From assembly GCA_004379165.1 (NCBI GenBank), contig NKXK01000025.1, positions 62,001 to 126,000 on the forward strand: a DNA stretch of 64,000 bases, written 5' to 3'. Within the stretch, counting starts at the first letter, position 1. Each line of letters begins with the position of its first letter. The translations under genes were made by a program, and so were the position numbers. Below the pieces are notes generated by a model. The model made no database searches, had not been told where the DNA came from, and worked only from the letters and a program-made list of their open reading frames with translations. Source of the stretch: Rhodocyclaceae bacterium (GTDB lineage Bacteria > Pseudomonadota > Gammaproteobacteria > Burkholderiales > Rhodocyclaceae). Positions 1-64,000 of the stretch are shown here, piece by piece.

Positions 1-346
1 CAACGATTTTCGGCAGCAAAGGTGCGATGTAAAGGCGACCGAGGGTGATCGAGGCACTGATACGCAGGATGCCGTGTGGCGATTCGCCCAGGTTGCGCAC
101 CGCCAGTTCGGTGCTGCTGACTGCCTCGACGGCGCGCTGGGCGTGCTGATGGAAGACTTCGCCGGAGGGCGTCAGGTGCAGATGACGCGTCGAACGCTCG
201 AATAGCCGGACGCCGAAGCTGCGTTCGAGGTCGGCGATCTGCTTGCTGACCTGGGCGCGGGTACAGTCGAGATGGCGGGCGGCGGCAGCCATGCTACCGG
301 TTTCGACGACCTTGATGAAGGTGTGCCAACTGTTCAGCCAGGTCAT
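1..346 (-). CDS. LysR-family transcriptional regulator (N-terminal part, runs off the window)
   Basis: This frame is open from an ATG at 346 to the left window edge (115 codons) and is absent from the ORF track because it has no stop here. The N-terminus reads MTWLNSWHTFIKVVETGSM, then AAAARHLDCTRAQVSKQIADLE and FGVRLFERSTRHLHLTPSG. This is the winged helix-turn-helix and linker helix of LysR regulators. The effector domain starts around residue 92 (GILRISASITLGR) and is cut off. It is divergent from an MFS transporter 100 bp away, the usual arrangement for a LysR protein and its target, so control of that transporter is inferred. The inducer cannot be guessed from this part. Confidence 0.9.
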   Translation of the reverse strand, partial: MTWLNSWHTFIKVVETGSMAAAARHLDCTRAQVSKQIADLERSFGVRLFERSTRHLHLTPSGEVFHQHAQRAVEAVSSTELAVRNLGESPHGILRISASITLGRLYIAPLLPKIV

Positions 347-446
347 ACTGTCAATGATCCGTTGACGTAATGACGGCAATTATCGTCTTTTTCGTAAGCA
401 ATTTGCGCCCTATATTTTAAGGGCATTTACTTTATTCGAGATTCCC

Positions 447-1661
447 ATGTTCCGAGCCCTCAATCGCCCCGATATTCTCGTCGTCACCCTGGCCGCCGCC
501 GGCATCCTGATGGTGACCATGGGCGCCCGTCAGTCGCTCGGTTTGTTCATCGCGCCGATCGAGGCGTCGACCGGCCTCGGTATTGCCACCATCAGCTTCG
601 CGCTGGCGGTCGGGCAGTTCATGTGGGGCGCGGCGCAGCCGATCGCCGGTGCTGTTGCCGACCGGCATGGACCAGGGGTGGTGCTGCTTGGTGGTCTGAT
701 CGTGCTGGCGCTGGGCTGTGCGATCACCCCTTTCATGGACAGCGGATTCGGGCTGGTCGTGTCGCTCGGCCTGCTGGCCGCCATCGGTTCCGGCGCCGGC
801 AGCTTCTCGGTGCTGATCGGTGCCGCGGCGCAGCGTTTGCCGATCGAGGCACGGGGTTCGGCATCCGGCGTCATCAACGCCGGTGGTTCGTTCGGGCAGT
901 TTGTCTTTGCGCCGATCCTGCAGAAGCTGATCCAGAGTCTCGGCTGGATGAGCACGATGTGGGCGACGGCCTTGATGGTGCTGGCGGCGGTGCCGCTGGT
1001 CGGTCGGCTGACGCGGCCGGTTGATGGCCATGTCAAACCCGCGCACGAGCCGGGCGGTCTGCGCCGGGCGGTCGCCGAGGCGATGCAGAATCGCAGCTAC
1101 CTGCTGCTGCATGCCGGTTTTTTCACCTGCGGCTTCCACATCGCCTTTCTCGTCACCCATCTGCCGGGTGAGGTCAACCTCTGCGGCCTGCCGCCGTCGG
1201 TTGCCAGCTGGTCGCTGGCCATCATCGGCCTGGCCAATATTTTTGGCAGCCTCTACGCCGGTTCCTGCGTGGCCAAGTACCGCAGCAAGTATGTCCTCGC
1301 GGCGATGTACGGCTCGCGGGCCCTGTTGATCGCCCTGTACCTGATGGCGCCGCGCACCGAATGGACTTTTTATCTGTTTGCCGCCGGCCTGGGCTTCACT
1401 TGGCTGGCGACGGTGCCGCCGACGGCGGCCATCGTCGGCAAACTGTTCGGTATCCGCTACCTGGCGACGCTGTTCGGTCTGACGCTGCTCAGTCACCAGA
1501 TCGGCGGTTTCCTCGGTGCTTGGCTGGGTGGTCTGGCGATCAGCCGCTACGGTGACTTCGGCTGGATGTGGTACGCCGACATGGCGCTGGCTGCCGCGGC
1601 GGCACTGGTCAACCTGCCAATCCGCGAAGCACCGGTGGCTCCCCGGCCAGTGCCGGCCTGA
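447..1661 (+). CDS. Major facilitator superfamily (MFS) transporter
   Basis: The 404-residue protein is almost entirely hydrophobic, with about 12 predicted membrane spans, the usual MFS size. The first loop carries a DRHGP stretch (AVADRHGPGVVLLGG) that fits the MFS loop 2-3 signature region. The N-terminal half (VTMGARQSLGLFIAPIEAS) resembles the MFS_1 family of organic anion or CynX/OFA-like carriers. The start ATG lies 100 bp from the divergent LysR start, and an AT-rich stretch (TATATT near 411) could be its -10 element. The substrate is unknown. Membership of the superfamily is secure, the subfamily is not. Confidence 0.9.
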   Translation: MFRALNRPDILVVTLAAAGILMVTMGARQSLGLFIAPIEASTGLGIATISFALAVGQFMWGAAQPIAGAVADRHGPGVVLLGGLIVLALGCAITPFMDSGFGLVVSLGLLAAIGSGAGSFSVLIGAAAQRLPIEARGSASGVINAGGSFGQFVFAPILQKLIQSLGWMSTMWATALMVLAAVPLVGRLTRPVDGHVKPAHEPGGLRRAVAEAMQNRSYLLLHAGFFTCGFHIAFLVTHLPGEVNLCGLPPSVASWSLAIIGLANIFGSLYAGSCVAKYRSKYVLAAMYGSRALLIALYLMAPRTEWTFYLFAAGLGFTWLATVPPTAAIVGKLFGIRYLATLFGLTLLSHQIGGFLGAWLGGLAISRYGDFGWMWYADMALAAAAALVNLPIREAPVAPRPVPA

Positions 1662-1696
1662 TCAGGGAATGACTTGTCAAGAAGCAGCAGATTGAG

Positions 1697-1767
1697 TCGT
1701 CATCACCACGAGGGCGGGGATCCAGATGATTGATGTTTATGGATTCCCGCCTCCGCGGGAATGGCGA
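1697..1767. repeat. 71-bp intergenic repeat, copy 1 of 2 (REP-like, hairpin forming)
   Basis: The stretch TCGTCATCACCACGAGGGCG..GGATTCCCGCCTCCGCGGGAATGGCGA matches 40967-41037 along its length, with a few substitutions. Both contain two short GC-rich inverted arms (here CCCGCCTCCGCGGG) around a conserved GTTTATGGATTCCCGC centre. This resembles the widespread CGTCATTCCCGCG..GCGGGAATCC repeats of betaproteobacteria. It lies downstream of the MFS gene, with no coding function. Confidence 0.7.
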
Positions 1768-1835
1768 TTCTGCTTCAGAAAGTGTTTCGTTCATCAAAAC
1801 AACCACACAAACAACAAACAGCAGGAGATAACAGC

Positions 1836-2270
1836 ATGAGCAAACTACGTCGGGAAATCACGGTCGAGGTTCTTAACGAGCGGGGCGGCGAGTACCTTCC
1901 GGGCTATCTCGGTATCGAGATGTGCGAACTGGCGGAAAACACGCTGAGCAGCCGGATGCCGGTGCGCCGCTTGCATATCGCACCAAACGAGTTCCTGCAT
2001 GCAGCCAGCGTCGTGGCCTTGGCGGATACAACCTGTGGCTATGCGACGATTGCCCATCTGCCCGCCGGAGCGGAGTCTTTCACCACCATCGAGCTGAAAA
2101 GCAACCATCTCGGGACGGTGCGCGAAGGCAGCATCGCTTGTGTTGCCACTGCGCAGCATCTGGGGCGCAATACGCAGGTCTGGGATGCGGTGGTCACCGA
2201 TCCCGTGAGCGGCCGCAAGATTGCGCTGTTTCGCTGCACGCAGATGATTCTCTGGCCGCGCGGCGGCTGA
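1836..2270 (+). CDS. PaaI-like hotdog-fold acyl-CoA thioesterase
   Basis: The 144-residue protein has the size and layout of single-domain PaaI/YbgC-type hotdog thioesterases. The central helix reads FLHAASVVALADTTCGYAT, matching the family's HGG..ALADTA..G helix with a variant HAA turn. Strands such as SFTTIELKSNHLG follow. The ATG at 1836 is chosen over the track start at 1761 because it sits 8 nt after GCAGGAG and because the upstream residues match no domain. It probably hydrolyses a small or aromatic acyl-CoA; the substrate is unknown. The flanking genes (MFS transporter, transaldolase) do not help. Confidence 0.8.
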   Translation: MSKLRREITVEVLNERGGEYLPGYLGIEMCELAENTLSSRMPVRRLHIAPNEFLHAASVVALADTTCGYATIAHLPAGAESFTTIELKSNHLGTVREGSIACVATAQHLGRNTQVWDAVVTDPVSGRKIALFRCTQMILWPRGG

Positions 2271-2321
2271 CTTTGGGGAGGTCCGCAGCGCGGTCTTGCA
2301 GTACTGGCGATTCCTTGACCG

Positions 2322-3359
2322 TCAGGCCACCAGTGCCAGCAGCTTGGCGAAGGCCTCTTCGAACTGCTTCAGCCCGGCGTCGAGCAACTCCTGGCCGGCG
2401 GCTTCGAGGTCGACGCCGGCTGCCGCGACGGTAGCCAGTTGCGCCGCCGCGTCGGTGACGTGTCCGCTCAGGCGTTCTGCAGCTTCGCCGTGATCGCGGA
2501 AGGCGGCGAGGGTGGCGTCGGGGACGGTATTCACCGTGCCGCGGCTGATCAGTTCCTCGACGTAAATTACGTCGCGATAGGCTGCGTTCTTGGTCGAGGT
2601 CGAGGCCCAGAGCAGCATCTGCTGACGGGCGCCGCCGGGCAGGGGGGGCAGCGACTGCCATTCGCCATAGGCAGCGGCGGCAAATGCGATGGCGGTCTTG
2701 CCCTGCAGCGCCGCCGGCAGGCGCGGATCGAGCAGGCTGTCCACGCGGCTGATGAAGACGCTGGCGACCGAGTTGATGCGGTCAACCGGAAATCCGGCCG
2801 AAAACCGGCGTTCGATCCCGGCGCGGTAGGCGCCCTGAACCGCTGCCAGTTGTTGCGGCGAAAAGATCAGCGTGACGTTAACGTTGATGCCGTCAGCGAT
2901 GGCATCGGAAATCGCCTCGATGCCGGCGGGCGTGGCCGGAATCTTGATCATCGCGTTCGGCCGGTCGATTTCCGCCCACAGCCGGCGGGCTGCGGCGAGT
3001 GTGCCAGCGGCGTCGCTGGCCAGTGTCGGCGAGACCTCGAAGCTGACGAACCCGGCGCTGCCGCCGCTTTGGGCGTGGGTGGCGGCGAGCAGGTCGCAGG
3101 CCTTTCGGATGTCCGGCAGGACCAGCGATTCAAAGCGTTTTTCAGCGTCGACCGCGGTCGTCTTCAGTTTGGCGAGTGCAGATTGATAGGCCAGGTCATT
3201 GCGAATGGCGTTGTAGAAAATGGCCGGATTCGAGGTGACGCCGGCAATCGCGTCGTCGGCAATCCAGCGGGCGAGTTCGCCGGAGTCGAGCAGTTGGCGG
3301 GTCAGGTTGTCGAGCCAGATCTGTTGGCCGAGGGGGGCGATGGCGGCAATACGGGACAT
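2322..3359 (-). CDS. tal: Transaldolase
   Basis: Transaldolase moves a dihydroxyacetone unit between sugar phosphates in the non-oxidative pentose phosphate pathway, in the cytosol. The 345-aa protein belongs to the longer actinobacterial/betaproteobacterial-type family. Visible family blocks are AIAGVTSNPAIFYNAI near the N-terminus, NAMIKIPATPAGIEAI with the Schiff-base lysine, and NVNVTLIFSPQQL followed by SVASVFISRVDSLLD. The start at 3359 (MSRIAAIAPLGQQIW) is preferred to the track start at 3509 because the extra 50 residues are low-complexity and unlike the family. It converges on the thioesterase gene. A possible diverged copy of the dispersed polar repeat lies inside it at 2777-2809. 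Confidence 0.92.
   Translation of the reverse strand: MSRIAAIAPLGQQIWLDNLTRQLLDSGELARWIADDAIAGVTSNPAIFYNAIRNDLAYQSALAKLKTTAVDAEKRFESLVLPDIRKACDLLAATHAQSGGSAGFVSFEVSPTLASDAAGTLAAARRLWAEIDRPNAMIKIPATPAGIEAISDAIADGINVNVTLIFSPQQLAAVQGAYRAGIERRFSAGFPVDRINSVASVFISRVDSLLDPRLPAALQGKTAIAFAAAAYGEWQSLPPLPGGARQQMLLWASTSTKNAAYRDVIYVEELISRGTVNTVPDATLAAFRDHGEAAERLSGHVTDAAAQLATVAAAGVDLEAAGQELLDAGLKQFEEAFAKLLALVA
2777..2809 (+). repeat. Dispersed polar repeat, diverged copy (candidate)
   Basis: TGCGGTCAACCGGAAATCCGGCCGAAAACCGGC matches the dispersed consensus CTGCGGTSAACCCGGAAAA-N4-GCCNAAAANCGGC, with one missing C and few substitutions. It lies antisense in the transaldolase gene, where it encodes part of AGFPVDRIN. 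Because transaldolases have a conserved sequence just after this point, convergence is possible. Confidence 0.45.
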
Positions 3360-3733
3360 GAGCGGATGCGCCGGTACAGGCCGGCGGGCGGCGAGAAGTA
3401 AAAGGACAAGTCTATCAAGGCTTTCGCGATCAAGTACATTTATCCCCGTTCCGGTCGGACAAGGCTGTGGATAAGCACGGGACAAGCGCTGCAATCGCTT
3501 GAGCGGCAAGGAAAAACAGCGTGCTGCCTAAAAAATGGGCGGAGGCGCTTGAATTGCGAAAAACGCGAGCCGGTACTGGCGCTGCAGGTGGTATAACATA
3601 TAAAATATATAAGACTTGCGGGCCGGCCTTCGGGGAGGTGCTTGCTGAACTACTGCTTGCTGAACTACTCGGCCGCCGGCTTTGTCGTAGAATATTCGTT
3701 TCCCAGAGCAACCCTTTACGAAAGGAAGTCGCC
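3360..3733. other. Divergent tal/acnB intergenic region with a DnaA-box match and a 15-bp tandem duplication
   Basis: This 374-bp region has no convincing gene. It contains TGTGGATAA at 3466-3474, the exact complement of the DnaA box TTATCCACA. It also has an AT-rich block around 3593-3613 (TATAACATATAAAATATATA), unusual for this GC-rich DNA and the likely promoter zone for acnB. A perfect 14-bp tandem repeat, CTTGCTGAACTACT twice at 3641-3670, completes it. ORF-track frames here are upstream extensions of acnB and tal. Confidence 0.5.
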
Positions 3734-6331
3734 GTGCTTGAAGCCTATCGCGCCCACGTTGCAGAGCGTGCAGCCCTTGGTATCCCCCCGCTGCCCCTGT
3801 CCAAGCAACAGACCACCGAACTGGTGGCCCTGCTGAAGAATCCCCCGGCTGGCGAAGAAGCCAACCTGGTCGAGCTGATCACCTACCGCGTGCCGGCTGG
3901 CGTGGATGATGCCGCCAAGGTCAAGGCCGAGTTCCTGGCCAAGGTCGCCAAGGGTGAAGAAGCCTGCGCGCTGATCTCCAAGGAAAAGGCGACCGAACTG
4001 CTCGGCACCATGCTCGGCGGTTACAACGTCAAGCCGCTGATCGACCTGCTGGCTTGCGGCACCTGCGGCGCCGTCGCCGCCGAAGGCCTGAAGAAGACCC
4101 TGCTGGTTTTCGATTACTTCCACGATGTCGCAGAGCTGGCCGAGGCTGGCAACGCCAACGCCAAGGCCGTCATGCAGTCCTGGGCCGACGCCGAGTGGTT
4201 CACCTCGCGTCCGGAAGTCCCGGCTTCGCAGAAGCTGACCGTTTTCAAGGTCACCGGCGAAACCAACACCGATGACCTGTCGCCGGCGCCGGATGCCTGG
4301 TCGCGTCCGGACATCCCGCTGCACGCCTTGGCCATGCTGAAGAACCCGCGTCCAGGTATCGAAGCCGACGAGCCGGGTTCGCGCGGCCCGATCAAGCAAC
4401 TTGAAGCGCTGGCCAAGAAGGGCAACCTGATCGCCTACGTCGGTGACGTGGTCGGTACCGGTTCCTCCCGCAAGTCCGCCACCAACTCGGTGCTGTGGTT
4501 CACCGGCGAAGACATCCCGTACGTTCCGAACAAGCGCTTCGGCGGCGTCTGTCTGGGCTCCAAGATCGCCCCGATCTTCTTCAACACCATGGAAGATGCT
4601 GGCGCCCTGCCGATCGAAATCGACGCCGGCCAGATGGACATGGGCGACGAGATCGAACTGAAGGTTGACGGCGCTTCGGGCAAGGTCACCGCCACCAAGA
4701 ACGGTGCCGTGATCGCCGAATCCCAGCTCAAGACCCTCGTCATCCTCGACGAAGTCCGCGCTGGCGGTCGTATCCCCCTGATCATCGGTCGTGGCCTCAC
4801 CGCCAAGGCCCGTGAAGCCCTGGGTCTGCCGGCTTCCACCCTGTTCCGTCTGCCGCAGCAGCCGAACGATCCGGGTACCGGCTACTCGCTGGCCCAGAAG
4901 ATGGTCGGCCGCGCCTGTGGCCTGCCGGAAGCCAAGGGCATCCTGCCGGGTACCTACTGCGAACCGAAGATGACCACCGTCGGTTCCCAGGATACCACCG
5001 GCCCGATGACCCGCGACGAACTGAAGGATCTGGCCTGCCTCGGCTTCTCCGCCGACATGGTCATGCAGTCCTTCTGCCACACCGCCGCCTATCCGAAGCT
5101 GGTCGACGTTAAGATGCACCGCGAACTGCCGACCTTCATCGCCAACCGTGGCGGCGTTGCGCTGCGTCCGGGCGACGGCGTTATCCACTCCTGGCTGAAC
5201 CGCCTGCTGTTGCCGGATACCGTCGGTACCGGTGGCGACTCGCACACCCGCTTCCCGATCGGCATCTCCTTCCCAGCCGGTTCCGGCCTGGTCGCCTTTG
5301 CCGCCGCCACGGGCGTCATGCCGCTGGACATGCCGGAATCCGTGCTGGTCCGCTTCAAGGGCAAGATGCAAGACGGCATCACCCTGCGCGACCTGGTTAA
5401 CGCCATTCCACTGTGGGCCATCAAGCAGGGCCTGCTGACCGTCGAGAAGAAGGGCAAGAAGAACATCTTCTCCGGCCGCATCCTCGAAATCGAAGGTCTG
5501 CCGGATCTGAAGGTCGAACAGGCCTTCGAACTGTCCGACGCCGCCGCCGAGCGTTCCGCTGCCGCTTGCGCCATCGCCTTGAATAAGGCCCCGGTGGTCG
5601 AGTACATGCGTTCCAACATCACCCTGATGAAGTGGATGATCGCCGAAGGTTACTCGGATGCCCGCACCCTGAAGCGCCGCATCAAGTCGATGGAAGACTG
5701 GATCGCCAACGGCGAACTGCTGAAGGCTGATGCCAATGCCCAATACGCTGCCGTGATCGAGATCGATCTGGCCGAAGTCACCGAGCCGATCCTGGCCTGC
5801 CCGAACGATCCGGACGACGTTAAGGTCCTCTCCGAAGTCGCCGGCGACAAGATCGACGAAGTCTTCATCGGTTCCTGCATGACCAACATCGGTCACTTCC
5901 GTGCTGCTGGCAAGGTGCTGGACGGCAAGAGCGACATCCCGGCTCGTCTGTGGATCGCCCCGCCGACCAAGATGGATGCCCTGATCCTGACCGAAGAAGG
6001 CTACTACAGCGTTCTCGGCAAGGCCGGTGCCCGCATGGAAATGCCGGGCTGCTCGCTGTGCATGGGTAACCAGGCACAGATCCGCAAGGGTTCCACCGCG
6101 ATCTCCACCTCCACCCGTAACTTCCCGAACCGTCTGGGCATCGACACTCGCGTCTACCTCGGCTCCGCCGAACTGGCTGCGATGTGCGCCCTGGCTGGTC
6201 GCATCGTGACCAAGGAAGAGTACATGGAGCAGATCAAGCTGGTGAACGCCAAGGCCGCCGACGTCTATCGCTATATGAACTTCGACCAGATTCCGGCCTT
6301 CGTTGAAGTGGCCGATACCGTCGAGATGTAA
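3734..6331 (+). CDS. acnB: Bifunctional aconitate hydratase 2 / 2-methylisocitrate dehydratase
   Basis: AcnB isomerises citrate to isocitrate in the TCA cycle, and in many bacteria also acts on 2-methylisocitrate. With the GTG start at 3734 the protein is 865 aa, exactly the E. coli AcnB length; AAAGGAAGTC lies just upstream. The track start at 3521 adds 71 unrelated residues. The N-terminus [19 protein letters not shown] is typical AcnB (HEAT-like domain), followed by the swivel domain ([16 protein letters not shown]). The cluster-ligand cysteines are in [12 protein letters not shown] and [11 protein letters not shown]. Codon use is strongly biased (CTG, AAG, ATC), suggesting high expression. 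A strong terminator follows. The 726-aa antisense ORF is a shadow. Confidence 0.98.
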
Positions 6332-6374
6332 TTCATCCGATACCGCTGGTTGATCCCGGCGGTATCACGGAAAC

Positions 6375-6419
6375 AAAAAAACCCTGCTTTGCCGGTAAAT
6401 CCGGTGAGCAGGGTTTTTC
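6375..6419. terminator. Bidirectional intrinsic terminator between acnB and the 72-aa gene
   Basis: AACCCTGCTTTGCCGG-TAAAT-CCGGTGAGCAGGGTT forms a long stem with a small internal mismatch. A-rich sequence precedes it (AAACAAAAAAA) and a T run follows, so it can stop acnB on the plus strand and the convergent small gene on the minus strand. Confidence 0.88.
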
Positions 6420-6421
6420 AA

Positions 6422-6640
6422 TTAGTGGATGCTGCCGGCGCTGGCGCAGATGCGTTTTTCGTAGCGGTTCAGGGTGCGTTCGGCTTCATTGAGGTTACGC
6501 ACATAGCCGCCGTCGGGCAGGTTGGCGCAGGGCTGGTGGTTGGCGTAAATGCGAAAGCCACCGTCGCTGGGGCGGAGTACCACGCTGATACCGTTGATGA
6601 CCGTGCCGAGGCCCAACAGGCCTGCTGAAAATCGCTTCAT
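6422..6640 (-). CDS. 72-aa protein of unknown function, paralog of 47883-48101
   Basis: The protein MKRFSAGLLGLGTVINGISV.. has no domain I recognise. It aligns end to end with the product at 47883-48101. Shared blocks are RFS.G.LG.GTVING.SVV.RP, GFR..ANH.PC..LP.GGYVR and EAE..L.RY. Two independent copies with conserved spacing show that it is a real gene rather than a chance ORF. GGGAGCA precedes the ATG by about 7 nt. The hydrophobic N-terminus is too short and interrupted to be called a signal peptide. The single shared Cys and the NH.PC motif might bind a metal, but that is speculation. Confidence 0.7.
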   Translation of the reverse strand: MKRFSAGLLGLGTVINGISVVLRPSDGGFRIYANHQPCANLPDGGYVRNLNEAERTLNRYEKRICASAGSIH

Positions 6641-6880
6641 TCACGTGCTCCCATCGTTATCCGACTGTTGCCCAAAATGAAATTCCCGCGCGCCGGCGTG
6701 ATGCTGGACGCCGGGAGAGTCATCTTGCCCGATGGGTACGCGTGGGGCAAGTCCCGTTTTTTGCTGTTTCTTTATGTTGACCGCCGAATGCGCCAACGGT
6801 GCGGCTGTTCAACAAAAACTGGCGCTTTTTGCGCGATGGTGTAGAGTTAATTTAGGAAAGTCCGTTTTTGAGGTGGTTTC

Positions 6881-7126
6881 ATGGAAATTCGCTCCGTTAC
6901 GTCCAGCCTGAATGCCTTCACCGGGGTCAATGGTACTCAGGGTCAGGCGAGTCAGGTTCAGCAAAGTCAGCAGACGCAGCAGGGATCGCAAACTGAGGCG
7001 ACCCGGCAGGCCGAAAGGCGTGAGCCGCGTCCGGAGGAGCGCGTCGAGCGCACCGAAGAGCGTCCACGTCCGGTCACCAATGCGCTAGGCCAGCAAACTG
7101 GGACGCTGATCAACATTACTGCCTGA
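6881..7126 (+). CDS. Small Gln/Arg-rich protein with conserved C-terminal tag
   Basis: The 81-aa protein is low-complexity: a Gln-rich middle (QVQQSQQTQQGSQTEA) and then a charged Arg/Glu stretch (RPEERVERTEERPRP). It ends in VTNALGQQTGTLINITA. The next gene, 29 bp downstream, ends in the closely similar VVNSFGQPTGTLVNVTA. The two proteins otherwise differ, so the C-terminal 17 residues look like a functional tag. There is no signal peptide, membrane span or cysteine. The start ATG has AGGTGG about 5 nt upstream. I do not recognise a family; it may be a disordered partner of its neighbour. Confidence 0.65.
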   Translation: MEIRSVTSSLNAFTGVNGTQGQASQVQQSQQTQQGSQTEATRQAERREPRPEERVERTEERPRPVTNALGQQTGTLINITA

Positions 7127-7155
7127 CAGCGAGTTGAGGATGAAGAGGTAAGCTG

Positions 7156-7584
7156 ATGGCAATTGCTTCGGCATTGTCTTCCATGTTGGCGAGCGGTGGC
7201 CTTTTTGCGCAGATTCAGCAGCAACAGGCGCAGCGGAATGCCGAGCAGGCCGAGGCCAAAGCGAGGGCCTTGCAGGGGCAGGCGCGTAGCGCGCAGGTCG
7301 AGGCGGATCGGGCACAGGAAAGTGCCCGCTCGATCAAGGTGCAATCTGACCAGGCATCGGATGATGCCAGCCAGGCACGGCAGGGCTTGGCAGCGCTGAA
7401 GTCCCTGGGTGGGACGCAGGCGCAGTTTTCCGATCTGCGTGAGCAATTGGCAGCGATCAAGTCAGGTGCCGATACCAGTGTCAGCGCGAAAGCCGTGTCA
7501 GCGGCGGCATCCGGCATCGCTTTGGCACCGGTGGTCAATTCCTTCGGGCAACCGACCGGTACGCTGGTGAATGTCACCGCCTGA
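7156..7584 (+). CDS. Ala/Gln-rich coiled-coil protein with the same C-terminal tag
   Basis: The 142-aa protein begins with a short hydrophobic stretch (MAIASALSSMLASGGLFAQ). Residues 20 to about 75 are a heptad-rich, Ala/Gln/Glu coiled coil (QQQQAQRNAEQAEAKARA), followed by a second helical part. It ends in VVNSFGQPTGTLVNVTA, matching the tail of the protein encoded just upstream. AAGAGGTAAGC before the ATG serves as ribosome binding site. An intrinsic terminator 22 bp after the stop shows that this is the last gene of a two-gene unit. The function is unknown; the shared tail and linkage suggest that the two proteins meet the same partner. Confidence 0.7.
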   Translation: MAIASALSSMLASGGLFAQIQQQQAQRNAEQAEAKARALQGQARSAQVEADRAQESARSIKVQSDQASDDASQARQGLAALKSLGGTQAQFSDLREQLAAIKSGADTSVSAKAVSAAASGIALAPVVNSFGQPTGTLVNVTA

Positions 7585-7605
7585 ACCGCGCTGATGGGCT
7601 TCTCG

Positions 7606-7630
7606 GGGCGCTTCGGCGCCCTTGTTTTTT
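7606..7630 (+). terminator. Intrinsic terminator of the two-gene tag-protein unit
   Basis: GGGCGC-TTCG-GCGCCC is a perfect 6-bp stem with a stable UUCG loop, followed by TTGTTTTTT. Confidence 0.85.
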
Positions 7631-7692
7631 GCAGAGAACAATTCGTCTGGTATGATTGTCTATGATTTGTCCTATACAAAAAGAGGTCGTCA

Positions 7693-8076
7693 GTGCTTGA
7701 GAATCATTGGTGCGCGTCAGTCGATGCGACGATACAACTCCGAACCGGCTGCAACCCGCTGGAGCAGCATGGGCCGCAGGCGGTGATTGTTCATGCGGAT
7801 GCCTGGTCGCCGATCGAAGCGGTGGCGGATCCGCACGACATCAAACAGGTCGTCGATTATGAAGTGATTTTTCTGGCGATCCGGGCGCTGGAGGAAAATG
7901 ACCACTGTATCTGCCTGGAAAGCAGCATTCTTGAGGTGATGGATGCGATCTTCTCAATGCCGATCGTCAGCGAGGCGCTGGTTTCGATGCACAAGCCGCA
8001 TGTTTATAACGGCCAAGGAACGCCGGCGATTTCGCTGCGTCTGAAGCGTGCTCAGTGGGCGGCGATGCGTACATGA
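7693..8076 (+). CDS. Dihydroneopterin aldolase-like (FolB/FolX family) protein
   Basis: The C-terminal two thirds follow the FolB/FolX T-fold pattern. VDYEVIFLAIRAL aligns with the family's VDY..V...I, CICLESSILEVMDAIF with the hydrophobic helix, and VSMHKPHVYNG with the conserved V.V.KP strand. The protein is 127 aa, close to the usual 120. The GTG start at 7693 follows AAGAGGTCGTCA. Its stop overlaps the start of the DHFR-like gene by 4 bp (ATGA), so the two are translationally coupled. A standard folB would cleave dihydroneopterin in folate synthesis. The sequence is diverged, so an alternative pterin substrate is possible. Confidence 0.65.
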   Translation: MLENHWCASVDATIQLRTGCNPLEQHGPQAVIVHADAWSPIEAVADPHDIKQVVDYEVIFLAIRALEENDHCICLESSILEVMDAIFSMPIVSEALVSMHKPHVYNGQGTPAISLRLKRAQWAAMRT

Positions 8077-8591
8077 TCGCGGCAATCGGTGCGGTGGCGA
8101 GCAATGACATGCTCGGACTCGATAACTGGCTACCTTGGGATATCCCGGAAGAATTGGCCTATTTTGAGCGCACAGTTGCCGGCGCGGCGCTGGTTGTCGG
8201 TCGACTGACATATGAGTCCATGGATATCGTGCCAGTGGATACTTTTGTCGTGACCGGGCAGGAAAACTACGTGCTGCGGTCTGGCTGTCACCGCGTTGCC
8301 TCGGTCGAAGCTGGCTTGCGCCAGGCACTGGCGACCGGAAAGCCGGTGTTTGTCATCGGCGGGGCGTCGGTCTACGCTGCCGCCTGGCCTTACTGTGAGC
8401 GCTTTTTCCTTACCCGCATCGACAAGCCATTTGATGGGGATACCCGTTTTCCGGACAGCATTCCGCTCGATCGCTGGGCGGTGGTCGCTGATAGCCAGGC
8501 AAGCTATCTCGAACGGCGCAGCGGTGAACCGGTAATTTGTCGCTTTTTACAGTACGCGCAGCCCGACGTCAAATCGCTTAACGCGGCCTGA
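8073..8591 (+). CDS. Dihydrofolate reductase family protein
   Basis: Dihydrofolate reductase folds reduce dihydrofolate or related pterins with NADPH. The 172-aa protein from ATG 8073 (overlapping the previous stop as ATGA) begins MIAAIGAVASNDMLGLDNWL. It has the PWDIPEELAYF block with Glu at the usual catalytic acid position, the NADPH-binding GRLTYESM, and VFVIGGASVYAAA with the GG pair. Downstream, FFLTRID and DTRFPD match family strands. The track start at 8055 adds six residues and is less likely. Coupling to a FolB-like gene suggests a shared pterin pathway, either folate or a tetrahydromonapterin-like cofactor. Whether this is the cell's main FolA cannot be decided here. Confidence 0.8.
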   Translation: MIAAIGAVASNDMLGLDNWLPWDIPEELAYFERTVAGAALVVGRLTYESMDIVPVDTFVVTGQENYVLRSGCHRVASVEAGLRQALATGKPVFVIGGASVYAAAWPYCERFFLTRIDKPFDGDTRFPDSIPLDRWAVVADSQASYLERRSGEPVICRFLQYAQPDVKSLNAA

Positions 8592-8662
8592 GCCGACCGC
8601 CAAGGATTGCCAAGCCTCGCTGGAGTGGCGCAAAATCCGGAAAAACAATGAGGAGCAGCAGC

Positions 8663-11600
8663 ATGCGCGCTGCATTGAGGACGACCGCGGAGACATCGCG
8701 TCACTTGTGGGTGGCGCTGTGCGCGCTGGCGGCCGCCGCCTTTGTCCTCCTTGCGTATGTTCTGTGGTCCACACATCAGGCGACCTGGGATCAGTCGCGC
8801 GCGCTGGTGCGCAGTCAGGCAGGGTTGATTGAATCCCGGCTGGATGCCACGTTGCGGCGAATTGACGCCAGCCTGGGTGACCTCGCCACCAGCATTCCGG
8901 ATGCTGCGCTGAACGGCGAATACAACGAGACGGATAAGGTGGCCATCGAGGCGCGGATGGCTCGGCATCTGCATTCCTTTCCCGAACTGTCCGGATTCGG
9001 TGTCATCGACCAGAGCGGTCGCGTGCGTTATCTCGCGGGGGGCGGTGAGCACGCCCAGCTGGATGACCGGCCGTATTTCATCAGTGCCCGTGATGTGGCC
9101 GGGGACGGACTCGTTTTTTCCGAGGTTGTGATTTCGCGGATCACCGGCCATCAGGTGCTGGTGGTTGCGCGCGCAGTTCGCGATGCACAGGGGCGATTCC
9201 TCGGGATTGTCAGCGCGGCGCTTGAACTCGCAAAATTCGAGGCCTTGTTTGCCGAGGAACTCCCCGGAAAAACCGGTGCATTGGCGGTGCGGCGCAGCGA
9301 CAATCATGCGCTGGTTGTCCGCTACCCGCCGGTACCCGACGAGATCAATCGCAGTCTGGGCCCGACGCATCCGCTTATTGCGCGGATCGCCGCCGGCGAG
9401 CGGGAGGAAACGCTGTCGTTTGCCGCGCAGGCGGATGGCGTACAGCGTATTTATGCATTCCGGAAGCTGGAGCATTACCCCTTCTATGTGCTTGCCGGTT
9501 TGTCCGAAGCCGACGCCCTCGTTGTGTGGCGAGAACGGGCCTGGGCGGTGGGTACGGTTGGCGGGGCGCTATTCCTCTGTCTGGGTGTCGTCATGTACGG
9601 ACTGTTTCGCGCCCAGGCACAGGCGCATGCAGCGGCGACGGCCTTGGCGCAGCATCGTCAGCAGTTGCGCGAGGCACAGCGCCTGGCCAAGGTGGGCAGT
9701 TGGGAACTCGACCTGCAGAGCAATGTGCTGACCTGGTCGGATGAGTTGTTCCAGATTTTTGAACTAGACCCGGCGGTGACGGCAACAAGCTACGAATTGT
9801 TCCTCTCTTATGTTCATCCGGAGGACCGAGCGTTGCTGGAGCGCAGTCACCTGGAGTCGGTCGCCAATCGCAGCAGTTACGACATCGAGCATCGGGTAGT
9901 GATGCCTGATGGTCGCATCAAATATCTTCGGGAGTGCGGCGAGACTTTCTATCGTGATGACGGGACGCCATTGCGCTCGATCGGTACGGCTCAGGATGTC
10001 ACCAGCCGCCGCCAGATGGAAGCGAAGATGCAGTTACTGGGCAGTGCCTTTCAGCACAGCGGTGAAGCAATCCTTATCAGTGATCACGACAACAATATCG
10101 TCACTGTCAATCCTGCTTTCTCACAGCTGACCGGTTACAGCGCCGAGGAGGCCATCGGGCGCAATCCGCGCTTCCTTTCTGCAGGGCGTACTTCCGGTGA
10201 GGAGTATGCGGCGATGTGGGCAAGCATCCACGAGAGCGGCTTCTGGCAGGGCGAGATCTGGGATCGACGCAAGGACGGCGGGGTTTATCCAAAGTGGATG
10301 TCGGTCTCGGTGATCCGTGATGACGAGGGCAGCATCCGTTATCACATCGCGCATTTTACGGATGTGTCGTCCGAGCGGGCAGCCGAGGCCAAGTTGCACC
10401 ACATGGCGCACCACGATGTGCTCACGGGACTGCTCAACCGCTTCAGCCTCAAGGGCCGGCTTGATCAGGCGCTGGCGGCGGCTCGTCGCGACGGTGGCCG
10501 TGTGGCCGTGATGTTCATCGACCTCGATCGTTTCAAGCTGATCAACGATACGCTGGGTCACCATGTGGGTGATCTGCTGTTGATCGATGTTGCCAACCGT
10601 TTGCGTGATGCAGTACGCGACAGCGATGTCGTTGCCCGTCTGGGTGGTGATGAATTTGTCGTCATGTTGACGGCCATTGAAAACAGCAGCGGCGTTGCGC
10701 TGGTCGCGGAAAAGCTGGTGAAAGCGGTTGGCGAGCTTTATGTTATCGAAGGCCATGATCTCTACATTACTCCGTCGATTGGAATCGCCATCTTTCCGAC
10801 CGATGGCGGCGACGGCGATGTGCTGATGAAGAACGCCGATGCGGCGATGTATCACGCCAAGAATGCCGGCCGTAACAATTTCCAGTTCTTCGACGAAAAG
10901 ATGAACAGCGCTGCGCTGGAGCGGCTGAACACCGAGCATGCCTTGCGTCAGGCATTGTCACGCGAGGAGTTCCGGTTGCACTTCCAGCCGGTGATCGACG
11001 TGAGTAGCGGCCGGGTGGCCGGGGTCGAGGCCTTGATCCGCTGGCAGCACCCGGAAAAGGGGCTGCTGGCGCCCGGACGCTTCATCGGCATTGCCGAGGA
11101 GACCGGACTGATCCAGCCGATCGGCGAATGGGTGTTCTGGGCGGCCTGCCGGCAACTCGCTGAGTTCAACGCGATCGGTCTGACGGGAATCTGCATGGGG
11201 ATCAATATCTCGGCAATCCAGATGCGCAATGGCAACCTGCCGATCCTGGCCCGCGGCGCCATCGAGGCCTATGGGCTCAATCCGGGGCAGTTGGTCTTCG
11301 CGATCACCGAGTCAGTGGCCATGGAGCAACCGGCGGAGACCATCCGGATTCTCGATATCCTGCACGACATGGGCATCCAGCTTGCGATCGACGATTTCGG
11401 TACCGGATATTCGTCACTTGCCTATCTCCGCATGTTCCCCATCCATCATCTCAAGCTCGACCGCTCCTTTGTCGAGGAAATCGGGCAGACCAGCGATGGC
11501 TCGGTGATAAGCGATGCGACCATCGGTCTCGCGCACAATCTGCAGCTCAAGATCGCCGCCGAGGGCGTCGAGACGGCCGAGCAATTCGACTATCTCAAGG

Positions 11601-11692
11601 CGCAGGGCTGCGATCTCGTTCAGGGCTATCTCTTCAGCCACCCCTTGCCCTCGGAAGCGGTGATCGAATTCATTTGTCAGCGTAACGGCTGA
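8663..11692 (+). CDS. Membrane dCache-PAS-PAS-GGDEF-EAL cyclic-di-GMP protein
   Basis: This 1009-aa signalling protein can both make and degrade cyclic di-GMP. The order is a membrane span (residues ~12-35, LWVALCALAAAAFVLLAYVL), a periplasmic dCache-like sensor (~40-290), a second span (~300-320), two PAS domains (~345-470 and ~475-590), GGDEF (~600-760) and EAL (~770-1005). The GGDEF site reads RLGGDEFVVML and is intact. EAL has VEALIRWQHP, DDFGTGYSSLAYL and LKLDRSF, so both activities look possible. The ATG at 8663 is chosen because AGGAG lies 7 nt upstream; the track start at 8648 is five codons earlier. It stands alone, before the psrA promoter. Confidence 0.93.
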   Translation: MRAALRTTAETSRHLWVALCALAAAAFVLLAYVLWSTHQATWDQSRALVRSQAGLIESRLDATLRRIDASLGDLATSIPDAALNGEYNETDKVAIEARMARHLHSFPELSGFGVIDQSGRVRYLAGGGEHAQLDDRPYFISARDVAGDGLVFSEVVISRITGHQVLVVARAVRDAQGRFLGIVSAALELAKFEALFAEELPGKTGALAVRRSDNHALVVRYPPVPDEINRSLGPTHPLIARIAAGEREETLSFAAQADGVQRIYAFRKLEHYPFYVLAGLSEADALVVWRERAWAVGTVGGALFLCLGVVMYGLFRAQAQAHAAATALAQHRQQLREAQRLAKVGSWELDLQSNVLTWSDELFQIFELDPAVTATSYELFLSYVHPEDRALLERSHLESVANRSSYDIEHRVVMPDGRIKYLRECGETFYRDDGTPLRSIGTAQDVTSRRQMEAKMQLLGSAFQHSGEAILISDHDNNIVTVNPAFSQLTGYSAEEAIGRNPRFLSAGRTSGEEYAAMWASIHESGFWQGEIWDRRKDGGVYPKWMSVSVIRDDEGSIRYHIAHFTDVSSERAAEAKLHHMAHHDVLTGLLNRFSLKGRLDQALAAARRDGGRVAVMFIDLDRFKLINDTLGHHVGDLLLIDVANRLRDAVRDSDVVARLGGDEFVVMLTAIENSSGVALVAEKLVKAVGELYVIEGHDLYITPSIGIAIFPTDGGDGDVLMKNADAAMYHAKNAGRNNFQFFDEKMNSAALERLNTEHALRQALSREEFRLHFQPVIDVSSGRVAGVEALIRWQHPEKGLLAPGRFIGIAEETGLIQPIGEWVFWAACRQLAEFNAIGLTGICMGINISAIQMRNGNLPILARGAIEAYGLNPGQLVFAITESVAMEQPAETIRILDILHDMGIQLAIDDFGTGYSSLAYLRMFPIHHLKLDRSFVEEIGQTSDGSVISDATIGLAHNLQLKIAAEGVETAEQFDYLKAQGCDLVQGYLFSHPLPSEAVIEFICQRNG

Positions 11693-11721
11693 TGTTCCGG
11701 TAAACATTCCAGAAAAAAGAC

Positions 11722-11774
11722 TTGCCAGTTCAGTAAGATTTTCCTATGATTCAAACGAACGTATGAATCATAGG
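11722..11774 (+). promoter_or_regulatory. psrA promoter with overlapping palindromic operator
   Basis: TTGCCA-N17-TATGAT gives a sigma-70 promoter at 11722-11750. Overlapping the -10 is a perfect 11-bp inverted repeat, CCTATGATTCA (11743-11753) and TGAATCATAGG (11764-11774). Within it lies TCAAAC-GAAC-GTATGA, similar to the sites before fadL and the fadB operon. The right arm runs into the Shine-Dalgarno sequence, so autorepression by PsrA is likely, and an RNA hairpin could also mask translation. Confidence 0.7.
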
Positions 11775-11782
11775 AGGTGATC

Positions 11783-12469
11783 ATGGCTGAAGCGCGTACT
11801 GTCGATACCCGGGAGCGAATTCTCGACGCCGCTGAGCGCCTGTTCATGGCGCACGGCTATGAAGGTACTTCAATGCGCCAGATCACGGGCGAGGCCAATG
11901 TCAATCTGGCGGCAGTGAACTATCACTTCGGCTCCAAGGAGTCGTTGATGCAGGAGGTCTTTCGCCGCCGGCTCGACTGGCTTAACGAGGAGCGGATGCG
12001 GGTGCTTGATGCCTATGAAAAAGAAGCGGGCGGCAATCCGTTGAAGCCGTCGCAGATCGTCGATGGCTTTTTCGGCACCTTGTTGCGCATGGCTGACGAG
12101 GACGATCACGGCGGTATGACCTTCCTGCGCCTGCTCGGGCGGACGCTGACCGAGCCTTCAGAATTCATCCGCACCTTTCTCGCCCATGAGTACAAGCCGG
12201 TGATGGATCGCTACAAGGAAGTGCTGTTCCGGGCGCTGCCGGAGGTCCCCAAGGCCGAGATCGTCTGGCGCTTCCACTTCATGCTCGGCGCGACCTCCTA
12301 CGCCATTGCCGGCACCGATGCCTTGCGTCTGGTCACGGACTGGCAGATCGAGGAGGAAGACTCGACCGATCGTCTCGACCGCCTCGTGCCGCGCCTGATG
12401 TCCTTTCTGCTCGGTGGCTTGCGCGCACCGCTTCCGCAATTCGACCCGTCTGCGGTCAACCCGAAATAA
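11783..12469 (+). CDS. psrA: TetR-family fatty-acid degradation regulator, PsrA-like
   Basis: The 228-aa protein has an N-terminal TetR helix-turn-helix (TRERILDAAERLFMAHGYEG, then NVNLAAVNYHFGSKESLMQ). The C-terminal part contains EIVWRFHFMLGATSYAI, very similar to the RVHFMLGA region of Pseudomonas PsrA. PsrA is a repressor of beta-oxidation genes relieved by long-chain acyl-CoA or fatty acid; that role is known for the family and inferred here. ATG 11783 follows AGGAGGTGATC; the track start is an in-frame GTG inside the ribosome site. It leads the fadE operon. Its last codons and stop (SAVNPK) come from a copy of the dispersed polar repeat. Confidence 0.85.
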   Translation: MAEARTVDTRERILDAAERLFMAHGYEGTSMRQITGEANVNLAAVNYHFGSKESLMQEVFRRRLDWLNEERMRVLDAYEKEAGGNPLKPSQIVDGFFGTLLRMADEDDHGGMTFLRLLGRTLTEPSEFIRTFLAHEYKPVMDRYKEVLFRALPEVPKAEIVWRFHFMLGATSYAIAGTDALRLVTDWQIEEEDSTDRLDRLVPRLMSFLLGGLRAPLPQFDPSAVNPK

Positions 12470-12480
12470 CGCCAAAAACC
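12450..12480 (+). repeat. Dispersed polar repeat, copy overlapping the psrA stop
   Basis: CTGCGGTCAACCCGAAATAA plus GCCAAAAACC matches the consensus with one C/G deleted in the CCCGG run. It supplies the last codons and the TAA stop of psrA. Confidence 0.75.
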
Positions 12481-12505
12481 AATTACATCTTCAGGAGACA
12501 CACCC

Positions 12506-14860
12506 ATGTTTGACAGTATTCCCGCGCTGGTCGGCTTCGCCCTGCTGGCGCTGGTGGCCACCGTTTTTTTCGTGCAGCCGATCCGTCGTGCGCTGATCAC
12601 TGCGCCGATTTTTACCACCTACCGCAAGGTCCTGCCGCAGATGTCGGACACCGAACGCGATGCTCTCGAAGCTGGCACCGTCTGGTGGGAAGGGGAGTTG
12701 TTCCGGGGCCATCCCGATTGGCAAAAGCTGCATGCCTACCCGCAACCGAAGCTGACGGCCGAGGAACAATCCTTCCTCGACAACGAATGTGAAGAAGCCT
12801 GTGGCCTGGTCGATGACTGGAAAGTCACACACGAACTCTACGACCTGCCCAACGCCGCCTGGCGCTACATCAAGGACAAGGGTTTCCTTGGCATGATCAT
12901 CCCGAAGAAATACGGCGGACTGGAATTCTCGGCCTACGCCCATTCGCAGGTCGTGACCAAATTGTCGACGCGTTCAAGCGCCTTATCAGTGTCGGTGATG
13001 GTGCCCAATTCCCTCGGTCCGGCCGAGTTGTTGCTGCATTACGGCACCGAGGCACAGAAAAACCATTACCTGCCGCGTCTGGCCAAGGGCATCGAAATTC
13101 CCGCCTTTGCACTGACCAGCCCGTGGGCCGGCTCCGATGCGGCGTCGATTCCGGATGCCGGCGTCGTCTGCAAAGGCATGTATCAGGGCAAGGAAGTGCT
13201 GGGCATGCGCGTTTCCTTCGACAAGCGTTACATCACACTGGCGCCGGTATGCACCGTTTTTGGCCTGGCCTTCCATCTGTACGATCCGGATGGTCTGCTG
13301 GGTGGCAAGAAGCATGTCGGTATCACCTGTGCGCTGGTACCCTATGACCATCCGGGCGTCGATACCGGCCGTCGCCACTTCCCGCTCAACGCCATGTTCA
13401 TGAACGGCCCGGTGCGCGGCACCGATGTCTTCATGCCGCTCGATTTCATTATCGGTGGGCCCAAAATGGCAGGCCACGGCTGGCGCATGCTGATGGAGTG
13501 CCTTGCCGCCGGCCGCTCGATTTCGTTGCCGTCCTCGAATACCGGCATGGCACAGATGACGGCCCGCGCCGTTGGCGGATACGCCCGCGTCCGCAGTCAG
13601 TTCAAGATGGCCGTCGGCAAATTCGAGGGGGTCGAGGAAGCGCTGACCCGCATCGGTGCCTACACCTACATGATGGATGCCGTGCGGACAATGACTGCCG
13701 GTGCCATCGATCTCGGCGAAAAACCTTCCGTCGTCTCCGCTATTGCCAAGTATCACGTTACCGAGCGTGCCCGTCAGGTCGTCAATGACGGCATGGACGT
13801 CATTGGCGGCAAGGGTATCTGCCTTGGCCCGTCGAACTTCATGGGCCGGGCCTACCAGCAGGTACCGATCGGTATCACTGTCGAGGGCGCCAATATCCTT
13901 ACCCGCTCGCTGATCATCTTCGGGCAGGGCGCCATCCGCTGCCATCCGTATCTGCTGCCGGAAATGCAGGCGGCGCAGAATCCGGATGCCCGCAAGGGCC
14001 TGGTCGATTTCGACAAGGCGCTGTTCGGCCACATCGGCTTCACCATCAAGAACGGTTTCCGCGCCCTGTGGCTGGGCATGACCGGCTCGCATTTCGCGTC
14101 AGTCAATGTCGATACGGCGCCGGAAATGCGTCGTTACTACCAGCAACTGACGCGCTTCTCGGCCGCATTTGCCTTCATGGCCGATATCTCGCTGCTGGTG
14201 CTTGGCGGCAGCGTCAAGCGCCGCGAAAAGCTTTCGGCACGCCTCGGCGACATCCTCGCCCAGATGTACCTGATCTCCTGCACCCTCAAGCGCTACGAGG
14301 CCGAAGGCCGGCGCGAGGCGGACGCGCCCCTAGCACACTGGGCGATCTGGGATGCGATGTACAAGGCCCAGCAGGCATTCGACGGCGTCATCGCCAACTT
14401 CCCGGTGCGCTTCATTGCGGCTTTCCTGCATCGCTCGATCTTCCCGTGGGGGCATCCGTATGTCGTGCCGTCGGACGAAGTCGGCCATCAGGTCGCCAAG
14501 CTGCTGATCGCACCCTCGGCAACCCGCCACCGCCTGACCGCCGAGTGCTACGTGCCGATGAGCGAAGACGAACCGGTCGGTGCCATCGAGCTTGCGCTGC
14601 AGGCAACGCTGGAAGCCGAGGCGATCGAGGCGAAGATCCGCGCCGCCGAGAAGGACGGCCGTTTCGACAACAACCCGCGGGCCAATGTCCGTGATATCGC
14701 CAGCGTTGCAGCCGAAATGGGTGTGATTACGGTCGCCGAAGCCGAGATCATGCGCCGCCGCAACCACCTGCGCGATATCGTCGTCCGGGTTGATGACTTC
14801 CCCTTCGACTATGGCGTGGCGACTGCCAACAAGCCGGCGGAATGCCGGATGGCGGCGTGA
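12506..14860 (+). CDS. fadE: Acyl-CoA dehydrogenase, FadE type
   Basis: FadE carries out the first, FAD-dependent step of beta-oxidation (acyl-CoA to trans-2-enoyl-CoA). At 784 aa the protein matches the long FadE family rather than 400-aa dehydrogenases. It starts with a hydrophobic membrane segment (PALVGFALLALVATVFFVQP). Next come the FadE-specific region TAEEQSFLDNECEEACGLVDDW and the dehydrogenase core (FALTSPWAGSDAASIPD, GVDTGRRHFPLNAMFMNGPV). The C-terminal part is the DUF1974-like FadE extension, ending DVRDFPFDYG-like (VRVDDFPFDYGVA). It lies 36 bp after psrA with AGGAGAC upstream and is followed directly by a thiolase, all one operon. Confidence 0.95.
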   Translation: MFDSIPALVGFALLALVATVFFVQPIRRALITAPIFTTYRKVLPQMSDTERDALEAGTVWWEGELFRGHPDWQKLHAYPQPKLTAEEQSFLDNECEEACGLVDDWKVTHELYDLPNAAWRYIKDKGFLGMIIPKKYGGLEFSAYAHSQVVTKLSTRSSALSVSVMVPNSLGPAELLLHYGTEAQKNHYLPRLAKGIEIPAFALTSPWAGSDAASIPDAGVVCKGMYQGKEVLGMRVSFDKRYITLAPVCTVFGLAFHLYDPDGLLGGKKHVGITCALVPYDHPGVDTGRRHFPLNAMFMNGPVRGTDVFMPLDFIIGGPKMAGHGWRMLMECLAAGRSISLPSSNTGMAQMTARAVGGYARVRSQFKMAVGKFEGVEEALTRIGAYTYMMDAVRTMTAGAIDLGEKPSVVSAIAKYHVTERARQVVNDGMDVIGGKGICLGPSNFMGRAYQQVPIGITVEGANILTRSLIIFGQGAIRCHPYLLPEMQAAQNPDARKGLVDFDKALFGHIGFTIKNGFRALWLGMTGSHFASVNVDTAPEMRRYYQQLTRFSAAFAFMADISLLVLGGSVKRREKLSARLGDILAQMYLISCTLKRYEAEGRREADAPLAHWAIWDAMYKAQQAFDGVIANFPVRFIAAFLHRSIFPWGHPYVVPSDEVGHQVAKLLIAPSATRHRLTAECYVPMSEDEPVGAIELALQATLEAEAIEAKIRAAEKDGRFDNNPRANVRDIASVAAEMGVITVAEAEIMRRRNHLRDIVVRVDDFPFDYGVATANKPAECRMAA

Positions 14861-14868
14861 GTCCGCAG

Positions 14869-16152
14869 ATGAGCCGGACAATCTACATTGTGGACGGCGC
14901 CCGCACGCCCTTCCTCAAAGCACAGAAAGGGCCGGGGCCGTTTGCGGCCTCCGATCTGGCTACTCAGGCCGGTCGTGCCTTGCTGTTGCGCCAGCCCTTT
15001 GCGCCGACCGATCTCGACGAGGTTATCCTCGGCTGCGCTGCGCCGTCGCCGGACGAAACCAACATCGGCCGCTTGGTGGCGCTGCGCCTCGGTTGCGGCA
15101 AGAAGGTGCCGGGCTGGACGGTCATGCGCAACTGCGCCTCCGGCATGCAGGCCATCGATTCGGCCATCGCCAATATCCAGTGCGGCCGTTCGGAATTGCT
15201 GCTGGCGGGCGGCGTTGATGCCTTGTCGCGGGCGCCGCTGCTGTATTCCGATGCGATGGTGCGCTGGTTTGCCGGCATGATGGCGATGCGAACCGCCGGC
15301 CAGAAACTGCAGCATTTCCTGAAATTGCGACCGGCGGCACTGCTGACGCCAGTCATCGGCCTGATGAAAGGCCTGACCGATCCGGTCGTCGGCCTGCTGA
15401 TGGGCCAGACCGCCGAGAACCTCGCCTGGCGCTTCGGCATCGACCGGCAGCAGATGGACGCCTTCGCCGTGCGCAGCCACCAGCGGGCTTATGCCGCACG
15501 GCAGGCCGGCCATCTCGATGAAATCGTGCCCCTGGTCGATACCGCCGGCAAAGTCTATGCGGAAGACGACGGCGTACGCGCCGATGCCACGATGGAGGGC
15601 ATGGCCAAGCCCAAGCCTTTCTTCGACAAGAAATACGGCAACATCACCGCCGCCAACAGCTCGCAGATTACCGATGGCGCCGCCTGGGTGCTGCTGGCCT
15701 CGGAAGAGGCCGTACAGAAATGGGGTCTGAAACCGATCGGCAAGATCGTCGACAGCCAGTGGTCCGGCCTGGAGCCGGAGCAGATGGGCCTCGGTCCGGT
15801 GCATGCCTCGACCCCGATCCTGCAGCGCCACGGTTTGAGCCTCGCCGATATCGACTACTGGGAACTCAACGAAGCCTTTGCCGCGCAGGTGCTCGGCTGC
15901 CAGGCAGCGTGGAAGGATGAAGCCTACTGCCGCGAGCAGCTCGATTTGCCGGGTGCTTTCGGCGAGATCGCCGAGGACCGCCTGAACGTTGATGGCGGCG
16001 CGGTTTCGATCGGCCATCCGGTCGGCGCCTCGGGCGCGCGCATCGTTCTCCACCTGTTGCACGTCCTGCGTCGGAATCAGGCAAAGCGGGGCATGGCGAC
16101 GATCTGTATCGGCGGCGGCCTTGGCGGCGCCATGCTGGTGGAGGCGCTATGA
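14869..16152 (+). CDS. Acetyl-CoA C-acyltransferase (3-ketoacyl-CoA thiolase, FadI/FadA type)
   Basis: The thiolase cleaves 3-ketoacyl-CoA to acetyl-CoA and a shortened acyl-CoA. The 427-aa product (from MSRTIYIVDGARTPFLKA) has the nucleophilic cysteine in MRNCASGMQAIDS. It also has the family block YWELNEAFAAQVLGC, the histidine in VSIGHPVGASGARI, and the C-terminal cysteine in TICIGGGLGGAM. The length and the insert around 130-170 resemble FadI more than FadA. Starts at 14842 (overlapping fadE) and at GTG 14857 are also possible; 14869 is chosen from homology of the N-terminus. It is co-transcribed with fadE and the multifunctional gene downstream. Confidence 0.92.
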   Translation: MSRTIYIVDGARTPFLKAQKGPGPFAASDLATQAGRALLLRQPFAPTDLDEVILGCAAPSPDETNIGRLVALRLGCGKKVPGWTVMRNCASGMQAIDSAIANIQCGRSELLLAGGVDALSRAPLLYSDAMVRWFAGMMAMRTAGQKLQHFLKLRPAALLTPVIGLMKGLTDPVVGLLMGQTAENLAWRFGIDRQQMDAFAVRSHQRAYAARQAGHLDEIVPLVDTAGKVYAEDDGVRADATMEGMAKPKPFFDKKYGNITAANSSQITDGAAWVLLASEEAVQKWGLKPIGKIVDSQWSGLEPEQMGLGPVHASTPILQRHGLSLADIDYWELNEAFAAQVLGCQAAWKDEAYCREQLDLPGAFGEIAEDRLNVDGGAVSIGHPVGASGARIVLHLLHVLRRNQAKRGMATICIGGGLGGAMLVEAL

Positions 16153-16155
16153 ACA

Positions 16156-16191
16156 CTGCCGATTTTTGCCATTTTTTCGGGTTGACCGTGG
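16156..16191 (-). repeat. Dispersed polar repeat, the only copy in reverse orientation
   Basis: Read on the minus strand it is CCACGGTCAACCCGAAAAAA followed by TGGCAAAAATCGGCAG, matching the consensus with one deletion in CCCGG. It fills the gap between the thiolase stop and the fadJ-like ribosome site. Confidence 0.7.
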
Positions 16192-16216
16192 ATGTTGCCC
16201 GACAGGAGTTCGCAGC

Positions 16217-18121
16217 ATGAAGCACTGGGAACTGAGCACCGAGGCGAACGGGATCGCCATTGCTGTTCTCGACAAGGCGGGCGAATCCGCCAATTCGCTG
16301 TCTTCCGAAGTGATGGCCGAGTTCTCGCAGCTGCTCGACCAGCTCGACCTCTATCCGCCCAAGGGGCTGATCATCCGCTCCGGCAAGGACGCAGGCTTCA
16401 TCGCCGGCGCCGACATCGGCGAATTTTCGCAACTCGACACCCCGGAAAAGGGCATGGCGCTGGTGCAGCGCGGCTGGGATCTGTTCAACCGCCTGGAGGC
16501 CGTCAAATATCCGACGCTTGCCCTGGTCCGTGGCCACTGCCTGGGCGGCGGTCTGGAACTGGCGCTGGCCTGCCGTTACCTGCTGGCGGTCGATGAGTCA
16601 GGCACCAAGCTGGCGTTGCCTGAGGTCATGCTCGGCATATTCCCGGGATGGGGTGGGATGAGCCGGCTGCCGGCACGCGTTGGCCCGGCGGCGGCGCTCG
16701 ACATGATGCTGACCGGCAAGACCATCGACGCGAAGCGCGCCAAAAAAATGGGTCTGGCCGACGATTGCGTTCCACCGCGGGTGATGGAGATGGCTGCCCG
16801 GCAACTGCTGCTTTCCGGCCAGCCGCGTCGCCCCTTGCCCTTCGTGCAGAAACTGATGGCCGGCCCACTGAAGGGCATCGTCGCCAATGGTGCCCGCAAG
16901 CAGTTGGCAAAGAAGGCGCGGCCACATCACTACCCGGCGCCGTACGCGATCATCGACCTGTGGCAGAAACATGGCGGCAATGCGCTGGCTGCGCCGGAAA
17001 TCGTCGACGGCATCATCCGCTCGACGACAGCGCGCAACCTCGTCCGGGTTTTTCACCTGCAGGAGCGGCTCAAGTCTTTTGGCAAGAATTCCGCGTTCAC
17101 CGCAAAACACGTCCATGTCGTCGGTGCCGGCGTCATGGGGGGCGACATCGCCGCCTGGTGCGCGCTGCGCGGCATGACCGTCACCCTGCAGGACCAGAGC
17201 CTGGAGCGCATGAGTCCGGCGCTGCAGCGTGCCGGCAAGCTCTTTGCCCGCAAATTGCGCGATCCGCTCAAGGCGCGCGCCGCCTTCGACCGGCTGATTC
17301 CCGATGTGCGCGGCGACGGGGTGGCCCACGCCGACGTGATCATCGAGGCGATCTTTGAAAGCGTCGAGGTCAAGCACGCGCTGTTCTCCAGTATCGAGCC
17401 ACGCATGAAGCCGGGTGCCATTCTCGCCACCAACACCTCCAGCCTGCGCCTCGAAGACCTGCGCACGGTGCTCCAGCGGCCCGAACGACTGGTCGGCGTC
17501 CATTTCTTCAACCCGGTGGCGATGATGCCGCTGGTTGAAGTGGTCGAAGCTGACGGTGCCGATCCGGCCGCCGTGCAGGCTGCCTGTGCTTTCGTGAGAC
17601 AGATCGACAAGCTGCCGCTGCCGGTGAAAAGCGCCCCCGGCTTCCTGGTCAATGCCGTGCTGGCGCCTTACATGCTGGCCGCGATGCGGGCGGTCGATGC
17701 CGGTGTCTCGCCGGAAACGGTGGATGAAGCCATGCTCGCCTTCGGCATGCCGATGGGGCCAATCGAGCTGGTCGATACCGTCGGCCTCGACATCGCCATG
17801 GCTGCTGGCAAGCAACTGGCCGGCGGCGCCGATGCACCGCGCTGTTTGCTGGCGCGGGTGGAGAAAAATCAGCTTGGCAAGAAGAGCGGGCAGGGCTTCT
17901 ACGACTGGTCCAGTGGCAAGGCGGCCAAAGCCACAGCCGGCGCCGTGCCTGATGATCTGGCGGCGCAACTCGTCAAACCGCTGATCGATCGTGTCGAGCA
18001 GCTTGTGGCCTGCGGCGTCGTCGCCAATACCGAGTTGGCCGACGCAGGCGTGATTTTCGGCACCGGCTTTGCGCCCTTTACCGGCGGACCGCTGAACTAT
18101 CGGGCCAGTCTGGCAGGGTGA
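16217..18121 (+). CDS. fadJ: Enoyl-CoA hydratase / 3-hydroxyacyl-CoA dehydrogenase, FadJ-like
   Basis: This bifunctional enzyme performs the hydration and NAD-dependent oxidation steps of beta-oxidation. Residues ~1-190 form the crotonase domain, with GKDAGFIAGADIGEF (oxyanion region) and LALVRGHCLGGGLELALAC. Around residue 300 the NAD-binding motif HVVGAGVMGGDIAAW starts the dehydrogenase, with FFNPVAMMPLVEVVEA further on. At 634 aa it is clearly shorter than E. coli FadJ (about 714). The second C-terminal helical domain is compressed and ends near GFAPFTGGPLNY. ATG 16217 follows ACAGGAG; the track start at 15989 lies inside the thiolase gene. It is the last gene of the psrA operon. Confidence 0.92.
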   Translation: MKHWELSTEANGIAIAVLDKAGESANSLSSEVMAEFSQLLDQLDLYPPKGLIIRSGKDAGFIAGADIGEFSQLDTPEKGMALVQRGWDLFNRLEAVKYPTLALVRGHCLGGGLELALACRYLLAVDESGTKLALPEVMLGIFPGWGGMSRLPARVGPAAALDMMLTGKTIDAKRAKKMGLADDCVPPRVMEMAARQLLLSGQPRRPLPFVQKLMAGPLKGIVANGARKQLAKKARPHHYPAPYAIIDLWQKHGGNALAAPEIVDGIIRSTTARNLVRVFHLQERLKSFGKNSAFTAKHVHVVGAGVMGGDIAAWCALRGMTVTLQDQSLERMSPALQRAGKLFARKLRDPLKARAAFDRLIPDVRGDGVAHADVIIEAIFESVEVKHALFSSIEPRMKPGAILATNTSSLRLEDLRTVLQRPERLVGVHFFNPVAMMPLVEVVEADGADPAAVQAACAFVRQIDKLPLPVKSAPGFLVNAVLAPYMLAAMRAVDAGVSPETVDEAMLAFGMPMGPIELVDTVGLDIAMAAGKQLAGGADAPRCLLARVEKNQLGKKSGQGFYDWSSGKAAKATAGAVPDDLAAQLVKPLIDRVEQLVACGVVANTELADAGVIFGTGFAPFTGGPLNYRASLAG

Positions 18122-18160
18122 GTGTTGCGAAGTTGCAAAAGCACTGAAATATTTTTGCGT

Positions 18161-18188
18161 TCAAACGTTATTTCAAACGTTTGTTTGA
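18161..18188 (+). promoter_or_regulatory. PsrA-type operator upstream of fadL
   Basis: TCAAAC-GTTT-GTTTGA at 18173-18188 is a perfect 6-bp inverted repeat with a 4-bp spacer. An extra half site, TTCAAACG, begins at 18160, 13 bp earlier. It lies 63 bp before the fadL start and resembles the sites before psrA and the fadB operon. Binding by PsrA is inferred. Confidence 0.65.
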
Positions 18189-18250
18189 GTTTTAATTGCT
18201 GCACCAAATTGGGTCTTGAGCCCGAATTAATCAAAACAGGAGACAAAACG

Positions 18251-19540
18251 ATGTACAAGACACTTACACCGCGCCTGATTCCGGCGCTGATTGCAATTGC
18301 TTTTTCCAGTGGCGCATATGCTGCTGCTTTTCAATTAACCGGCCAGAGCGCGTCGGGTGTGGGGATTGCCAACGCCGGTGCTGCCGCGGTGGCAGAAGAT
18401 ACCAGTACCCTTTACTACAATCCCGCCGGGATGACGTACTTGCCAATGGGACATAATTTCAGCTTTGCGGCAACGGCATTGAACCGGAGCACACGATTCA
18501 CCGATGAGGGCACCAGTCGCTATGCAGGGGTGTATCCACTGGGTAACGACGGTGGCAATGGCGCAGGTCTGCACGTGGTACCGGCCATGTACTACGCCTA
18601 CTCACTGTCACCAGACTGGCGTTTGGGATTGGCAATCAACCCGACTTTTGCCGACGAAACAGAATACGACCAAAACTTTATCGGGCGCTATTCGGGCATG
18701 AAAACCAGGATTCGTATCGTGAACCTGAATCCTTCGATTGCCTACAAGGTGAATGATGCGCTGTCGCTGGCGTTTGGGATCAACTATGCGAAGGCAGAGG
18801 TTGAGTTCAAGCAGGCAGTGCCTAGTCCGCTTGGCCCAACCAGAGCCGATGGCACGGGTAGGCTTGAAGGTGATGCTTCTGGCTGGGGCTATAACCTTGG
18901 CGTGATGTTCAAGCCAACCAAAGATACGCGCTTAGGCTTGAGCTATCGCTCCAAAATCAAATTTGATCTTGAGGGGTCACAAAATGCGCAAGTTCCGGGG
19001 CTAGGCACGGTAATTAATCGCAGCATTACGGCGGATCTGACAACGCCGGATACTGCATCGCTCGCCTTACATCAGCAACTGACCCCGAAGTGGGCATTAC
19101 TGGCTGACTATACGTGGACAGGTTGGAGCGCGCTTCAAACACTTGAGCCGGTAACGGCCACCGGCGCACGGGCGGTTGCACCGCTCCGGTACAACTTCAA
19201 GGACACCTATCGTGTTGGCTTGGGTACGACCTACCAAGTGAACGAGCAATGGATGCTGCGCTTGGGGGTTGCCTTTGACAAGGGCGCGGTTCCCAATGAG
19301 CAATCTCGGACGATGACAGTCCCGGATGAGGACAGGACGTGGCTGGCTGTTGGTGCGAAGTGGAGGATCACGCCAAAGGCCTCGCTTGATCTGGGATATG
19401 CCCATATTTTTGTAAAAGAGGCGAGGGTGGCGAGGAACGTTTATCAGGATGTAAACGAAACTGTATTGCGCCAGACCGTTCGAGGGAAATTCGACACCTC
19501 TGTGGATTATTTCTCCCTGCAACTCAACTACAACTTCTGA
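18251..19540 (+). CDS. fadL: Outer-membrane long-chain fatty acid transporter, OmpP1/FadL family
   Basis: FadL-type barrels carry long-chain fatty acids or other hydrophobic compounds across the outer membrane. The 429-aa precursor has a signal peptide ending GAYA-A. It is followed by AFQLTGQSASGVGIANAG, the conserved plug-domain start, and by DTSTLYYNPAGMTYL, a family signature. The rest is beta-rich with alternating aromatic residues and ends in NYNF, the terminal Phe needed for barrel assembly. ATG 18251 follows AGGAGACAAAACG; the track start at 18122 is an upstream extension. It has its own operator and terminator. Its codon use is less GC-biased than that of its neighbours. Confidence 0.92.
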   Translation: MYKTLTPRLIPALIAIAFSSGAYAAAFQLTGQSASGVGIANAGAAAVAEDTSTLYYNPAGMTYLPMGHNFSFAATALNRSTRFTDEGTSRYAGVYPLGNDGGNGAGLHVVPAMYYAYSLSPDWRLGLAINPTFADETEYDQNFIGRYSGMKTRIRIVNLNPSIAYKVNDALSLAFGINYAKAEVEFKQAVPSPLGPTRADGTGRLEGDASGWGYNLGVMFKPTKDTRLGLSYRSKIKFDLEGSQNAQVPGLGTVINRSITADLTTPDTASLALHQQLTPKWALLADYTWTGWSALQTLEPVTATGARAVAPLRYNFKDTYRVGLGTTYQVNEQWMLRLGVAFDKGAVPNEQSRTMTVPDEDRTWLAVGAKWRITPKASLDLGYAHIFVKEARVARNVYQDVNETVLRQTVRGKFDTSVDYFSLQLNYNF

Positions 19541-19568
19541 TTTCTCGTACTTCCTTGCGTACGTCCAT

Positions 19569-19593
19569 CCCCGGCCAGTCCGGGGATTTTTTT
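19569..19593 (+). terminator. Intrinsic terminator of fadL
   Basis: CCCCGG-CCAGT-CCGGGG is followed by ATTTTTTT. It lies 28 bp after the fadL stop and before the next promoter. Confidence 0.85.
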
Positions 19594-19614
19594 GACGATT
19601 TTTTGCAAAACCTC

Positions 19615-19658
19615 TTGACCGGGGTTGTGTGTCGCCTATAATTCAAACGTTCGTTTTA
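19615..19658 (+). promoter_or_regulatory. Promoter and PsrA-type operator of the fadB-fadA-fadD operon
   Basis: TTGACC (19615-19620), 16 bp and TATAAT (19637-19642) form a near-consensus sigma-70 promoter. Directly after the -10 is TCAAAC-GTTC-GTTTTA (19643-19658), one mismatch from TCAAAC-N4-GTTTGA plus one at the end. Its place over the transcription start suits a repressor. Confidence 0.72.
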
Positions 19659-19698
19659 TTTCTTGAGTTGTTATAACGAGACCAAAAGGAGACATGCT

Positions 19699-22098
19699 TT
19701 GAGCAAGCTGATCGTGAAGAAAGCAGCGGTTCTGGGCGCCGGTGTGATGGGGGCGCAAATTGCCGCGCATCTCGCCAACGCCAACGTGCCGGTGGTGCTG
19801 TTTGACTTGCCCGCAAAGGAGGGCGACAAGAATGGCGTGGTGAAAAAGGCGCTGGATGGCCTGAAGAAGCTGGACCCGGCGCCGCTGGCGAGCAAGGGCA
19901 AGCTGAAGTTCATTGATGCCGCCAATTACGACGAGCATCTGCCGCTGCTGGCCGAGTGCGATCTGGTGATCGAGGCCATCGCCGAGCGCATGGACTGGAA
20001 GAACGACCTCTACGCCAAAATCGGGCCGTTTTTGTCGTCGACCGCAATCGTCGCTTCCAACACCTCCGGCCTGTCGATGAACGCGCTGGCCCAGGGCCTG
20101 CCGGAAGCGGTGCGGCCGCGTTTCTGCGGCATCCACTTCTTCAATCCGCCGCGCTACATGCATCTGGTCGAGATCATCGGGACGCAGGGCACCGATGCCG
20201 CGACGCTGGATGCGCTGGAAACCTGGCTGACCTCGCGTCTGGGCAAGGGCGTCATCCGCGCGCTGGACACCCCGAACTTCGTCGCCAACCGCATTGGGGT
20301 TTTCTCGATTCTCGCCGTCATGCACCACACGCAGGCCTTCGGTCTCGGTTTTGATGAAGTCGATGCGCTGACCGGCCCGAAGATCGGGCGACCGAAGAGC
20401 GCTACCTACCGTACCGCCGATGTCGTCGGTCTCGATACGCTGGCCCATGTCGTCAAGACCATGCAGGACACCTTGCCGAATGACCCCTGGCACGCGCATT
20501 TCACCAATCCGGCCTGGCTGCAGGCGCTGATCACCAAGGGAGCGCTCGGCCAGAAAACCCGTTGCGGCATCTTCCGCAAGCAGGGTAAGGAAATCCAGGT
20601 GCTCGATCTGGCGGCGCAGGATTACCGCAAGTCTGCTGGTGAAATCGCCGACGAAGTCGCGGCCATCCTCAAGATCAAGTCGCCGGCCGAGAAATTCGCT
20701 GCGCTGCGCGCTTCCGGCCATCCGCAGGCGCAGTTCCTGTGGGCGATTTTCCGCGACATCTTCCATTATGCGGCGGTGCAGCTTGAAAACGTCGCCGACA
20801 ATGCCCGCGACCTCGACCTCGCCATGCGCTGGGGCTTCGGCTGGGCGCAGGGGCCGTTCGAAACCTGGCAGGCTGCCGGCTGGGCAGATACCGCACAAGC
20901 CGTGGCCGCGGATATCGCGGCTGGCAAGGCCATGGCCGGCGTGCCACTGCCGGCCTGGGCGCTGGAGGCCGGACGTACCGGCGTGCATGCCGCCGAAGGT
21001 TCCTACTCCGCCAGCAAGAACGCCTATGTCGCACGTTCAACGCTGCCGGTGTATCAGCGCCAGCTTTTCCCCGAGCGTGTACTCGGCGAAGTGGCGCCGA
21101 CGCCGGAAAAGTCAGGCGAAACACTCTACGAGAACGATGGCGTCCGTCTGTGGCGCCTGCCGGCGGTCGACGCTGGAATTGGCATCATTTCGGTCAAGTC
21201 GAAGATGCACACCATTGGCAACGAAGTCCTCGACGGCGTGATTGCCGCCGTGCGTCAGGCGGAAGGCACGCTGGACGGTGTGGTGGTCTGGCACGAAGCG
21301 CCGTTTGCCGTCGGCGCCAACCTGCAGCAGGTTTCCGAAGCCATCGCCGCCGGCCAGTTCGATCTGCTCGAACAGACGGTCGAGAAATTCCAGCGCGCCT
21401 CGCAGACGCTGAAGTACGCGCAGGTGCCGGTGGTGGCTGCGGTGCAGGGCATGGCGCTCGGCGGCGGTTGCGAATTCGTCATGCACGCCGGCAAGCGCGT
21501 GATGGCGCTGGAAAGCTACATCGGTCTCGTCGAGGCCGGCGTCGGCCTGATTCCGGCCGGTGGTGGCTGCAAGGAATTCGCCGTGCGCGCGGCCGACTGG
21601 GCTGCCCAGTCGAATGTGCCGGGCGAAGTCTTCAATTACCTGCAGAACGCCTTCATGACCATCGCCATGGCCAAAGTGGCCAAGAGTGCGGTGGAAGCCA
21701 TTGACTACGGTTTTGCCAGACCGTCCGACACCATCCTCTTCAACGCCAACGAACTGCTCTGGGTGGCGATCCGCGAAGCGCGGGCCATGGCCGATGCCGG
21801 CTACGTTCCGCCGCCGATGGCCCGCGCCATCCCGGTCGCCGGCAAGAACGGCATTGCCACCTTCGAGATGATGCTGGTGAACATGAAGGAAGGCGGCATG
21901 ATCTCCGCCCATGACTACCTGGTCGCCCGTTCCGCTGCCGTCGCCCTGTGCGGCGGCGAGGTTGAAACCGGCAGCCTGGTCGATGAGGAATGGCTGATCA
22001 CCGTCGAACGCCAGTTGTTCGTCGAATTGCTGAAAAACCCGCTGACGCAGGCCCGGATCAAGCACATGCTTGAAACCGGCAAGCCGCTCTGCAACTAA
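19699..22098 (+). CDS. 3-hydroxyacyl-CoA dehydrogenase / enoyl-CoA hydratase (dehydrogenase-first FadB type)
   Basis: This 799-aa enzyme has the reverse domain order of E. coli FadB. The NAD-binding dehydrogenase comes first (KAAVLGAGVMGAQIAAHLAN, then GIHFFNPPRYMHLVEII). The crotonase domain is at the C-terminus (GGCEFVMHAGKRVMALESY). Proteins of this layout, about 800 aa, are common in betaproteobacteria beside FadA. The start is a TTG at 19699 (MSKLIVKKAAVLG), 6-8 nt after AAAGGAGAC; the ATG at 19694 is followed by an immediate stop. It is the first gene of a long beta-oxidation operon, giving the window a second hydratase/dehydrogenase besides the FadJ-like one. Confidence 0.94.
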   Translation: MSKLIVKKAAVLGAGVMGAQIAAHLANANVPVVLFDLPAKEGDKNGVVKKALDGLKKLDPAPLASKGKLKFIDAANYDEHLPLLAECDLVIEAIAERMDWKNDLYAKIGPFLSSTAIVASNTSGLSMNALAQGLPEAVRPRFCGIHFFNPPRYMHLVEIIGTQGTDAATLDALETWLTSRLGKGVIRALDTPNFVANRIGVFSILAVMHHTQAFGLGFDEVDALTGPKIGRPKSATYRTADVVGLDTLAHVVKTMQDTLPNDPWHAHFTNPAWLQALITKGALGQKTRCGIFRKQGKEIQVLDLAAQDYRKSAGEIADEVAAILKIKSPAEKFAALRASGHPQAQFLWAIFRDIFHYAAVQLENVADNARDLDLAMRWGFGWAQGPFETWQAAGWADTAQAVAADIAAGKAMAGVPLPAWALEAGRTGVHAAEGSYSASKNAYVARSTLPVYQRQLFPERVLGEVAPTPEKSGETLYENDGVRLWRLPAVDAGIGIISVKSKMHTIGNEVLDGVIAAVRQAEGTLDGVVVWHEAPFAVGANLQQVSEAIAAGQFDLLEQTVEKFQRASQTLKYAQVPVVAAVQGMALGGGCEFVMHAGKRVMALESYIGLVEAGVGLIPAGGGCKEFAVRAADWAAQSNVPGEVFNYLQNAFMTIAMAKVAKSAVEAIDYGFARPSDTILFNANELLWVAIREARAMADAGYVPPPMARAIPVAGKNGIATFEMMLVNMKEGGMISAHDYLVARSAAVALCGGEVETGSLVDEEWLITVERQLFVELLKNPLTQARIKHMLETGKPLCN

Positions 22099-22228
22099 TT
22101 CCATGCCCTCATCGCGCCATAACTTTGTCGCCGTCGCTTGCCGTGCCAATCGCACTGTCTGCGCGCCGGCTTCGCGTTCTGGCGCAACGCCGACATGGAA
22201 TCCAGTTCTTTCTGGAGACAGATAAAAA

Positions 22229-23428
22229 ATGAGCAAACAGATTCAAGAAGCCTACATCGTCGCCGCGACCCGACTGCCGGTCGCCAAACGCAACGGCATG
22301 TTCCGCAACGTCCGTCCGGACGACATGCTGGCCGCCGTCCTCAAGGCCGTCGTCGCGCAGGTGCCGGGTGTCGATCCGGCGCGTATTGGCGATGTCATCG
22401 TCGGTTGTGCAATGCCGGAAGCCGAGCAGGGCATGAACGTTGCCCGTATCGGCTCGCTGCTTGCCGGCCTGCCGATCACCGTGCCCGGCATCACCATCAA
22501 CCGCTTCTGCTCCTCCGGCCTGCAGGCCGTGGCCGATGCCGCCAACCAGATCCGCCTCGGCCTCGCCGATGTGATGATCGCCGCCGGCACCGAGTCGATG
22601 TCGGTGATGCCGCAGATCATGGGCAACAAGATGTCGATGAACCCGGCGATTTTCGCGAAGGAGGAAAACCTCGGTATCGCCTACGGCATGGGCCTGACGG
22701 CAGAAAAGGTTGCCAACCAGTGGCAGATCAGCCGCGAGGCGCAGGATGAATTTGCGCTGGCTTCCAACCAGAAGGCCTGCGCCGCCATTGCCGCCGGTCA
22801 TTTCAAGGCGGAGACCACGCCCTACGTCATCCGCGAAAGCCTGCCCGACCTCGCGTCTGGTCAAATCAAGGTGCGCGAACGCACCGTCGATACCGACGAA
22901 GGTCCGCGGGCCGACGCCTCGGTCGAGAAGCTCGGCAAGCTGAAGCCGGTGTTCCACGCCCGCGGTTCGGTCACTGCCGGCAATTCCTCGCAGATGTCGG
23001 ATGGCGCGGCAGCGGTCATGCTGGTCTCGGAAAAGGTGCTCAAGGAACACAAGCTGACGCCGCTCGCGCGCTTTGCCAGCTACGCCATCGGCGGCGTAGC
23101 GCCGGAGATCATGGGCATTGGCCCGGTCGCCGCCATTCCGAGGGCACTGTCCCAGGCCGGCATCAGTCAGGCCGATCTCGACTGGATCGAACTCAACGAA
23201 GCCTTTGCCGCGCAGTCGCTGGCGGTGGTCAAGGAACTGGGTCTCGATCCGTCCAGAGTCAATCCGCTCGGCGGCGCCATTGCTCTCGGCCACCCGCTCG
23301 GGGCCACCGGCGCCATCCGCACGGCGACCATCGTCCATGGCATGCAGCGTACCGGCGGCCGCTACGGCATGGTGTCGATGTGCATCGGCACCGGCATGGG
23401 CGCCGCCGGCATCTTCGAGCGCCTGTAA
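22229..23428 (+). CDS. fadA: Acetyl-CoA C-acyltransferase (3-ketoacyl-CoA thiolase)
   Basis: This thiolase, 399 aa, has the active-site cysteine in INRFCSSGLQAVADA, WIELNEAFAAQSLAV, the histidine in GGAIALGHPLGATGAI, and the second cysteine in SMCIGTGMGAAGIF. It completes the beta-oxidation cycle with the FadB-like protein encoded 130 bp upstream. The gap carries no promoter that I can see. The ATG follows TCTGGAGACAGAT. After its stop a copy of the dispersed polar repeat fills the space to the next gene. Its short-to-medium loop structure is FadA-like, unlike the FadI-like thiolase at 14869. Confidence 0.95.
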   Translation: MSKQIQEAYIVAATRLPVAKRNGMFRNVRPDDMLAAVLKAVVAQVPGVDPARIGDVIVGCAMPEAEQGMNVARIGSLLAGLPITVPGITINRFCSSGLQAVADAANQIRLGLADVMIAAGTESMSVMPQIMGNKMSMNPAIFAKEENLGIAYGMGLTAEKVANQWQISREAQDEFALASNQKACAAIAAGHFKAETTPYVIRESLPDLASGQIKVRERTVDTDEGPRADASVEKLGKLKPVFHARGSVTAGNSSQMSDGAAAVMLVSEKVLKEHKLTPLARFASYAIGGVAPEIMGIGPVAAIPRALSQAGISQADLDWIELNEAFAAQSLAVVKELGLDPSRVNPLGGAIALGHPLGATGAIRTATIVHGMQRTGGRYGMVSMCIGTGMGAAGIFERL

Positions 23429-23435
23429 GCGGCTG

Positions 23436-23471
23436 CTGCGGTGAACCCGGAAAAGTGCTGAAAATCGACCG
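23436..23471 (+). repeat. Dispersed polar repeat, intergenic copy after fadA
   Basis: CTGCGGTGAACCCGGAAAA followed by GTGCTGAAAATCGACCG fills the space between the fadA stop and the ATG at 23472. It has the full 19-base core. Confidence 0.85.
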
Positions 23472-23984
23472 ATGAAACCTGCCTGGCTTGCCAAACTGCC
23501 ACCCGCCTGGCGTGCGCGCATGGTGCGGATGGGCTTCAACCTCCATCCCGCCTTTCGCGGAACCGGCGGCCGGGTCGAGCATGTCGCGGGCGATCTGCGC
23601 CATATCCGGGTCCGCCTGCCGCTCGGCTGGCGTACCAAGAACATCGTCGGTTCGCTCTACGGTGGCTCGCTGTTCGCGATCACCGACGGGGCGCATCCGA
23701 TGATGCTGATGGCGGCGCTGGGCGAGGATTTCATCGTCTGGGACAAGTCGGCCAGCATTCGTTACCGCAAGCCGGGTTACACCACGCTCTATGCCGATTT
23801 CACGCTGCCCGATGAAGAACTGGCGAGCATCCGCCGGACACTCGAAGCGCAGCCGGATCTCGAACGGACCTTTACGGTCGAACTCAAGGATGCCCACGGG
23901 ACGGTCTACACTGTCGTCGAGCGAACCGTGTATATCGCTCACAAAACACACTACCGTCAAAGAACGGGTGGAGGAGACAGATGA
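23472..23984 (+). CDS. DUF4442 hotdog-fold protein (putative thioesterase)
   Basis: The 170-aa protein matches the DUF4442 hotdog family, with the central stretch IVGSLYGGSLFAITDGAHPMMLM and DFIVWDKSASIRYRKPGYTTLYADF. Such proteins are thought to act on acyl-CoA or acyl-ACP, but none is well characterised to my knowledge. It sits in the fad operon and overlaps the next gene by 4 bp (ATGA), so a role in clearing or trimming acyl-CoA during beta-oxidation is a fair inference. Its ATG lies right at the end of a polar repeat copy, leaving no good Shine-Dalgarno sequence. Confidence 0.8.
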   Translation: MKPAWLAKLPPAWRARMVRMGFNLHPAFRGTGGRVEHVAGDLRHIRVRLPLGWRTKNIVGSLYGGSLFAITDGAHPMMLMAALGEDFIVWDKSASIRYRKPGYTTLYADFTLPDEELASIRRTLEAQPDLERTFTVELKDAHGTVYTVVERTVYIAHKTHYRQRTGGGDR

Positions 23985-24556
23985 TTCAAAAGACAAGGCT
24001 GGTCCGGGCGGCGCTGCTGGCTGCCCTGATCGCCGCGCCGGGGCTGCATGCGGCCGAGGTGGCTGGCGTCCGGGTCGATGAGCGCATCCGTTTCGGCGGC
24101 AGCGAACTGCTGCTCAACGGCGCCGGTGTGCGCAGCAAACTCTTCGTCAAGGTTTACGTCGGTGCCCTGTATGTCGGGCAGAAGGCGAGCACGACGGCGG
24201 CGGTGATCGACCAGAACGGGCCGCGGCGCATGGTCATGCGCCTGCTGCGCGACATGGATGCCGACACCCTGCATGGCGCACTCGACGAAGGCCTGCGCAA
24301 CAACCTGGGCGCTGCCGAACTCGCCGACATGAAGCCGCAGGCAGACCAGCTGGCAGCCATCATGAAGGGCATCGGCAAGGTACGCGAGGGTGACAGCATT
24401 GCCATCGACTTCGCTGCCGAAGGAATTGCCGTGACGCTCAATGGTGACAACAAGGGCAGGGTGGCCGGCGGCAGTTTCGCCCGTGCCCTGCTCAAGGTCT
24501 GGCTGGGCGACAAGCCGGCGGATGCCTCGCTCAAGAAGGCACTGCTCGGCGGCTGA
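23981..24556 (+). CDS. Chalcone isomerase-like exported protein
   Basis: The 191-aa precursor has a signal peptide ([20 protein letters not shown]). The mature part fits the bacterial chalcone isomerase-like family: [37 protein letters not shown], and [20 protein letters not shown] at the end. In plants related non-catalytic folds bind fatty acids. In bacteria the function is unknown, although these genes often sit near lipid metabolism. Here it is coupled by a 4-bp overlap to the DUF4442 gene and lies before fadD, so a periplasmic fatty-acid or acyl carrier role is plausible but unproven. Confidence 0.85.
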
Positions 24557-24576
24557 ACAACAAGGAGGAGACAACC

Positions 24577-26238
24577 ATGGAAAAAATCTGGCTCAAGAGC
24601 TATCCCAATGGCGTGCCGGCAGAGATCGACATTGACCATATCCCGTCGCTGGTTGCCTTGTTTGAACGGGCATGTGCGACCTATGCCGACAAGGTCGCCT
24701 ATATCAGCATGGGCCGCGAGATCACCTACCGGCAACTGGATGCCGAAGCGACCGAATTTGCCGGCTGGCTGCAGGCGAAGGGGCTGAAGAAGGGCGATCG
24801 TGTGGCGCTGATGATGCCCAACATTCTGCAGTACCCGGTCGCACTGTTCGGCACCCTGCGCGCCGGCTGCGTCGTCGTCAATTGCAATCCGCTCTACACG
24901 CCGCGTGAACTGGAGCATCAGCTCAAGGACTCCGGCGCGACGGCCATCGTCATCGTCGAGAACTTTGCCAATACGCTGCAGCAGGTCATCCGCAACACTG
25001 CCGTCAAGCATTTGGTGGTGACCTCGATGGGCGAAAAGCTCGGTGGCCTGAAGGGGATGATCGTCAATTTTGTCGTCCGCCGCATCAAAAAGCTGGTGCC
25101 GGCGTGGCACCTGCCGGGGGCGATCAGCTTCAAGACCGCGCTGGCCACCGGGCGGCAGCAGGGTTTCCAGCCGGTGGCGCTGGTGCAGGAAGACCTGGCC
25201 TTCCTGCAATACACCGGCGGTACGACGGGTGTTTCGAAAGGGGCCATGCTGACGCACGCCAACATCGCCTCGAACGTGACCCAGGCCTACAGCTGGATCA
25301 AGCCGGTGGTGCGCGAGGGCGAGGAGTTCATCATCACTGCGCTGCCGCTGTATCACATCTTCGCGCTCACCGCGAACTGCCTGACCTTCTTGATGATCGG
25401 CGCCCGCAACCTGCTGATCGCCAACCCGCGCGACATCCCCAACTTCATCAAGGACTGGAGCAAGCACCCGATCACCGTTGTGACTGGCGTCAACACGCTG
25501 TTCAACGCGCTGCTCAATCATCCGGATTTCGGCAAGCTGGATTTCTCGACCATGCGCGTGACGTTGGGCGGCGGCATGGCGGTGCAGGGGCCGGTGGCTG
25601 AACGCTGGCTGAAGGCGACCGGCACGCCGCTGCTGCAGGCTTATGGCCTGACCGAAACCTCGCCGGCAGCGACCATCAACCCGCTGGACATGAAGGCCTT
25701 CAACGGCTCTATCGGCCTGCCGATTTCCTCGACCGAAGTTGCCATCCGCGACGATGTCGGCAAGGAGGTGCCGCAAGGTCAGGTCGGCGAAATCTGCATC
25801 CGCGGCCCGCAGGTGATGAAAGGCTACTGGCAGCGGCCGGATGAAACCGCCAACGTACTGGGCGAAGACGGCTTCCTGCGTACCGGCGACATGGGCTATG
25901 TCGATCCGAATGGCTTCGTTTTCCTGGTCGACCGCAAGAAGGACATGATTCTCGTCTCCGGCTTCAATGTCTATCCGAATGAGGTCGAGGAGGCGGTCGC
26001 CATGCATCCGGGCGTCACCGACGTCGCCGCCATCGGCGTTGCCGACGAGCACTCCGGTGAGGCCGTAAAGATTTTCGTCGTCCGCAAGGACCCGCGAGTG
26101 ACCGAAAAGGAACTGATCGAGCACTGCCGCAAGCTGCTGACCGGTTACAAGGTACCCAAACATGTTGAATTCCGTGACGACCTGCCGCGTACCAACGTCG
26201 GCAAGATCCTCCGTCGTGCCCTGAAAGAAGGAGCCTAA
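24577..26238 (+). CDS. fadD: Long-chain-fatty-acid--CoA ligase
   Basis: FadD activates fatty acids to acyl-CoA with ATP. The 553-aa protein has the AMP-binding signature in [20 protein letters not shown], then [17 protein letters not shown] and [14 protein letters not shown]. The hinge and C-terminal motif is [17 protein letters not shown] with [20 protein letters not shown], and the catalytic lysine is near [14 protein letters not shown]. The N-terminus [18 protein letters not shown] is typical FadD. AAGGAGGAGAC before the ATG is an excellent ribosome site. It lies within the fad operon. Confidence 0.96.
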
Positions 26239-27186
26239 GTGGCCATTCCCGCTTCCCTCAACCGCAACCTCGCGCTGCCTGCCATCTGCGCGCCGATGTT
26301 CATTGTCTCCAATCCCGATCTGGTTATCGCCCAGTGCAAGGGCGGCCTGATCGGCTCCTTTCCGGCGCTCAACGCCCGGCCCAAGGAACTGCTCGACGAC
26401 TGGCTGACCCGTATCAAGCGCGAACTCGCTGCCGACCCGAATGCAGCGCCGTTCGCGGTCAACCAGATCATCCACCCGTCCAACGAACGCCTTGAGCACG
26501 ACATGGCGCTGTGCGTGAAGCACGAAGTGCCGCTGATCATCACCAGCCTGTCGGCGCCGACGCCGATCGTGCCGCATGTGCATGCCTATGGCGGCAAGGT
26601 GTTCCATGATGTGATCAGCGTCCGCCATGCCGAAAAGGCGCTGGAGGCGGGCGTCGACGGCCTGATCCTGGTCTGTGCCGGGGCCGGCGGCCATGCCGGC
26701 ACGCTCAGCCCGTTCGCGCTGGTGGGTGAAATCCGCAAGTTCTACGACGGCCCGATTGCGCTCTCAGGTTCGATCACCAACGGCGCCGCCATCCTCGCAG
26801 CGCAGGCGATGGGGGCGGATTTCGCCTACATCGGAACGCGCTTCATCGCCACCCGCGAAGCCAATGCCATCGATGGCTACAAGCAGGCGATTGTCGATTC
26901 GGCGGCCAAGGATGTGGTCTACACGCCGTATTTCACCGGCGTCCATGGCAATTACCTGAAGAAGAGCATCGTCGCCGCCGGCCTCGATCCGGACAACCTG
27001 CCGGTCAAGGACAAGACCGCGATGAGCTTTGGCGGCAGCCGCGATGCCAAGGCCTGGAAGGACATCTGGGGCGCGGGGCAGGGCGTTGGCACCATTGATG
27101 ATGTGCTGCCGACCGCCGAACTGATCGCCCGCATGAAACAGGAATACCAGGCCGCCAAGGCGGCGCTGTGCAGCAACCCGTTCTGA
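26239..27186 (+). CDS. Nitronate monooxygenase-like flavoprotein
   Basis: The 315-aa protein belongs to the 2-nitropropane dioxygenase/nitronate monooxygenase TIM-barrel family that binds FMN. Visible blocks are LPAICAPMFIVSNPDLVIAQ at the N-terminus, DGLILVCAGAGGHAGTLSPF (phosphate/flavin region) and GADFAYIGTRFIATREA. The GTG start directly follows the fadD stop, so the two are tightly coupled. Members within fatty-acid operons have also been linked to enoyl reductase-like chemistry. The substrate here is not known; removal of toxic nitronates is only the family default. Confidence 0.88.
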   Translation: MAIPASLNRNLALPAICAPMFIVSNPDLVIAQCKGGLIGSFPALNARPKELLDDWLTRIKRELAADPNAAPFAVNQIIHPSNERLEHDMALCVKHEVPLIITSLSAPTPIVPHVHAYGGKVFHDVISVRHAEKALEAGVDGLILVCAGAGGHAGTLSPFALVGEIRKFYDGPIALSGSITNGAAILAAQAMGADFAYIGTRFIATREANAIDGYKQAIVDSAAKDVVYTPYFTGVHGNYLKKSIVAAGLDPDNLPVKDKTAMSFGGSRDAKAWKDIWGAGQGVGTIDDVLPTAELIARMKQEYQAAKAALCSNPF

Positions 27187-27215
27187 AATTCCAAAATACA
27201 ACAGGAGACACAGTA

Positions 27216-29024
27216 ATGAGCGACTACCGCGCCCCGATCAAGGACATGCGCTTCGTCATGGATGAACTGGCAGGCTTTCGCGAGATCAGCGCGCTGCCCG
27301 GTTACGAGGAGGCAACCCCCGATCTGGCCGATGCCGTGCTTGAAGAAGCCGCCAGGTTTGCCGGCGAAGTGCTGGCGCCATTGAACCGTGTTGGTGACAA
27401 GGAAGGCTGCAAACTGACCGCCAACGGCGTGACCACCCCGCCGGGCTGGAAGGAGGCCTACAAGGCCTTCTGCGAAGCCGGCTGGAATGGTGTCGCCTCG
27501 CCGGCCGACTTCGGTGGCCAGGGCCTGCCGGATTCGCTGGGCGTTGCGATCAAGGAAATGGTCTGCTCGGCCAACCTCTCGTTTTCGCTTGGTCCGCTGC
27601 TCACCACCGGTGCTGTCGAAGCACTGATCACCTGTGCCAGCGACGAGCTCAAGGCGATCTATCTGGAAAAGATGGTCACCGGCGAATGGACCGGCACGAT
27701 GAACCTGACCGAGCCGCAGGCCGGCTCCGACCTCGCGCTGATCCGCTCCCGTGCCGAGCCGCAGGCCGATGGCAGCTACAAGGTCTTCGGCCAGAAGATC
27801 TTCATCACCTACGGCGACCACGACATGACCGACAACATCGTGCATCTCGTCCTCGCCCGTCTGCCGGACGCGCCGGCCGGGGTGAAGGGCATCTCGATGT
27901 TCCTGGTGCCGAAATTCCTGGTCAATGCCGATGGTTCGCTCGGCGCCCGCAACGATGCCTACTGCGTCTCCATCGAGCACAAGCTCGGCATCCACGCCAG
28001 CCCGACCTGCGTCATGGCCTACGGTGATAATGGCAACTTCGGTGGCGGCGCCGTCGGCTACCTGCTCGGCGAGCCGAACCGCGGCCTGGAATACATGTTC
28101 ATCATGATGAACGAAGCCCGCCTCGGCGTCGGCCTGCAGGGCATCGCCCTCGGCGAACGCGCCTACCAGCAGGCGCTGGGCTATGCCCGCGAGCGCAAGC
28201 AGGGCCGCGATGCGCTGACTGGCGAGGCGTTGGTGACCATCGACAAGCACCCGGATATCCGCCGCATGCTGATGTTGATGAAGGCGCGCGTCGAAGCCAG
28301 CCGGGCGCTGGCCTATTACACCTCCGGCATGCTCGACCATGCGCATGCTGCGGTAAACCCGGAAAAGCGGCAAAAATCGCTGATGCTCGCCGAGTTCATG
28401 ATTCCGCTGGTCAAGGGCGGTGGCACCGAAATGGGCATCGACGTCACCTCGCTCGGCATCCAGATTTACGGCGGCATGGGCTTCATCGAAGAGACCGGCG
28501 CCGCCCAGCACTGGCGCGACTCGCGCATCACGACCATTTACGAAGGCACCACCGGCATCCAGGCCAATGACCTGCTGTTCCGCAAGCTGATGCGCGATCA
28601 GGGTGCGACAGCCAAAATTGTTTTCGGCGAAGTTCATGCCACAGCCAAGTCGCTGGGTGCCAGCGGCAAGCCGGAGCTGCAGGCCATCGGCCAGCGGCTC
28701 GGTACCGCCCTCAAGGCCTGGACGGACGCCACCGAATGGCTGGCCGCCAATGCCAAGAGCGGACTTTCGGGCGTGCTCACCGCCGCCGTGCCCTATCTGC
28801 ATCTGGCCGTGACCGTGACCGGCGGCTGGATGATGGGCAAGGCCGCACTGGCTGCTAGCGGCTACCTCGACAAGGGCGAGGGCGATCTGCCCTTCTACCG
28901 CGCCAAGGTCGCCACCGCCCGCTTCTACGCCGACCAGCTGCTGCCGCAGGCCGCCGCGTATGCCGAGACGGTCAAGGCCGGCGATGCGGCCATCGCCGGC
29001 ATGAGTGGCGACGAACTGTTCTGA
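27216..29024 (+). CDS. Acyl-CoA dehydrogenase with C-terminal extension (AcdA/DmdC-like)
   Basis: This 602-aa dehydrogenase is of the approximately 600-aa class with an added C-terminal domain, seen in 3-methylmercaptopropionyl-CoA (DmdC-like) and many beta-oxidation enzymes. Family blocks are MNLTEPQAGSDLALIRSRA, KIFITYGDHDMTDNIVHLVL, QIYGGMGFIEETGAAQHWRD and SRITTIYEGTTGIQANDLL. The start ATG 27216 (MSDYRAPIKDMRFVMDEL) has ACAGGAGACA upstream; the track start is earlier. Residues ~380-390 (AAVNPEKRQKS) are encoded by a copy of the dispersed polar repeat, in frame. It ends the operon before a strong terminator. Confidence 0.94.
   Translation: MSDYRAPIKDMRFVMDELAGFREISALPGYEEATPDLADAVLEEAARFAGEVLAPLNRVGDKEGCKLTANGVTTPPGWKEAYKAFCEAGWNGVASPADFGGQGLPDSLGVAIKEMVCSANLSFSLGPLLTTGAVEALITCASDELKAIYLEKMVTGEWTGTMNLTEPQAGSDLALIRSRAEPQADGSYKVFGQKIFITYGDHDMTDNIVHLVLARLPDAPAGVKGISMFLVPKFLVNADGSLGARNDAYCVSIEHKLGIHASPTCVMAYGDNGNFGGGAVGYLLGEPNRGLEYMFIMMNEARLGVGLQGIALGERAYQQALGYARERKQGRDALTGEALVTIDKHPDIRRMLMLMKARVEASRALAYYTSGMLDHAHAAVNPEKRQKSLMLAEFMIPLVKGGGTEMGIDVTSLGIQIYGGMGFIEETGAAQHWRDSRITTIYEGTTGIQANDLLFRKLMRDQGATAKIVFGEVHATAKSLGASGKPELQAIGQRLGTALKAWTDATEWLAANAKSGLSGVLTAAVPYLHLAVTVTGGWMMGKAALAASGYLDKGEGDLPFYRAKVATARFYADQLLPQAAAYAETVKAGDAAIAGMSGDELF
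28348..28382 (+). repeat. Dispersed polar repeat inside the acyl-CoA dehydrogenase gene
   Basis: CTGCGGTAAACCCGGAAAA then GCGGCAAAAATCGCTG has the full core with A at the variable position. It is translated in frame as AAVNPEKRQKSL. Confidence 0.85.
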
Positions 29025-29098
29025 GCGGCAACCTTCTTCTCTGCGGGTTCGGCATACGGAAACACCTCGGGCAACAGGATTCCTGCGTCAACCCTTTT

Positions 29099-29123
29099 GC
29101 GGACCTTCGGGTCCGCTTTTTTT
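29099..29123 (+). terminator. Intrinsic terminator of the fad operon
   Basis: GCGGACC-TTCG-GGTCCGC, a perfect 7-bp stem with UUCG loop, is followed by seven T. Confidence 0.92.
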
Positions 29124-29132
29124 GCGGCTGCG

Positions 29133-29975
29133 TCAGGGATTGCAGCGTGGGCAGTTGGCCGGGTCGGCGATGGTCAGGTCGAGGCGGGGCTTGCGCTCGC
29201 GGTGGTGGCAAGATGGACATTCCCGGATCTCGGCACGATGGATCTCGGTGGGCGTACCACAGGCTCCGCAAGGCAGACCGGCTTCCCGCTCGACGACCCA
29301 GAAGCCAGGGTGCTGGCAAACAGGGCAGGGTGACTGCAGACGATCGAGCAGATTGGCGGCCGCCTCCTGGATGCGTTGCATCCGGGTTGGATTGGCAAAG
29401 GCGCGCAAGTCGGTTTCGATGAATACCTGGCCGTTGGCAGATTGTGCACGGCAGTCGTCAAAACATCGCCGGAGTTGCTGCCAGTCGGCAATGCCTTTTT
29501 GAATCCGGCTATCGTGCTGGTTGTTCGGGCGAATCACCATCTGGTGCGCCGGGAAATCCTCCTCGCGGGCAAACGCTTCCAAGGCAGACCAGTCGTCCGT
29601 CAGCAGGTGACCGCTCTGCGCCGGGCCTTGTGCCACCGCGACGATTTCGCTGTTGAAGCGGTCATCGATCAGCACCAGAAGTTCGATATTCCACTGGAAC
29701 ATGCCAGTCATCGGGTCGGGACCAAAGCTGCCCTCGCTCGCCAGCCCAATCGGCAGTCCGGAGAGCTCCATGCCGATGCGTGCCTTGCGCCGGGCGGCTT
29801 CACGCTGAGTTCCGGGTCGTGGGGTGTCGCGGGTGAATGTCCCCAGTTGGTCCGTGTCAAAGCCCGTCACCAGAGTCACTTCGCAGCCCAGATGCGGCTC
29901 CAGCGTCGGTGCAATGACGCGCTCCTTGCCGTGTTGTGTGAGCAGGGCGATTTTCTGGTCGGCGTAATAATCCAT
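29133..29975 (-). CDS. DUF6671-family protein with C-terminal zinc ribbons
   Basis: The 280-aa protein starts MDYYADQKIALLTQHGKERV and continues with GFDTDQLGTFTRDTPRPGTQ, the pattern of the DUF6671 family as I recall it. The C-terminal 70 residues hold four CxxC-type pairs (CPVC, CGAC, CPSC, CPRC), enough for two zinc ribbons. No signal peptide or membrane span is present. No function is known to me. It is a single gene reading against the fad operon and shares that operon's terminator region. Confidence 0.7.
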   Translation of the reverse strand: MDYYADQKIALLTQHGKERVIAPTLEPHLGCEVTLVTGFDTDQLGTFTRDTPRPGTQREAARRKARIGMELSGLPIGLASEGSFGPDPMTGMFQWNIELLVLIDDRFNSEIVAVAQGPAQSGHLLTDDWSALEAFAREEDFPAHQMVIRPNNQHDSRIQKGIADWQQLRRCFDDCRAQSANGQVFIETDLRAFANPTRMQRIQEAAANLLDRLQSPCPVCQHPGFWVVEREAGLPCGACGTPTEIHRAEIRECPSCHHRERKPRLDLTIADPANCPRCNP

Positions 29976-30072
29976 GAATTTTGTTTCTGTTCTGGCTTGA
30001 TAACGAGGTCAGAAACCTTAAACCAGCCAGCGCATTTCGACAATTTGTCCGATGCAGGGAAATACGAGGCGC

Positions 30073-30099
30073 AAAAAAAGCGGCCACGCGGGCCGCCTT
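30073..30099 (-). terminator. Intrinsic terminator of the YfaZ-like gene
   Basis: On the minus strand AGGCGGCCC-GCG-TGGCCGCTT is followed by a run of seven T, 20 bp after the porin stop. Confidence 0.85.
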
Positions 30100-30119
30100 G
30101 AGATGATCCGGGTGTCCGA

Positions 30120-30671
30120 TCAGAAATTGACGCCGACCTTGGCCAGCCAGGTCCAGTTTTCGAACTGGATGCGATCGCGCTCGTTGGTGTTCAGGTAACG
30201 GATATCGCTGCCAGCGTAGAACATGCCGGTGCGGAAGTTCAGTCCGGCAACGGCGCCATAGCCGAAGAGGTTGCGGTCGGCGTTGCCGTTGTCGACGTTG
30301 ACCATCGCCAGTGCCGGGCCGGCGCCGATGGAGAAGCCGGCGCCCAGCGGCAGGGTATAGCGCGGCGACAGTTCGAAGCTGGTGGCCTTGATGCCCGATT
30401 CATCAACGCGGTTGATCTGCACGTGAGTACGAATGCGGTTAGCGGGCGTCTGGAACAGGCCGCAGTTCATGTTGAAGTCGATGCCGTAGCTCCCCATGTT
30501 GTCGTCACGCGTGCCGGCAGCATGCGTGATGCCACCGGTGACAGCGAGCGTCGGCTCCAGTTTGAAGCCGTTTTCGAGGGCAGGGAAGAAGCGGATACCG
30601 TCGGCCTGGACGGCGCCGGCGAAGGTCAGGCCGGCCAGGGCAAGGGCGGTGGCAAGGCGGGTAATGGTCAT
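30120..30671 (-). CDS. YfaZ-like outer-membrane beta-barrel protein
   Basis: The 183-aa precursor carries a signal peptide (TALALAGLTFAGAVQA-D). The mature chain is glycine- and aromatic-rich with alternating hydrophobic residues. It includes LEPTLAVTGGITHAAG, FELSPRYTLPLGAGFSIGAG and YAGSDIRYLN, and ends in KVGVNF with the C-terminal Phe of outer-membrane barrels. The pattern resembles the YfaZ family, whose role is unknown. GGAGAGACCGCC precedes the ATG. It is monocistronic with its own terminator. Confidence 0.75.
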   Translation of the reverse strand: MTITRLATALALAGLTFAGAVQADGIRFFPALENGFKLEPTLAVTGGITHAAGTRDDNMGSYGIDFNMNCGLFQTPANRIRTHVQINRVDESGIKATSFELSPRYTLPLGAGFSIGAGPALAMVNVDNGNADRNLFGYGAVAGLNFRTGMFYAGSDIRYLNTNERDRIQFENWTWLAKVGVNF

Positions 30672-30806
30672 GGCGGTCTCTCCAGAGTGGATTATGGGCA
30701 GAAATGTCTATCTCACCCGACGATACCGGAAAAGACCCTCCGGCTCTGTGACCTGAGTTACATAGCCCTGTTGCTTAATGCCCCTGATCCGGCGGTTCGC
30801 AGCCGC

Positions 30807-33749
30807 TCAGCTGGCGCTGCCCATATCGTTCGACTGCGTGCAAATGCCGTAGATCAGCCCGTCATCGCCGATCAGCGGGAAGCGGATTGAGCGCAGCGTC
30901 CTCTCTGCACCATTGGCGAGCGTGATGCGCTCAATCGACTCGATGGCTTCCTGGCGACGTACGACCTCCAGTTCCTTGTCGCGGAATTCGCGGGCAATGC
31001 TTGCAGGCAGGGCTTGCGCATCGGTTTTGCCGACGAGTTCATAGCCATTGACCGCAAAAAAGGATTCGAAGCGACGATTGACGAATTCGTAGCGTCCGGC
31101 AAGATCCTTCATCGACACCAGAGAAACGGAGTTGTGGATGATCGCCAGCAGCTTGTCCTGTTCCTTGCGCAGTTCGCGCTCGCGGGAGAGGCGCTCGGTG
31201 TCGTCGACCAGCGTGATGATGATGCCCTGAAGGTTGCTGGTGGCGGTGCCATAAGGCGTCACGTTAAGCAGATAGCTCCGTTCATTGGAGAATACCGAGG
31301 TGGTGATGGTCTTGCGCTGGCTCAGCGCGTCCGCCACCTGCTTCCCAAATTCCTGCATCCCGGGCGGCAATTGCATGACGGTTAGCGGTTGCTGCAGCGA
31401 CGAGGCATTGAGACTGAAGAGCGATGCTGCCGGGGCGTTGAAGCGGAGCAGGCGGGCCGATTCGCTGCAAACGAGCAGCGGGTAGCTGATCGCGTTCTGT
31501 ACCTGTTCGAGATCGTTGAGGGCTTCTGCCAGTTCGTTGCTGCGAATCTGCAGTTCCTCGTTGACCGTGGTCAGTTCCTCGTTGGTCGATTGCAATTCCT
31601 CGTTGGCGGCTTCCAGTTCCTCGTTTGAAGACTGCAACTCCTCGTTAGCTGCCTGTACTTCCTCGTTCAACGCCTGCATTTCCTCGTTCGAGGTTTCCAG
31701 TTCCTCGATGACCGTTTGCAGGCGCTCACGGGTGGTCGTCAGCTCGTCCTCAAGGTCGCGTACCGAATGCGTGTCACCGGTCGCTTCAGAGGTAACCCGC
31801 TCACCCGGAGACTCTGGCGGTACTTTTTCGAAACTGACCAGAAACAGCTGGGACGACACGCCGTTTTCCATCGGGTGTACGGCCAGGCGGATGAATTGCT
31901 GCTCGCCATTGATCAGCATCGGACGCGGTCGGCCAGTCGCGGACTCCAGTTTCTGCTCGACATGATGCTGCAACAATTGCAGATCGGTACGCAGTTCCCG
32001 GCAGATCAGGTGTTGCAGGTTCAGCGTCGGTTTGCCCGGCGACAACGTGACGAAGGGCGAGGTGTCGCCGAAGATGTGTTGAATCTCGAAATTGCCGTTG
32101 ATCAGGATGGTGGCCGGCAGATAGCGGCGCATTGCCGCTGACAGCAACTGCTGCTCGGCTTCCGGCTGGCGGGTCGTGTTCCCCGAAGGGATCGAGCCCA
32201 GCGACGGGAACTGGAAGCCGCCGGCCGGCAGGCGATTTTCCATGCCACGGCGGCGGAACAGCCGTGACACTTTGTCGACGACATCGAACAGGCCGTCCTG
32301 CTGGAACACGCCCTCGGATTTGCCGAGGAAGAGCAGACCGCCGGGACGCAAACCATAGTGGAAGGTGCTGAAGATCTTGGCCTGCAGGTCGTTCTTGAGA
32401 TAAATCAGCACATTCCGGCAACTGATCAGGTCAAGACGGAGAAATGGCGGGTCCTGCACCAGATCCTGGCGGGCAAAAACCACCATTTCGCGCAGGGTCC
32501 GTGAAATTTCAAAGCGTCCGCGCTGTGCCTGGAAGTAGCGCGACAGCAGGGCCGGTTTCAGTTCCGCCAGCGAGCCTTCCGAATACAGCCCGCGGCGGGC
32601 AAAATTCATGGCCTCGTTGTCGAGGTCGGTGGCGAAGATCTGGATTTTGTAGAGCGATGCCGACGCTCCCAGCATTTCGGAGAGCAGGATGGCAATGCTG
32701 TAGGCCTCTTCGCCGGTGGCGCAGCCCGGTACCCAGATCCGGATTTCATCGCCTGGTTGTTTGCCCTTGAACAGTACCGGCAATTGGCTGGCCAGCACCT
32801 CAAAGGCATCCGGGTCACGGAAAAAGGCTGTGACCGAAATCAGGATGTCTTTCGCCAGCCGATCGAGTTCGTCCGGTTGGCTTTCGGTCAGCATCAGATA
32901 ATCCTCGATCGAGAAAACGTGATTGGCCGCCATGCGGCGCTCGATCCGGCGCCAGATGGTCGCTTCCTTGTAGCCCCCAAAGTCGATGCGGGTGTATTGC
33001 TTGACCTTGAGCAGCAGTTTCTTGATCGTGGTCGCCGGTTGCTGGGTGGTATGCGCCGGCGGCTTGAGGGCGACGCCGCGGTTGCGGGTGATATTGGCAA
33101 TTTCTGCCGCGATGCTCTCGGGCGGAAGGACCCAGTCTACGCAGCCAGCGTCGATTGCCGACTGAGGCATACCACCGTATTTGGCCGTGCCCGGCTCCTG
33201 GGCGAAGGTGAAACCGCCCGACGCCTTGATTTCGCGCAGTCCAACCGTTCCATCGGATCCTGTTCCGGACAAGATGACACCGATGGCATCCTCACCCAGA
33301 TCGGCGGCCAGCGAACTGAAAAAAACATTGACCGAGGGCTTGGGCAAAGCTTCACGGACGGTTTCAAGGAGAACGAACTGGCCGTCACGAATGATGACAT
33401 TGCGGCTGGCGGGAGCGACATAGACGATGTCTGCTTCGGGTTTGGCACCATCTTCCACTTCGCGCACCGCCATTGCGGTTTCACGGCCGAGCAGTTGCAC
33501 CATCATGCTGCGGTGGGTGGGCGACAGATGCTGGACGACGACATAGCTGTTGCCGAGGTCAACGGGCAACGCCCCGATCATCGCCGAGAGTGCCTCCAGT
33601 CCACCGGCAGAGGCGCCGATGCCGACGACGTGTGGTTGCTTCACAATTGATCGGCCAGGGGCGGCTGGGAGTTCGCTGGAAGTTTCGGAAATACTTTCGG
33701 ATTTCGAAGACCGCGGTTTGCGGGGGGCTTTTTCGGTGTCTTTCGCCAT
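30807..33749 (-). CDS. CheB-CheR-PAS fusion signalling protein
   Basis: This 980-aa protein joins a CheB methylesterase domain and a CheR methyltransferase domain. CheB covers ~40-225, with catalytic Ser in GIGASAGGLEA, His in VVQHLSPTHRS and Asp in LSGTGSDGTVG. CheR covers ~240-500, with the SAM site RIWVPGCATGEEAYSIA. A long coiled coil (~635-730) is built from NEELQ/NEEVQ repeats, then come a PAS domain (~740-850) and a second PAS (~855-975). There is no receiver domain on CheB and no kinase module at the end, unlike many relatives. All catalytic residues seen are intact. No chemoreceptor genes are near, so it may act on a distant or non-chemotaxis pathway. Confidence 0.93.
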   Translation of the reverse strand: MAKDTEKAPRKPRSSKSESISETSSELPAAPGRSIVKQPHVVGIGASAGGLEALSAMIGALPVDLGNSYVVVQHLSPTHRSMMVQLLGRETAMAVREVEDGAKPEADIVYVAPASRNVIIRDGQFVLLETVREALPKPSVNVFFSSLAADLGEDAIGVILSGTGSDGTVGLREIKASGGFTFAQEPGTAKYGGMPQSAIDAGCVDWVLPPESIAAEIANITRNRGVALKPPAHTTQQPATTIKKLLLKVKQYTRIDFGGYKEATIWRRIERRMAANHVFSIEDYLMLTESQPDELDRLAKDILISVTAFFRDPDAFEVLASQLPVLFKGKQPGDEIRIWVPGCATGEEAYSIAILLSEMLGASASLYKIQIFATDLDNEAMNFARRGLYSEGSLAELKPALLSRYFQAQRGRFEISRTLREMVVFARQDLVQDPPFLRLDLISCRNVLIYLKNDLQAKIFSTFHYGLRPGGLLFLGKSEGVFQQDGLFDVVDKVSRLFRRRGMENRLPAGGFQFPSLGSIPSGNTTRQPEAEQQLLSAAMRRYLPATILINGNFEIQHIFGDTSPFVTLSPGKPTLNLQHLICRELRTDLQLLQHHVEQKLESATGRPRPMLINGEQQFIRLAVHPMENGVSSQLFLVSFEKVPPESPGERVTSEATGDTHSVRDLEDELTTTRERLQTVIEELETSNEEMQALNEEVQAANEELQSSNEELEAANEELQSTNEELTTVNEELQIRSNELAEALNDLEQVQNAISYPLLVCSESARLLRFNAPAASLFSLNASSLQQPLTVMQLPPGMQEFGKQVADALSQRKTITTSVFSNERSYLLNVTPYGTATSNLQGIIITLVDDTERLSRERELRKEQDKLLAIIHNSVSLVSMKDLAGRYEFVNRRFESFFAVNGYELVGKTDAQALPASIAREFRDKELEVVRRQEAIESIERITLANGAERTLRSIRFPLIGDDGLIYGICTQSNDMGSAS

Positions 33750-33891
33750 GATGAAAGGGTTTCCAGTGGTGCGATTAGATGGCTATTATAGAGTCCGAAT
33801 TAGAAAGAGAATTCATACTTCCGGAATTCAGAACTAATAACAGGTGACTTTGCCGCAAACTGGCGGGAAGTGTTTGCCGGGAGACGTGCTT

Positions 33892-34446
33892 GTGCGTGAC
33901 AGTTCAGATGTAATGAGCGATCAGGAAGTTTGCCTTTTCTATCGGCTTGACCAAAGCGATCGCATTACGGCGATCGGCGGTGCCTGGGACCGGATGGCGC
34001 AGGAAAACGGCGGCGATCGGCTTTGCGGTGACTCGGTTGTCGGTCGCCCGCTCTATGACTTCATCAGTGGCGATATCAGCAAGATGTTTGTCAGGACCGT
34101 CATCGAGGGTGTTCGGGTTTTGCAGAGACCTCGGACGGTGCCTTACCGGTGTGACTCGCCGGGACTCAGACGCTACATGGAAATGTCGATCAAATGCGAA
34201 CCGGGCGGAGGCTTGCTGCTTGAGCACCGACAAGTCCGCACCGAAGCGACCGGCAGACGTTTCGATTTCAGGGTGGGCAGGCAGCCGCTCCGACAGATGG
34301 TGGTTCGTTGTTCTCACTGCAATGCCGTCAAATTCGAGGGGCGATGGGGGGAGCCGGAGGCGTTGCTGCCGGTGGCGTCGACCACCGATGTTCCAGTGAT
34401 CTACGGGGTCTGCCCGAATTGCATGGATCTGGTGCGAAGAATATGA
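33892..34446 (+). CDS. PAS-like protein with C-terminal CxxC...CxxC motif, coupled to a hybrid kinase
   Basis: The 184-aa protein looks like a single PAS-like sensor ([20 protein letters not shown], then [11 protein letters not shown]). A C-terminal module follows with [13 protein letters not shown] and YGVCPNC, a cysteine pattern seen at the end of other PAS and receiver proteins. GTG 33892 is chosen because GGGAGAC lies 6 nt upstream; ATG 33913 is the alternative, and the track start at 33844 is less likely. Its stop overlaps the ATG of the hybrid kinase by 4 bp, so it is probably an accessory sensor for that kinase. The four cysteines may bind zinc or act as a redox switch; that is inference. 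Confidence 0.7.
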
Positions 34447-37400
34447 ACGATGCACTCAATTTCCCGGTGCCCGATGCTCCCCGAGGCGGAATTGCCAGTG
34501 ATTTGCCGTCGTCCACAGCCGATTACCTGACGCAAATCGAATCGGTCGTCAGTGTCGGCGCCTGGCGTCTCAATCCCGATACGGCCTGGCTGCAATGGAG
34601 CGATGGCATTTATCAGATGTTGGGGCACCCTAAGTCCGAGCCCCCCTCTCTGGTTGCGGGCTTGGGCTATTTTGACGGGGAAAGCCGTGGCCGCGTTGAG
34701 GCCGCGCTCGCCGAGAGTTGGCAGCATGGTAGCCCTTTCCTGTTGCAGGTGGCGATGCATACGCGCCAGGGCACGCCCATCTGGGCTGAGTTGCGTTGTC
34801 AGGGGCGGACCGATGCGGGTGACGAGAGCTACCTCAGTGGCATTCTGCTGAATGTTTCCGATCGCCTTTCGATGATGGAACGGGCGATGTCCGCGGAAGC
34901 GCGCCTTCAGTTTTGGGGAGACATGCTTCCGGACGGGCTGCTCGAACTGACGCTGGATGGTCGGATTGCTTCGGTCAATAAAAAGGCAATGACCCTTCTC
35001 GGCTACACCGATCGGCATACGTTGCTGGGGAGTGTTTTCTCCCGCCTCTTGCCGGCAATGATGGATGAAAACCTGCATGCAGTGAGCACTGGGCAAACCC
35101 CCCTGAGTCGGGTCATGGAGGAAGGCTTTGGTTCGGCCTCGGACGTTTATGGCGTGAAAGATCGCCTCGGTCGCGTTGTGTGGGTCGAAATGCATGTGAG
35201 GCCGATGCGTGACGAACACGGCACGGTGCAGAACTTTGCCGTGCTGCTTCGAGATATCAACGTGCTCAAGCGGCTTGAGTCACAGCATCGTCAGGAAGTT
35301 GCAGTTCACGCTGAAACTGAAGAGATCGCCCGCCTTCGCCTTGGTCACTGGAGGCTCTATCTACCAACCGATAAATTGAGTTGTTCTCAGCAATGTGCAG
35401 TGGTGCTTGGTATGGCAGGAATGCATGTTTTCTCGCGTGCGGATTTTGTTGCCCGCGTTCATGCTGACGACCTGCCCGCCCTGCGATTGGCCTGGAAGCA
35501 TGCCCGGGACAGCGGGGAAATCGATATCGAATGTCGTTTACGGCCGGAGTTCGGTGAGCGCTGGATACGATTGATTGGTCGGGTGACGCGCAATCGCAGT
35601 GGTAAAGCCTATGCGGCCAGTGGTGTGGTTCAGGATATTTCTGACCGGCGGCGAACAGAAGAGCAGTTGCGGAAAATTTCGGTCGCCATCGAGCAGAGCC
35701 CCAATGCCGTCCAGATCACCGATCTGCAGGCCCGTCTCGAGTACGTCAACCCGGCTTTCGAGAAGTTGACTGGCTACACGCGCGAGGAAGCCATGGGGCG
35801 GAATCCGTCTTTCCTGGCCTCGGGACTGACGCCGAAAGCAACTATCCGCGATCTTTGGGAAAAACTGCTTAGCGGGCAGACCTGGCAGGGGGAACTGATC
35901 AACCGGAAGAAATCCGGCGAAACTTATGTTGAATATGCGTTCATTTCGCCGGTGCATCAGGCCGATGGTCGGGTGACACACTTTCTTGCGCTCAAGGAGG
36001 ACATGACCGAACGCAAGCGGCTGGCGGAGGAACTGGATGCGCATCGCCACCATCTCGAAGATCTGGTCGCGCAACGTACTCATGAACTGATTGAGGCCAA
36101 GGCGGTGGCCGAGGCTGCCAGTGCCGCCAAGAGCAGTTTCCTGGCCAGCATGAGTCATGAAATCCGGACACCTTTGAATGCCATTATCGGCCTCAACCGG
36201 ATGGCACTCAGGCTCAGCCATGACCCTGTTCAGCAAGGGCAACTGCAGCGACAGTCGGGCGCGGCCGAACATCTGCTGCAAGTGATCAACGATATTCTCG
36301 ATTTCTCCAAAATCGAGGCCGGAAAGTTGCAACTGGAGCGCACCGCACTCGATTTCGGCGACATCTTCGAAAATTTGCAGGCGATCCTGCAGCCACGTGC
36401 CGATGAGCGAGGGCTCAGACTGCAATTGCAGATAGATCCGGCACTGAACACGCTGGCCCTGTTTGGCGACCCATTGCGGCTGGGCCAGGTGTTGATCAAT
36501 CTTGGAAACAACGCGATCAAGTTCACCGAGCAGGGCGAGGTGACGGTTGGCGCCAAGCTCGTTGCTCAAAATGACACGCAGGTTGATGTGTGCCTGTTCG
36601 TTCGCGATACTGGCATCGGCATGAGTGCTGACGCGCAGGCGAAGTTATTCGAGGAATTCACGCAGGCCGATCAATCCATTAGCCGACGCTATGGTGGCAG
36701 TGGGCTGGGGCTGGCGATTACCCATCGTCTTTTGCAGATGATGGGTGGCAGTATTCGCGCTGAGAGCGAGCAGGGGCGGGGCAGTCTGTTTGAAATTCGT
36801 CTCAAGCTGCCAATCGATACTGGAACGCACCATCCATCACTGGCTGCGGTCGACACTGAAAAGTTGCTGAAATCGCGTTTCCCCAACTTGCGTGTTTTGC
36901 TGGCTGAGGATAATCCGATCAACCAGGAGGTGACTGTTGATCTCCTGCGGCCGGTCGCGGTGCAGATCGATGTGGCTAACGATCGCAGCGAGGCCGTCGC
37001 GCTGGCGAAAGACGCACGCTATGACCTCGTGCTGATGGACATGCAGATGCCAGTGATGGACGGCCTGGAGGCGACGCGGCAGATCCGGGCGCTCGAGAAC
37101 TGGTCGGATGTACCGATCATTGCGCTAACCGCAAATGCGTTTGCGGAGGATCGTGAGCGCTGTCGGCAGGCCGGGATGAACGACCACTTGGGCAAGCCAG
37201 TTGAGGCGCATGTGGTGTACCGCATGATGCTGCATTGGCTGATGCAGCCAAGGGTCGCACTACCAACACCGGTAGCCGCTCCGGCGCCGGTGGTCGCCCA
37301 GACCGCTACTGTGATTGATCTGGCTCCGGGTGATCCGATCTCCGCCCTGGTCGGTCTGCCCGGTTTCGATGTAGAGGCAGGTCTCCGCTACCTTGGCGGA

Positions 37401-37694
37401 AACGCCATGGTGTATCGGCGAATTTTGCGTCGCTATGCCGAAGTCAATGTCGATGTGCCCGCCCGAATCGAGGCGGCATTGACTGCTGGGGATGCCGAGA
37501 CGGTCCGCACACTGGCGCACGGCCTGAAAGGTGCCTCGGCGACGCTCGGTTTGTTGCAGGTACGGGAAGGTGCGTTGGCCGTGGAAATGGCGGTGCGTGA
37601 GGGGCGACCGATGAGTGAGGTTGCAGCTTTGCTGCCGGCGATGGTGCAGGCGCTGGATTCGGTGCGCGCGCAGATTGTTGCCGCCTTATATTGA
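34443..37694 (+). CDS. Hybrid sensor histidine kinase (PAS, HisKA, HATPase, receiver, Hpt)
   Basis: This cytosolic 1083-aa phosphorelay protein has no clear membrane span. Several PAS segments (~30-550) end with one containing [20 protein letters not shown]. HisKA follows with the phosphorylated His in [17 protein letters not shown], then HATPase with [12 protein letters not shown] and [15 protein letters not shown]. The receiver has [12 protein letters not shown] and the acceptor Asp in [13 protein letters not shown]. The C-terminal Hpt domain has its His in [13 protein letters not shown]. The ATG at 34443 overlaps the stop of the small PAS-like gene. The final phosphate acceptor is not encoded adjacent, unless it is the FixJ-like regulator at 39658. 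A related kinase begins at 62099. Confidence 0.93.
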
Positions 37695-37776
37695 CGAATC
37701 GACCACAAACGCTTGCGTGCCTTGGTGATGGTTTTGCGTAGAATCCAGCCTTTAGACTTTGGCGCGCCTCGACGTA

Positions 37777-39654
37777 ATGGCTGATCCATCACAGCCGGAT
37801 GACCCCGGGTTTTTGACCAATTTTCAGGTCGACCGCAAGTCGCTGCTTACCAGAGACATCGGTGAGCGGTTGCTGGCACTGAGTCCGTCGCCAGTTCTGC
37901 TTTTGGACATGAAAAGTGCTTCGATCATTGAGGCCAATCCGGCGGCGCAGGCAATTTTCGGAAGTGCGCAACTGCCGTTGGTGGGCACGCATTTCATGCA
38001 TTGTTTTCGGCATCCTGAGGATGGTAAGCACATACTCGACGAACGGCTGGAGCATGTCGCGCTCCAGTATTTCGTTTTGGGCGCCGGCCGACACCTCCCG
38101 GTGGAGCTTGATTTGCGGCGACTCGATGACGCGGGTGTGATATTGGTATTCATCCGCGATCTGACGTCGCGATTGGCACTCGATAATCAGCGGCTGATCG
38201 CCCAGCGCAATTACAGGCTGCTTTTCGACAACGCTCCGCAGCCGATGATGCTGCTCGACAAGGGCTTTGTGATCGTCGGTGCCAATCGCGCTGCCGCGAT
38301 TCTCTACGGTTTTGCCGATAATGAGATCCCCTTGCTCAGTCTCAAGGCGATGCTTGTGAACCCGCGTGACCTTGACCAATACCGCGTGCAACTGGATCCG
38401 CGCACCCTGGCACCACAGTGGCATTGGCGGACGGACGGCAGTCAGCGTTTGATCGAGCCGTCGGTCTCGACCTTGCGGCGCGAGCGGCAGACTTTCCTGC
38501 TGGTGGTGCTGCGGGATGTCACAGACAGCGAGCATCAGATTGCCGAACTCCGGCGGGCCGAGGAACGTTGGCGTTTTGCCCTCGATGGCCACGGTGATGG
38601 TGTCTGGGAATGGTTGCCACAGAGCGGGGAGGCCATCGTTTCCCAGCGGTTTCTCGACATGCTGGGGTTTGGCGTCGAGGATGCCCGGCATCCCTTCGAT
38701 TACTGGGATGCGCGGGTGCATCCTGAAGACTATCTGCGAATGCACTTGGCGATCATGCAGCATTTTCTCGCCGAGTCGCCGGTAATTGCTGGTGAATACC
38801 GGATGATGACCGTCGACGGTCAGTATCGCTGGCTGGCCATCCGGGCTCGCGCAATCGAGACCGATGCCAGCGGTCGCATTGATCGAATCATCGGTACTGT
38901 GCGCGATGTACACGAGCAACGTCGGCAAGAGCAACGCGAGCGCTTGCAGCAGGAACAGTTGATGCATACAGCCCGTCTGGCGACGATGGGCGAACTGGTG
39001 ACGATGATCGCGCATGAGGTTACGCAACCGCTGACGGCGATCAGCAATTACTCAGCGGTTGCCCGTCGCCACCTGCAACGCCAGGGTGACAGCGTGCCGG
39101 CAGATGCCACCCACGCGCTGAACCGTATTTCGGAACTGGTCAGCCATGCCGGCGAAGTGGTGCATCGTATCCGCAGCTTTGTTCGCAAGGGGGAGCTGAG
39201 GCTGGAGCCGATTTCGATCAACGTCCTCATTGTTGATGTGGCGCGCCTGGCCGAGATCCAGGCGCGGGCACTGTCGGCAGAGATTGATCTCGATCTGGCC
39301 ATCGGTTTGCCCGAACTGACCGGCGACCGGATGCAGCTTGGGCAGATGCTGTTGAATCTGGCCCGTAACGGGTTGGAGGCGATGGGGGCGGTGGATGGTC
39401 CGCGCCGACTGAAATTGCGTTCTGCGCTGAACTCCGAAAACGAGATCACGGTCGAAGTTGAGGACTGTGGTTGCGGGCTGTCGGCGGCGTTGGCGATGGA
39501 CGTAATTACCCCGTTCTTCACCACCAAGCCGGAGGGCCTGGGCATGGGCTTGGCGATCTGCAAAACGGTCGTCGAGAACCACCAGGGTCGCCTCTGGGTC
39601 AGCGCTGCCAAACCTGCGGGCACGGTCTTTCATGTTGCCCTTCCGGTGAGGTGA
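37777..39654 (+). CDS. PAS-containing sensor histidine kinase (FixL-like)
   Basis: The 625-aa kinase has three PAS-like regions (~25-145, ~150-265 and ~275-395), the last with WRFALDGHGDGVWEWLP, typical of PAS_3. The kinase core has the H-box LATMGELVTMIAHEVTQPLT, an N-box around LLNLARNGLEAM, and a G-box EGLGMGLAICKTVVE. This H-box style is shared with FixL/TodS/StyS kinases that pair with FixJ-type regulators, and such a gene follows 3 bp later. ATG 37777 is chosen over the track's TTG at 37759. The signal is unknown: the PAS domains show no obvious heme-binding motif that I can confirm. Confidence 0.9.
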   Translation: MADPSQPDDPGFLTNFQVDRKSLLTRDIGERLLALSPSPVLLLDMKSASIIEANPAAQAIFGSAQLPLVGTHFMHCFRHPEDGKHILDERLEHVALQYFVLGAGRHLPVELDLRRLDDAGVILVFIRDLTSRLALDNQRLIAQRNYRLLFDNAPQPMMLLDKGFVIVGANRAAAILYGFADNEIPLLSLKAMLVNPRDLDQYRVQLDPRTLAPQWHWRTDGSQRLIEPSVSTLRRERQTFLLVVLRDVTDSEHQIAELRRAEERWRFALDGHGDGVWEWLPQSGEAIVSQRFLDMLGFGVEDARHPFDYWDARVHPEDYLRMHLAIMQHFLAESPVIAGEYRMMTVDGQYRWLAIRARAIETDASGRIDRIIGTVRDVHEQRRQEQRERLQQEQLMHTARLATMGELVTMIAHEVTQPLTAISNYSAVARRHLQRQGDSVPADATHALNRISELVSHAGEVVHRIRSFVRKGELRLEPISINVLIVDVARLAEIQARALSAEIDLDLAIGLPELTGDRMQLGQMLLNLARNGLEAMGAVDGPRRLKLRSALNSENEITVEVEDCGCGLSAALAMDVITPFFTTKPEGLGMGLAICKTVVENHQGRLWVSAAKPAGTVFHVALPVR

Positions 39655-39657
39655 ATC

Positions 39658-40284
39658 GTGACTGAGTCCAAACAAGCCCTGATCTGTGTCATCGATGACG
39701 ACGACGCCGTTCGTGAGTCGGTGACGATGTTACTGGCCACCGTCGGTGTGGCTGCCTGCGGTTATCGCGACTGTCAGGCGTTTCTGAAGGATGAAGCTGC
39801 GCGTGCGGCAGATGCAATGATTCTCGACGTGCGCCTGCCCGGCATCAATGGTCTGGAGTTTCATGAAAAATTCGCCGAGCGTATCGGCGACATGCCCGTG
39901 ATTTTTATTTCCGGCCATGGGGATATTCCGATGGCCGTGCGGGCCATGCGCCAGGGAGCGCTGGATTTCCTGCAAAAGCCTTTTGCTGAACAGACCTTGA
40001 TCGACCGCGTCAATCAAGCCATCGCGCTGGCTGCGCAACGGCGGGAAAAACGATCCGAGGTGGCTGCGGTCCAGTCACTTCTTGATCAGCTGACGCCTCG
40101 CGAGCGGGAAGTGCTCGATTACATGGTCCAAGGCCACAGCAGCAAGGTGATTGCCAATGCGCTGGACATCAGCGCTCGGACGATAGAGCAGCACCGGGCG
40201 CGGATCATGGAGAAGATGCAGGTGGGTTCCGTTGCGGAACTGGTCCATGCCTTGACACTGGCAGGAGAGGCGCGCCATCCGTAA
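39658..40284 (+). CDS. FixJ/NarL-family two-component response regulator
   Basis: The 208-aa regulator has a receiver domain with acidic pocket CVIDDDDAVRESV, phosphoacceptor in AMILDVRLPGINGLEF and conserved Lys in FLQKPFAEQTL. A LuxR-type helix-turn-helix follows (LTPREREVLDYMVQGHSSK, ISARTIEQHRARIMEKM). The domain linker and sequence match FixJ/TtrR/StyR regulators. The GTG start lies 3 bp after the kinase stop, so the pair forms one unit. The next gene is a phasin, which may or may not be a target. Confidence 0.95.
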   Translation: MTESKQALICVIDDDDAVRESVTMLLATVGVAACGYRDCQAFLKDEAARAADAMILDVRLPGINGLEFHEKFAERIGDMPVIFISGHGDIPMAVRAMRQGALDFLQKPFAEQTLIDRVNQAIALAAQRREKRSEVAAVQSLLDQLTPREREVLDYMVQGHSSKVIANALDISARTIEQHRARIMEKMQVGSVAELVHALTLAGEARHP

Positions 40285-40294
40285 GACTACGGAT
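40277..40294. other. Perfect hairpin over the response-regulator stop codon
   Basis: ATCCGTA-AGAC-TACGGAT is a perfect 7-bp inverted repeat that includes the TAA stop. There is no T run, so it is at best a weak terminator or a regulatory element. Confidence 0.35.
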
Positions 40295-40386
40295 AGGTCT
40301 AGCAATTTATCCGACTGTTCGGAATTTTTCTCCGGTAGGAAACTACGCTCATCAAATCGTAGTGACACACCAAAGGAGAAAATTCC

Positions 40387-40950
40387 ATGCAAAAAGAGAT
40401 TCAACAGTGGCTGGCCGTACAGAGCAAGCAGCAGGCTGAATTGGCCGATATCGGCGCCGGCCTGTTTGACATCACCGTTCAGGGGGTGTCTGACCTTTGC
40501 GAGCTGAACTTTGGTGCCGCCCGTCGCCAATTGGCCCATACCGGTCAGGGTCTGGCTGCGCTGACTTCGCCTGAGCAACTGCCGGCAGCGATGCAAAAGG
40601 TGGCCGAACAGGCAATCAGCGATATTCAGGCCTACATGCAGGAAAGCGCTGACTTGCTCGTTCGTCTGCACCAACAGAGCCAGGCGCTCGTTGCCGATCA
40701 CTTCAAGCTGGTCCAGGCCTCTGCCGACACGCTGATCGACCAGACACAAAAGCTGTCGCCGGGTGCCTCCGAGGTTGTTGGTTCGGCATTGCGTAGCTGG
40801 GTCGACGGGGCGCAAAGCGCGGTAGTTCAAATGAACCAGATGTCGTCGCAGTTCAGCGAGTTCGCCGGCAACAACCGCGCCGTCGCGGCCGTCTGGCAAA
40901 ACGCCAAGGCGCCGGTCCGCAGCCGTAGCAACGGCAAGTCGGCGAACTGA
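40387..40950 (+). CDS. Phasin family protein (PHA granule-associated)
   Basis: The 187-aa, alpha-helical protein has no cysteine-rich or catalytic motif and follows the Phasin_2 pattern: EIQQWLAVQSKQQAELADIG, then long amphipathic helices with Gln/Ala heptads (QAISDIQAYMQESADLLVRL). It ends in a basic tail (APVRSRSNGKSAN). Phasins coat polyhydroxyalkanoate granules and control their size. AAAGGAGAAAATTCC before the ATG is a very strong ribosome site, consistent with high expression. No PHA synthase is in the window. A repeat element follows its stop. Confidence 0.88.
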   Translation: MQKEIQQWLAVQSKQQAELADIGAGLFDITVQGVSDLCELNFGAARRQLAHTGQGLAALTSPEQLPAAMQKVAEQAISDIQAYMQESADLLVRLHQQSQALVADHFKLVQASADTLIDQTQKLSPGASEVVGSALRSWVDGAQSAVVQMNQMSSQFSEFAGNNRAVAAVWQNAKAPVRSRSNGKSAN

Positions 40951-40966
40951 TCAGGCGCTGATTTAA

Positions 40967-41037
40967 TCGTCATCCCCGCGAAAGCGGGGATCCAGGCTGT
41001 TGAGTTTTATGGATTCCCGCGTTCGCGAGAATGACAG
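40967..41037. repeat. 71-bp intergenic repeat, copy 2 of 2
   Basis: TCGTCATCCCCGCGAAAGCG..GGATTCCCGCGTTCGCGAGAATGACA aligns over its length with 1697-1767. It has the inverted arms CCCCGCGAAAGCGGGG and TCGCG-type GC hairpins and lies after the phasin gene. Confidence 0.75.
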
Positions 41038-41137
41038 TTTCGATTACATCAGTCTTTACATAAACCTCACTGATGCTTGCAGGGCCGCCTGTATGGGCGG
41101 GCTGCCTGGCCGATACAGTTTTTTCAGGGAGTGATTC

Positions 41138-41404
41138 ATGGCGCTGTCGATCGCAATAGCCGAGTCCCGGCGCGGGCTTTGCCTGAGTGGCCACCTGAAC
41201 GGCTCGGCGGCCTGCATGGTCAGTTCCGATCTCCTGCGTCAGTTGAACTTGCCTTTGCCTTGCGAGTTCGACCTGTCGGGAATCGACGGCATCGACGATG
41301 CCGGGCTGGATCTTTTGCTGGCGCTGAAAGATGACGGGCTGGTCGAGCGTTTTACCCGCCATTCCGGCGTCGTGCTCGAAGCACTTGGCCGCCGGCAGGG
41401 CTGA
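41138..41404 (+). CDS. Small STAS-like domain protein
   Basis: The 88-aa protein has a STAS-like core: LCLSGHLNGSAACMVSSDLL, then CEFDLSGIDGIDDAGLDLLLAL. The latter resembles the VDLSGVxxIDSAGLALLL signature of anti-anti-sigma factors and MlaB. The DAG rather than DSAG/DSSG turn means that the usual phosphorylated Ser is replaced. CAGGGAG precedes the ATG. It is followed 1 bp later by a small membrane protein gene, so they are probably translated together. The partner is not known. Confidence 0.65.
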   Translation: MALSIAIAESRRGLCLSGHLNGSAACMVSSDLLRQLNLPLPCEFDLSGIDGIDDAGLDLLLALKDDGLVERFTRHSGVVLEALGRRQG

Positions 41405-41405
41405 C

Positions 41406-41720
41406 ATGCGCATCATGGTTCCACAACTTCGTGTGCTGTCCAATGTGGGCTTTCCCGCGCTATATCAGGGTTTGTTCAGCTATCTGCTGCTGCTTGGCTA
41501 CGCCAGTGGTCAATGGTCGGTACTGATTGCCAGTCTGATTATCGGCTCTGCGTTCATCGGTATTCCGCTGACCATGGCGTACAACCTCTCCGCCCTGACA
41601 AGGCAGTGTCCGAGTACCTTGTTGCTGATCGGCCGGCCGGTACTGGTGGCGATGGTGCTGCCTTTCTGCCAGTTGGTGCTGCTGGTGACGCTGCCGCGCA
41701 TGGCAGGCTGGCTGGCCTGA
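41406..41720 (+). CDS. Small integral membrane protein of unknown function
   Basis: The 104-aa protein has about three hydrophobic spans: ALYQGLFSYLLLLGYA, VLIASLIIGSAFIGIPL, and VLVAMVLPFCQLVLLVTL. No family is recognised. ATG 41406 (MRIMVPQLRVLSN) lies immediately after the STAS-like gene; the longer track frame from 41331 overlaps that gene and is less likely. The two genes may form a membrane-anchored regulatory pair. Confidence 0.55.
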   Translation: MRIMVPQLRVLSNVGFPALYQGLFSYLLLLGYASGQWSVLIASLIIGSAFIGIPLTMAYNLSALTRQCPSTLLLIGRPVLVAMVLPFCQLVLLVTLPRMAGWLA

Positions 41721-41823
41721 AGCGAGCCAGAAATTTTTCGACGCTGCGGGAACTCTCGCGCTTTAGACGGGTCAGTGTTGCAACTGCGTTGAGATGCTCT
41801 GGCATCAATTTGCTGGGAGATTC

Positions 41824-41946
41824 AAAGGGGAGTAGCTCTTCGTTGTGATGTCGTCAGCACGAAAAGTCAGCCGACTTTTCCGGCGTCACAGGTGGTCCAA
41901 AGCGACCGCGAGCAAGACCTTTGCCGGGCAGGCAAAGGTGCTCTTG
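41824..41946 (+). ncRNA. yybP-ykoY (Mn2+-sensing) riboswitch upstream of terC
   Basis: The leader has the two hallmarks of the yybP-ykoY family: AAAGGGGAGTAGC near the 5' side (41824-41836) and GCAAGACCTTTGCCGGGCAGGC..AAAGGTGCTCTTG at the 3' side. The paired GCAAGACCT and AGGTGCTCTTG would close P3, with the intervening GTCAGCACGAAAAGTCAG hairpins. The class binds Mn2+ and activates exporters such as Alx/MntP/TerC proteins. It ends about 58 bp before terC, with room for an expression platform over the ribosome site. Confidence 0.85.
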
Positions 41947-42004
41947 TCGTCAAGAAGCCTTTGTCCTGACATGGTCAAAAGGTTTGTTCGACAAGGAGCT
42001 TTTC

Positions 42005-43006
42005 ATGGAAACAATCGGTACCTGGTGGATGTGGGCGGGATTCTTCGCCATCGTCCTCGTCATGCTCGCCATCGACCTCTTCGTGGTCGGCGGCGGCAAA
42101 CAGCATCGTGTCTCGTTCAAGGAGGCCGCGACCTGGTCCGGAATCTGGGTCGGCGTCTCCTTCCTCTTTGCCGGTGCGCTCTGGTGGTATCTCGACCACA
42201 GTGCCGGCCGCGAGATCGCCAATACGAAGACCATCGAGTACATCACCGGCTATCTGATCGAGAAGTCGCTGGCCATCGATAACGTCTTCGTCTGGCTGAT
42301 GCTGTTCAGCTTCTTTGCCGTCCCGCTCGAACTGCAGAAACGGGTGCTGGTGCTCGGTGTGCTCGGCGCCATCGTCATGCGGACGATCATGATCTTTGCC
42401 GGCGTCTGGCTGATTGCCAAGTTCCACTGGATTCTCTACGTGTTCGGCGCTTTCCTTCTGATCACCGGCATCAAGATGTGGTGGTTTGCCGACGAGAAGC
42501 CCGATCTAGAAAACAACCCGGTCATCCGCTGGATACGCCAGCACATGAAGGTCACCGACGAGCTGCATGGCGAGCGCTTCTTCGTCATGCGCGAAGAGGC
42601 CGGCAAGCTGGTGCGTTACGCGACGCCGCTGTTCCTGGTCCTGATCCTTGTCGAATTCACCGACCTGATCTTTGCGGTCGACTCGATTCCGGCGATTTTC
42701 GCGATCACGACCGACCCCTTCATCGTCCTGACGTCCAACATCTTCGCCATTCTTGGTCTGCGGGCGATGTACTTCCTGCTCGCCGACATGGCTGACCGCT
42801 TCTCGCTGCTCAAGTACGGGCTGGCGATGGTGTTGATGTTCATCGGCGTCAAGATGCTGCTGATCGACATCTTCAAGGTTCCGGTGGTCTTCTCGCTGGG
42901 TGTCGTCGCCGCGATCATCGCGACCTCCATCATCCTGTCGTTGCGCAAGGAGAACCAGTCTGCCAGCAACACTGGCTCCGGTTCCTCGAATCCGGATACG
43001 GTTTGA
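42005..43006 (+). CDS. terC: TerC/Alx-family membrane protein (probable Mn2+ exporter)
   Basis: The 333-aa protein has 8-9 membrane spans and the TerC family signature [20 protein letters not shown], with conserved aspartates in the membrane, and an earlier [17 protein letters not shown]. Members preceded by yybP-ykoY riboswitches, such as Alx, protect cells against manganese and alkaline stress. ATG 42005 follows CAAGGAGCTTTTC; the track start upstream lies in the riboswitch. It leads a four-gene unit with ftsH, DUF456 and dgkA. Confidence 0.92.
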
Positions 43007-43019
43007 AAGGGGAATGATC

Positions 43020-44846
43020 ATGGAAAAACGAACGCAGTTTTCCGTCTGGTACTTCGCCTGTGCGCTGCTTGGCATCGTGCTGCTGCAGAACGTGTGGCAA
43101 AGCGTGCGTACGACCGCACCCATCCCTTACAGCGAGTTTCAGCAACTGCTGCGCGAGGGCAAGGTCGCCGACATCGCGGTGTCCGATAACCAGATCATCG
43201 GCAGCTACAAGGAAGCGGTCGGCAACAAGACCCGCTTTGTCACCACCCGCGTCGATCCGGCGCTGGCCAAAGACCTGGCCCAATATGACGTCAAGGTCAG
43301 CGGCATCGTCGAGAACACCTTCCTCTCGGACCTGATGGGCTGGGTGCTGCCGGCGGTGATCTTTGTTGGCATCTGGATTTTCGCGATGCGCCGCTTTGCC
43401 GGAAAAATGGGCGGTGGCGGCTTCATGAATATCGGCAAGAGCAAGGCCAAGGTGTATGTCGAGACAGATACCAAGGTGAACTTCGCCGATGTTGCCGGTG
43501 TTGAGGAGGCCAAGGACGAACTGAAGGAAATCGTCGGCTTTCTCAAGGATCCGGAAAGCTTTGGCCGCCTCGGCGGGCGGGCACCCAAGGGCGTGCTGCT
43601 GGTCGGGCCGCCGGGAACCGGCAAGACGCTGCTGGCCAAGGCTGTCGCCGGGGAGGCAGGCGTGCCTTTCTTCTCGATTTCCGGCTCGGAGTTCGTCGAA
43701 ATGTTTGTCGGCGTCGGCGCTGCCCGGGTGCGGGATCTGTTCGAGCAGGCGCGGGCCAAGGCACCGGCGATCATCTTCATCGACGAACTCGATGCACTGG
43801 GTCGGGCACGGGCTGCGGGCGGTGCGATGGGCGGGCATGACGAGAAGGAGCAAACGCTGAATCAACTGCTGGTCGAACTCGATGGCTTCGATTCCGGCAA
43901 GGGGCTGGTCCTGCTCGGCGCGACCAACCGCCCGGAGGTGCTTGATCCGGCCTTGCTGCGTGCGGGTCGCTTCGACCGGCAGGTCGTTGTCGATCGTCCG
44001 GATAAACAAGGGCGCGTCGCCATTCTTCAGGTGCATATCCGCAAAATCGAGCTGGCAGATGGCGTGGATCTGACCCAGATCGCTGACCTGACGCCGGGCT
44101 TCACCGGCGCCGAACTGGCCAACCTCTGTAACGAGGCGGCACTGGCGGCTACCCGCCGGCAGGCCGAGGCGGTCACGCTCGAAGACTTCACCGTTGCGGT
44201 TGAACGTATCGTGGCCGGGCTGGAAAAGCGCAATCGCGTGCTGTCGCCGCTGGAGCGCGAAACTGTCGCCCACCATGAGATGGGGCACGCCATTGCGGCG
44301 ATGTCGACGCCGGGGTCGGACCCGGTGCACAAGGTGTCGATCATTCCACGGGGTATCGGTGCCCTGGGTTACACCATCCAGCGCCCGACCGAGGAGCGCT
44401 ACCTGATGACCCGTGCCGAGCTCGAAAACCGGATGGTGGTGCTGCTCGGTGGCCGGGCGGCGGAGGAAATCATTTACGGTCATTTTTCGACGGGGGCATC
44501 CGATGACCTGCAGCGGGTGACGCAGATTGCCCGGGCGCTGGTGACGCGCTACGGGATGCATCCGGACCTCGGCCATGTGGTGTACGAGAAGGATCAGGGC
44601 AATTACCTCGGGCAGGCGATGCCGCAGTTCGACAAGCCGTACAGCGAGGAAACGGCGCGCGAAATCGACCTCGCCGTGCGCGACATTGTCCAGGCGACCT
44701 ATCGCCGCACGCTGGCCTTGCTCAAGGCACGCGAGTCCTTGCTACGCACCTCGGCCGCCGATCTTCTGGCGCGGGAAACCCTCGGCGAGGCTGAACTGGC
44801 ATCGATACGTACCGCAGCCATCACCGACGCGGCGCCTGCCGGCTGA
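43020..44846 (+). CDS. ftsH: FtsH-family ATP-dependent zinc metalloprotease
   Basis: The membrane-bound AAA+ protease degrades damaged or regulatory membrane proteins. The 608-aa chain has two spans (~8-25 and ~107-125) with a periplasmic segment between them. The AAA domain has [16 protein letters not shown] (Walker A), [11 protein letters not shown] (Walker B) and the second region of homology [19 protein letters not shown]. The zinc site is [13 protein letters not shown] (HEMGH). The C-terminus lacks the long acidic tail of housekeeping FtsH, suggesting a second copy. ATG 43020 follows AAGGGGAATGATC; 43014 is an alternative. Placement after a riboswitch-controlled terC suggests quality control of membrane proteins under metal stress. 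Confidence 0.93.
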
Positions 44847-44848
44847 TC

Positions 44849-45328
44849 ATGGACATCGTCTGGCCTGTCGTCGGTTGGGTGGTCATCGTCATCGGGCTGG
44901 CCGGTGTCATTCTGCCGATGCTGCCCGGTGCGCCGCTGATCTTTATCGGCATCACGATCATTGCCTGGAGTGGCGATTTTAGGCGAGTTTCCGAGTTTAC
45001 CGTAGCTTTTGTCGGATTGCTGGCGGTCTTGTCGTGGAGTATCGACTACCTGGCGGCGAGCTTGGGGGTCAAGCGTGTGGGCGCCAGCTCGCTTGCGGTG
45101 CTTGGTGCGGTCGTCGGTACCGTTCTCGGCTTGTTCGCCGGCCTGGTCGGCGTCTTGCTGGGCCCGATCGTCGGCGCGACCATTGGCGAATGGCTGGCGC
45201 GACGAGACGGGGGGCTGGCCACACGGGCAGGTTTTGCTGCCGGGGTCAGTTTTCTGCTCGGCATCGTCGCCAGGGTCGGCATCGCTTTCATGATGATCGG
45301 CATCTGCGCCGTGGCCTGGCTGGTGTAG
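44849..45328 (+). CDS. DUF456 family membrane protein
   Basis: The 159-aa protein matches DUF456: VVIVIGLAGVILPMLPGAPLIFIG at the N-terminus, then VGASSLAVLGAVVGTVLGLF and GPIVGATIGEWLA. There are four to five membrane spans rich in glycine. No function is known to me for the family. It lies 2 bp after the ftsH stop and 4 bp before dgkA, so it belongs to the terC-ftsH operon. Confidence 0.88.
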   Translation: MDIVWPVVGWVVIVIGLAGVILPMLPGAPLIFIGITIIAWSGDFRRVSEFTVAFVGLLAVLSWSIDYLAASLGVKRVGASSLAVLGAVVGTVLGLFAGLVGVLLGPIVGATIGEWLARRDGGLATRAGFAAGVSFLLGIVARVGIAFMMIGICAVAWLV

Positions 45329-45332
45329 TCCG

Positions 45333-45737
45333 ATGCGCCACAAATTCCTTGGCACCGGGGAACCCGGCTATCACCCGTTGCGCAAGATCCGGACCGTTTT
45401 TTCCGGATTGCGCTATGCCGTCCTGTACGACTGGTCGGTGACTTACAAGCTGATCCTGTCGGCCGTCGTACTTTTCCTCGCCTTTGTCTTCCGCCAGTGG
45501 CTGGATGTTCTGCTGATACTGCTGGCGACGGCCTTCGTCATTGCCGCGGAGATTTTCAACAGCGCCATCGAGGCCATTTGCGACTTCATGGAGACGCGGG
45601 AGAACCCGAAAATCAAGGTCATCAAGGACATGGCGGCGGCGGCAGTGGGCATCGCAATGCTGGTCTGGCTGGTGATTATCGGCTCCGAACTGTTCGAGGT
45701 GTTCAACGCTTTGAGCGTTCTTGGTGGCTCGAATTGA
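45333..45737 (+). CDS. dgkA: Diacylglycerol kinase (prokaryotic DgkA type)
   Basis: This trimeric inner-membrane kinase phosphorylates diacylglycerol, recycling lipid from membrane-derived oligosaccharide synthesis. The 134-aa protein has three spans and the catalytic signature EIFNSAIEAICDFME, with the basic N-terminus HPLRKIRTVFSGLRYAV. A VKDMAAAAVG-like stretch (IKDMAAAAVGIAML) is also conserved. It ends the terC operon, followed by a terminator 104 bp later. Confidence 0.92.
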   Translation: MRHKFLGTGEPGYHPLRKIRTVFSGLRYAVLYDWSVTYKLILSAVVLFLAFVFRQWLDVLLILLATAFVIAAEIFNSAIEAICDFMETRENPKIKVIKDMAAAAVGIAMLVWLVIIGSELFEVFNALSVLGGSN

Positions 45738-45841
45738 GCGATCAATTCATTGGAACCGTGTGCAGTTGAGCTTGCCAAAGCGAGGGTCTGGCTTCGGCCG
45801 GATGTGCTGTCTACTCTGCACGGTGTCCTCCTGACACCATT

Positions 45842-45865
45842 CGCCCGCTTCGGCGGGCGTTTTTT
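45842..45865 (+). terminator. Intrinsic terminator of the terC-dgkA operon
   Basis: CGCCCGC-TTCG-GCGGGCG, a perfect 7-bp stem with UUCG loop, is followed by six T. It also lies just past the end of the convergent broken GGDEF gene. Confidence 0.9.
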
Positions 45866-45872
45866 CGCCGGG

Positions 45873-47192
45873 TCAGCCCGCCGGGCAGTTTGGCAAGCCA
45901 AGGTGGTAGCGCCCGCCGCCGGTACGTTTGGCGGCATACATGGCGCTATCGGCAGCATGCAACATCGCAGTCGGACTGCCGTAGATCTGCGTCGGGAAAC
46001 TGACGATGCCGAGACTGGCTCTCGCTGCGAGGTGATGGCCGCTGGCAACGACAGGTGCTGACAGGGCGTTGAGGATTTTTTCGGCGATGCTGGCCGGGGC
46101 ACTGTGTTCGTTGAGCTCGGCCAGCAGAACTACAAACTCATCGCCACCGAGACGGGCGACTTCAATCAGCAGCGCATCGCCGGCGGCATGGCCGTGGCGG
46201 TCGTTGATCGGCTTGAAATCATCGAGATCGAGGTAAATGATGGCAAAGGCCCGATTGTGCCGTTGCGCCTGGTCCCAGGTGAATTCGAGGTGGTCGAGGA
46301 GCATCCTTCGGTTGGGCAGGCCGGTCAGCGGGTCAGGATGCACCTGCCGGCGAATCTCCGCTTCCTCGGCCTTGCGGGCGGTGAGATCCCGGATGTGGGC
46401 AACGACAAGCGTGAGTTCGCCGTCGTCATCGTGCTGGGCGCTGACGCTGATTTCGACCCAGACCGTGGCGCCATCCTTGCGCCGATAGTGTTTCTCGTAG
46501 CGTAGATGGGGCCGTATGCCGTTGCGCATTTCGATGTCATAGAGTTCGCCGACTGGCAGGTCGTCCGGGTGGGTGAAACAGGGGAAGTTCTGACCGCGAA
46601 GTTCGGTTTCGCTGAAGCCCAGCAAATCGAAAAATGCACCGTTGACCTCGATGAAATTGCCATCCCGATCGAGCAGGGCAATGCCGTTTGGAGCGTGCGC
46701 CATCAGTTGCCAGAATTTCCGTTCGCTGTCGCGCAGGGCCTAGCTGGTTGCCTTGTAGCTGGTCACGTCCTGCAGCGTGCCGATCAGGCGTTGGCTGCCG
46801 TCGGCAGCATCAGCAACGCGCAGCATGCGCTGGCGGATTTTACGCTGGCGTCCATCGCGGAGCGCCAACGTATGTTCAATCTCGATGGGATCGGGCGAAT
46901 TGAGGGCATTGCTGTAGGCTTTGAGCAGATGCAGACGATCGTTCTCCGGAATCAGACCGAGCAGGTTGTCGAGACAGGGGCGGCTCCATTGCTGCCCCAG
47001 GATGCTCATCGCCTGCGGTGAGAACGCGATATCGCCGTTTTCGACGCACATCTCCCAACTACCAATGCCGGCAATGCGCTGCGCAGCCGTGAGTTGGGCA
47101 AGCGAGTCGACAAGCTGCCTGATTTGCGAGCGATCGCCCGTTTTTTGGGCATCGTTGCCGAGCAGGTAATCGTTTCTGGCGGACATGTTCAT
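45873..47192 (-). pseudogene. PAS-PAS-GGDEF gene broken by an in-frame amber stop and a GGDEF deletion
   Basis: Two track ORFs (46740-47249 and 45873-46703) read in the same frame and join across one TAG at 46740-46742. Upstream residues are LIGTLQDVTSYKATS; downstream ones are ALRDSERKFWQLMAHAPNG, a normal PAS-PAS linker. The second PAS and a GGDEF domain follow. In the GGDEF domain ALLIEVA runs straight into RLGGDEFVVLL, omitting about 14 residues present in the intact homolog at 8663-11692 (VANRLRDAVRDSDVVARLGG). Start ATG 47192 follows AAAGGAGGCGCC. A new start at Met 46703 could still make a PAS-GGDEF fragment, but its catalytic fold should be damaged. Confidence 0.8.
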
Positions 47193-47432
47193 GGGGCGCC
47201 TCCTTTCCGGCGGGCGGCATGCCGGATTTGCTGCCGATAGACGCATCATCCGGCAGGCAGTACTTCCTGACCATTCGTATGAACAGCAGTGCCTATCCGC
47301 AAAACTACCTATCCACCTTGGGATTCTCGCGAATATTCAAGCATCGGTCAGGGGCTTACAGTTTCAGCGTCAAATGGTCCGGCATGTTTCTGCTGTTGGC
47401 CGGTAAGCGCAACGTTGCACAGGGGGTGACAA

Positions 47433-47876
47433 GTGAGTGAGATGAATGTCCTGGTAGTGGATGCGGATTCCGAGCGCCGTGATGTGGTGGCCGACGCATT
47501 GTCGTGGATTGCAAACGACTACCGCTTGTTCGAGGCCCGGGATCTCGATGAGGCTCGCGACTGTCTCAAGCGCTTTGATTTCCGCCTGGTCATTGTCGGT
47601 CCGGAGTTGCCGTGCGACACTCGGGCGGCGCTGATTTTCCTGCGTGGCAGTCTGCCGCACAGCGCCTTGCTGACCTGCATGAAGATGTCGTCGTTCGACC
47701 GTGACGGCCCGACCCGCATGCTGGATTGTGGCGCCGACCTGGTCTTTGATCAGCGCATGTCGGCAACACAGCTATCTCTGGTGCTTCGGCCCTACCTTGG
47801 TCATCAGGTCAGTCCTGAGCGTGCTAGCGGGATGGATATGCGGGACCGGATTCAGCCAGCGTTGTCGCCTGCCTGA
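47433..47876 (+). CDS. Degenerate CheY-like receiver domain protein
   Basis: The 147-aa protein has a receiver-like start (MNVLVVDADSERRDVVADAL) and FDFRLVIVGPELPCDTRAAL. The usual phosphoacceptor Asp of the DLVLLDxxLP strand is replaced by Gly. The later block CGADLVFDQRMSATQL is also receiver-like. It is therefore a pseudo-receiver without a usable phosphorylation site. The GTG start follows AGGGGGTGAC; ATG 47442 is a second choice. It is divergent from the broken PAS-GGDEF gene, which may have been its partner. Confidence 0.65.
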   Translation: MSEMNVLVVDADSERRDVVADALSWIANDYRLFEARDLDEARDCLKRFDFRLVIVGPELPCDTRAALIFLRGSLPHSALLTCMKMSSFDRDGPTRMLDCGADLVFDQRMSATQLSLVLRPYLGHQVSPERASGMDMRDRIQPALSPA

Positions 47877-47882
47877 CTGCGC

Positions 47883-48101
47883 TCAGTTCGGGGTGCGAGC
47901 AAAGCTGATGATCTTCGGCTGATAACGCTTGAGCATGTGCTCCGCTTCGAGAATGCTGCGGACATAGCCGCCATAGGGCAAAATACTGCATGGCCGATGA
48001 TTGGCGTGCACGCGGAAGCCGTTGTGGAATGGGCGCATCACCACGCTGACGCCGTTGATCACCGTGCCGTACCCGAGTATTCCCGGAGAAAATCTTGGCA
48101 T
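47883..48101 (-). CDS. 72-aa protein of unknown function, paralog of 6422-6640
   Basis: The protein MPRFSPGILGYGTVINGVSV.. aligns along its whole length with the product at 6422-6640, both 72 aa. Conserved positions include GTVING.SVV.RP, ANH.PC..LP.GGYVR and EAE..L.RY. AAGGAGGGCGGAA immediately upstream of the ATG is a near-perfect ribosome site, so the gene is real and starts at 48101; the larger track ORF to 48458 is an extension. The neighbours differ from those of the first copy, so the family moves as a single gene. No function can be assigned. Confidence 0.75.
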   Translation of the reverse strand: MPRFSPGILGYGTVINGVSVVMRPFHNGFRVHANHRPCSILPYGGYVRSILEAEHMLKRYQPKIISFARTPN

Positions 48102-49507
48102 TTCCGCCCTCCTTGCACGAACGTGAGCTAGCACGTGGCTCAGAGGCCTCAAACGGCATCGGAGTTCCATTTTCTGCCACCGGTTGTGGCGGGTTTTGCC
48201 GGCAGCTACTCGTATGCATGCTAGCGGTGTGCATCGGTAGTTTGCTGACTGCCTGTAGCAATGTGGCCCGCCTGGCGGCAGATATTCGTGAGTCCAGCCA
48301 GCAGTTGCGGGTTGTTTCGGGGACGCTGGGGGTCGGGCGTTGTCCAGAGTGTGAGTGGATCGTCGTCGTGCTCGGCGATGTTCGCGGCGAAAAGCTGCAT
48401 AACTTCCGTGTGTTCGAACAGTCAGGCCGTTTTCGCATCGCGGCCTTGCGCGATTCACGCTACCTGTTTGCCTTTCAGGATATCAACCGGGATTTTTCCT
48501 ATCAGCCCGGTGAGCCGGCTGTCTGGCACGATCTGGATCCCGAACAGATGGCGCAGGGGACGCCGGCCGAGGTGGCGCTGCAGGTGTCTTCGAGTCTGAT
48601 CCGGCCCGCGCCGGCCGGGCTGGAGGATATTTTCGGCATGCGGGGCAGCAGTCTCGGGCAGATCGATGTCCAGCTCGGGGTCGTCAGCGCGCTGGAAGCA
48701 CCGCGCTTCAGCCCGGAGTCGGCGACCATGGGCATGTGGGAGCCGGTGGGCTTCATGAAGGCAGGGCGGGCCGGGGTGTTTTTCCTTGAGCCCTTCGATC
48801 CGCTGCGTATTCCGGTGTTGTTCGTTCATGGCATCCGCGGTACACCGCGCAGCTTCGCCGGCATTATCGACAATCTCGATCGCAGCCGGTTTCAGGCCTG
48901 GGTGCTGAATTACCCTTCCGGGCTCGATCTGCGAGCGCTCGGCGACGGGCTGCTCGGCCTGCTGGCGGAACTGCGTCACCGTCACGGCTTCGGCACGCTG
49001 CACATCGTGGCCCACAGCATGGGCGGGTTGCTGGTGCGCGAATACCTGGCGGAGTGCGCGCGCGCTGGCGGGTGCGATTATGTCAGCCAGGTGGTGACGA
49101 TTTCGACGCCGTTTGCCGGGATTTCAGCGCTGGGCAGCTGGTTGGAGTACACGCGGGTGGTCATGCCGGTGTGGCGCAACCTGACGCCGGATAGCCCTTT
49201 CCTGCGTGACCTGTTCGCCTTGCCTTTGCCTTCAGGTGTGTCGTACCACCTGCTCTTCGGGTATCGAAACGTCGCAACCCTCAGTCGCAGCAGCGGCGAT
49301 GGGGTCATCCCGCTGGAGAGCCAGTTGCGCAGCGCGGCACAAAACGAGGCGGTGAGCGTCCGCGGCTTCAATGAGGATCATGTGAGCATACTCAGCAACG
49401 CCGAGTTGCAGCGTTACATCAACGAGGCTTTGCAGCGCCCGGATTTCCGCAGCGTCGCCCGGCATCCGCGGTCGGTGTCGGCGGTCAGACAGTCCGCTGA
49501 ACGCTGA
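48095..49507 (+). CDS. Lipoprotein-type alpha/beta hydrolase (lipase-like)
   Basis: The protein has a lipobox-like LLTAC near residue 54 and a serine hydrolase core (~240-440). The core includes PVLFVHGIRGTPRSFAG (oxyanion region), the nucleophile in LHIVAHSMGGLLVREYL, and the His in GFNEDHVSILSNAEL. It thus resembles PGAP1/triacylglycerol lipase-like esterases anchored to a membrane. The start is uncertain. The track ATG 48095 overlaps the divergent small gene, while ATG 48218 would leave only 12 residues before the lipid-anchor Cys. Residues ~60-220 contain a beta-rich unknown region. The substrate is unknown. Confidence 0.8.
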   Translation: MAFPPSLHERELARGSEASNGIGVPFSATGCGGFCRQLLVCMLAVCIGSLLTACSNVARLAADIRESSQQLRVVSGTLGVGRCPECEWIVVVLGDVRGEKLHNFRVFEQSGRFRIAALRDSRYLFAFQDINRDFSYQPGEPAVWHDLDPEQMAQGTPAEVALQVSSSLIRPAPAGLEDIFGMRGSSLGQIDVQLGVVSALEAPRFSPESATMGMWEPVGFMKAGRAGVFFLEPFDPLRIPVLFVHGIRGTPRSFAGIIDNLDRSRFQAWVLNYPSGLDLRALGDGLLGLLAELRHRHGFGTLHIVAHSMGGLLVREYLAECARAGGCDYVSQVVTISTPFAGISALGSWLEYTRVVMPVWRNLTPDSPFLRDLFALPLPSGVSYHLLFGYRNVATLSRSSGDGVIPLESQLRSAAQNEAVSVRGFNEDHVSILSNAELQRYINEALQRPDFRSVARHPRSVSAVRQSAER

Positions 49508-49517
49508 GGTCAGGGGC

Positions 49518-50009
49518 TTATTGCAGCAGTTGCGGGGTGACGGCTTCGAGGTCGGTCTTCCTGACCAGCCCCATTTTTTTCTGGATCACCTGACCATTGC
49601 GGTCGATGAACAGCGTGTAAGGCAGGCCGGCCTTGGTGTTGCCCAGTTCCTTCATCAGCGTGATGCCCTTGTCCTTGGCGACGAACACCGGGTAGTCCAT
49701 CTCGTAGGCCTTGGCGAATTCCTTGGCCGGTTCGGCCTTTTCTTCGATGCCGATGCCAAGGATCTCGACCTTGCCCTTGTGCTGCTTGCGAAAGTGGATC
49801 AGTTCCGGGATTTCGGCACGGCAGGGGCCGCACCAGCGGGCCCAGAAGTTGACGATCAAGGGTTTTCCCTTGTAGCGCGAGAGCGCCACCGGCTTGTCGT
49901 CGAGATCGCTCAGTGTTGCGGCAAACAGGGGCGCGGACGAGAGTTGTTCGTCGGCTGCGGTGAACGCGGAAAATAGGCCAAAAACGGCAACGGCAAGGAG
50001 CTTTCTCAA
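49518..50009 (-). CDS. TlpA-like periplasmic thioredoxin, end of the nos cluster
   Basis: The 163-aa precursor has a signal peptide (KLLAVAVFGLFSAFTAAD). Its TlpA/ResA-type thioredoxin domain has the redox pair in IVNFWARWCGPCRAEIPEL and the cis-Pro loop in KAGLPYTLFIDRNGQVI. Such proteins reduce disulfides of apocytochromes or copper-binding cysteines. Its start overlaps the nosY stop by 4 bp (ATGA), so it belongs to the nos operon. A role in preparing NosL/NosZ or cytochrome thiols is likely but inferred. A diverged polar repeat copy encodes the FSAFTA part of the signal peptide. Confidence 0.9.
   Translation of the reverse strand: MRKLLAVAVFGLFSAFTAADEQLSSAPLFAATLSDLDDKPVALSRYKGKPLIVNFWARWCGPCRAEIPELIHFRKQHKGKVEILGIGIEEKAEPAKEFAKAYEMDYPVFVAKDKGITLMKELGNTKAGLPYTLFIDRNGQVIQKKMGLVRKTDLEAVTPQLLQ
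49955..49988 (+). repeat. Dispersed polar repeat inside the tlpA-like signal peptide
   Basis: CTGCGGTGAACGCGGAAAA then TAGGCCAAAAACGGC differs from the core by one base. The host gene is on the minus strand while the repeat keeps the plus orientation. Confidence 0.75.
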
Positions 50010-50833
50010 GGCAGGTCACCCCGGCGGAAGATCAGGTAGCCGATGGTAGCACTGAGTACACCCAGTGCCGCCGGGTAGGCCAGCGCGAAGATCTTGTACC
50101 CGGTGCTGCCGAAGAGGTCGAGGATGACATAGGCCGAGGGACCGAGAACGATCAGTTGCGGATCGAACAGCGCCAGCGCGGCGGTGCGGAAGACCTGCAA
50201 CGGGTTGGCCAGCGCCAGCGTGACGGCCAACTCCGGCGAGACCTTGCCCTGGATCATGACGCCAAGAAGGATCAGGTCGAGGAAAAGCAGCAGCACCAGC
50301 CAGACCATGAAGGCAGCGCCCTGCGCCATATCGGTGCTGCGGGCGATGGCCGAAATAAGCATGCCGATGCCGAGGAAGCACATTGCCATGACGGCCAGCA
50401 GGGCAGTGTAGTAGCCGAACATATCCCAGGGCACTTCGATGCCCTGGATCGTGGCCCAGATCACGGCGCCAAGCATGGCGGCAAAGACGGGGGCGAAGAC
50501 GACAATGTAGCGGCCGACGATCTTTCCCCAGAACCAGGCACCGAGCCCGACCGGCAGCGACAACAGGTATTCGAAGACGCCGGCTTCGCGGTCACCGGCT
50601 ACCGAGCGGACGGTCGTGATGAGCACGAAAATCGGCAGGATGGCCATCGTCAGCTGGATATAGGTGACGAGCAGACGCGACAGGCCGATGAAGCCGAGGA
50701 CGCGCGATTCGGTGAGGCCGAAGACGAAGAGCAGGGCAACGATGCCGCCGAAGACCAGCGTGTAGATCTGGAACCAGCGGGCGCGCAGCGATTCGACGAT
50801 GTCCAGTTTGGCGGTGAGCCAGAGTTGTTTCAT
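50006..50833 (-). CDS. nosY: NosY, ABC transporter permease for N2O reductase maturation
   Basis: NosY is the membrane part of the NosDFY complex needed to build the CuZ site of N2O reductase. The 275-aa protein has six spans, starting with MKQLWLTAKLDIVESLRARWFQIY. The conserved AGDREAGVFEYLLSLPVG region follows the second span, as in NosY/ABC-2 permeases. It is adjacent to nosL (no gap) and coupled to the tlpA-like gene. Order and similarity make the call firm. Confidence 0.93.
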   Translation of the reverse strand: MKQLWLTAKLDIVESLRARWFQIYTLVFGGIVALLFVFGLTESRVLGFIGLSRLLVTYIQLTMAILPIFVLITTVRSVAGDREAGVFEYLLSLPVGLGAWFWGKIVGRYIVVFAPVFAAMLGAVIWATIQGIEVPWDMFGYYTALLAVMAMCFLGIGMLISAIARSTDMAQGAAFMVWLVLLLFLDLILLGVMIQGKVSPELAVTLALANPLQVFRTAALALFDPQLIVLGPSAYVILDLFGSTGYKIFALAYPAALGVLSATIGYLIFRRGDLP

Positions 50834-51346
50834 TTACTTACCCTTGGCCAGCACGTGCTGGCGCATGTCGGTGAAATCAAGGCCGCCGGCCTGGGGCACG
50901 GACACGGCGGCAAAGTTGTATCCCATCGGCGAGGTCCGGGTGACAAAGAAGGCGCGCTTCGGGTCCAGCCACTGCATCGCGTCGCGGCTCTTGCTGTTGA
51001 AGTCGGCCAGCCACATCCTTGTGGCGGCATCGGCCATCCACGGATACTTCTCGGCTCTTTCCTTGAGCCAGAAGACCAGGCAGCCGGGATCGTCGAATTT
51101 GAACACCGTGTTGTCCGGCCCGCCGCGCATCTGGGCAGCGAAGCGACGGTCGGAAATGACCATGCTGCAGCGCACGCAGGTGTCACGGTCCCACTTGATC
51201 TCGACCATGCCCTCCGGCCAATTGTCTTTTTTGCAGCCGCTCAGTGACAGGCTCATCGCTGCCGCCATTGGCGTCAGCATCAGGCCGCCGATACCCATGC
51301 GGGCGAGGAAATCGCGGCGTCGCGGTTGCCAGCTGCCGGCGCACAT
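50834..51346 (-). CDS. nosL: NosL, copper-binding lipoprotein of the nos cluster
   Basis: NosL binds Cu(I) and supplies it to NosDFY/NosZ at the outer face of the membrane. The 170-aa precursor has a twin-arginine-like start (RRRDFLARMGIGG) and a lipobox at SLSLSGC. The NosL signature CVRCSMVISDRRFAAQM follows, holding the Cys/Met ligands, and MGYNFAAVSVP lies near the end. It lies 2 bp after nosF and directly before nosY. In Wolinella-type clusters nosL follows nosY, so the order is locally changed. Confidence 0.92.
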   Translation of the reverse strand: MCAGSWQPRRRDFLARMGIGGLMLTPMAAAMSLSLSGCKKDNWPEGMVEIKWDRDTCVRCSMVISDRRFAAQMRGGPDNTVFKFDDPGCLVFWLKERAEKYPWMADAATRMWLADFNSKSRDAMQWLDPKRAFFVTRTSPMGYNFAAVSVPQAGGLDFTDMRQHVLAKGK

Positions 51347-51348
51347 GC

Positions 51349-52203
51349 TCAGGCTTCCTTGAGCGACAGATCGGCGATCAGCGCCGTGTATCGGGAAACG
51401 ATACCGAGGAAGCGCAGGCGATCCGGGCCAGCAATGTCGCCCTGCCAGACCAGTTGCCCGGGATCGCTGGCCTTGATGCGCCAGCCGTCGAGCGCCCTGG
51501 CAAAGGCCAGTTCGAAGCGCTTGAGGACGATGCGGCAGGCCAGCGTGTCGGTCAGCGTCACGTCGTCGGCGACCTTGTCGTCGAGTACGATCTTGCCCAT
51601 GTCCATTTCGATGACGCGATTGACCAGCGACGAGACTTCGTCGAGACGGTGGCTGGAGATGATCATCGTCGCATCCTCAAGCCGCTCGGCGAGCAGGTCG
51701 AAGAAAATCTTGCGCGCCTCCGGGTCGAGGTTGGCGGCAGGCTCGTCCATGACCAATACGCTGGCGTCGCGCCCGAGCGCGATGGCGATCAGCAATTTCT
51801 GCTTCATGCCGCCGGACAGGCGAACGAACTGGCGGGTCAGAATGCCGTCGATGTCGAGGCCGAGGCGTTTGGCAATGGCGTGGATGCGTGCCGGATCGGT
51901 GCCGCACAGCGAGGCCGAGAAGTCGATCAACTGCCCGACCGGCATCTTCAACGGCGGTGGCAACTGCGGCACGAAGCCGATCTTGCCGAGTACGGCGGTG
52001 CGGTTGTCGCGCGGGTCAAGCCCGTCGATTCGCACCTCGCCATCATGGGTGTATTCGCCGAGCAGACAGCGGATCAGCGTCGTCTTGCCGGCACCGTTGG
52101 AGCCAATCAGCGCCACCCGCTCGCCGAGACCGATGCGCAGATCGATGCCGTCGAGAACGCGGGTTTTGCGGAAAGTCTTGGCTATGTTCTGGAACTGGAT
52201 CAT
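51349..52203 (-). CDS. nosF: NosF, ABC transporter ATP-binding protein
   Basis: The 284-aa ATPase drives NosDFY. Walker A is IGSNGAGKTTLIRCL, the signature motif FVRLSGGMKQKLLIA, Walker B ASVLVMDEPAANLDPEA, and the switch His is in IISSHRLDEV. The N-terminus MIQFQNIAKTFRKTRVLDGI is typical of NosF. It is separated from the upstream nosH by 134 bp containing a polar repeat and may have its own promoter there, though none is clear. Confidence 0.92.
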   Translation of the reverse strand: MIQFQNIAKTFRKTRVLDGIDLRIGLGERVALIGSNGAGKTTLIRCLLGEYTHDGEVRIDGLDPRDNRTAVLGKIGFVPQLPPPLKMPVGQLIDFSASLCGTDPARIHAIAKRLGLDIDGILTRQFVRLSGGMKQKLLIAIALGRDASVLVMDEPAANLDPEARKIFFDLLAERLEDATMIISSHRLDEVSSLVNRVIEMDMGKIVLDDKVADDVTLTDTLACRIVLKRFELAFARALDGWRIKASDPGQLVWQGDIAGPDRLRFLGIVSRYTALIADLSLKEA

Positions 52204-52285
52204 GGCGGGAATTTTAGGGACAGGCGGCGTGCAGGCGTTGAACCTGGATCAAGAAATATGCAGCGAAGCCGCAAGGGTCGGGCAT

Positions 52286-52318
52286 CTGCGGTCAACCCGG
52301 AAAACCAGCGAAAAGCGG
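52286..52318 (+). repeat. Dispersed polar repeat, intergenic copy between nosH and nosF
   Basis: CTGCGGTCAACCCGGAAAA followed by CCAGCGAAAAGCGG has the full core. It stands in the only sizeable gap inside the lower nos operon. Confidence 0.85.
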
Positions 52319-52337
52319 GACAGCGCTGCCGGTGTTT

Positions 52338-53324
52338 TCAGAGCAGCTTCGACAGGCCCTTGATTTCGAAAGTCAGCGAACCGGTCGGGCAGGTGTCGAC
52401 GCAGAGGCCGCAGCGGGTGCAGTCGGGGCCGATCGGCACTTCCGGTTCGACAGCGCGGCCCTTGATGACGGTGTCGAGGACGTGCGGCACCAGGCAGACC
52501 TTCCGGCAGTCGCCTTCGTGGAAGCAGCCGTCGAGCTTGTACTTGATGCGGACCGGCGAAAAGATGCCGACGACGCCGTAGGTCAGACCGATCGGGCAGG
52601 CGTAGCGGCACCAGGCACGACGCGAGAAAAAGACTTCGAAGAAGAGCAGGGCGAGCACCCAGAGCATGGCCAGCCCCGGTCCGTAGATCAGCGCCCGCGA
52701 AACAATGCCGGTCGGCGAGATGGCTTCGTAGACGGTGTAGCCGGTGGCCACGGCGAGCAGGGCGAAGATGACCCAGAAGACGGTGCGCAGACGTCGATCC
52801 ATGGTCTGGTCGGTGACCAGCTTCTTCTTCGCCAGCCAGACGTGGATCTTCTCGGCCCACTCGGCGAGCAGATGGTAGGGGCAGACCCAGGAACAGAAGG
52901 TGCGGCCGCCGAGGAGCACCCAGAGCACGAGTACGGTGCCGGTGCCGATCAGCAGGTTGTTGATGATGTGCTTGTGCGCCAGCATCACCTGCAGTGCAGA
53001 GTTCAGGTCGATCAGGTGAAAACCGACGAAGCGCGAGGCGGTCAATGCGCCTTCGAGGATCTGGATGTCGAGGGCGAAGGAGATGACGAAGAGCAGGTTG
53101 GCGAAAATCAGCGTCGCCCAGCGGCGGTTGCGCCAGGTGTTCTTGTGCTCGGCGTGGGCGCGGGCATGCAGCTTCTGGTCAATCAGGCTGCGGTTGCCCT
53201 TTTTGTAGAAATGGATCTCCTGCGCCGCCGGGCTGATCTGCTCCGGCTTGGTCGGCTTGCTTGGCTCGGCGCCAAAGAGCACCTTGATCTGGTCGACAAA
53301 ACGCTTTTTCAGAAGGTCGCTCAT
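52338..53324 (-). CDS. nosH: NosH, NapH-like membrane iron-sulfur protein
   Basis: The 328-aa protein has four to five membrane spans (WATLIFANLLFVISFAL and others). Two cysteine-rich segments are of NapH/NosR type: membrane CSWVCPYHLL and CRYACPIGL. A 4Fe-4S pair follows (CHEGDCRKVCLVP and GPDCTRCGLCVDTCP). It would take electrons from quinol toward NosG and the cytochromes. The start at 53324 overlaps the nosG stop by ATGA; the track start at 53399 extends into nosG. Confidence 0.9.
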   Translation of the reverse strand: MSDLLKKRFVDQIKVLFGAEPSKPTKPEQISPAAQEIHFYKKGNRSLIDQKLHARAHAEHKNTWRNRRWATLIFANLLFVISFALDIQILEGALTASRFVGFHLIDLNSALQVMLAHKHIINNLLIGTGTVLVLWVLLGGRTFCSWVCPYHLLAEWAEKIHVWLAKKKLVTDQTMDRRLRTVFWVIFALLAVATGYTVYEAISPTGIVSRALIYGPGLAMLWVLALLFFEVFFSRRAWCRYACPIGLTYGVVGIFSPVRIKYKLDGCFHEGDCRKVCLVPHVLDTVIKGRAVEPEVPIGPDCTRCGLCVDTCPTGSLTFEIKGLSKLL

Positions 53325-54220
53325 GCGCGCCACCCTTCGCCGGGAATAATTTCGATACTGGCCGGTTCGGTCGGACAGACCATTTCGCAGACGCCGCAAC
53401 CGACGCAGGCTTCATGCACCACCGGGATGCCCTTGGGCTTGCCGTCCTTGCCGATACCTTTCTCGACGGTGATCGCGCCTTTGATCGGGCAGGCCTGTTC
53501 GCAGAGGTCGCAGATTTCAACGTCGTATTTGTAGTCGCTGACCGGGATCGGTTTCCAGCGGTCGACCGACATGTAGCGCAGCTTGCCGTCGAAGGCGGCG
53601 CCGCGGGCTGGTCCCTTGAATCCCTTGCCCTGCATCGCCAGGCAGGCTTCCGGCCGGGTCAGGCGGGCGACGCCGATACGTTCGGCAAGATTGAGCGTCG
53701 GCTCGGCATCCTTTTCCTTGGCCAGCAGCACCGGCTTGGCGACCATCGGCGCGCCGGGCCGAACCGGGAAACCGGCGGGTTTGTGGTAAGTCAGCGAGCC
53801 GGTGGGGCAGGCGAGGATGCATTGCACGGCATCGCAGGAGAAATCGCAGGCCTGGGCGCGGGCGTCGATGTAGGGCGTGCCAACGCCCATGCCGTCAATC
53901 AGGTCGGCGAGCTTGATCGCCTCGACCGGGCAGACCTGTACGCACTGGCCACACTTGATACAGCTGGAGAGGAAATCCTTTTCATCCAGCGCACCGGGTG
54001 GGCGCAGGCGTTTTTTCTGGGCGTAGGCCAGCGGCAGGAAGCCGGACATCGCCGCCCCGAGTACGCCGCCGGTGAGCAGGAAGGTGCGAAGCACCTTGCG
54101 CCGGTTGCTTTGCCGCTTGGCGATCGAAACCGCCGGCTTGCCGGCGGCGGGCGCGCGGGTTGAGGCCTTTGCAGTGGTGTCGTCGGAGGACGATGAATCC
54201 GGGGTGTCCTTGTCGCTCAT
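53321..54220 (-). CDS. nosG: NosG, NapG-like periplasmic ferredoxin
   Basis: The 299-aa protein has a long N-terminal tail and a twin-arginine-type segment (NRRKVLRTFLLTGGVLG). Four iron-sulfur motifs follow: CIKCGQCVQVCP, CDFSCDAVQCILACP, CDLCEQACP and CVGCGVCEMVCP. It fits a NapG/NosG ferredoxin carrying four 4Fe-4S clusters, partner to NosH in the menaquinol or ubiquinol route to NosZ. Both ends overlap neighbours by 4 bp (ATGA with nosD and nosH), showing tight coupling. Confidence 0.92.
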   Translation of the reverse strand: MSDKDTPDSSSSDDTTAKASTRAPAAGKPAVSIAKRQSNRRKVLRTFLLTGGVLGAAMSGFLPLAYAQKKRLRPPGALDEKDFLSSCIKCGQCVQVCPVEAIKLADLIDGMGVGTPYIDARAQACDFSCDAVQCILACPTGSLTYHKPAGFPVRPGAPMVAKPVLLAKEKDAEPTLNLAERIGVARLTRPEACLAMQGKGFKGPARGAAFDGKLRYMSVDRWKPIPVSDYKYDVEICDLCEQACPIKGAITVEKGIGKDGKPKGIPVVHEACVGCGVCEMVCPTEPASIEIIPGEGWRA

Positions 54221-55572
54221 GAGCGTGCCGTCCCATCAGGTTTGGCGAAGCGCGGCTTCTCGTCGCGCAGGATCAGGTCTGGCGCCGAGAAGGGGGCGAG
54301 CCGTTCGAGGAAGTCGAGCAGTTCCATCACCGGCGAACTGCGGAAGAAGCGGGCAACCGGCAGTTCCATCCAGATCTGGTCGGCGTAGGCCATCAACTGG
54401 TGCGGCGTGTCGCCAACACCGTCGGCGTTGCGGTCGAAGCCCTGATAGTCGTCCCAGAAATTACCCTGCCAGAAATTGGTCTGCGTCGAGCCGCTGCGGC
54501 CGCCGTAGCTGACCTGCGTCAGGTTGCCCTCGAACACGTTATCGACCATGTTGTTGCCGCCGACTTCGCTGTTGAAGAGGATGCCGATGCCGTTGAAGGC
54601 GAAACGGTTGCGCTTGACCTCGATGGTGGTGTCGGGTTGGAAGGGTGACAGGTCGGAGCCGATGCCGATGGCGCAGTAAATGATTTCGTTGTCTTCGATG
54701 AAGGTGTTCGAAGACTCCTTGAAGCCGATGCCCATGCCCGCTGCGCCGGTCGCGTGCGAGATGACGTTGCGCCGGGCGCCGCCGCCTTCGGTGTACATAA
54801 AGTAAACGCCGACGGCATTGTCGTAGAAGCGGTTGTCCTCAACGAGGTTGTCGTTGGCGAACATGAAATGGATGGAGTAGCGGCTGCGCTTGCCGACATT
54901 GCCGCGGAAGGTGTTGCGATGCGAGTACCAGGCGACCATGTCGCGCGAGTCGATGACTTCATTGTTCTCGACCAGCACGTCGTTGCTGTACCACAGGCGC
55001 AGGCCGTCACCACGCACACCAAGTTCGCGGTCCTTGGAGCTGATGCGGTTGTTGCGGACGATGCTGTGGTTCGACTGCTTGAGGTCGATGCCAAACAGGC
55101 AGTTATCGACTTTCAGGTTTTCGATGGTGTTGCGATGGCCGCGGACATCGAGGCAGGAATCGTCGGTGTCATGCGAATCGCCAGAGCCCGTCAGGCGCAA
55201 GTTGCGGATTGCCGAGTCGTTGGCATTGAGCACCATCACCGTGCCCTTGTCGCCGGCATCGATGACCACCTCGCCGCCGCCGTCGATGGTCAGCGGCTTG
55301 TTGATCACCACCGGGCCGGCGTAGGTGCCGGGCGGGGGCTTGAGCACGGAGCCGGGTTCAGCCTTGTCGACCAGATCCTGGAAAGGTTTCAGGCCATGCA
55401 CGCGTTTGTCGCGTTCATGCAGCATGTAGGTCGGCTTTGGCCGGTCGACGTCGGCACGGATGCCCATGCCGGCGGGCACCTGAGTTTCCGATTTGCCCTG
55501 CGCAAATACCGTGAGCAGGGCAGCAGCCAGGGTCAGCCGGGCAATCTTGGGCAGGGCTGGCGGTAAGCGCAT
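54217..55572 (-). CDS. nosD: NosD, periplasmic beta-helix copper-site maturation protein
   Basis: NosD is required with NosFY to assemble the CuZ centre. The 451-aa precursor has a signal peptide (ARLTLAAALLTVFA). Its right-handed beta-helix has repeats such as NTIENLKVDNCLFGIDL, SIVRNNRISSKDRELG, NTFRGNVGKRSRYSIHF and NMVDNVFEGN. NFWDDYQGFDRNADGVGD near the C-terminus is a NosD signature. ATG 55572 lies 7 bp after the nosB stop with GGAG about 11 nt upstream; the track's GTG 55599 is the alternative. Confidence 0.95.
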   Translation of the reverse strand: MRLPPALPKIARLTLAAALLTVFAQGKSETQVPAGMGIRADVDRPKPTYMLHERDKRVHGLKPFQDLVDKAEPGSVLKPPPGTYAGPVVINKPLTIDGGGEVVIDAGDKGTVMVLNANDSAIRNLRLTGSGDSHDTDDSCLDVRGHRNTIENLKVDNCLFGIDLKQSNHSIVRNNRISSKDRELGVRGDGLRLWYSNDVLVENNEVIDSRDMVAWYSHRNTFRGNVGKRSRYSIHFMFANDNLVEDNRFYDNAVGVYFMYTEGGGARRNVISHATGAAGMGIGFKESSNTFIEDNEIIYCAIGIGSDLSPFQPDTTIEVKRNRFAFNGIGILFNSEVGGNNMVDNVFEGNLTQVSYGGRSGSTQTNFWQGNFWDDYQGFDRNADGVGDTPHQLMAYADQIWMELPVARFFRSSPVMELLDFLERLAPFSAPDLILRDEKPRFAKPDGTARS

Positions 55573-55579
55573 GGGAAGA

Positions 55580-56554
55580 TCACTCCGCCTGACCGTCACG
55601 CAACTGCTTGCGACGGATGAGGAGTGCCAGCATCATGCAGACGAAGATCACCATCAGCAGGCCGTAGCCCCAGTACGGGTAGGAGAAGGTCGAGAACTGC
55701 GCCACCTTGCCTTCGCCGAAAACGGTCGGCATGAAGGGCTTGACGGTGAAGGCGCCCCACGGATGCAGGTTGTGACCGAAGAACCACAGCCAACCGGCAT
55801 AGGTGATGACGAAGAACACCGGCAACAGGGCCGGTACGAGCGCCAGCAGCAACTGGAAGCTGCGAATCATCGCAGTGGCGGCGATGACCACCACCATGAC
55901 GCCGATCAGGCCGAAGATGACGATTTTCGAAATGCTCATCACGTTATCGCCCCAGACCTTGATCTTGTCTGGTTCGTTAAAGAAGGTCGCGGTTTCGGCC
56001 ATGTAGTACGTGACGTGGCTGGCCAGCTTGCCCATGACGAACTGGTCGACAATCATCCAGCCGGCGACGGCGGTGAAACCTGCGGTCAACACGGAAATCC
56101 GGGCTTTTTTGCCGGTCATCGCGAAAGCAGCGAGCATGACGCCGAAGAAGCCGAAGAAGAACTTGGCCAGCGGCTTTTCCACCGGGGCGCCCGATGCGAT
56201 CGGGAACATGCCGACGTAGTGGTTGATGGTGTTCATTTCATGGACGCAGTCGAGGCCTTCGGCGCCCTTGTTGTGATCCTTGTTGGCGTCGGTGATCGGG
56301 TTGTAGCGCTCGTCTTCGTGCGAGAGGTCTTTCTGGATGATCTCGTTCGCCATGCGCGTGCCCTTGCCGGCCGCCTTGCAGCCGTTATAGACACCATCGA
56401 AATGGAAGTGGATGCGGATACCGTCCGGGAAGGCATCGGCAGGGTAGTTCGGCGCGGTGAGCGAGACCCACCAGATCGGGGCAAAGTAGGCGACGACGAG
56501 GCAAATGAGGGATACCAGGGTCAAACCGCCGATGAGTTTGTTTTCTTTTGTCAT
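55580..56554 (-). CDS. nosB: NosB, membrane protein of clade II nos clusters
   Basis: The 324-aa protein begins MTKENKLIGGLTLVSLICLV and has about five spans with a large periplasmic loop (YPADAFPDGIRIHFHFDGVY, GAEGLDCVHEMNTINHYVGM). Genes of this type sit between nosZ and nosD in atypical (clade II) clusters such as Wolinella and are called nosB. The role is unknown but probably electron transfer or complex assembly. The start at 56554 is chosen over the track's 56698, which overlaps the upstream cytochrome gene. A polar repeat copy encodes KKARISVLTAGF. Confidence 0.85.
   Translation of the reverse strand: MTKENKLIGGLTLVSLICLVVAYFAPIWWVSLTAPNYPADAFPDGIRIHFHFDGVYNGCKAAGKGTRMANEIIQKDLSHEDERYNPITDANKDHNKGAEGLDCVHEMNTINHYVGMFPIASGAPVEKPLAKFFFGFFGVMLAAFAMTGKKARISVLTAGFTAVAGWMIVDQFVMGKLASHVTYYMAETATFFNEPDKIKVWGDNVMSISKIVIFGLIGVMVVVIAATAMIRSFQLLLALVPALLPVFFVITYAGWLWFFGHNLHPWGAFTVKPFMPTVFGEGKVAQFSTFSYPYWGYGLLMVIFVCMMLALLIRRKQLRDGQAE
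56081..56115 (+). repeat. Dispersed polar repeat inside nosB
   Basis: CTGCGGTCAACACGGAAAT then CCGGGCTTTTTTGCCGG has two mismatches in the core and an altered 3' half. It is antisense to its host gene. Confidence 0.6.
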
Positions 56555-56664
56555 GACACTGCTCGCTGTCTTGATGATTGCTGCATCCGGTGCTTCTGCG
56601 TACACCGCCGGTGGATTGCCGGCTCCCCGCGTCTCGGACGCGGGGAGGGGAACTGCGTGACGAC

Positions 56665-57393
56665 TTACTTCTTCTTGCCGCCGGCCTTCGGCTTGCACAT
56701 GCTGCCCGGCATGGTCAGGCTGGACTGGTAGGCGGAGATCGCCACGAGCTGGTCATTGGTATAGGGCTTGATGACCTTGACCATGTCCGGGTTGGCGTTG
56801 CGGCGGTGACCGTCGCGGATTTCTGTCATCTGGCGCAGCAGGTACTTGTAGTGCTGGCCGGCGATGACCGGGTAGAACTTGTCCTTGACGCCTTCGCCGT
56901 TCTTGCCATGGCATTCCAGGCACTGCTTCTCATACAGTTCCTTGCCCTGAGCGACCTTGACGGCGGCGTCAGCACCTTCGTACTTGCCATGCTCGACCGG
57001 AATGCACAGGCTTTCGATATAGGCGGAGACGTCGGCCAGTTCCTGCGGGTCGGTCAGGGTGGCGGCGAAGGGGTACATCGTCGGGTTGTCACGCAGGCCG
57101 GCGCGAATGTCGGCCATCTGCTTGATCAGCACCGTGGTGTGCTGGCCGGCAAGCTGCGGGAAGGTGCCGTCCGGGCGGCCAGCACCGGAAGGCAGGTGGC
57201 AGGCGCCGCAGACTTCATAGGCTTCCTCGCCGCGCTTCTTGTCGCCCTTGAGCTTCAGCGCCTCGATCTTTTCGCCTTCCTGGGCGTTCCACTTGTAGTC
57301 TTTGGATTCAATGCCGCCCTTGTGCGGGGCCGGAGGGCCGGCAAAGGCGACGCCGGCGCTGAGCAACGCAATCAGCAGTACGGATTTTTTCAT
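56665..57393 (-). CDS. Diheme c-type cytochrome (NosC2-like)
   Basis: The 242-aa precursor has a signal peptide (VLLIALLSAGVAFA-G) and two cytochrome c domains with heme sites YEVCGACHLPSG and KQCLECHGKNG. Likely axial methionines are in DNPTMYPFAATL and NANPDMVKVI. It lies between the monoheme cytochrome and nosB in the nos cluster and probably carries electrons to NosZ, as proposed for NosC proteins of clade II systems. The C-terminus is Lys-rich (KPKAGGKKK). Confidence 0.9.
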   Translation of the reverse strand: MKKSVLLIALLSAGVAFAGPPAPHKGGIESKDYKWNAQEGEKIEALKLKGDKKRGEEAYEVCGACHLPSGAGRPDGTFPQLAGQHTTVLIKQMADIRAGLRDNPTMYPFAATLTDPQELADVSAYIESLCIPVEHGKYEGADAAVKVAQGKELYEKQCLECHGKNGEGVKDKFYPVIAGQHYKYLLRQMTEIRDGHRRNANPDMVKVIKPYTNDQLVAISAYQSSLTMPGSMCKPKAGGKKK

Positions 57394-57420
57394 GGTCTGT
57401 GTCCTTTATGGCGGTGGTGA

Positions 57421-57466
57421 AGGAACGGTGTATGCATTGTTCCATCATGCATATCAGCGTTCCTTG
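57421..57466. other. Long imperfect hairpin between the two nos cytochrome genes
   Basis: AAGGAACG-gtg-TATGCAT, a 9-nt loop, then ATGCATA-tcag-CGTTCCTT forms 8- and 7-bp helices with an internal loop, about 30 bp upstream of the diheme gene. It could be an mRNA processing or stability element. A weak FNR-like TTGAT-GTGT-GTCAT overlaps its right end. Confidence 0.4.
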
Positions 57467-57505
57467 ATGTGTGTCATTTGGCCAGTAATAATGGGGTCAG
57501 GCGCC

Positions 57506-57814
57506 TTATTTCATCTTTGAAAGATAGTCAGCCAATGCCTTGATTTCCTCGTCGGATACCAGGTGCATGACGCCCTTCATCGCAGCTGTCTGGCCGTTGT
57601 TACGGGCGCCGCTCTTGATGTCCTTCATCTGCTGCTCGGCATAGGCAGCGTTCTGACCGGCGACCTTCGGGTAGTTGGGCATCAGCGGCTTGTCACCCTT
57701 GGGACCGTGGCAGGCATTGCAGGTCTTGTCCTTGTACAGTGCGGCGCCGTCGGGTGCGGCAACGGCAGGGGCCGCAATGAAAGCGGCGGCGAGCAGTGTC
57801 ATTACGAGTTTCAT
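57506..57814 (-). CDS. Monoheme c-type cytochrome (NosC1-like)
   Basis: The 102-aa precursor has a signal peptide (LVMTLLAAAFIAAPAVAA) and one class I cytochrome c domain with the heme motif DKTCNACHGPKG. The likely axial Met lies in TAAMKGVMHLVSDEEIKALA. It directly follows nosZ and precedes the diheme cytochrome, so it is a good candidate for the immediate electron donor to CuA of NosZ. GGAGGGAAAAACC precedes the ATG. Confidence 0.92.
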   Translation of the reverse strand: MKLVMTLLAAAFIAAPAVAAPDGAALYKDKTCNACHGPKGDKPLMPNYPKVAGQNAAYAEQQMKDIKSGARNNGQTAAMKGVMHLVSDEEIKALADYLSKMK

Positions 57815-57840
57815 GGTTTTTCCCTCCTGAAATGAAACGA

Positions 57841-57861
57841 GGGGCAGATTGACTCTGCCCC
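57841..57861. other. Perfect 8-bp hairpin between nosZ and the first cytochrome gene
   Basis: GGGGCAGA-TTGAC-TCTGCCCC lies 45 bp after the nosZ stop and has no adjacent T run on the minus strand. It may protect the nosZ transcript 3' end or give partial termination, letting nosZ be expressed above the rest. Confidence 0.5.
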
Positions 57862-57905
57862 CCGGAAAATGCCTTAAGTCAGATCAAGACTTTCAGGCAA
57901 TGCTG

Positions 57906-60188
57906 TTACTTGACCTTCTTGGCGCCGTTCTGCTCAAGGTAGGTCTTGGCGCGCAGACCGAGGTCGGCAGCCTTGACCTGGTATTGCCAGACTTGCTCGG
58001 CCCACAGGTTGGCCTGTTCCCAGTCCTTCTTGGCGGCAGCGGCTTCGTGCTTGGCCTTGGCATCCTTGATCTTGCCGAGCTGGTCGGTAGCGTCATCGAC
58101 CATGTTCACAACATCCGGGAAGTCCTTGAAGTTGACACTGGTGATGTAGCCAACGACCTGATCGATTACGGCCTGGGTGTCAGCAACCTTCTTCAACGTG
58201 GCCTTGTAGTCGGTCTCGGTGTAGGAGGCCTTGGCCAGTTCGGTCTTGGTCGGCTTCCAGCCCTTCGGCTTGACCAGCAGGTAACCCATCATTTCCAGGT
58301 GCAGGGCAGAGCAGAATTCCGTGCAGTAGTACGGATAGACACCTTCCTTGTCGGCCTTGAACTTGACGGTGACGGTCTTGCCCGGTTCAACCGACGCATG
58401 CACGTTGTAGGTCGAGACGGTGAAGCCGTGGGTTTCGTCCTGGGCGCGTTCGAGGTTGGTCAGGTGGATGGTGATTTCGTCGCCGACTTCAGCCTCGATG
58501 GTTTCCGGCGTGATGTGCGAACGGATCAGCGTACCCTTGACCTCGATCTTGTTGCCCTTCTTGGTCGTGACTTCCTCGCCGGCACGGACGGCGCCCGGAT
58601 GCGGCTTGTCGGTGCGGGAATCGGTACCAACCTTATAGCGGACGCCCGGCTTCAGCTTCGAAGCTTCGATGGCAACTACGTAGTGCGGCTCACCCAGCGG
58701 CAGCGGCATGTCGTACAACAGTTGCATCTTGTCGTTCGAGATGTCGATCAGCTGGTGGTTCTGCGGGTGCAGCGGGCCAACCGGGACGAAGCGGTCGATG
58801 GACAGCTTGTTCAGCGCCACCAGGTAACGGCCCTTCGGATCCGCCGAGTCACCTTCCATGGTCATCAGGTGACCAATGTTGTAGTGCACGGAGATCTTGT
58901 CGAGTACCTTGCCTTCGCAGTGATTCCATTTCACGACCTGCGAATCGACATACAGCGAGGTGTAGGCGATACAGGGCTTGGAGTCATACTGCGTGTGCAA
59001 GGGGCCGAGGCCGAGCTGAACTTGCGTATGCAGCGCGTCTTTCATGGCGATGACCGGCACGCCGTACGGATCCTTGGATTCGAACTTGCCGGCCTTGATG
59101 GCGGCCTGGATCTTCTCGAAGGAGTATACCGAGGTGTGCGTGTCGAGCTTGCCGGAGACGGTGATGAACTTGCCGTCCGGGGTCACGTCGACGCCGTGCG
59201 GCGACTTCGGTTCCGGAATCAGGAAGAAGACGCCTTCCTTGGTGGTCACGTCGAGCGGCAGCACCTTGTGACCGTTGATGGTCTTGGCCTTGCCTTGAGC
59301 GACCAGTTCAGCGGCCTTTTTCCAGTTCACCACGTGCAGGTAGTCGGTGTCCTTGGCGGAGCAGCCGGCTTCATACGGCGGACGGCCCTTTTCGATGCCG
59401 CCAACGTAGCGTTCGGAGCAGAAGGAGTTGGTGAAGGACCAGCCATCAGACGGACCCTTGCCGGCGTCGGACAAATCCTGCCAGTACGGGGGAGCCTCGA
59501 TGGAGAAGGATTCCTTCGGATCGATGCGGCCTTCCTTGCGGTCGAACTTCCAGTAGGTGATACCGCCGCGGTACTTCTCGTTCATATCCTCGAGCGGATA
59601 GAACTTCTTGTTTTCCAGAGGTGCAGGATACTGGGCGGCTTCGATAACGTATTCGGTGTTCGGCGTGACGAAGGCACCGCCGTGTTCCGACTTGTAGATC
59701 GGGTTGACGACGATCTGCTTGGTTTCAAAGTCACGCAGGTCGATCACGGCCAGGCGCGGGTTGGCCTTGTCGTTGATGAAGAGGAACTGGCCGTCGTACT
59801 TGCCCTGGGTTTCGGAAATGGCCGGGTGGTGCGTGTCACCCCAAGTGATTTCCTTGCCGTCGATCCAGCCCTGCTTGAGCACGGCCTTCGAGTTCTCGTC
59901 GTAGCCGTAGCCCTGCCAGGGTTCCGGCGTGAACACGCCGATGTACTTGAGGATGCGCATGGACGGAATGCCATACACGATGATCTGGCCGGACTGGCCG
60001 CCAGAGCTGAAGGCGACGAATTCGTCGCGCTTGCCGGTCGGGACGTAGGTCTTGGCGGCGGCCAGCAGATCCTGCTGGCTGAGGCTGCGACGCTTCATCA
60101 CATCCTGCAGCGACTCGGCCGACCAGGCGGCAGAGGCGACACCGGCTGCGATCAGCAGGGCGGTGGTTTTCACTGCGAATTTTTTCAT
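57906..60188 (-). CDS. nosZ: Nitrous-oxide reductase, clade II (Sec-exported)
   Basis: NosZ reduces N2O to N2 in the periplasm using the CuZ and CuA centres. The 760-aa precursor has a plain Sec signal peptide (KTTALLIAAGVASAAWSA-E) instead of a twin-arginine one, the mark of clade II. The beta-propeller holds the CuZ His ligands (for example GHLMTMEGDS and GPLHTQYDSKP). The CuA motif is YYCTEFCSALHLEMMGY near residue 622 (CxxxCxxxHxxxM). After it about 120 residues form a charged helical extension with no CxxCH. It heads the nos operon with GGGAGAAACGC upstream. Confidence 0.97.
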   Translation of the reverse strand: MKKFAVKTTALLIAAGVASAAWSAESLQDVMKRRSLSQQDLLAAAKTYVPTGKRDEFVAFSSGGQSGQIIVYGIPSMRILKYIGVFTPEPWQGYGYDENSKAVLKQGWIDGKEITWGDTHHPAISETQGKYDGQFLFINDKANPRLAVIDLRDFETKQIVVNPIYKSEHGGAFVTPNTEYVIEAAQYPAPLENKKFYPLEDMNEKYRGGITYWKFDRKEGRIDPKESFSIEAPPYWQDLSDAGKGPSDGWSFTNSFCSERYVGGIEKGRPPYEAGCSAKDTDYLHVVNWKKAAELVAQGKAKTINGHKVLPLDVTTKEGVFFLIPEPKSPHGVDVTPDGKFITVSGKLDTHTSVYSFEKIQAAIKAGKFESKDPYGVPVIAMKDALHTQVQLGLGPLHTQYDSKPCIAYTSLYVDSQVVKWNHCEGKVLDKISVHYNIGHLMTMEGDSADPKGRYLVALNKLSIDRFVPVGPLHPQNHQLIDISNDKMQLLYDMPLPLGEPHYVVAIEASKLKPGVRYKVGTDSRTDKPHPGAVRAGEEVTTKKGNKIEVKGTLIRSHITPETIEAEVGDEITIHLTNLERAQDETHGFTVSTYNVHASVEPGKTVTVKFKADKEGVYPYYCTEFCSALHLEMMGYLLVKPKGWKPTKTELAKASYTETDYKATLKKVADTQAVIDQVVGYITSVNFKDFPDVVNMVDDATDQLGKIKDAKAKHEAAAAKKDWEQANLWAEQVWQYQVKAADLGLRAKTYLEQNGAKKVK

Positions 60189-60302
60189 TTGCGTTTCTCC
60201 CAGAAAAACAGAAGTCGAACTTCCTACCCTCCATCGCCGCCTGCGACAAAATGACCTGCGGCAATTTGTCGCACACTGTATTCCTCGGGTCGTGATAAAA
60301 AA

Positions 60303-60316
60303 TTGATGTTTGTTAA
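60303..60316. promoter_or_regulatory. FNR/Dnr-type box in the nosZ divergent promoter region
   Basis: TTGAT-GTTT-GTTAA matches the FNR/CRP-like palindrome TTGAT-N4-ATCAA at 8 of 10 positions. It lies about 115 bp before the nosZ ATG and 64 bp before the divergent gene, fitting anaerobic or NO-responsive control of both operons. The sequence match is moderate. Confidence 0.5.
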
Positions 60317-60379
60317 TTCCATTGGCGTCGATTGAAAGAAAATGTCGGCTCCGATCCTTGTGCTGTCTGGAAGTCCTCC

Positions 60380-60850
60380 TTGAACAAGAAAATTCTGATC
60401 GACGCGATTGGCGTCCTGCTCATCGCGCTGGTCGTTGTCGTTGGTTACAAGTTGTCGCCCTTGCTGCTGCCCAAGGCGGATGTCACCGTCCAGCCCGACC
60501 CAGCCTGCAACCTGCAGCGCCAGGATTGCAGCGTCGATCTCCCCGGTGGCGGGCAGGTCACGCTGGCGATGGGCACGCGGCCGATCCCGCTGGTCAAGCC
60601 TTTTGCAGTGACTCTCAGCGCGCAGGGTGTCGCACCGTCGCGGGTTGAAGTGGACTTCGCCGGCATTGACATGAACATGGGCTACAACCGCCCCGAGCTC
60701 GTCGCGGCAGGTAGCGGCCGCTTTGTCGGCGAAGCAACGCTGCCGGTATGCATCACCGGCCGTATGGACTGGCAGGCGACGGTGCTGATTGAACGTGGCC
60801 GCGAGCGCATCGCCATACCCTTCCGCTTCACTTCCGGAGATCACAGCTGA
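60380..60850 (+). CDS. FixH/YtkA-like membrane-anchored protein of the copper-delivery operon
   Basis: The 156-aa protein has an N-terminal membrane anchor (DAIGVLLIALVVVVGYKL) and a periplasmic beta-sandwich. The domain contains MNMGYNRPELVAAGSGRFVGEATLPVC, the pattern of FixH/YtkA-like domains associated with copper enzymes. The likely start is TTG 60380, with GGAAG about 6 nt upstream; the track start 60332 is also a TTG. It shares one base with the SCO gene start and is divergent from nosZ. Copper handling for NosZ or an oxidase is inferred. Confidence 0.65.
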   Translation: MNKKILIDAIGVLLIALVVVVGYKLSPLLLPKADVTVQPDPACNLQRQDCSVDLPGGGQVTLAMGTRPIPLVKPFAVTLSAQGVAPSRVEVDFAGIDMNMGYNRPELVAAGSGRFVGEATLPVCITGRMDWQATVLIERGRERIAIPFRFTSGDHS

Positions 60851-61455
60851 TGTCGGAACGCATTCTGACCATCATCGCGGGCCTGCTGGCTGCGGTGGTT
60901 CTCGGGTTGGCCATTTTCTGGCAGCCGGAATTGCCGGAGCGGCCGCTGCCCAGGGCCGCGGGCGGCCCGCCGGGCGGCGATTTCACGCTGCAATCGGCGG
61001 CCGGCCCGGTGTCGCTGGCCGATTATCGCGGCAAGCTGGTACTGGTCTATTTCGGCTACACCTATTGCCCGGACGTTTGCCCGACCTCGCTGGCGGCGAC
61101 CAGTGAAGGCCTCAAGCAGCTGACGCCGGCGGAGCGGGCGCGGGTGGCGATGATTTTTGTCTCGGTCGACCCGAGGCGCGATACACCGGCACGCCTCAAG
61201 GAATATGTCGAATTCTTCGATCCCGGCATTGTCGGGGTGACGGGTACGCCGCAGGCGCTATCGGAGATCGCGGCCCACTATGGTGTGTTTTATGCCGAAC
61301 AGAAAGTGGCGACCGCTGGCGACGGTTATGTCGTCGATCACACCTCCGACACCTATGTCATCGATGCCGCCGGCAAGCTGGCCGGCAAGATTGCCCATGC
61401 GACCCCGCCCGACCAGGTGGTGGTCGCCCTCCGTCAATATCTGAAACAACCCTAG
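60850..61455 (+). CDS. SCO1/SenC-family copper chaperone
   Basis: SCO proteins deliver copper to CuA centres or reduce their cysteines. The 201-aa protein has a membrane anchor (TIIAGLLAAVVLGLAIFW), the CxxxC copper/redox site in YFGYTYCPDVCPTSLA and the third ligand His in VVDHTSDTYVID. Its ATG overlaps the preceding stop (TGATG). The location opposite nosZ, which has a CuA domain, makes NosZ a likely client. Cytochrome oxidase is the usual one, but no oxidase gene is in the window. Confidence 0.95.
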   Translation: MSERILTIIAGLLAAVVLGLAIFWQPELPERPLPRAAGGPPGGDFTLQSAAGPVSLADYRGKLVLVYFGYTYCPDVCPTSLAATSEGLKQLTPAERARVAMIFVSVDPRRDTPARLKEYVEFFDPGIVGVTGTPQALSEIAAHYGVFYAEQKVATAGDGYVVDHTSDTYVIDAAGKLAGKIAHATPPDQVVVALRQYLKQP

Positions 61456-61466
61456 GAGTTTTGCCC

Positions 61467-61931
61467 ATGAAACAGCTTTCCCTGCTCGCCGCCGGTCTGA
61501 TGGTCTCCCTTGGCGCCCTTGCCGGTGCCGCCGACAGCGTGACGGTTCAGGATCCGTACGTTCGCCTCGCGCCGCCGAATGCGCCCGCGACCGGTGCCTT
61601 CATGGTCATCCGCAACGGCGGTGACAAGGACGTCAAGGTGGTCAAGGCGAGCAATCCGGCATCCAAGGTGACGGAACTGCATACCCACCTCAACGAAGGC
61701 GGCGTGATGAAGATGCGTCCGGTGCCAGCGATTGAGGTCAAGGCCAAGGGCGAGGCCGTGCTCAAGCCGGGCGGCCTGCATGTCATGCTGATCGATCTCA
61801 AGGCGCCGATGAAGGAAGGCGACGTCGTGCCGATCACCCTCGGCTTCGACGATGGCAGCAGCAAGCAGGTCGATGCCAAGGTTGTTCGCCCGACCGCGGC
61901 AGCGATGCCGATGGATCACAAACACCACTGA
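61467..61931 (+). CDS. Periplasmic copper chaperone PCu(A)C
   Basis: The 154-aa precursor has a signal peptide (LSLLAAGLMVSLGALAGA). The PCuAC fold has its copper-binding set VTELHTHLNEGGVMKMRPV and GGLHVMLIDLKAP (His/Met ligands). The C-terminus MPMDHKHH adds further metal ligands. PCuAC passes copper to CuA sites together with SCO proteins, encoded directly upstream here. ATG 61467 follows AGGAGTTTTGCCC; the track start is a TTG two codons earlier. Confidence 0.93.
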   Translation: MKQLSLLAAGLMVSLGALAGAADSVTVQDPYVRLAPPNAPATGAFMVIRNGGDKDVKVVKASNPASKVTELHTHLNEGGVMKMRPVPAIEVKAKGEAVLKPGGLHVMLIDLKAPMKEGDVVPITLGFDDGSSKQVDAKVVRPTAAAMPMDHKHH

Positions 61932-61941
61932 TTCTCGAAGC

Positions 61942-61966
61942 CGGCACCGGTCATTGGCCGGTGCCG
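61942..61966. terminator. Hairpin after the copper-chaperone gene (weak terminator)
   Basis: CGGCACCGG-TCATTGG-CCGGTGCCG is a perfect 9-bp stem 11 bp past the stop. A clear T run is missing, so termination would be partial or Rho-assisted. Confidence 0.45.
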
Positions 61967-62098
61967 CGGCTCACCCTTTCAGATGAGCATAGCTTGATAA
62001 TTTTATTACTTATTGCCTAGTGGCTTGACTTGGATCAAGCTATTGGCCGGGTTAATCCATCAAAATCTCATGATCGAGAATAGTATGTGGAGTTTTTG

Positions 62099-64000
62099 GT
62101 GGATTCAGGGGCGGCCTTACGGCGCATCTTTCGCACGCAGTGGTTATTGGCCGGCCTGGCGCTGGTCCTGATCGCCATTGGCATCGCCTACCACTGCCTG
62201 AGCACCCATGCCGAAACCGGACGCCGCGAACAACATCAACTGAGCCACCTCGGTAGTCTGGTCGGACAACTGGTTGAACGCCGGCTGAGCGCAGTCGATG
62301 CGCTGCTGACGATGGTCGCCGGGCAGTATCCGGGCTATCTGCCGCCACCAGGCGAGCTCGACAAGCTGTCGGCCGACATGCAGCGCTATATCATGCTCGG
62401 GCGCGGCGCCGACATCCTGTTGCTGCTCGATGCCAGGGGCGAAGTCCTGGCCTCGAACCGGCCGGAACTGGTCGCCCAGAACTTCGCGCACCGTTACTAC
62501 TTCCGGGAAGCGAAAGCTGCGGTGAACCCGGAAAATCGCATTATTTCGCCGCCCTTCGAGACGGTACTCGGCGACTATACCTTCACGCTGTCGCGCAAAC
62601 TGGTGGATCCCGATGGGGAATTCATTGGGGTGCTGATGGCGACGCTGGATGCGCCTTTCATCTCGCGTCTGCTGGGCGGTGTGCTGATGAGCGAGGACAT
62701 GTGGGCGGCGCTGGTGCATGGCACCGGGGTGACGGTCTTGTCAGCGCCCGAACATCGCTTGCCCGACGGGCAGGACATCCAGCGTGCCGGGGGGTTTGTC
62801 GCGGCCGTGCCGGCTGCGCATGGCGAGCAGCGTTTGCTTGAAGACGCCGTCACCCTGGGTGAGCCGCATGCCGTGGCGGTGATGCGCATTTCGCCGCCGG
62901 AGCTTCAGCTCAATCAGCCGCTGATCGTTGGTGTCGGCCGCAATCTTGATGCCGCCTACGCCAACTGGCGGCGCGAGACCTGGGCGCTGGGGGCGCTGTA
63001 CCTGATGCTTGTCGCCGCCGCATTTTTCGGATTGCGGCATTACCAGCGCCGGGTGCGCGATGACTGGAAGCAGGTGACGCGGCAGCAGGCGCTCATCGAA
63101 ATGGCCGGGGATGGTATTCATGTGCTCGACCGCAACGGGGTGGTCGTCGAGGCCAATCCTGCCTTCCTCAAACAACTGGGTCTGGACCGTTCCGATCTCG
63201 GCAGGCTTCGGGTCAGCGATTTCGATACGGTGCTGGATGAGACACAACTCGCCCGGAACATGCAGGCGCTGCTGGCGCGTAACGAGGAAATGCGCATCGA
63301 GTCAGTGCATCGGCGCCGCGATGGCAGTCAACTCGATGTCGATGTCAGTGCACGGGGCTTCGAACTGGATGGCGAGATGCTGATCCTTGCCTCGGCTCGC
63401 GATATCTCTGGCCGCAAGGCCGTCGAGGCGCAATTGCGCAAGCTGACGCTGGCCGTCGAGCAAAGCCCGGAGAGTGTGTTCATTACCGACGCCCGGGCGC
63501 GCATCGAATACGTCAATCCTGCCTTTGTCGAAACTAGCGGGTATCGTGCCGATGAACTGATCGGGCAGAACCCGCGCATCCTCGCCTCTGGCCTGACGCC
63601 CGTCGAAGAGTACCGTGCGATGTGGGACACCCTGCTCGCCGGCGGTATCTGGCGTGGCGAATTTGTGAACCGGCGCAAGAATGGCGAGACTTACGTCGAA
63701 GCCGAGATCATCTCGCCGATCCGCAACCCGGCCGGCGAGATGACGCACTATTTGGCGATCAAGCAGGATGTCACCGAGCGGCGACGGATCGAGAACGAGC
63801 TGGCCGCCTACCGTGAGTCGCTGGAACACAAGGTCGACGAGCGTACCGCGGCCCTGACCGAGGCCAACCAGGCGCTGGCTGCCGCGCGCGACAAGGCCGA
63901 GGAGGCCACCCGCGCCAAGGCAGCTTTCCTCGCCAACATGAGCCATGAAATCCGAACGCCGATGAACGGCATCATCGGTATGCTCCATCTGCTGCGGCGG
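62099..64000 (+). CDS. Membrane sensor histidine kinase (5' part, runs off the window)
   Basis: This frame is open to the window end (634 codons) and is missing from the track. The order is a membrane span (~15-35, [20 protein letters not shown]), a periplasmic dCache-like sensor (~36-295), a second span (~300-320), PAS 1 (~330-440), and PAS 2 (~450-565, [20 protein letters not shown]). A coiled coil and the HisKA H-box follow ([20 protein letters not shown]), after which it is cut. GTG 62099 is chosen since GGAG lies 6 nt upstream; GTG 62087 is the alternative. PAS 2 and the H-box closely resemble those of the hybrid kinase at 34443, so a receiver probably follows. [10 protein letters not shown] comes from a polar repeat copy. 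Confidence 0.9.
62517..62550 (+). repeat. Dispersed polar repeat inside the sensor kinase dCache region
   Basis: CTGCGGTGAACCCGGAAAA followed by TCGCATTATTTCGCC has the full core. It is translated as [10 protein letters not shown], in the same frame as the copy in the acyl-CoA dehydrogenase. Confidence 0.82.

Follow-up and report, generated by a model that had tools for sequence, protein, structure and literature searches.

The two genes and their common tail

The stretch of 64,000 nucleotides analysed here (the window), which derives from a Rhodocyclaceae bacterium, carries two adjacent small genes on its forward strand. Gene A (6881–7126) encodes a disordered protein of 81 residues rich in Gln, Arg and Glu, and gene B (7156–7584) a protein of 142 residues with an alanine-heptad coiled coil; both open reading frames and their shared C-terminal tails are as described in the initial annotation. 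Relatives of gene A were found in at least 13 genomes of the window's genus, and relatives of gene B adjoining an A gene in many genera. Judged by their substitution rates, both are real, constrained genes, because dN/dS in comparison with the relative L050 is 0.14 for gene A and 0.10 for gene B.

Upstream of gene A lies a conserved promoter-like element on the + strand (CTGGCG, a 17-nt spacer and TAGAGT; 6819–6847) with sigma-70 spacing, located 62 nt before the ATG. The corresponding element CTGGMA-N-RTGGTRTARAGT is present at -58 to -64 in approximately 20 related loci from several genera. With 0 mismatches, the element of gene A occurs a single time in the window's genome, upstream of A only, and a genus promoter marking a regulon was rejected because the element is specific to gene A. 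A promoter motif search revealed no enrichment of sigma-54 or canonical sigma-70 motifs. The proposal that the two genes form a unit with its own terminator is in line with a hairpin and T-run resembling a terminator downstream of gene B (7605–7622, + strand), one of 2 such structures found in the terminator scan of the region versus a shuffle average of 1.1. No Rfam match was obtained at the locus.

The genes around the pair are not conserved beyond the genus. Genes for dihydroneopterin aldolase (FolB) and dihydrofolate reductase follow directly downstream (7693–8591), and the pair adjoins these folate genes in much of the genus. Between acnB and gene A, a 72-aa open reading frame without Pfam match is located on the - strand (6422–6640). 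Outside the genus no conserved neighbours were observed, and the adjacent genes are unrelated between lineages. It had been suggested that carriers of the tail might cluster near a common transporter or processing enzyme. The respective search did not bear this out: a Pfam scan of 125 neighbouring proteins yielded 203 Pfam families, none of them in more than 4, and no recurring transporter or processing gene.

The tail of A is PVTNALGQQTGTLINITA-stop (7070–7126, + strand), that of B, which aligns to it, PVVNSFGQPTGTLVNVTA-stop (7528–7584, + strand). The DNA pattern for tail plus stop matches the window twice, at 7079–7126 and 7537–7584, while 0 matches are expected from 100 dinucleotide shuffles. 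These two matches are identical at 32/48 nucleotides and differ by 6 synonymous codon changes and are therefore not the result of a recent DNA copy. BLASTP of A against B aligned only residues 64–81 of A with 125–142 of B (12/18 identical, E=2e-7 for this pair). In the profile-profile comparison of the A group with the B group, likewise only the last 22 columns aligned (97.8%, E=1.2e-12, a value inflated by the use of the tail pattern to collect the members). Alignment throughout, as of simple paralogs, was what the initial annotation had named as evidence against its own reading; it was not observed.

Across the family, the tail follows an 18-residue consensus, P-V-[VT]-N-x-x-G-Q-x-[TVI]-G-x-x-[IV]-N-x-[TS]-A-stop. 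It is the most conserved part of the proteins, is located at their extreme end nearly always and across many genera, and is conserved to the last residue, after which any of the three stop codons may follow. Because N, G, Q, G, N and A are prescribed by the search pattern, the invariance of these residues is partly circular. Other positions are left free by the pattern, and of these P at -18, V at -17, T/V/I at -9, I/V at -5 and T at -2 are conserved. Partner genes beside members, collected independently of the strict pattern, show rare variants, for example GE for GQ and S or D for N.

Structures were predicted with AF2 for A and B, each as a single chain and from 4-row alignments, with low confidence outside the helix and the hairpin described here. 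A was modelled as a disordered chain except for its tail, in which a beta-hairpin was predicted at 63–66/72–76 (block pLDDT 85–88). For B, the model contains a single helix of approximately 99 residues (residues 4–102; 7165–7461, + strand; core pLDDT mostly 80–92) whose Ala/Leu residues follow heptad a/d spacing; the tail of B was modelled with weak strands. In alignment A2, the Ala columns 25, 29, 32, 36, 43, 50, 57 and 67 of B are invariant.

Architecture and distribution of the family

A and B share a second element at the opposite end of the chain. The N-terminus of A, MEIRSVTSS (6881–6907, + strand), represents the motif M-x-[IV]-x-S-[VI]-x-S-S derived from a profile of 109 A proteins, and B starts with MAIASALSS (7156–7182, + strand). 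On the A profile, B N-termini outscore shuffled versions of themselves (p=6e-8), i.e. beyond what composition provides. The initial annotation had regarded the two proteins as unrelated and the rest of their chains as different. The middles indeed do not align, and A and B have only the last 18–22 residues or so and the short N-terminal motif in common; given this motif, the term unrelated no longer fits, and the two are more aptly seen as a single family whose middles have been exchanged.

Most A proteins comprise 60–95 aa and consist of the N-terminal motif, a variable Gln/Ala-rich or acidic middle and the tail; a clearly hydrophobic stretch was seen in only 1/161 of them. B proteins mostly have 120–150 aa with an alanine/leucine heptad coil. 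Many A proteins without a B neighbour (L104, L129, L216, L252 and similar loci) contain an acidic D-x-D-G-D-x-D-D stretch that resembles a calcium-binding loop. In L222 (G786) and L242 (G856), the same tail is joined to a different coil with QDQ/ARLQ repeats, apparently an independent coiled-coil middle.

The family falls into two branches. B adjoins A in 37/40 cases, and B follows the paired A gene in 25 instances and precedes it in 13; since both orders are seen in two bacterial families, the adjacency has been kept although the order changed. Position -9 of the tail is T in 37/38 paired A proteins and in 36/40 B proteins, and V/I/L in 83/122 solo A proteins. The pair of the window belongs to the T type.

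That other proteins carry the tail is evident from its distribution. In the window's own family, Rhodocyclaceae, it was detected in 69/220 genomes and 29/68 genera, in another family of the same order (f205) in 51/158 genomes, and in an order-wide survey in 19/250 genomes. Outside the order, none of approximately 366 genomes had it (even class sample of 369 genomes, only 4 of them within the order), the only match being the window's own genome. The reversed-pattern control gave zero matches in all four surveys. Plasmid and phage records contained no tail carriers. Among 11 pattern matches in IMG/VR, only L092 (IMGVR_UViG_2599185173_000003, 4003–4290) is a true member; it is of the solo type and lies on a contig classed as viral that may be host DNA flanking a prophage.

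Sigma-28 promoters and flagella

A considerable part of the solo branch is preceded by sigma-28 promoters. Scoring with the published consensus TAAAG-N14-GCCGATAA (PMC2859248) identified sites with 12–13 of 13 consensus bases upstream of 27/53 tailed genes of f205 (27/51 unique A genes). They are located 68–86 nt before the start, and shuffles and the antisense strand gave 0/53. All 27 genes are of the V/I/L type; no paired (T-type) gene has such a site. Within the first 2.6 Mb of context, both strands included, perfect sites were confined to the upstream regions of these tailed genes. Sites also precede tailed genes of other families in L224 and L226, the latter gene probably starting at an upstream GTG. 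As a positive control, flgM of G519 and G823, named from sequence, has the same kind of site.

The solo branch is also associated with flagella in its occurrence. FlhA is present in 51/51 tail-positive f205 genomes versus 64/107 tail-negative ones (p=1.7e-9, kinship ignored), and in genomes at least 90% complete in 31/31 versus 43/63 (p=1e-4, kinship ignored). The link was also seen within two f205 genera (p=0.005 and 0.011). Both marks of the late flagellar (sigma-28/FliA) regulon, namely placement and orientation of the promoter and, in f205, occurrence only together with flagella, are thus found in the solo branch, and a late (sigma-28) flagellar gene is the best reading of it.

A weaker indication comes from the N-terminus. 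When the A profile was run over 1732 candidate starts from five flagellar regions, known flagellar export substrates came out near the top, and the first 30 included FlgK, FliD, FlgM, two FliK, FliC, two FlaG and FliE as identified by Pfam, a soft resemblance because flagellar N-termini vary, are Ser-rich and were picked out of this list. Near the flagellar region of G476, a large ALTTAQ-repeat protein with 41 repeats (L306, 15259–19998) also has an A-like N-terminus. None of the family genes is situated in a flagellar operon.

The findings for the window itself differ from those for the solo branch. Its A+B pair shows neither mark of the late flagellar regulon, which would be a sigma-28 promoter and, elsewhere in its genome, flagellar genes. 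No sigma-28 site precedes the pair, and no A gene of Rhodocyclaceae has a clear one. The window's genome gave no matches to FlhA or the Flg rod domain, and 464 kb sampled from it contained no flagellar genes. G533, also T-type and tail-positive, likewise lacks FlhA and rod matches. As the window's genome (G000) is a 95% complete draft, a flagellar cluster is possibly missing from the assembly; either the draft misses this cluster, or the window's branch works without flagella. Across the Rhodocyclaceae genomes compared, the tail shows no association with FlhA (34/36 tail-positive versus 31/36 tail-negative genomes, p=0.43), and FlhA is an uninformative marker in this family given that nearly all of its genomes have it. 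On the - strand, the window encodes a fused CheB-CheR chemotaxis-type protein (31500–33629) in this genome without FlhA or rod gene matches.

Proposed explanation and comparison with known families

We tentatively propose that the family combines three parts: an N-terminus similar to those of flagellar export substrates, a rapidly evolving middle and, at the C-terminus, a beta-hairpin of 18 residues, which would dock onto one common partner. The solo product would probably be exported by the flagellum or act at it, and the window's A+B pair may represent a sister branch that is no longer part of the sigma-28 regulon. Within the pair, A might be a flexible linker and B a coiled rod, with the shared tail bringing both to the same site. 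A recognition or assembly element, as the initial annotation had considered, is the natural reading of a tail that is conserved in many genera, protein-terminal and present on two otherwise different chains. A sorting tag on many cargos was rejected, because every readable carrier is a small protein of the A or the B kind. Rather doubtful, in our estimate, is the further-reaching idea of a docking system of a kind new to current models, in which one hairpin recruits two physically different bodies, the floppy linker and the rigid coil, to a single receptor situated at the flagellum, at the cell pole or close to either; the solo form would then add a new component to the late flagellar regulon of many genomes in this order (Betaproteobacteria-type).

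It is also conceivable, if fairly unlikely, that the hairpins of the tails bind to one another, that A and the B coil in this way build a small scaffold or fibre and that the flagellar timing of the solo genes merely reflects when it is needed. The common T at -9 in pair members, the predicted hairpin and the regular Ala/Leu heptads of B would suit such self-assembly; many genomes, however, have solo A proteins without a visible B, the AF2 models cover single chains only, and no known assembly family is matched. Improbable is the simpler view of ordinary tandem paralogs whose low-complexity middles diverged and whose tail has no special role. It would account for the tandem arrangement and for the two ends common to A and B, but not for middles that do not align, for a pair adjacent in either order across two families or for a tail more conserved than anything else in the proteins.

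Two further explanations assign a different function to the tail. We judge it quite improbable that the tail directs secretion or sorting by a transporter or processing enzyme of its own: its strict conservation as far as the terminal residue, with any of the three stop codons following, favours such a C-terminal signal, but a recurring neighbour gene is missing, the carriers are limited to two kinds of small proteins and have a conserved N-terminus as well, and none was found on plasmids or phages. Very unlikely is a role of the proteins as cytoplasmic regulators, with the tail as a degron or adaptor site through which the amount of a disordered, FlgM-like regulator is controlled. Small size, disorder, the sigma-28 control of one branch and an invariant small C-terminal residue (among the collected tails, and partly imposed by the search pattern) point in this direction. 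Against it, a stretch of 15–18 conserved residues is longer than would suit a degron, B forms a stable coil, and the A proteins have nothing like the FlgM helical domain and no Pfam match.

Members of the family occur in about one third of the genomes of two bacterial families, and current domain libraries contain no match to it. The solo branch bears the marks of a late flagellar gene and would thereby extend the parts list of one of the best-studied bacterial machines. The tail of the matched disordered and coiled pair offers a simple handle for finding the partner, and if the window's genome is truly without flagella, it would illustrate how such a part can be retained for a different purpose.

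For A and B, sequence searches of Pfam, NCBIfam, PHROGs, PADLOC and PDB returned no match that was significant or exceeded the cut-off, with only weak coiled-coil matches in PADLOC and PHROGs, and the literature searches with the tail strings tried found no mention. An anti-phage or phage-encoded system was rejected in view of these merely weak PADLOC/PHROGs matches and the lack of phage and plasmid records, L092 being the single real IMG/VR member. The only match of a PDB profile search with the A family was a hairpin of ribosomal protein uL14, 'LLNANGQPIGTRI' (NANGQPIGTRI; E=0.79, not significant), and a hairpin of avidin, 'AVNSRGEFTGTYIT', also resembles the tail (E=2.7, not significant). 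Both have the N-x-x-G-x-x-x-G-T turn in common with the tail but are not C-terminal and indicate a common hairpin geometry at most. Shared geometry is probably also the reason for the likeness to uL14, although mimicry of uL14 by the tail (7070–7123) is possible.

Lpp and OprI are alanine-zipper lipoproteins with an Ala-rich heptad coil, a signal peptide, a lipobox cysteine and a C-terminal Lys. B has a similar coil, followed by the tail, but no signal peptide, lipobox cysteine or C-terminal Lys, and a murein lipoprotein of this type was rejected because B proteins essentially lack Cys and have the motif at their very start. PEP-CTERM and type I secretion tails are C-terminal sorting signals in which a short conserved C-terminus is attached to variable bodies. 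The family resembles them in this respect; in contrast to them, it lacks a transmembrane segment, a basic cluster and a linked enzyme and comprises two protein kinds only.

FlgM, FlaG, FliE and the N-terminus of FliK are likewise small, Ser/Gln/Ala-rich and disordered with similar first residues, and flgM has a sigma-28 promoter as in the solo branch. Unlike FlgM, FlaG and FliE, the family possesses a conserved C-terminal hairpin, sits outside flagellar operons and contains no such domain above cut-off; membership in FlgM or FlaG was rejected on this ground, the best FlaG match reaching 15.6 bits versus a cut-off of 154. We group the family with the small late flagellar proteins, although the pair of the window itself shows neither flagellar mark.
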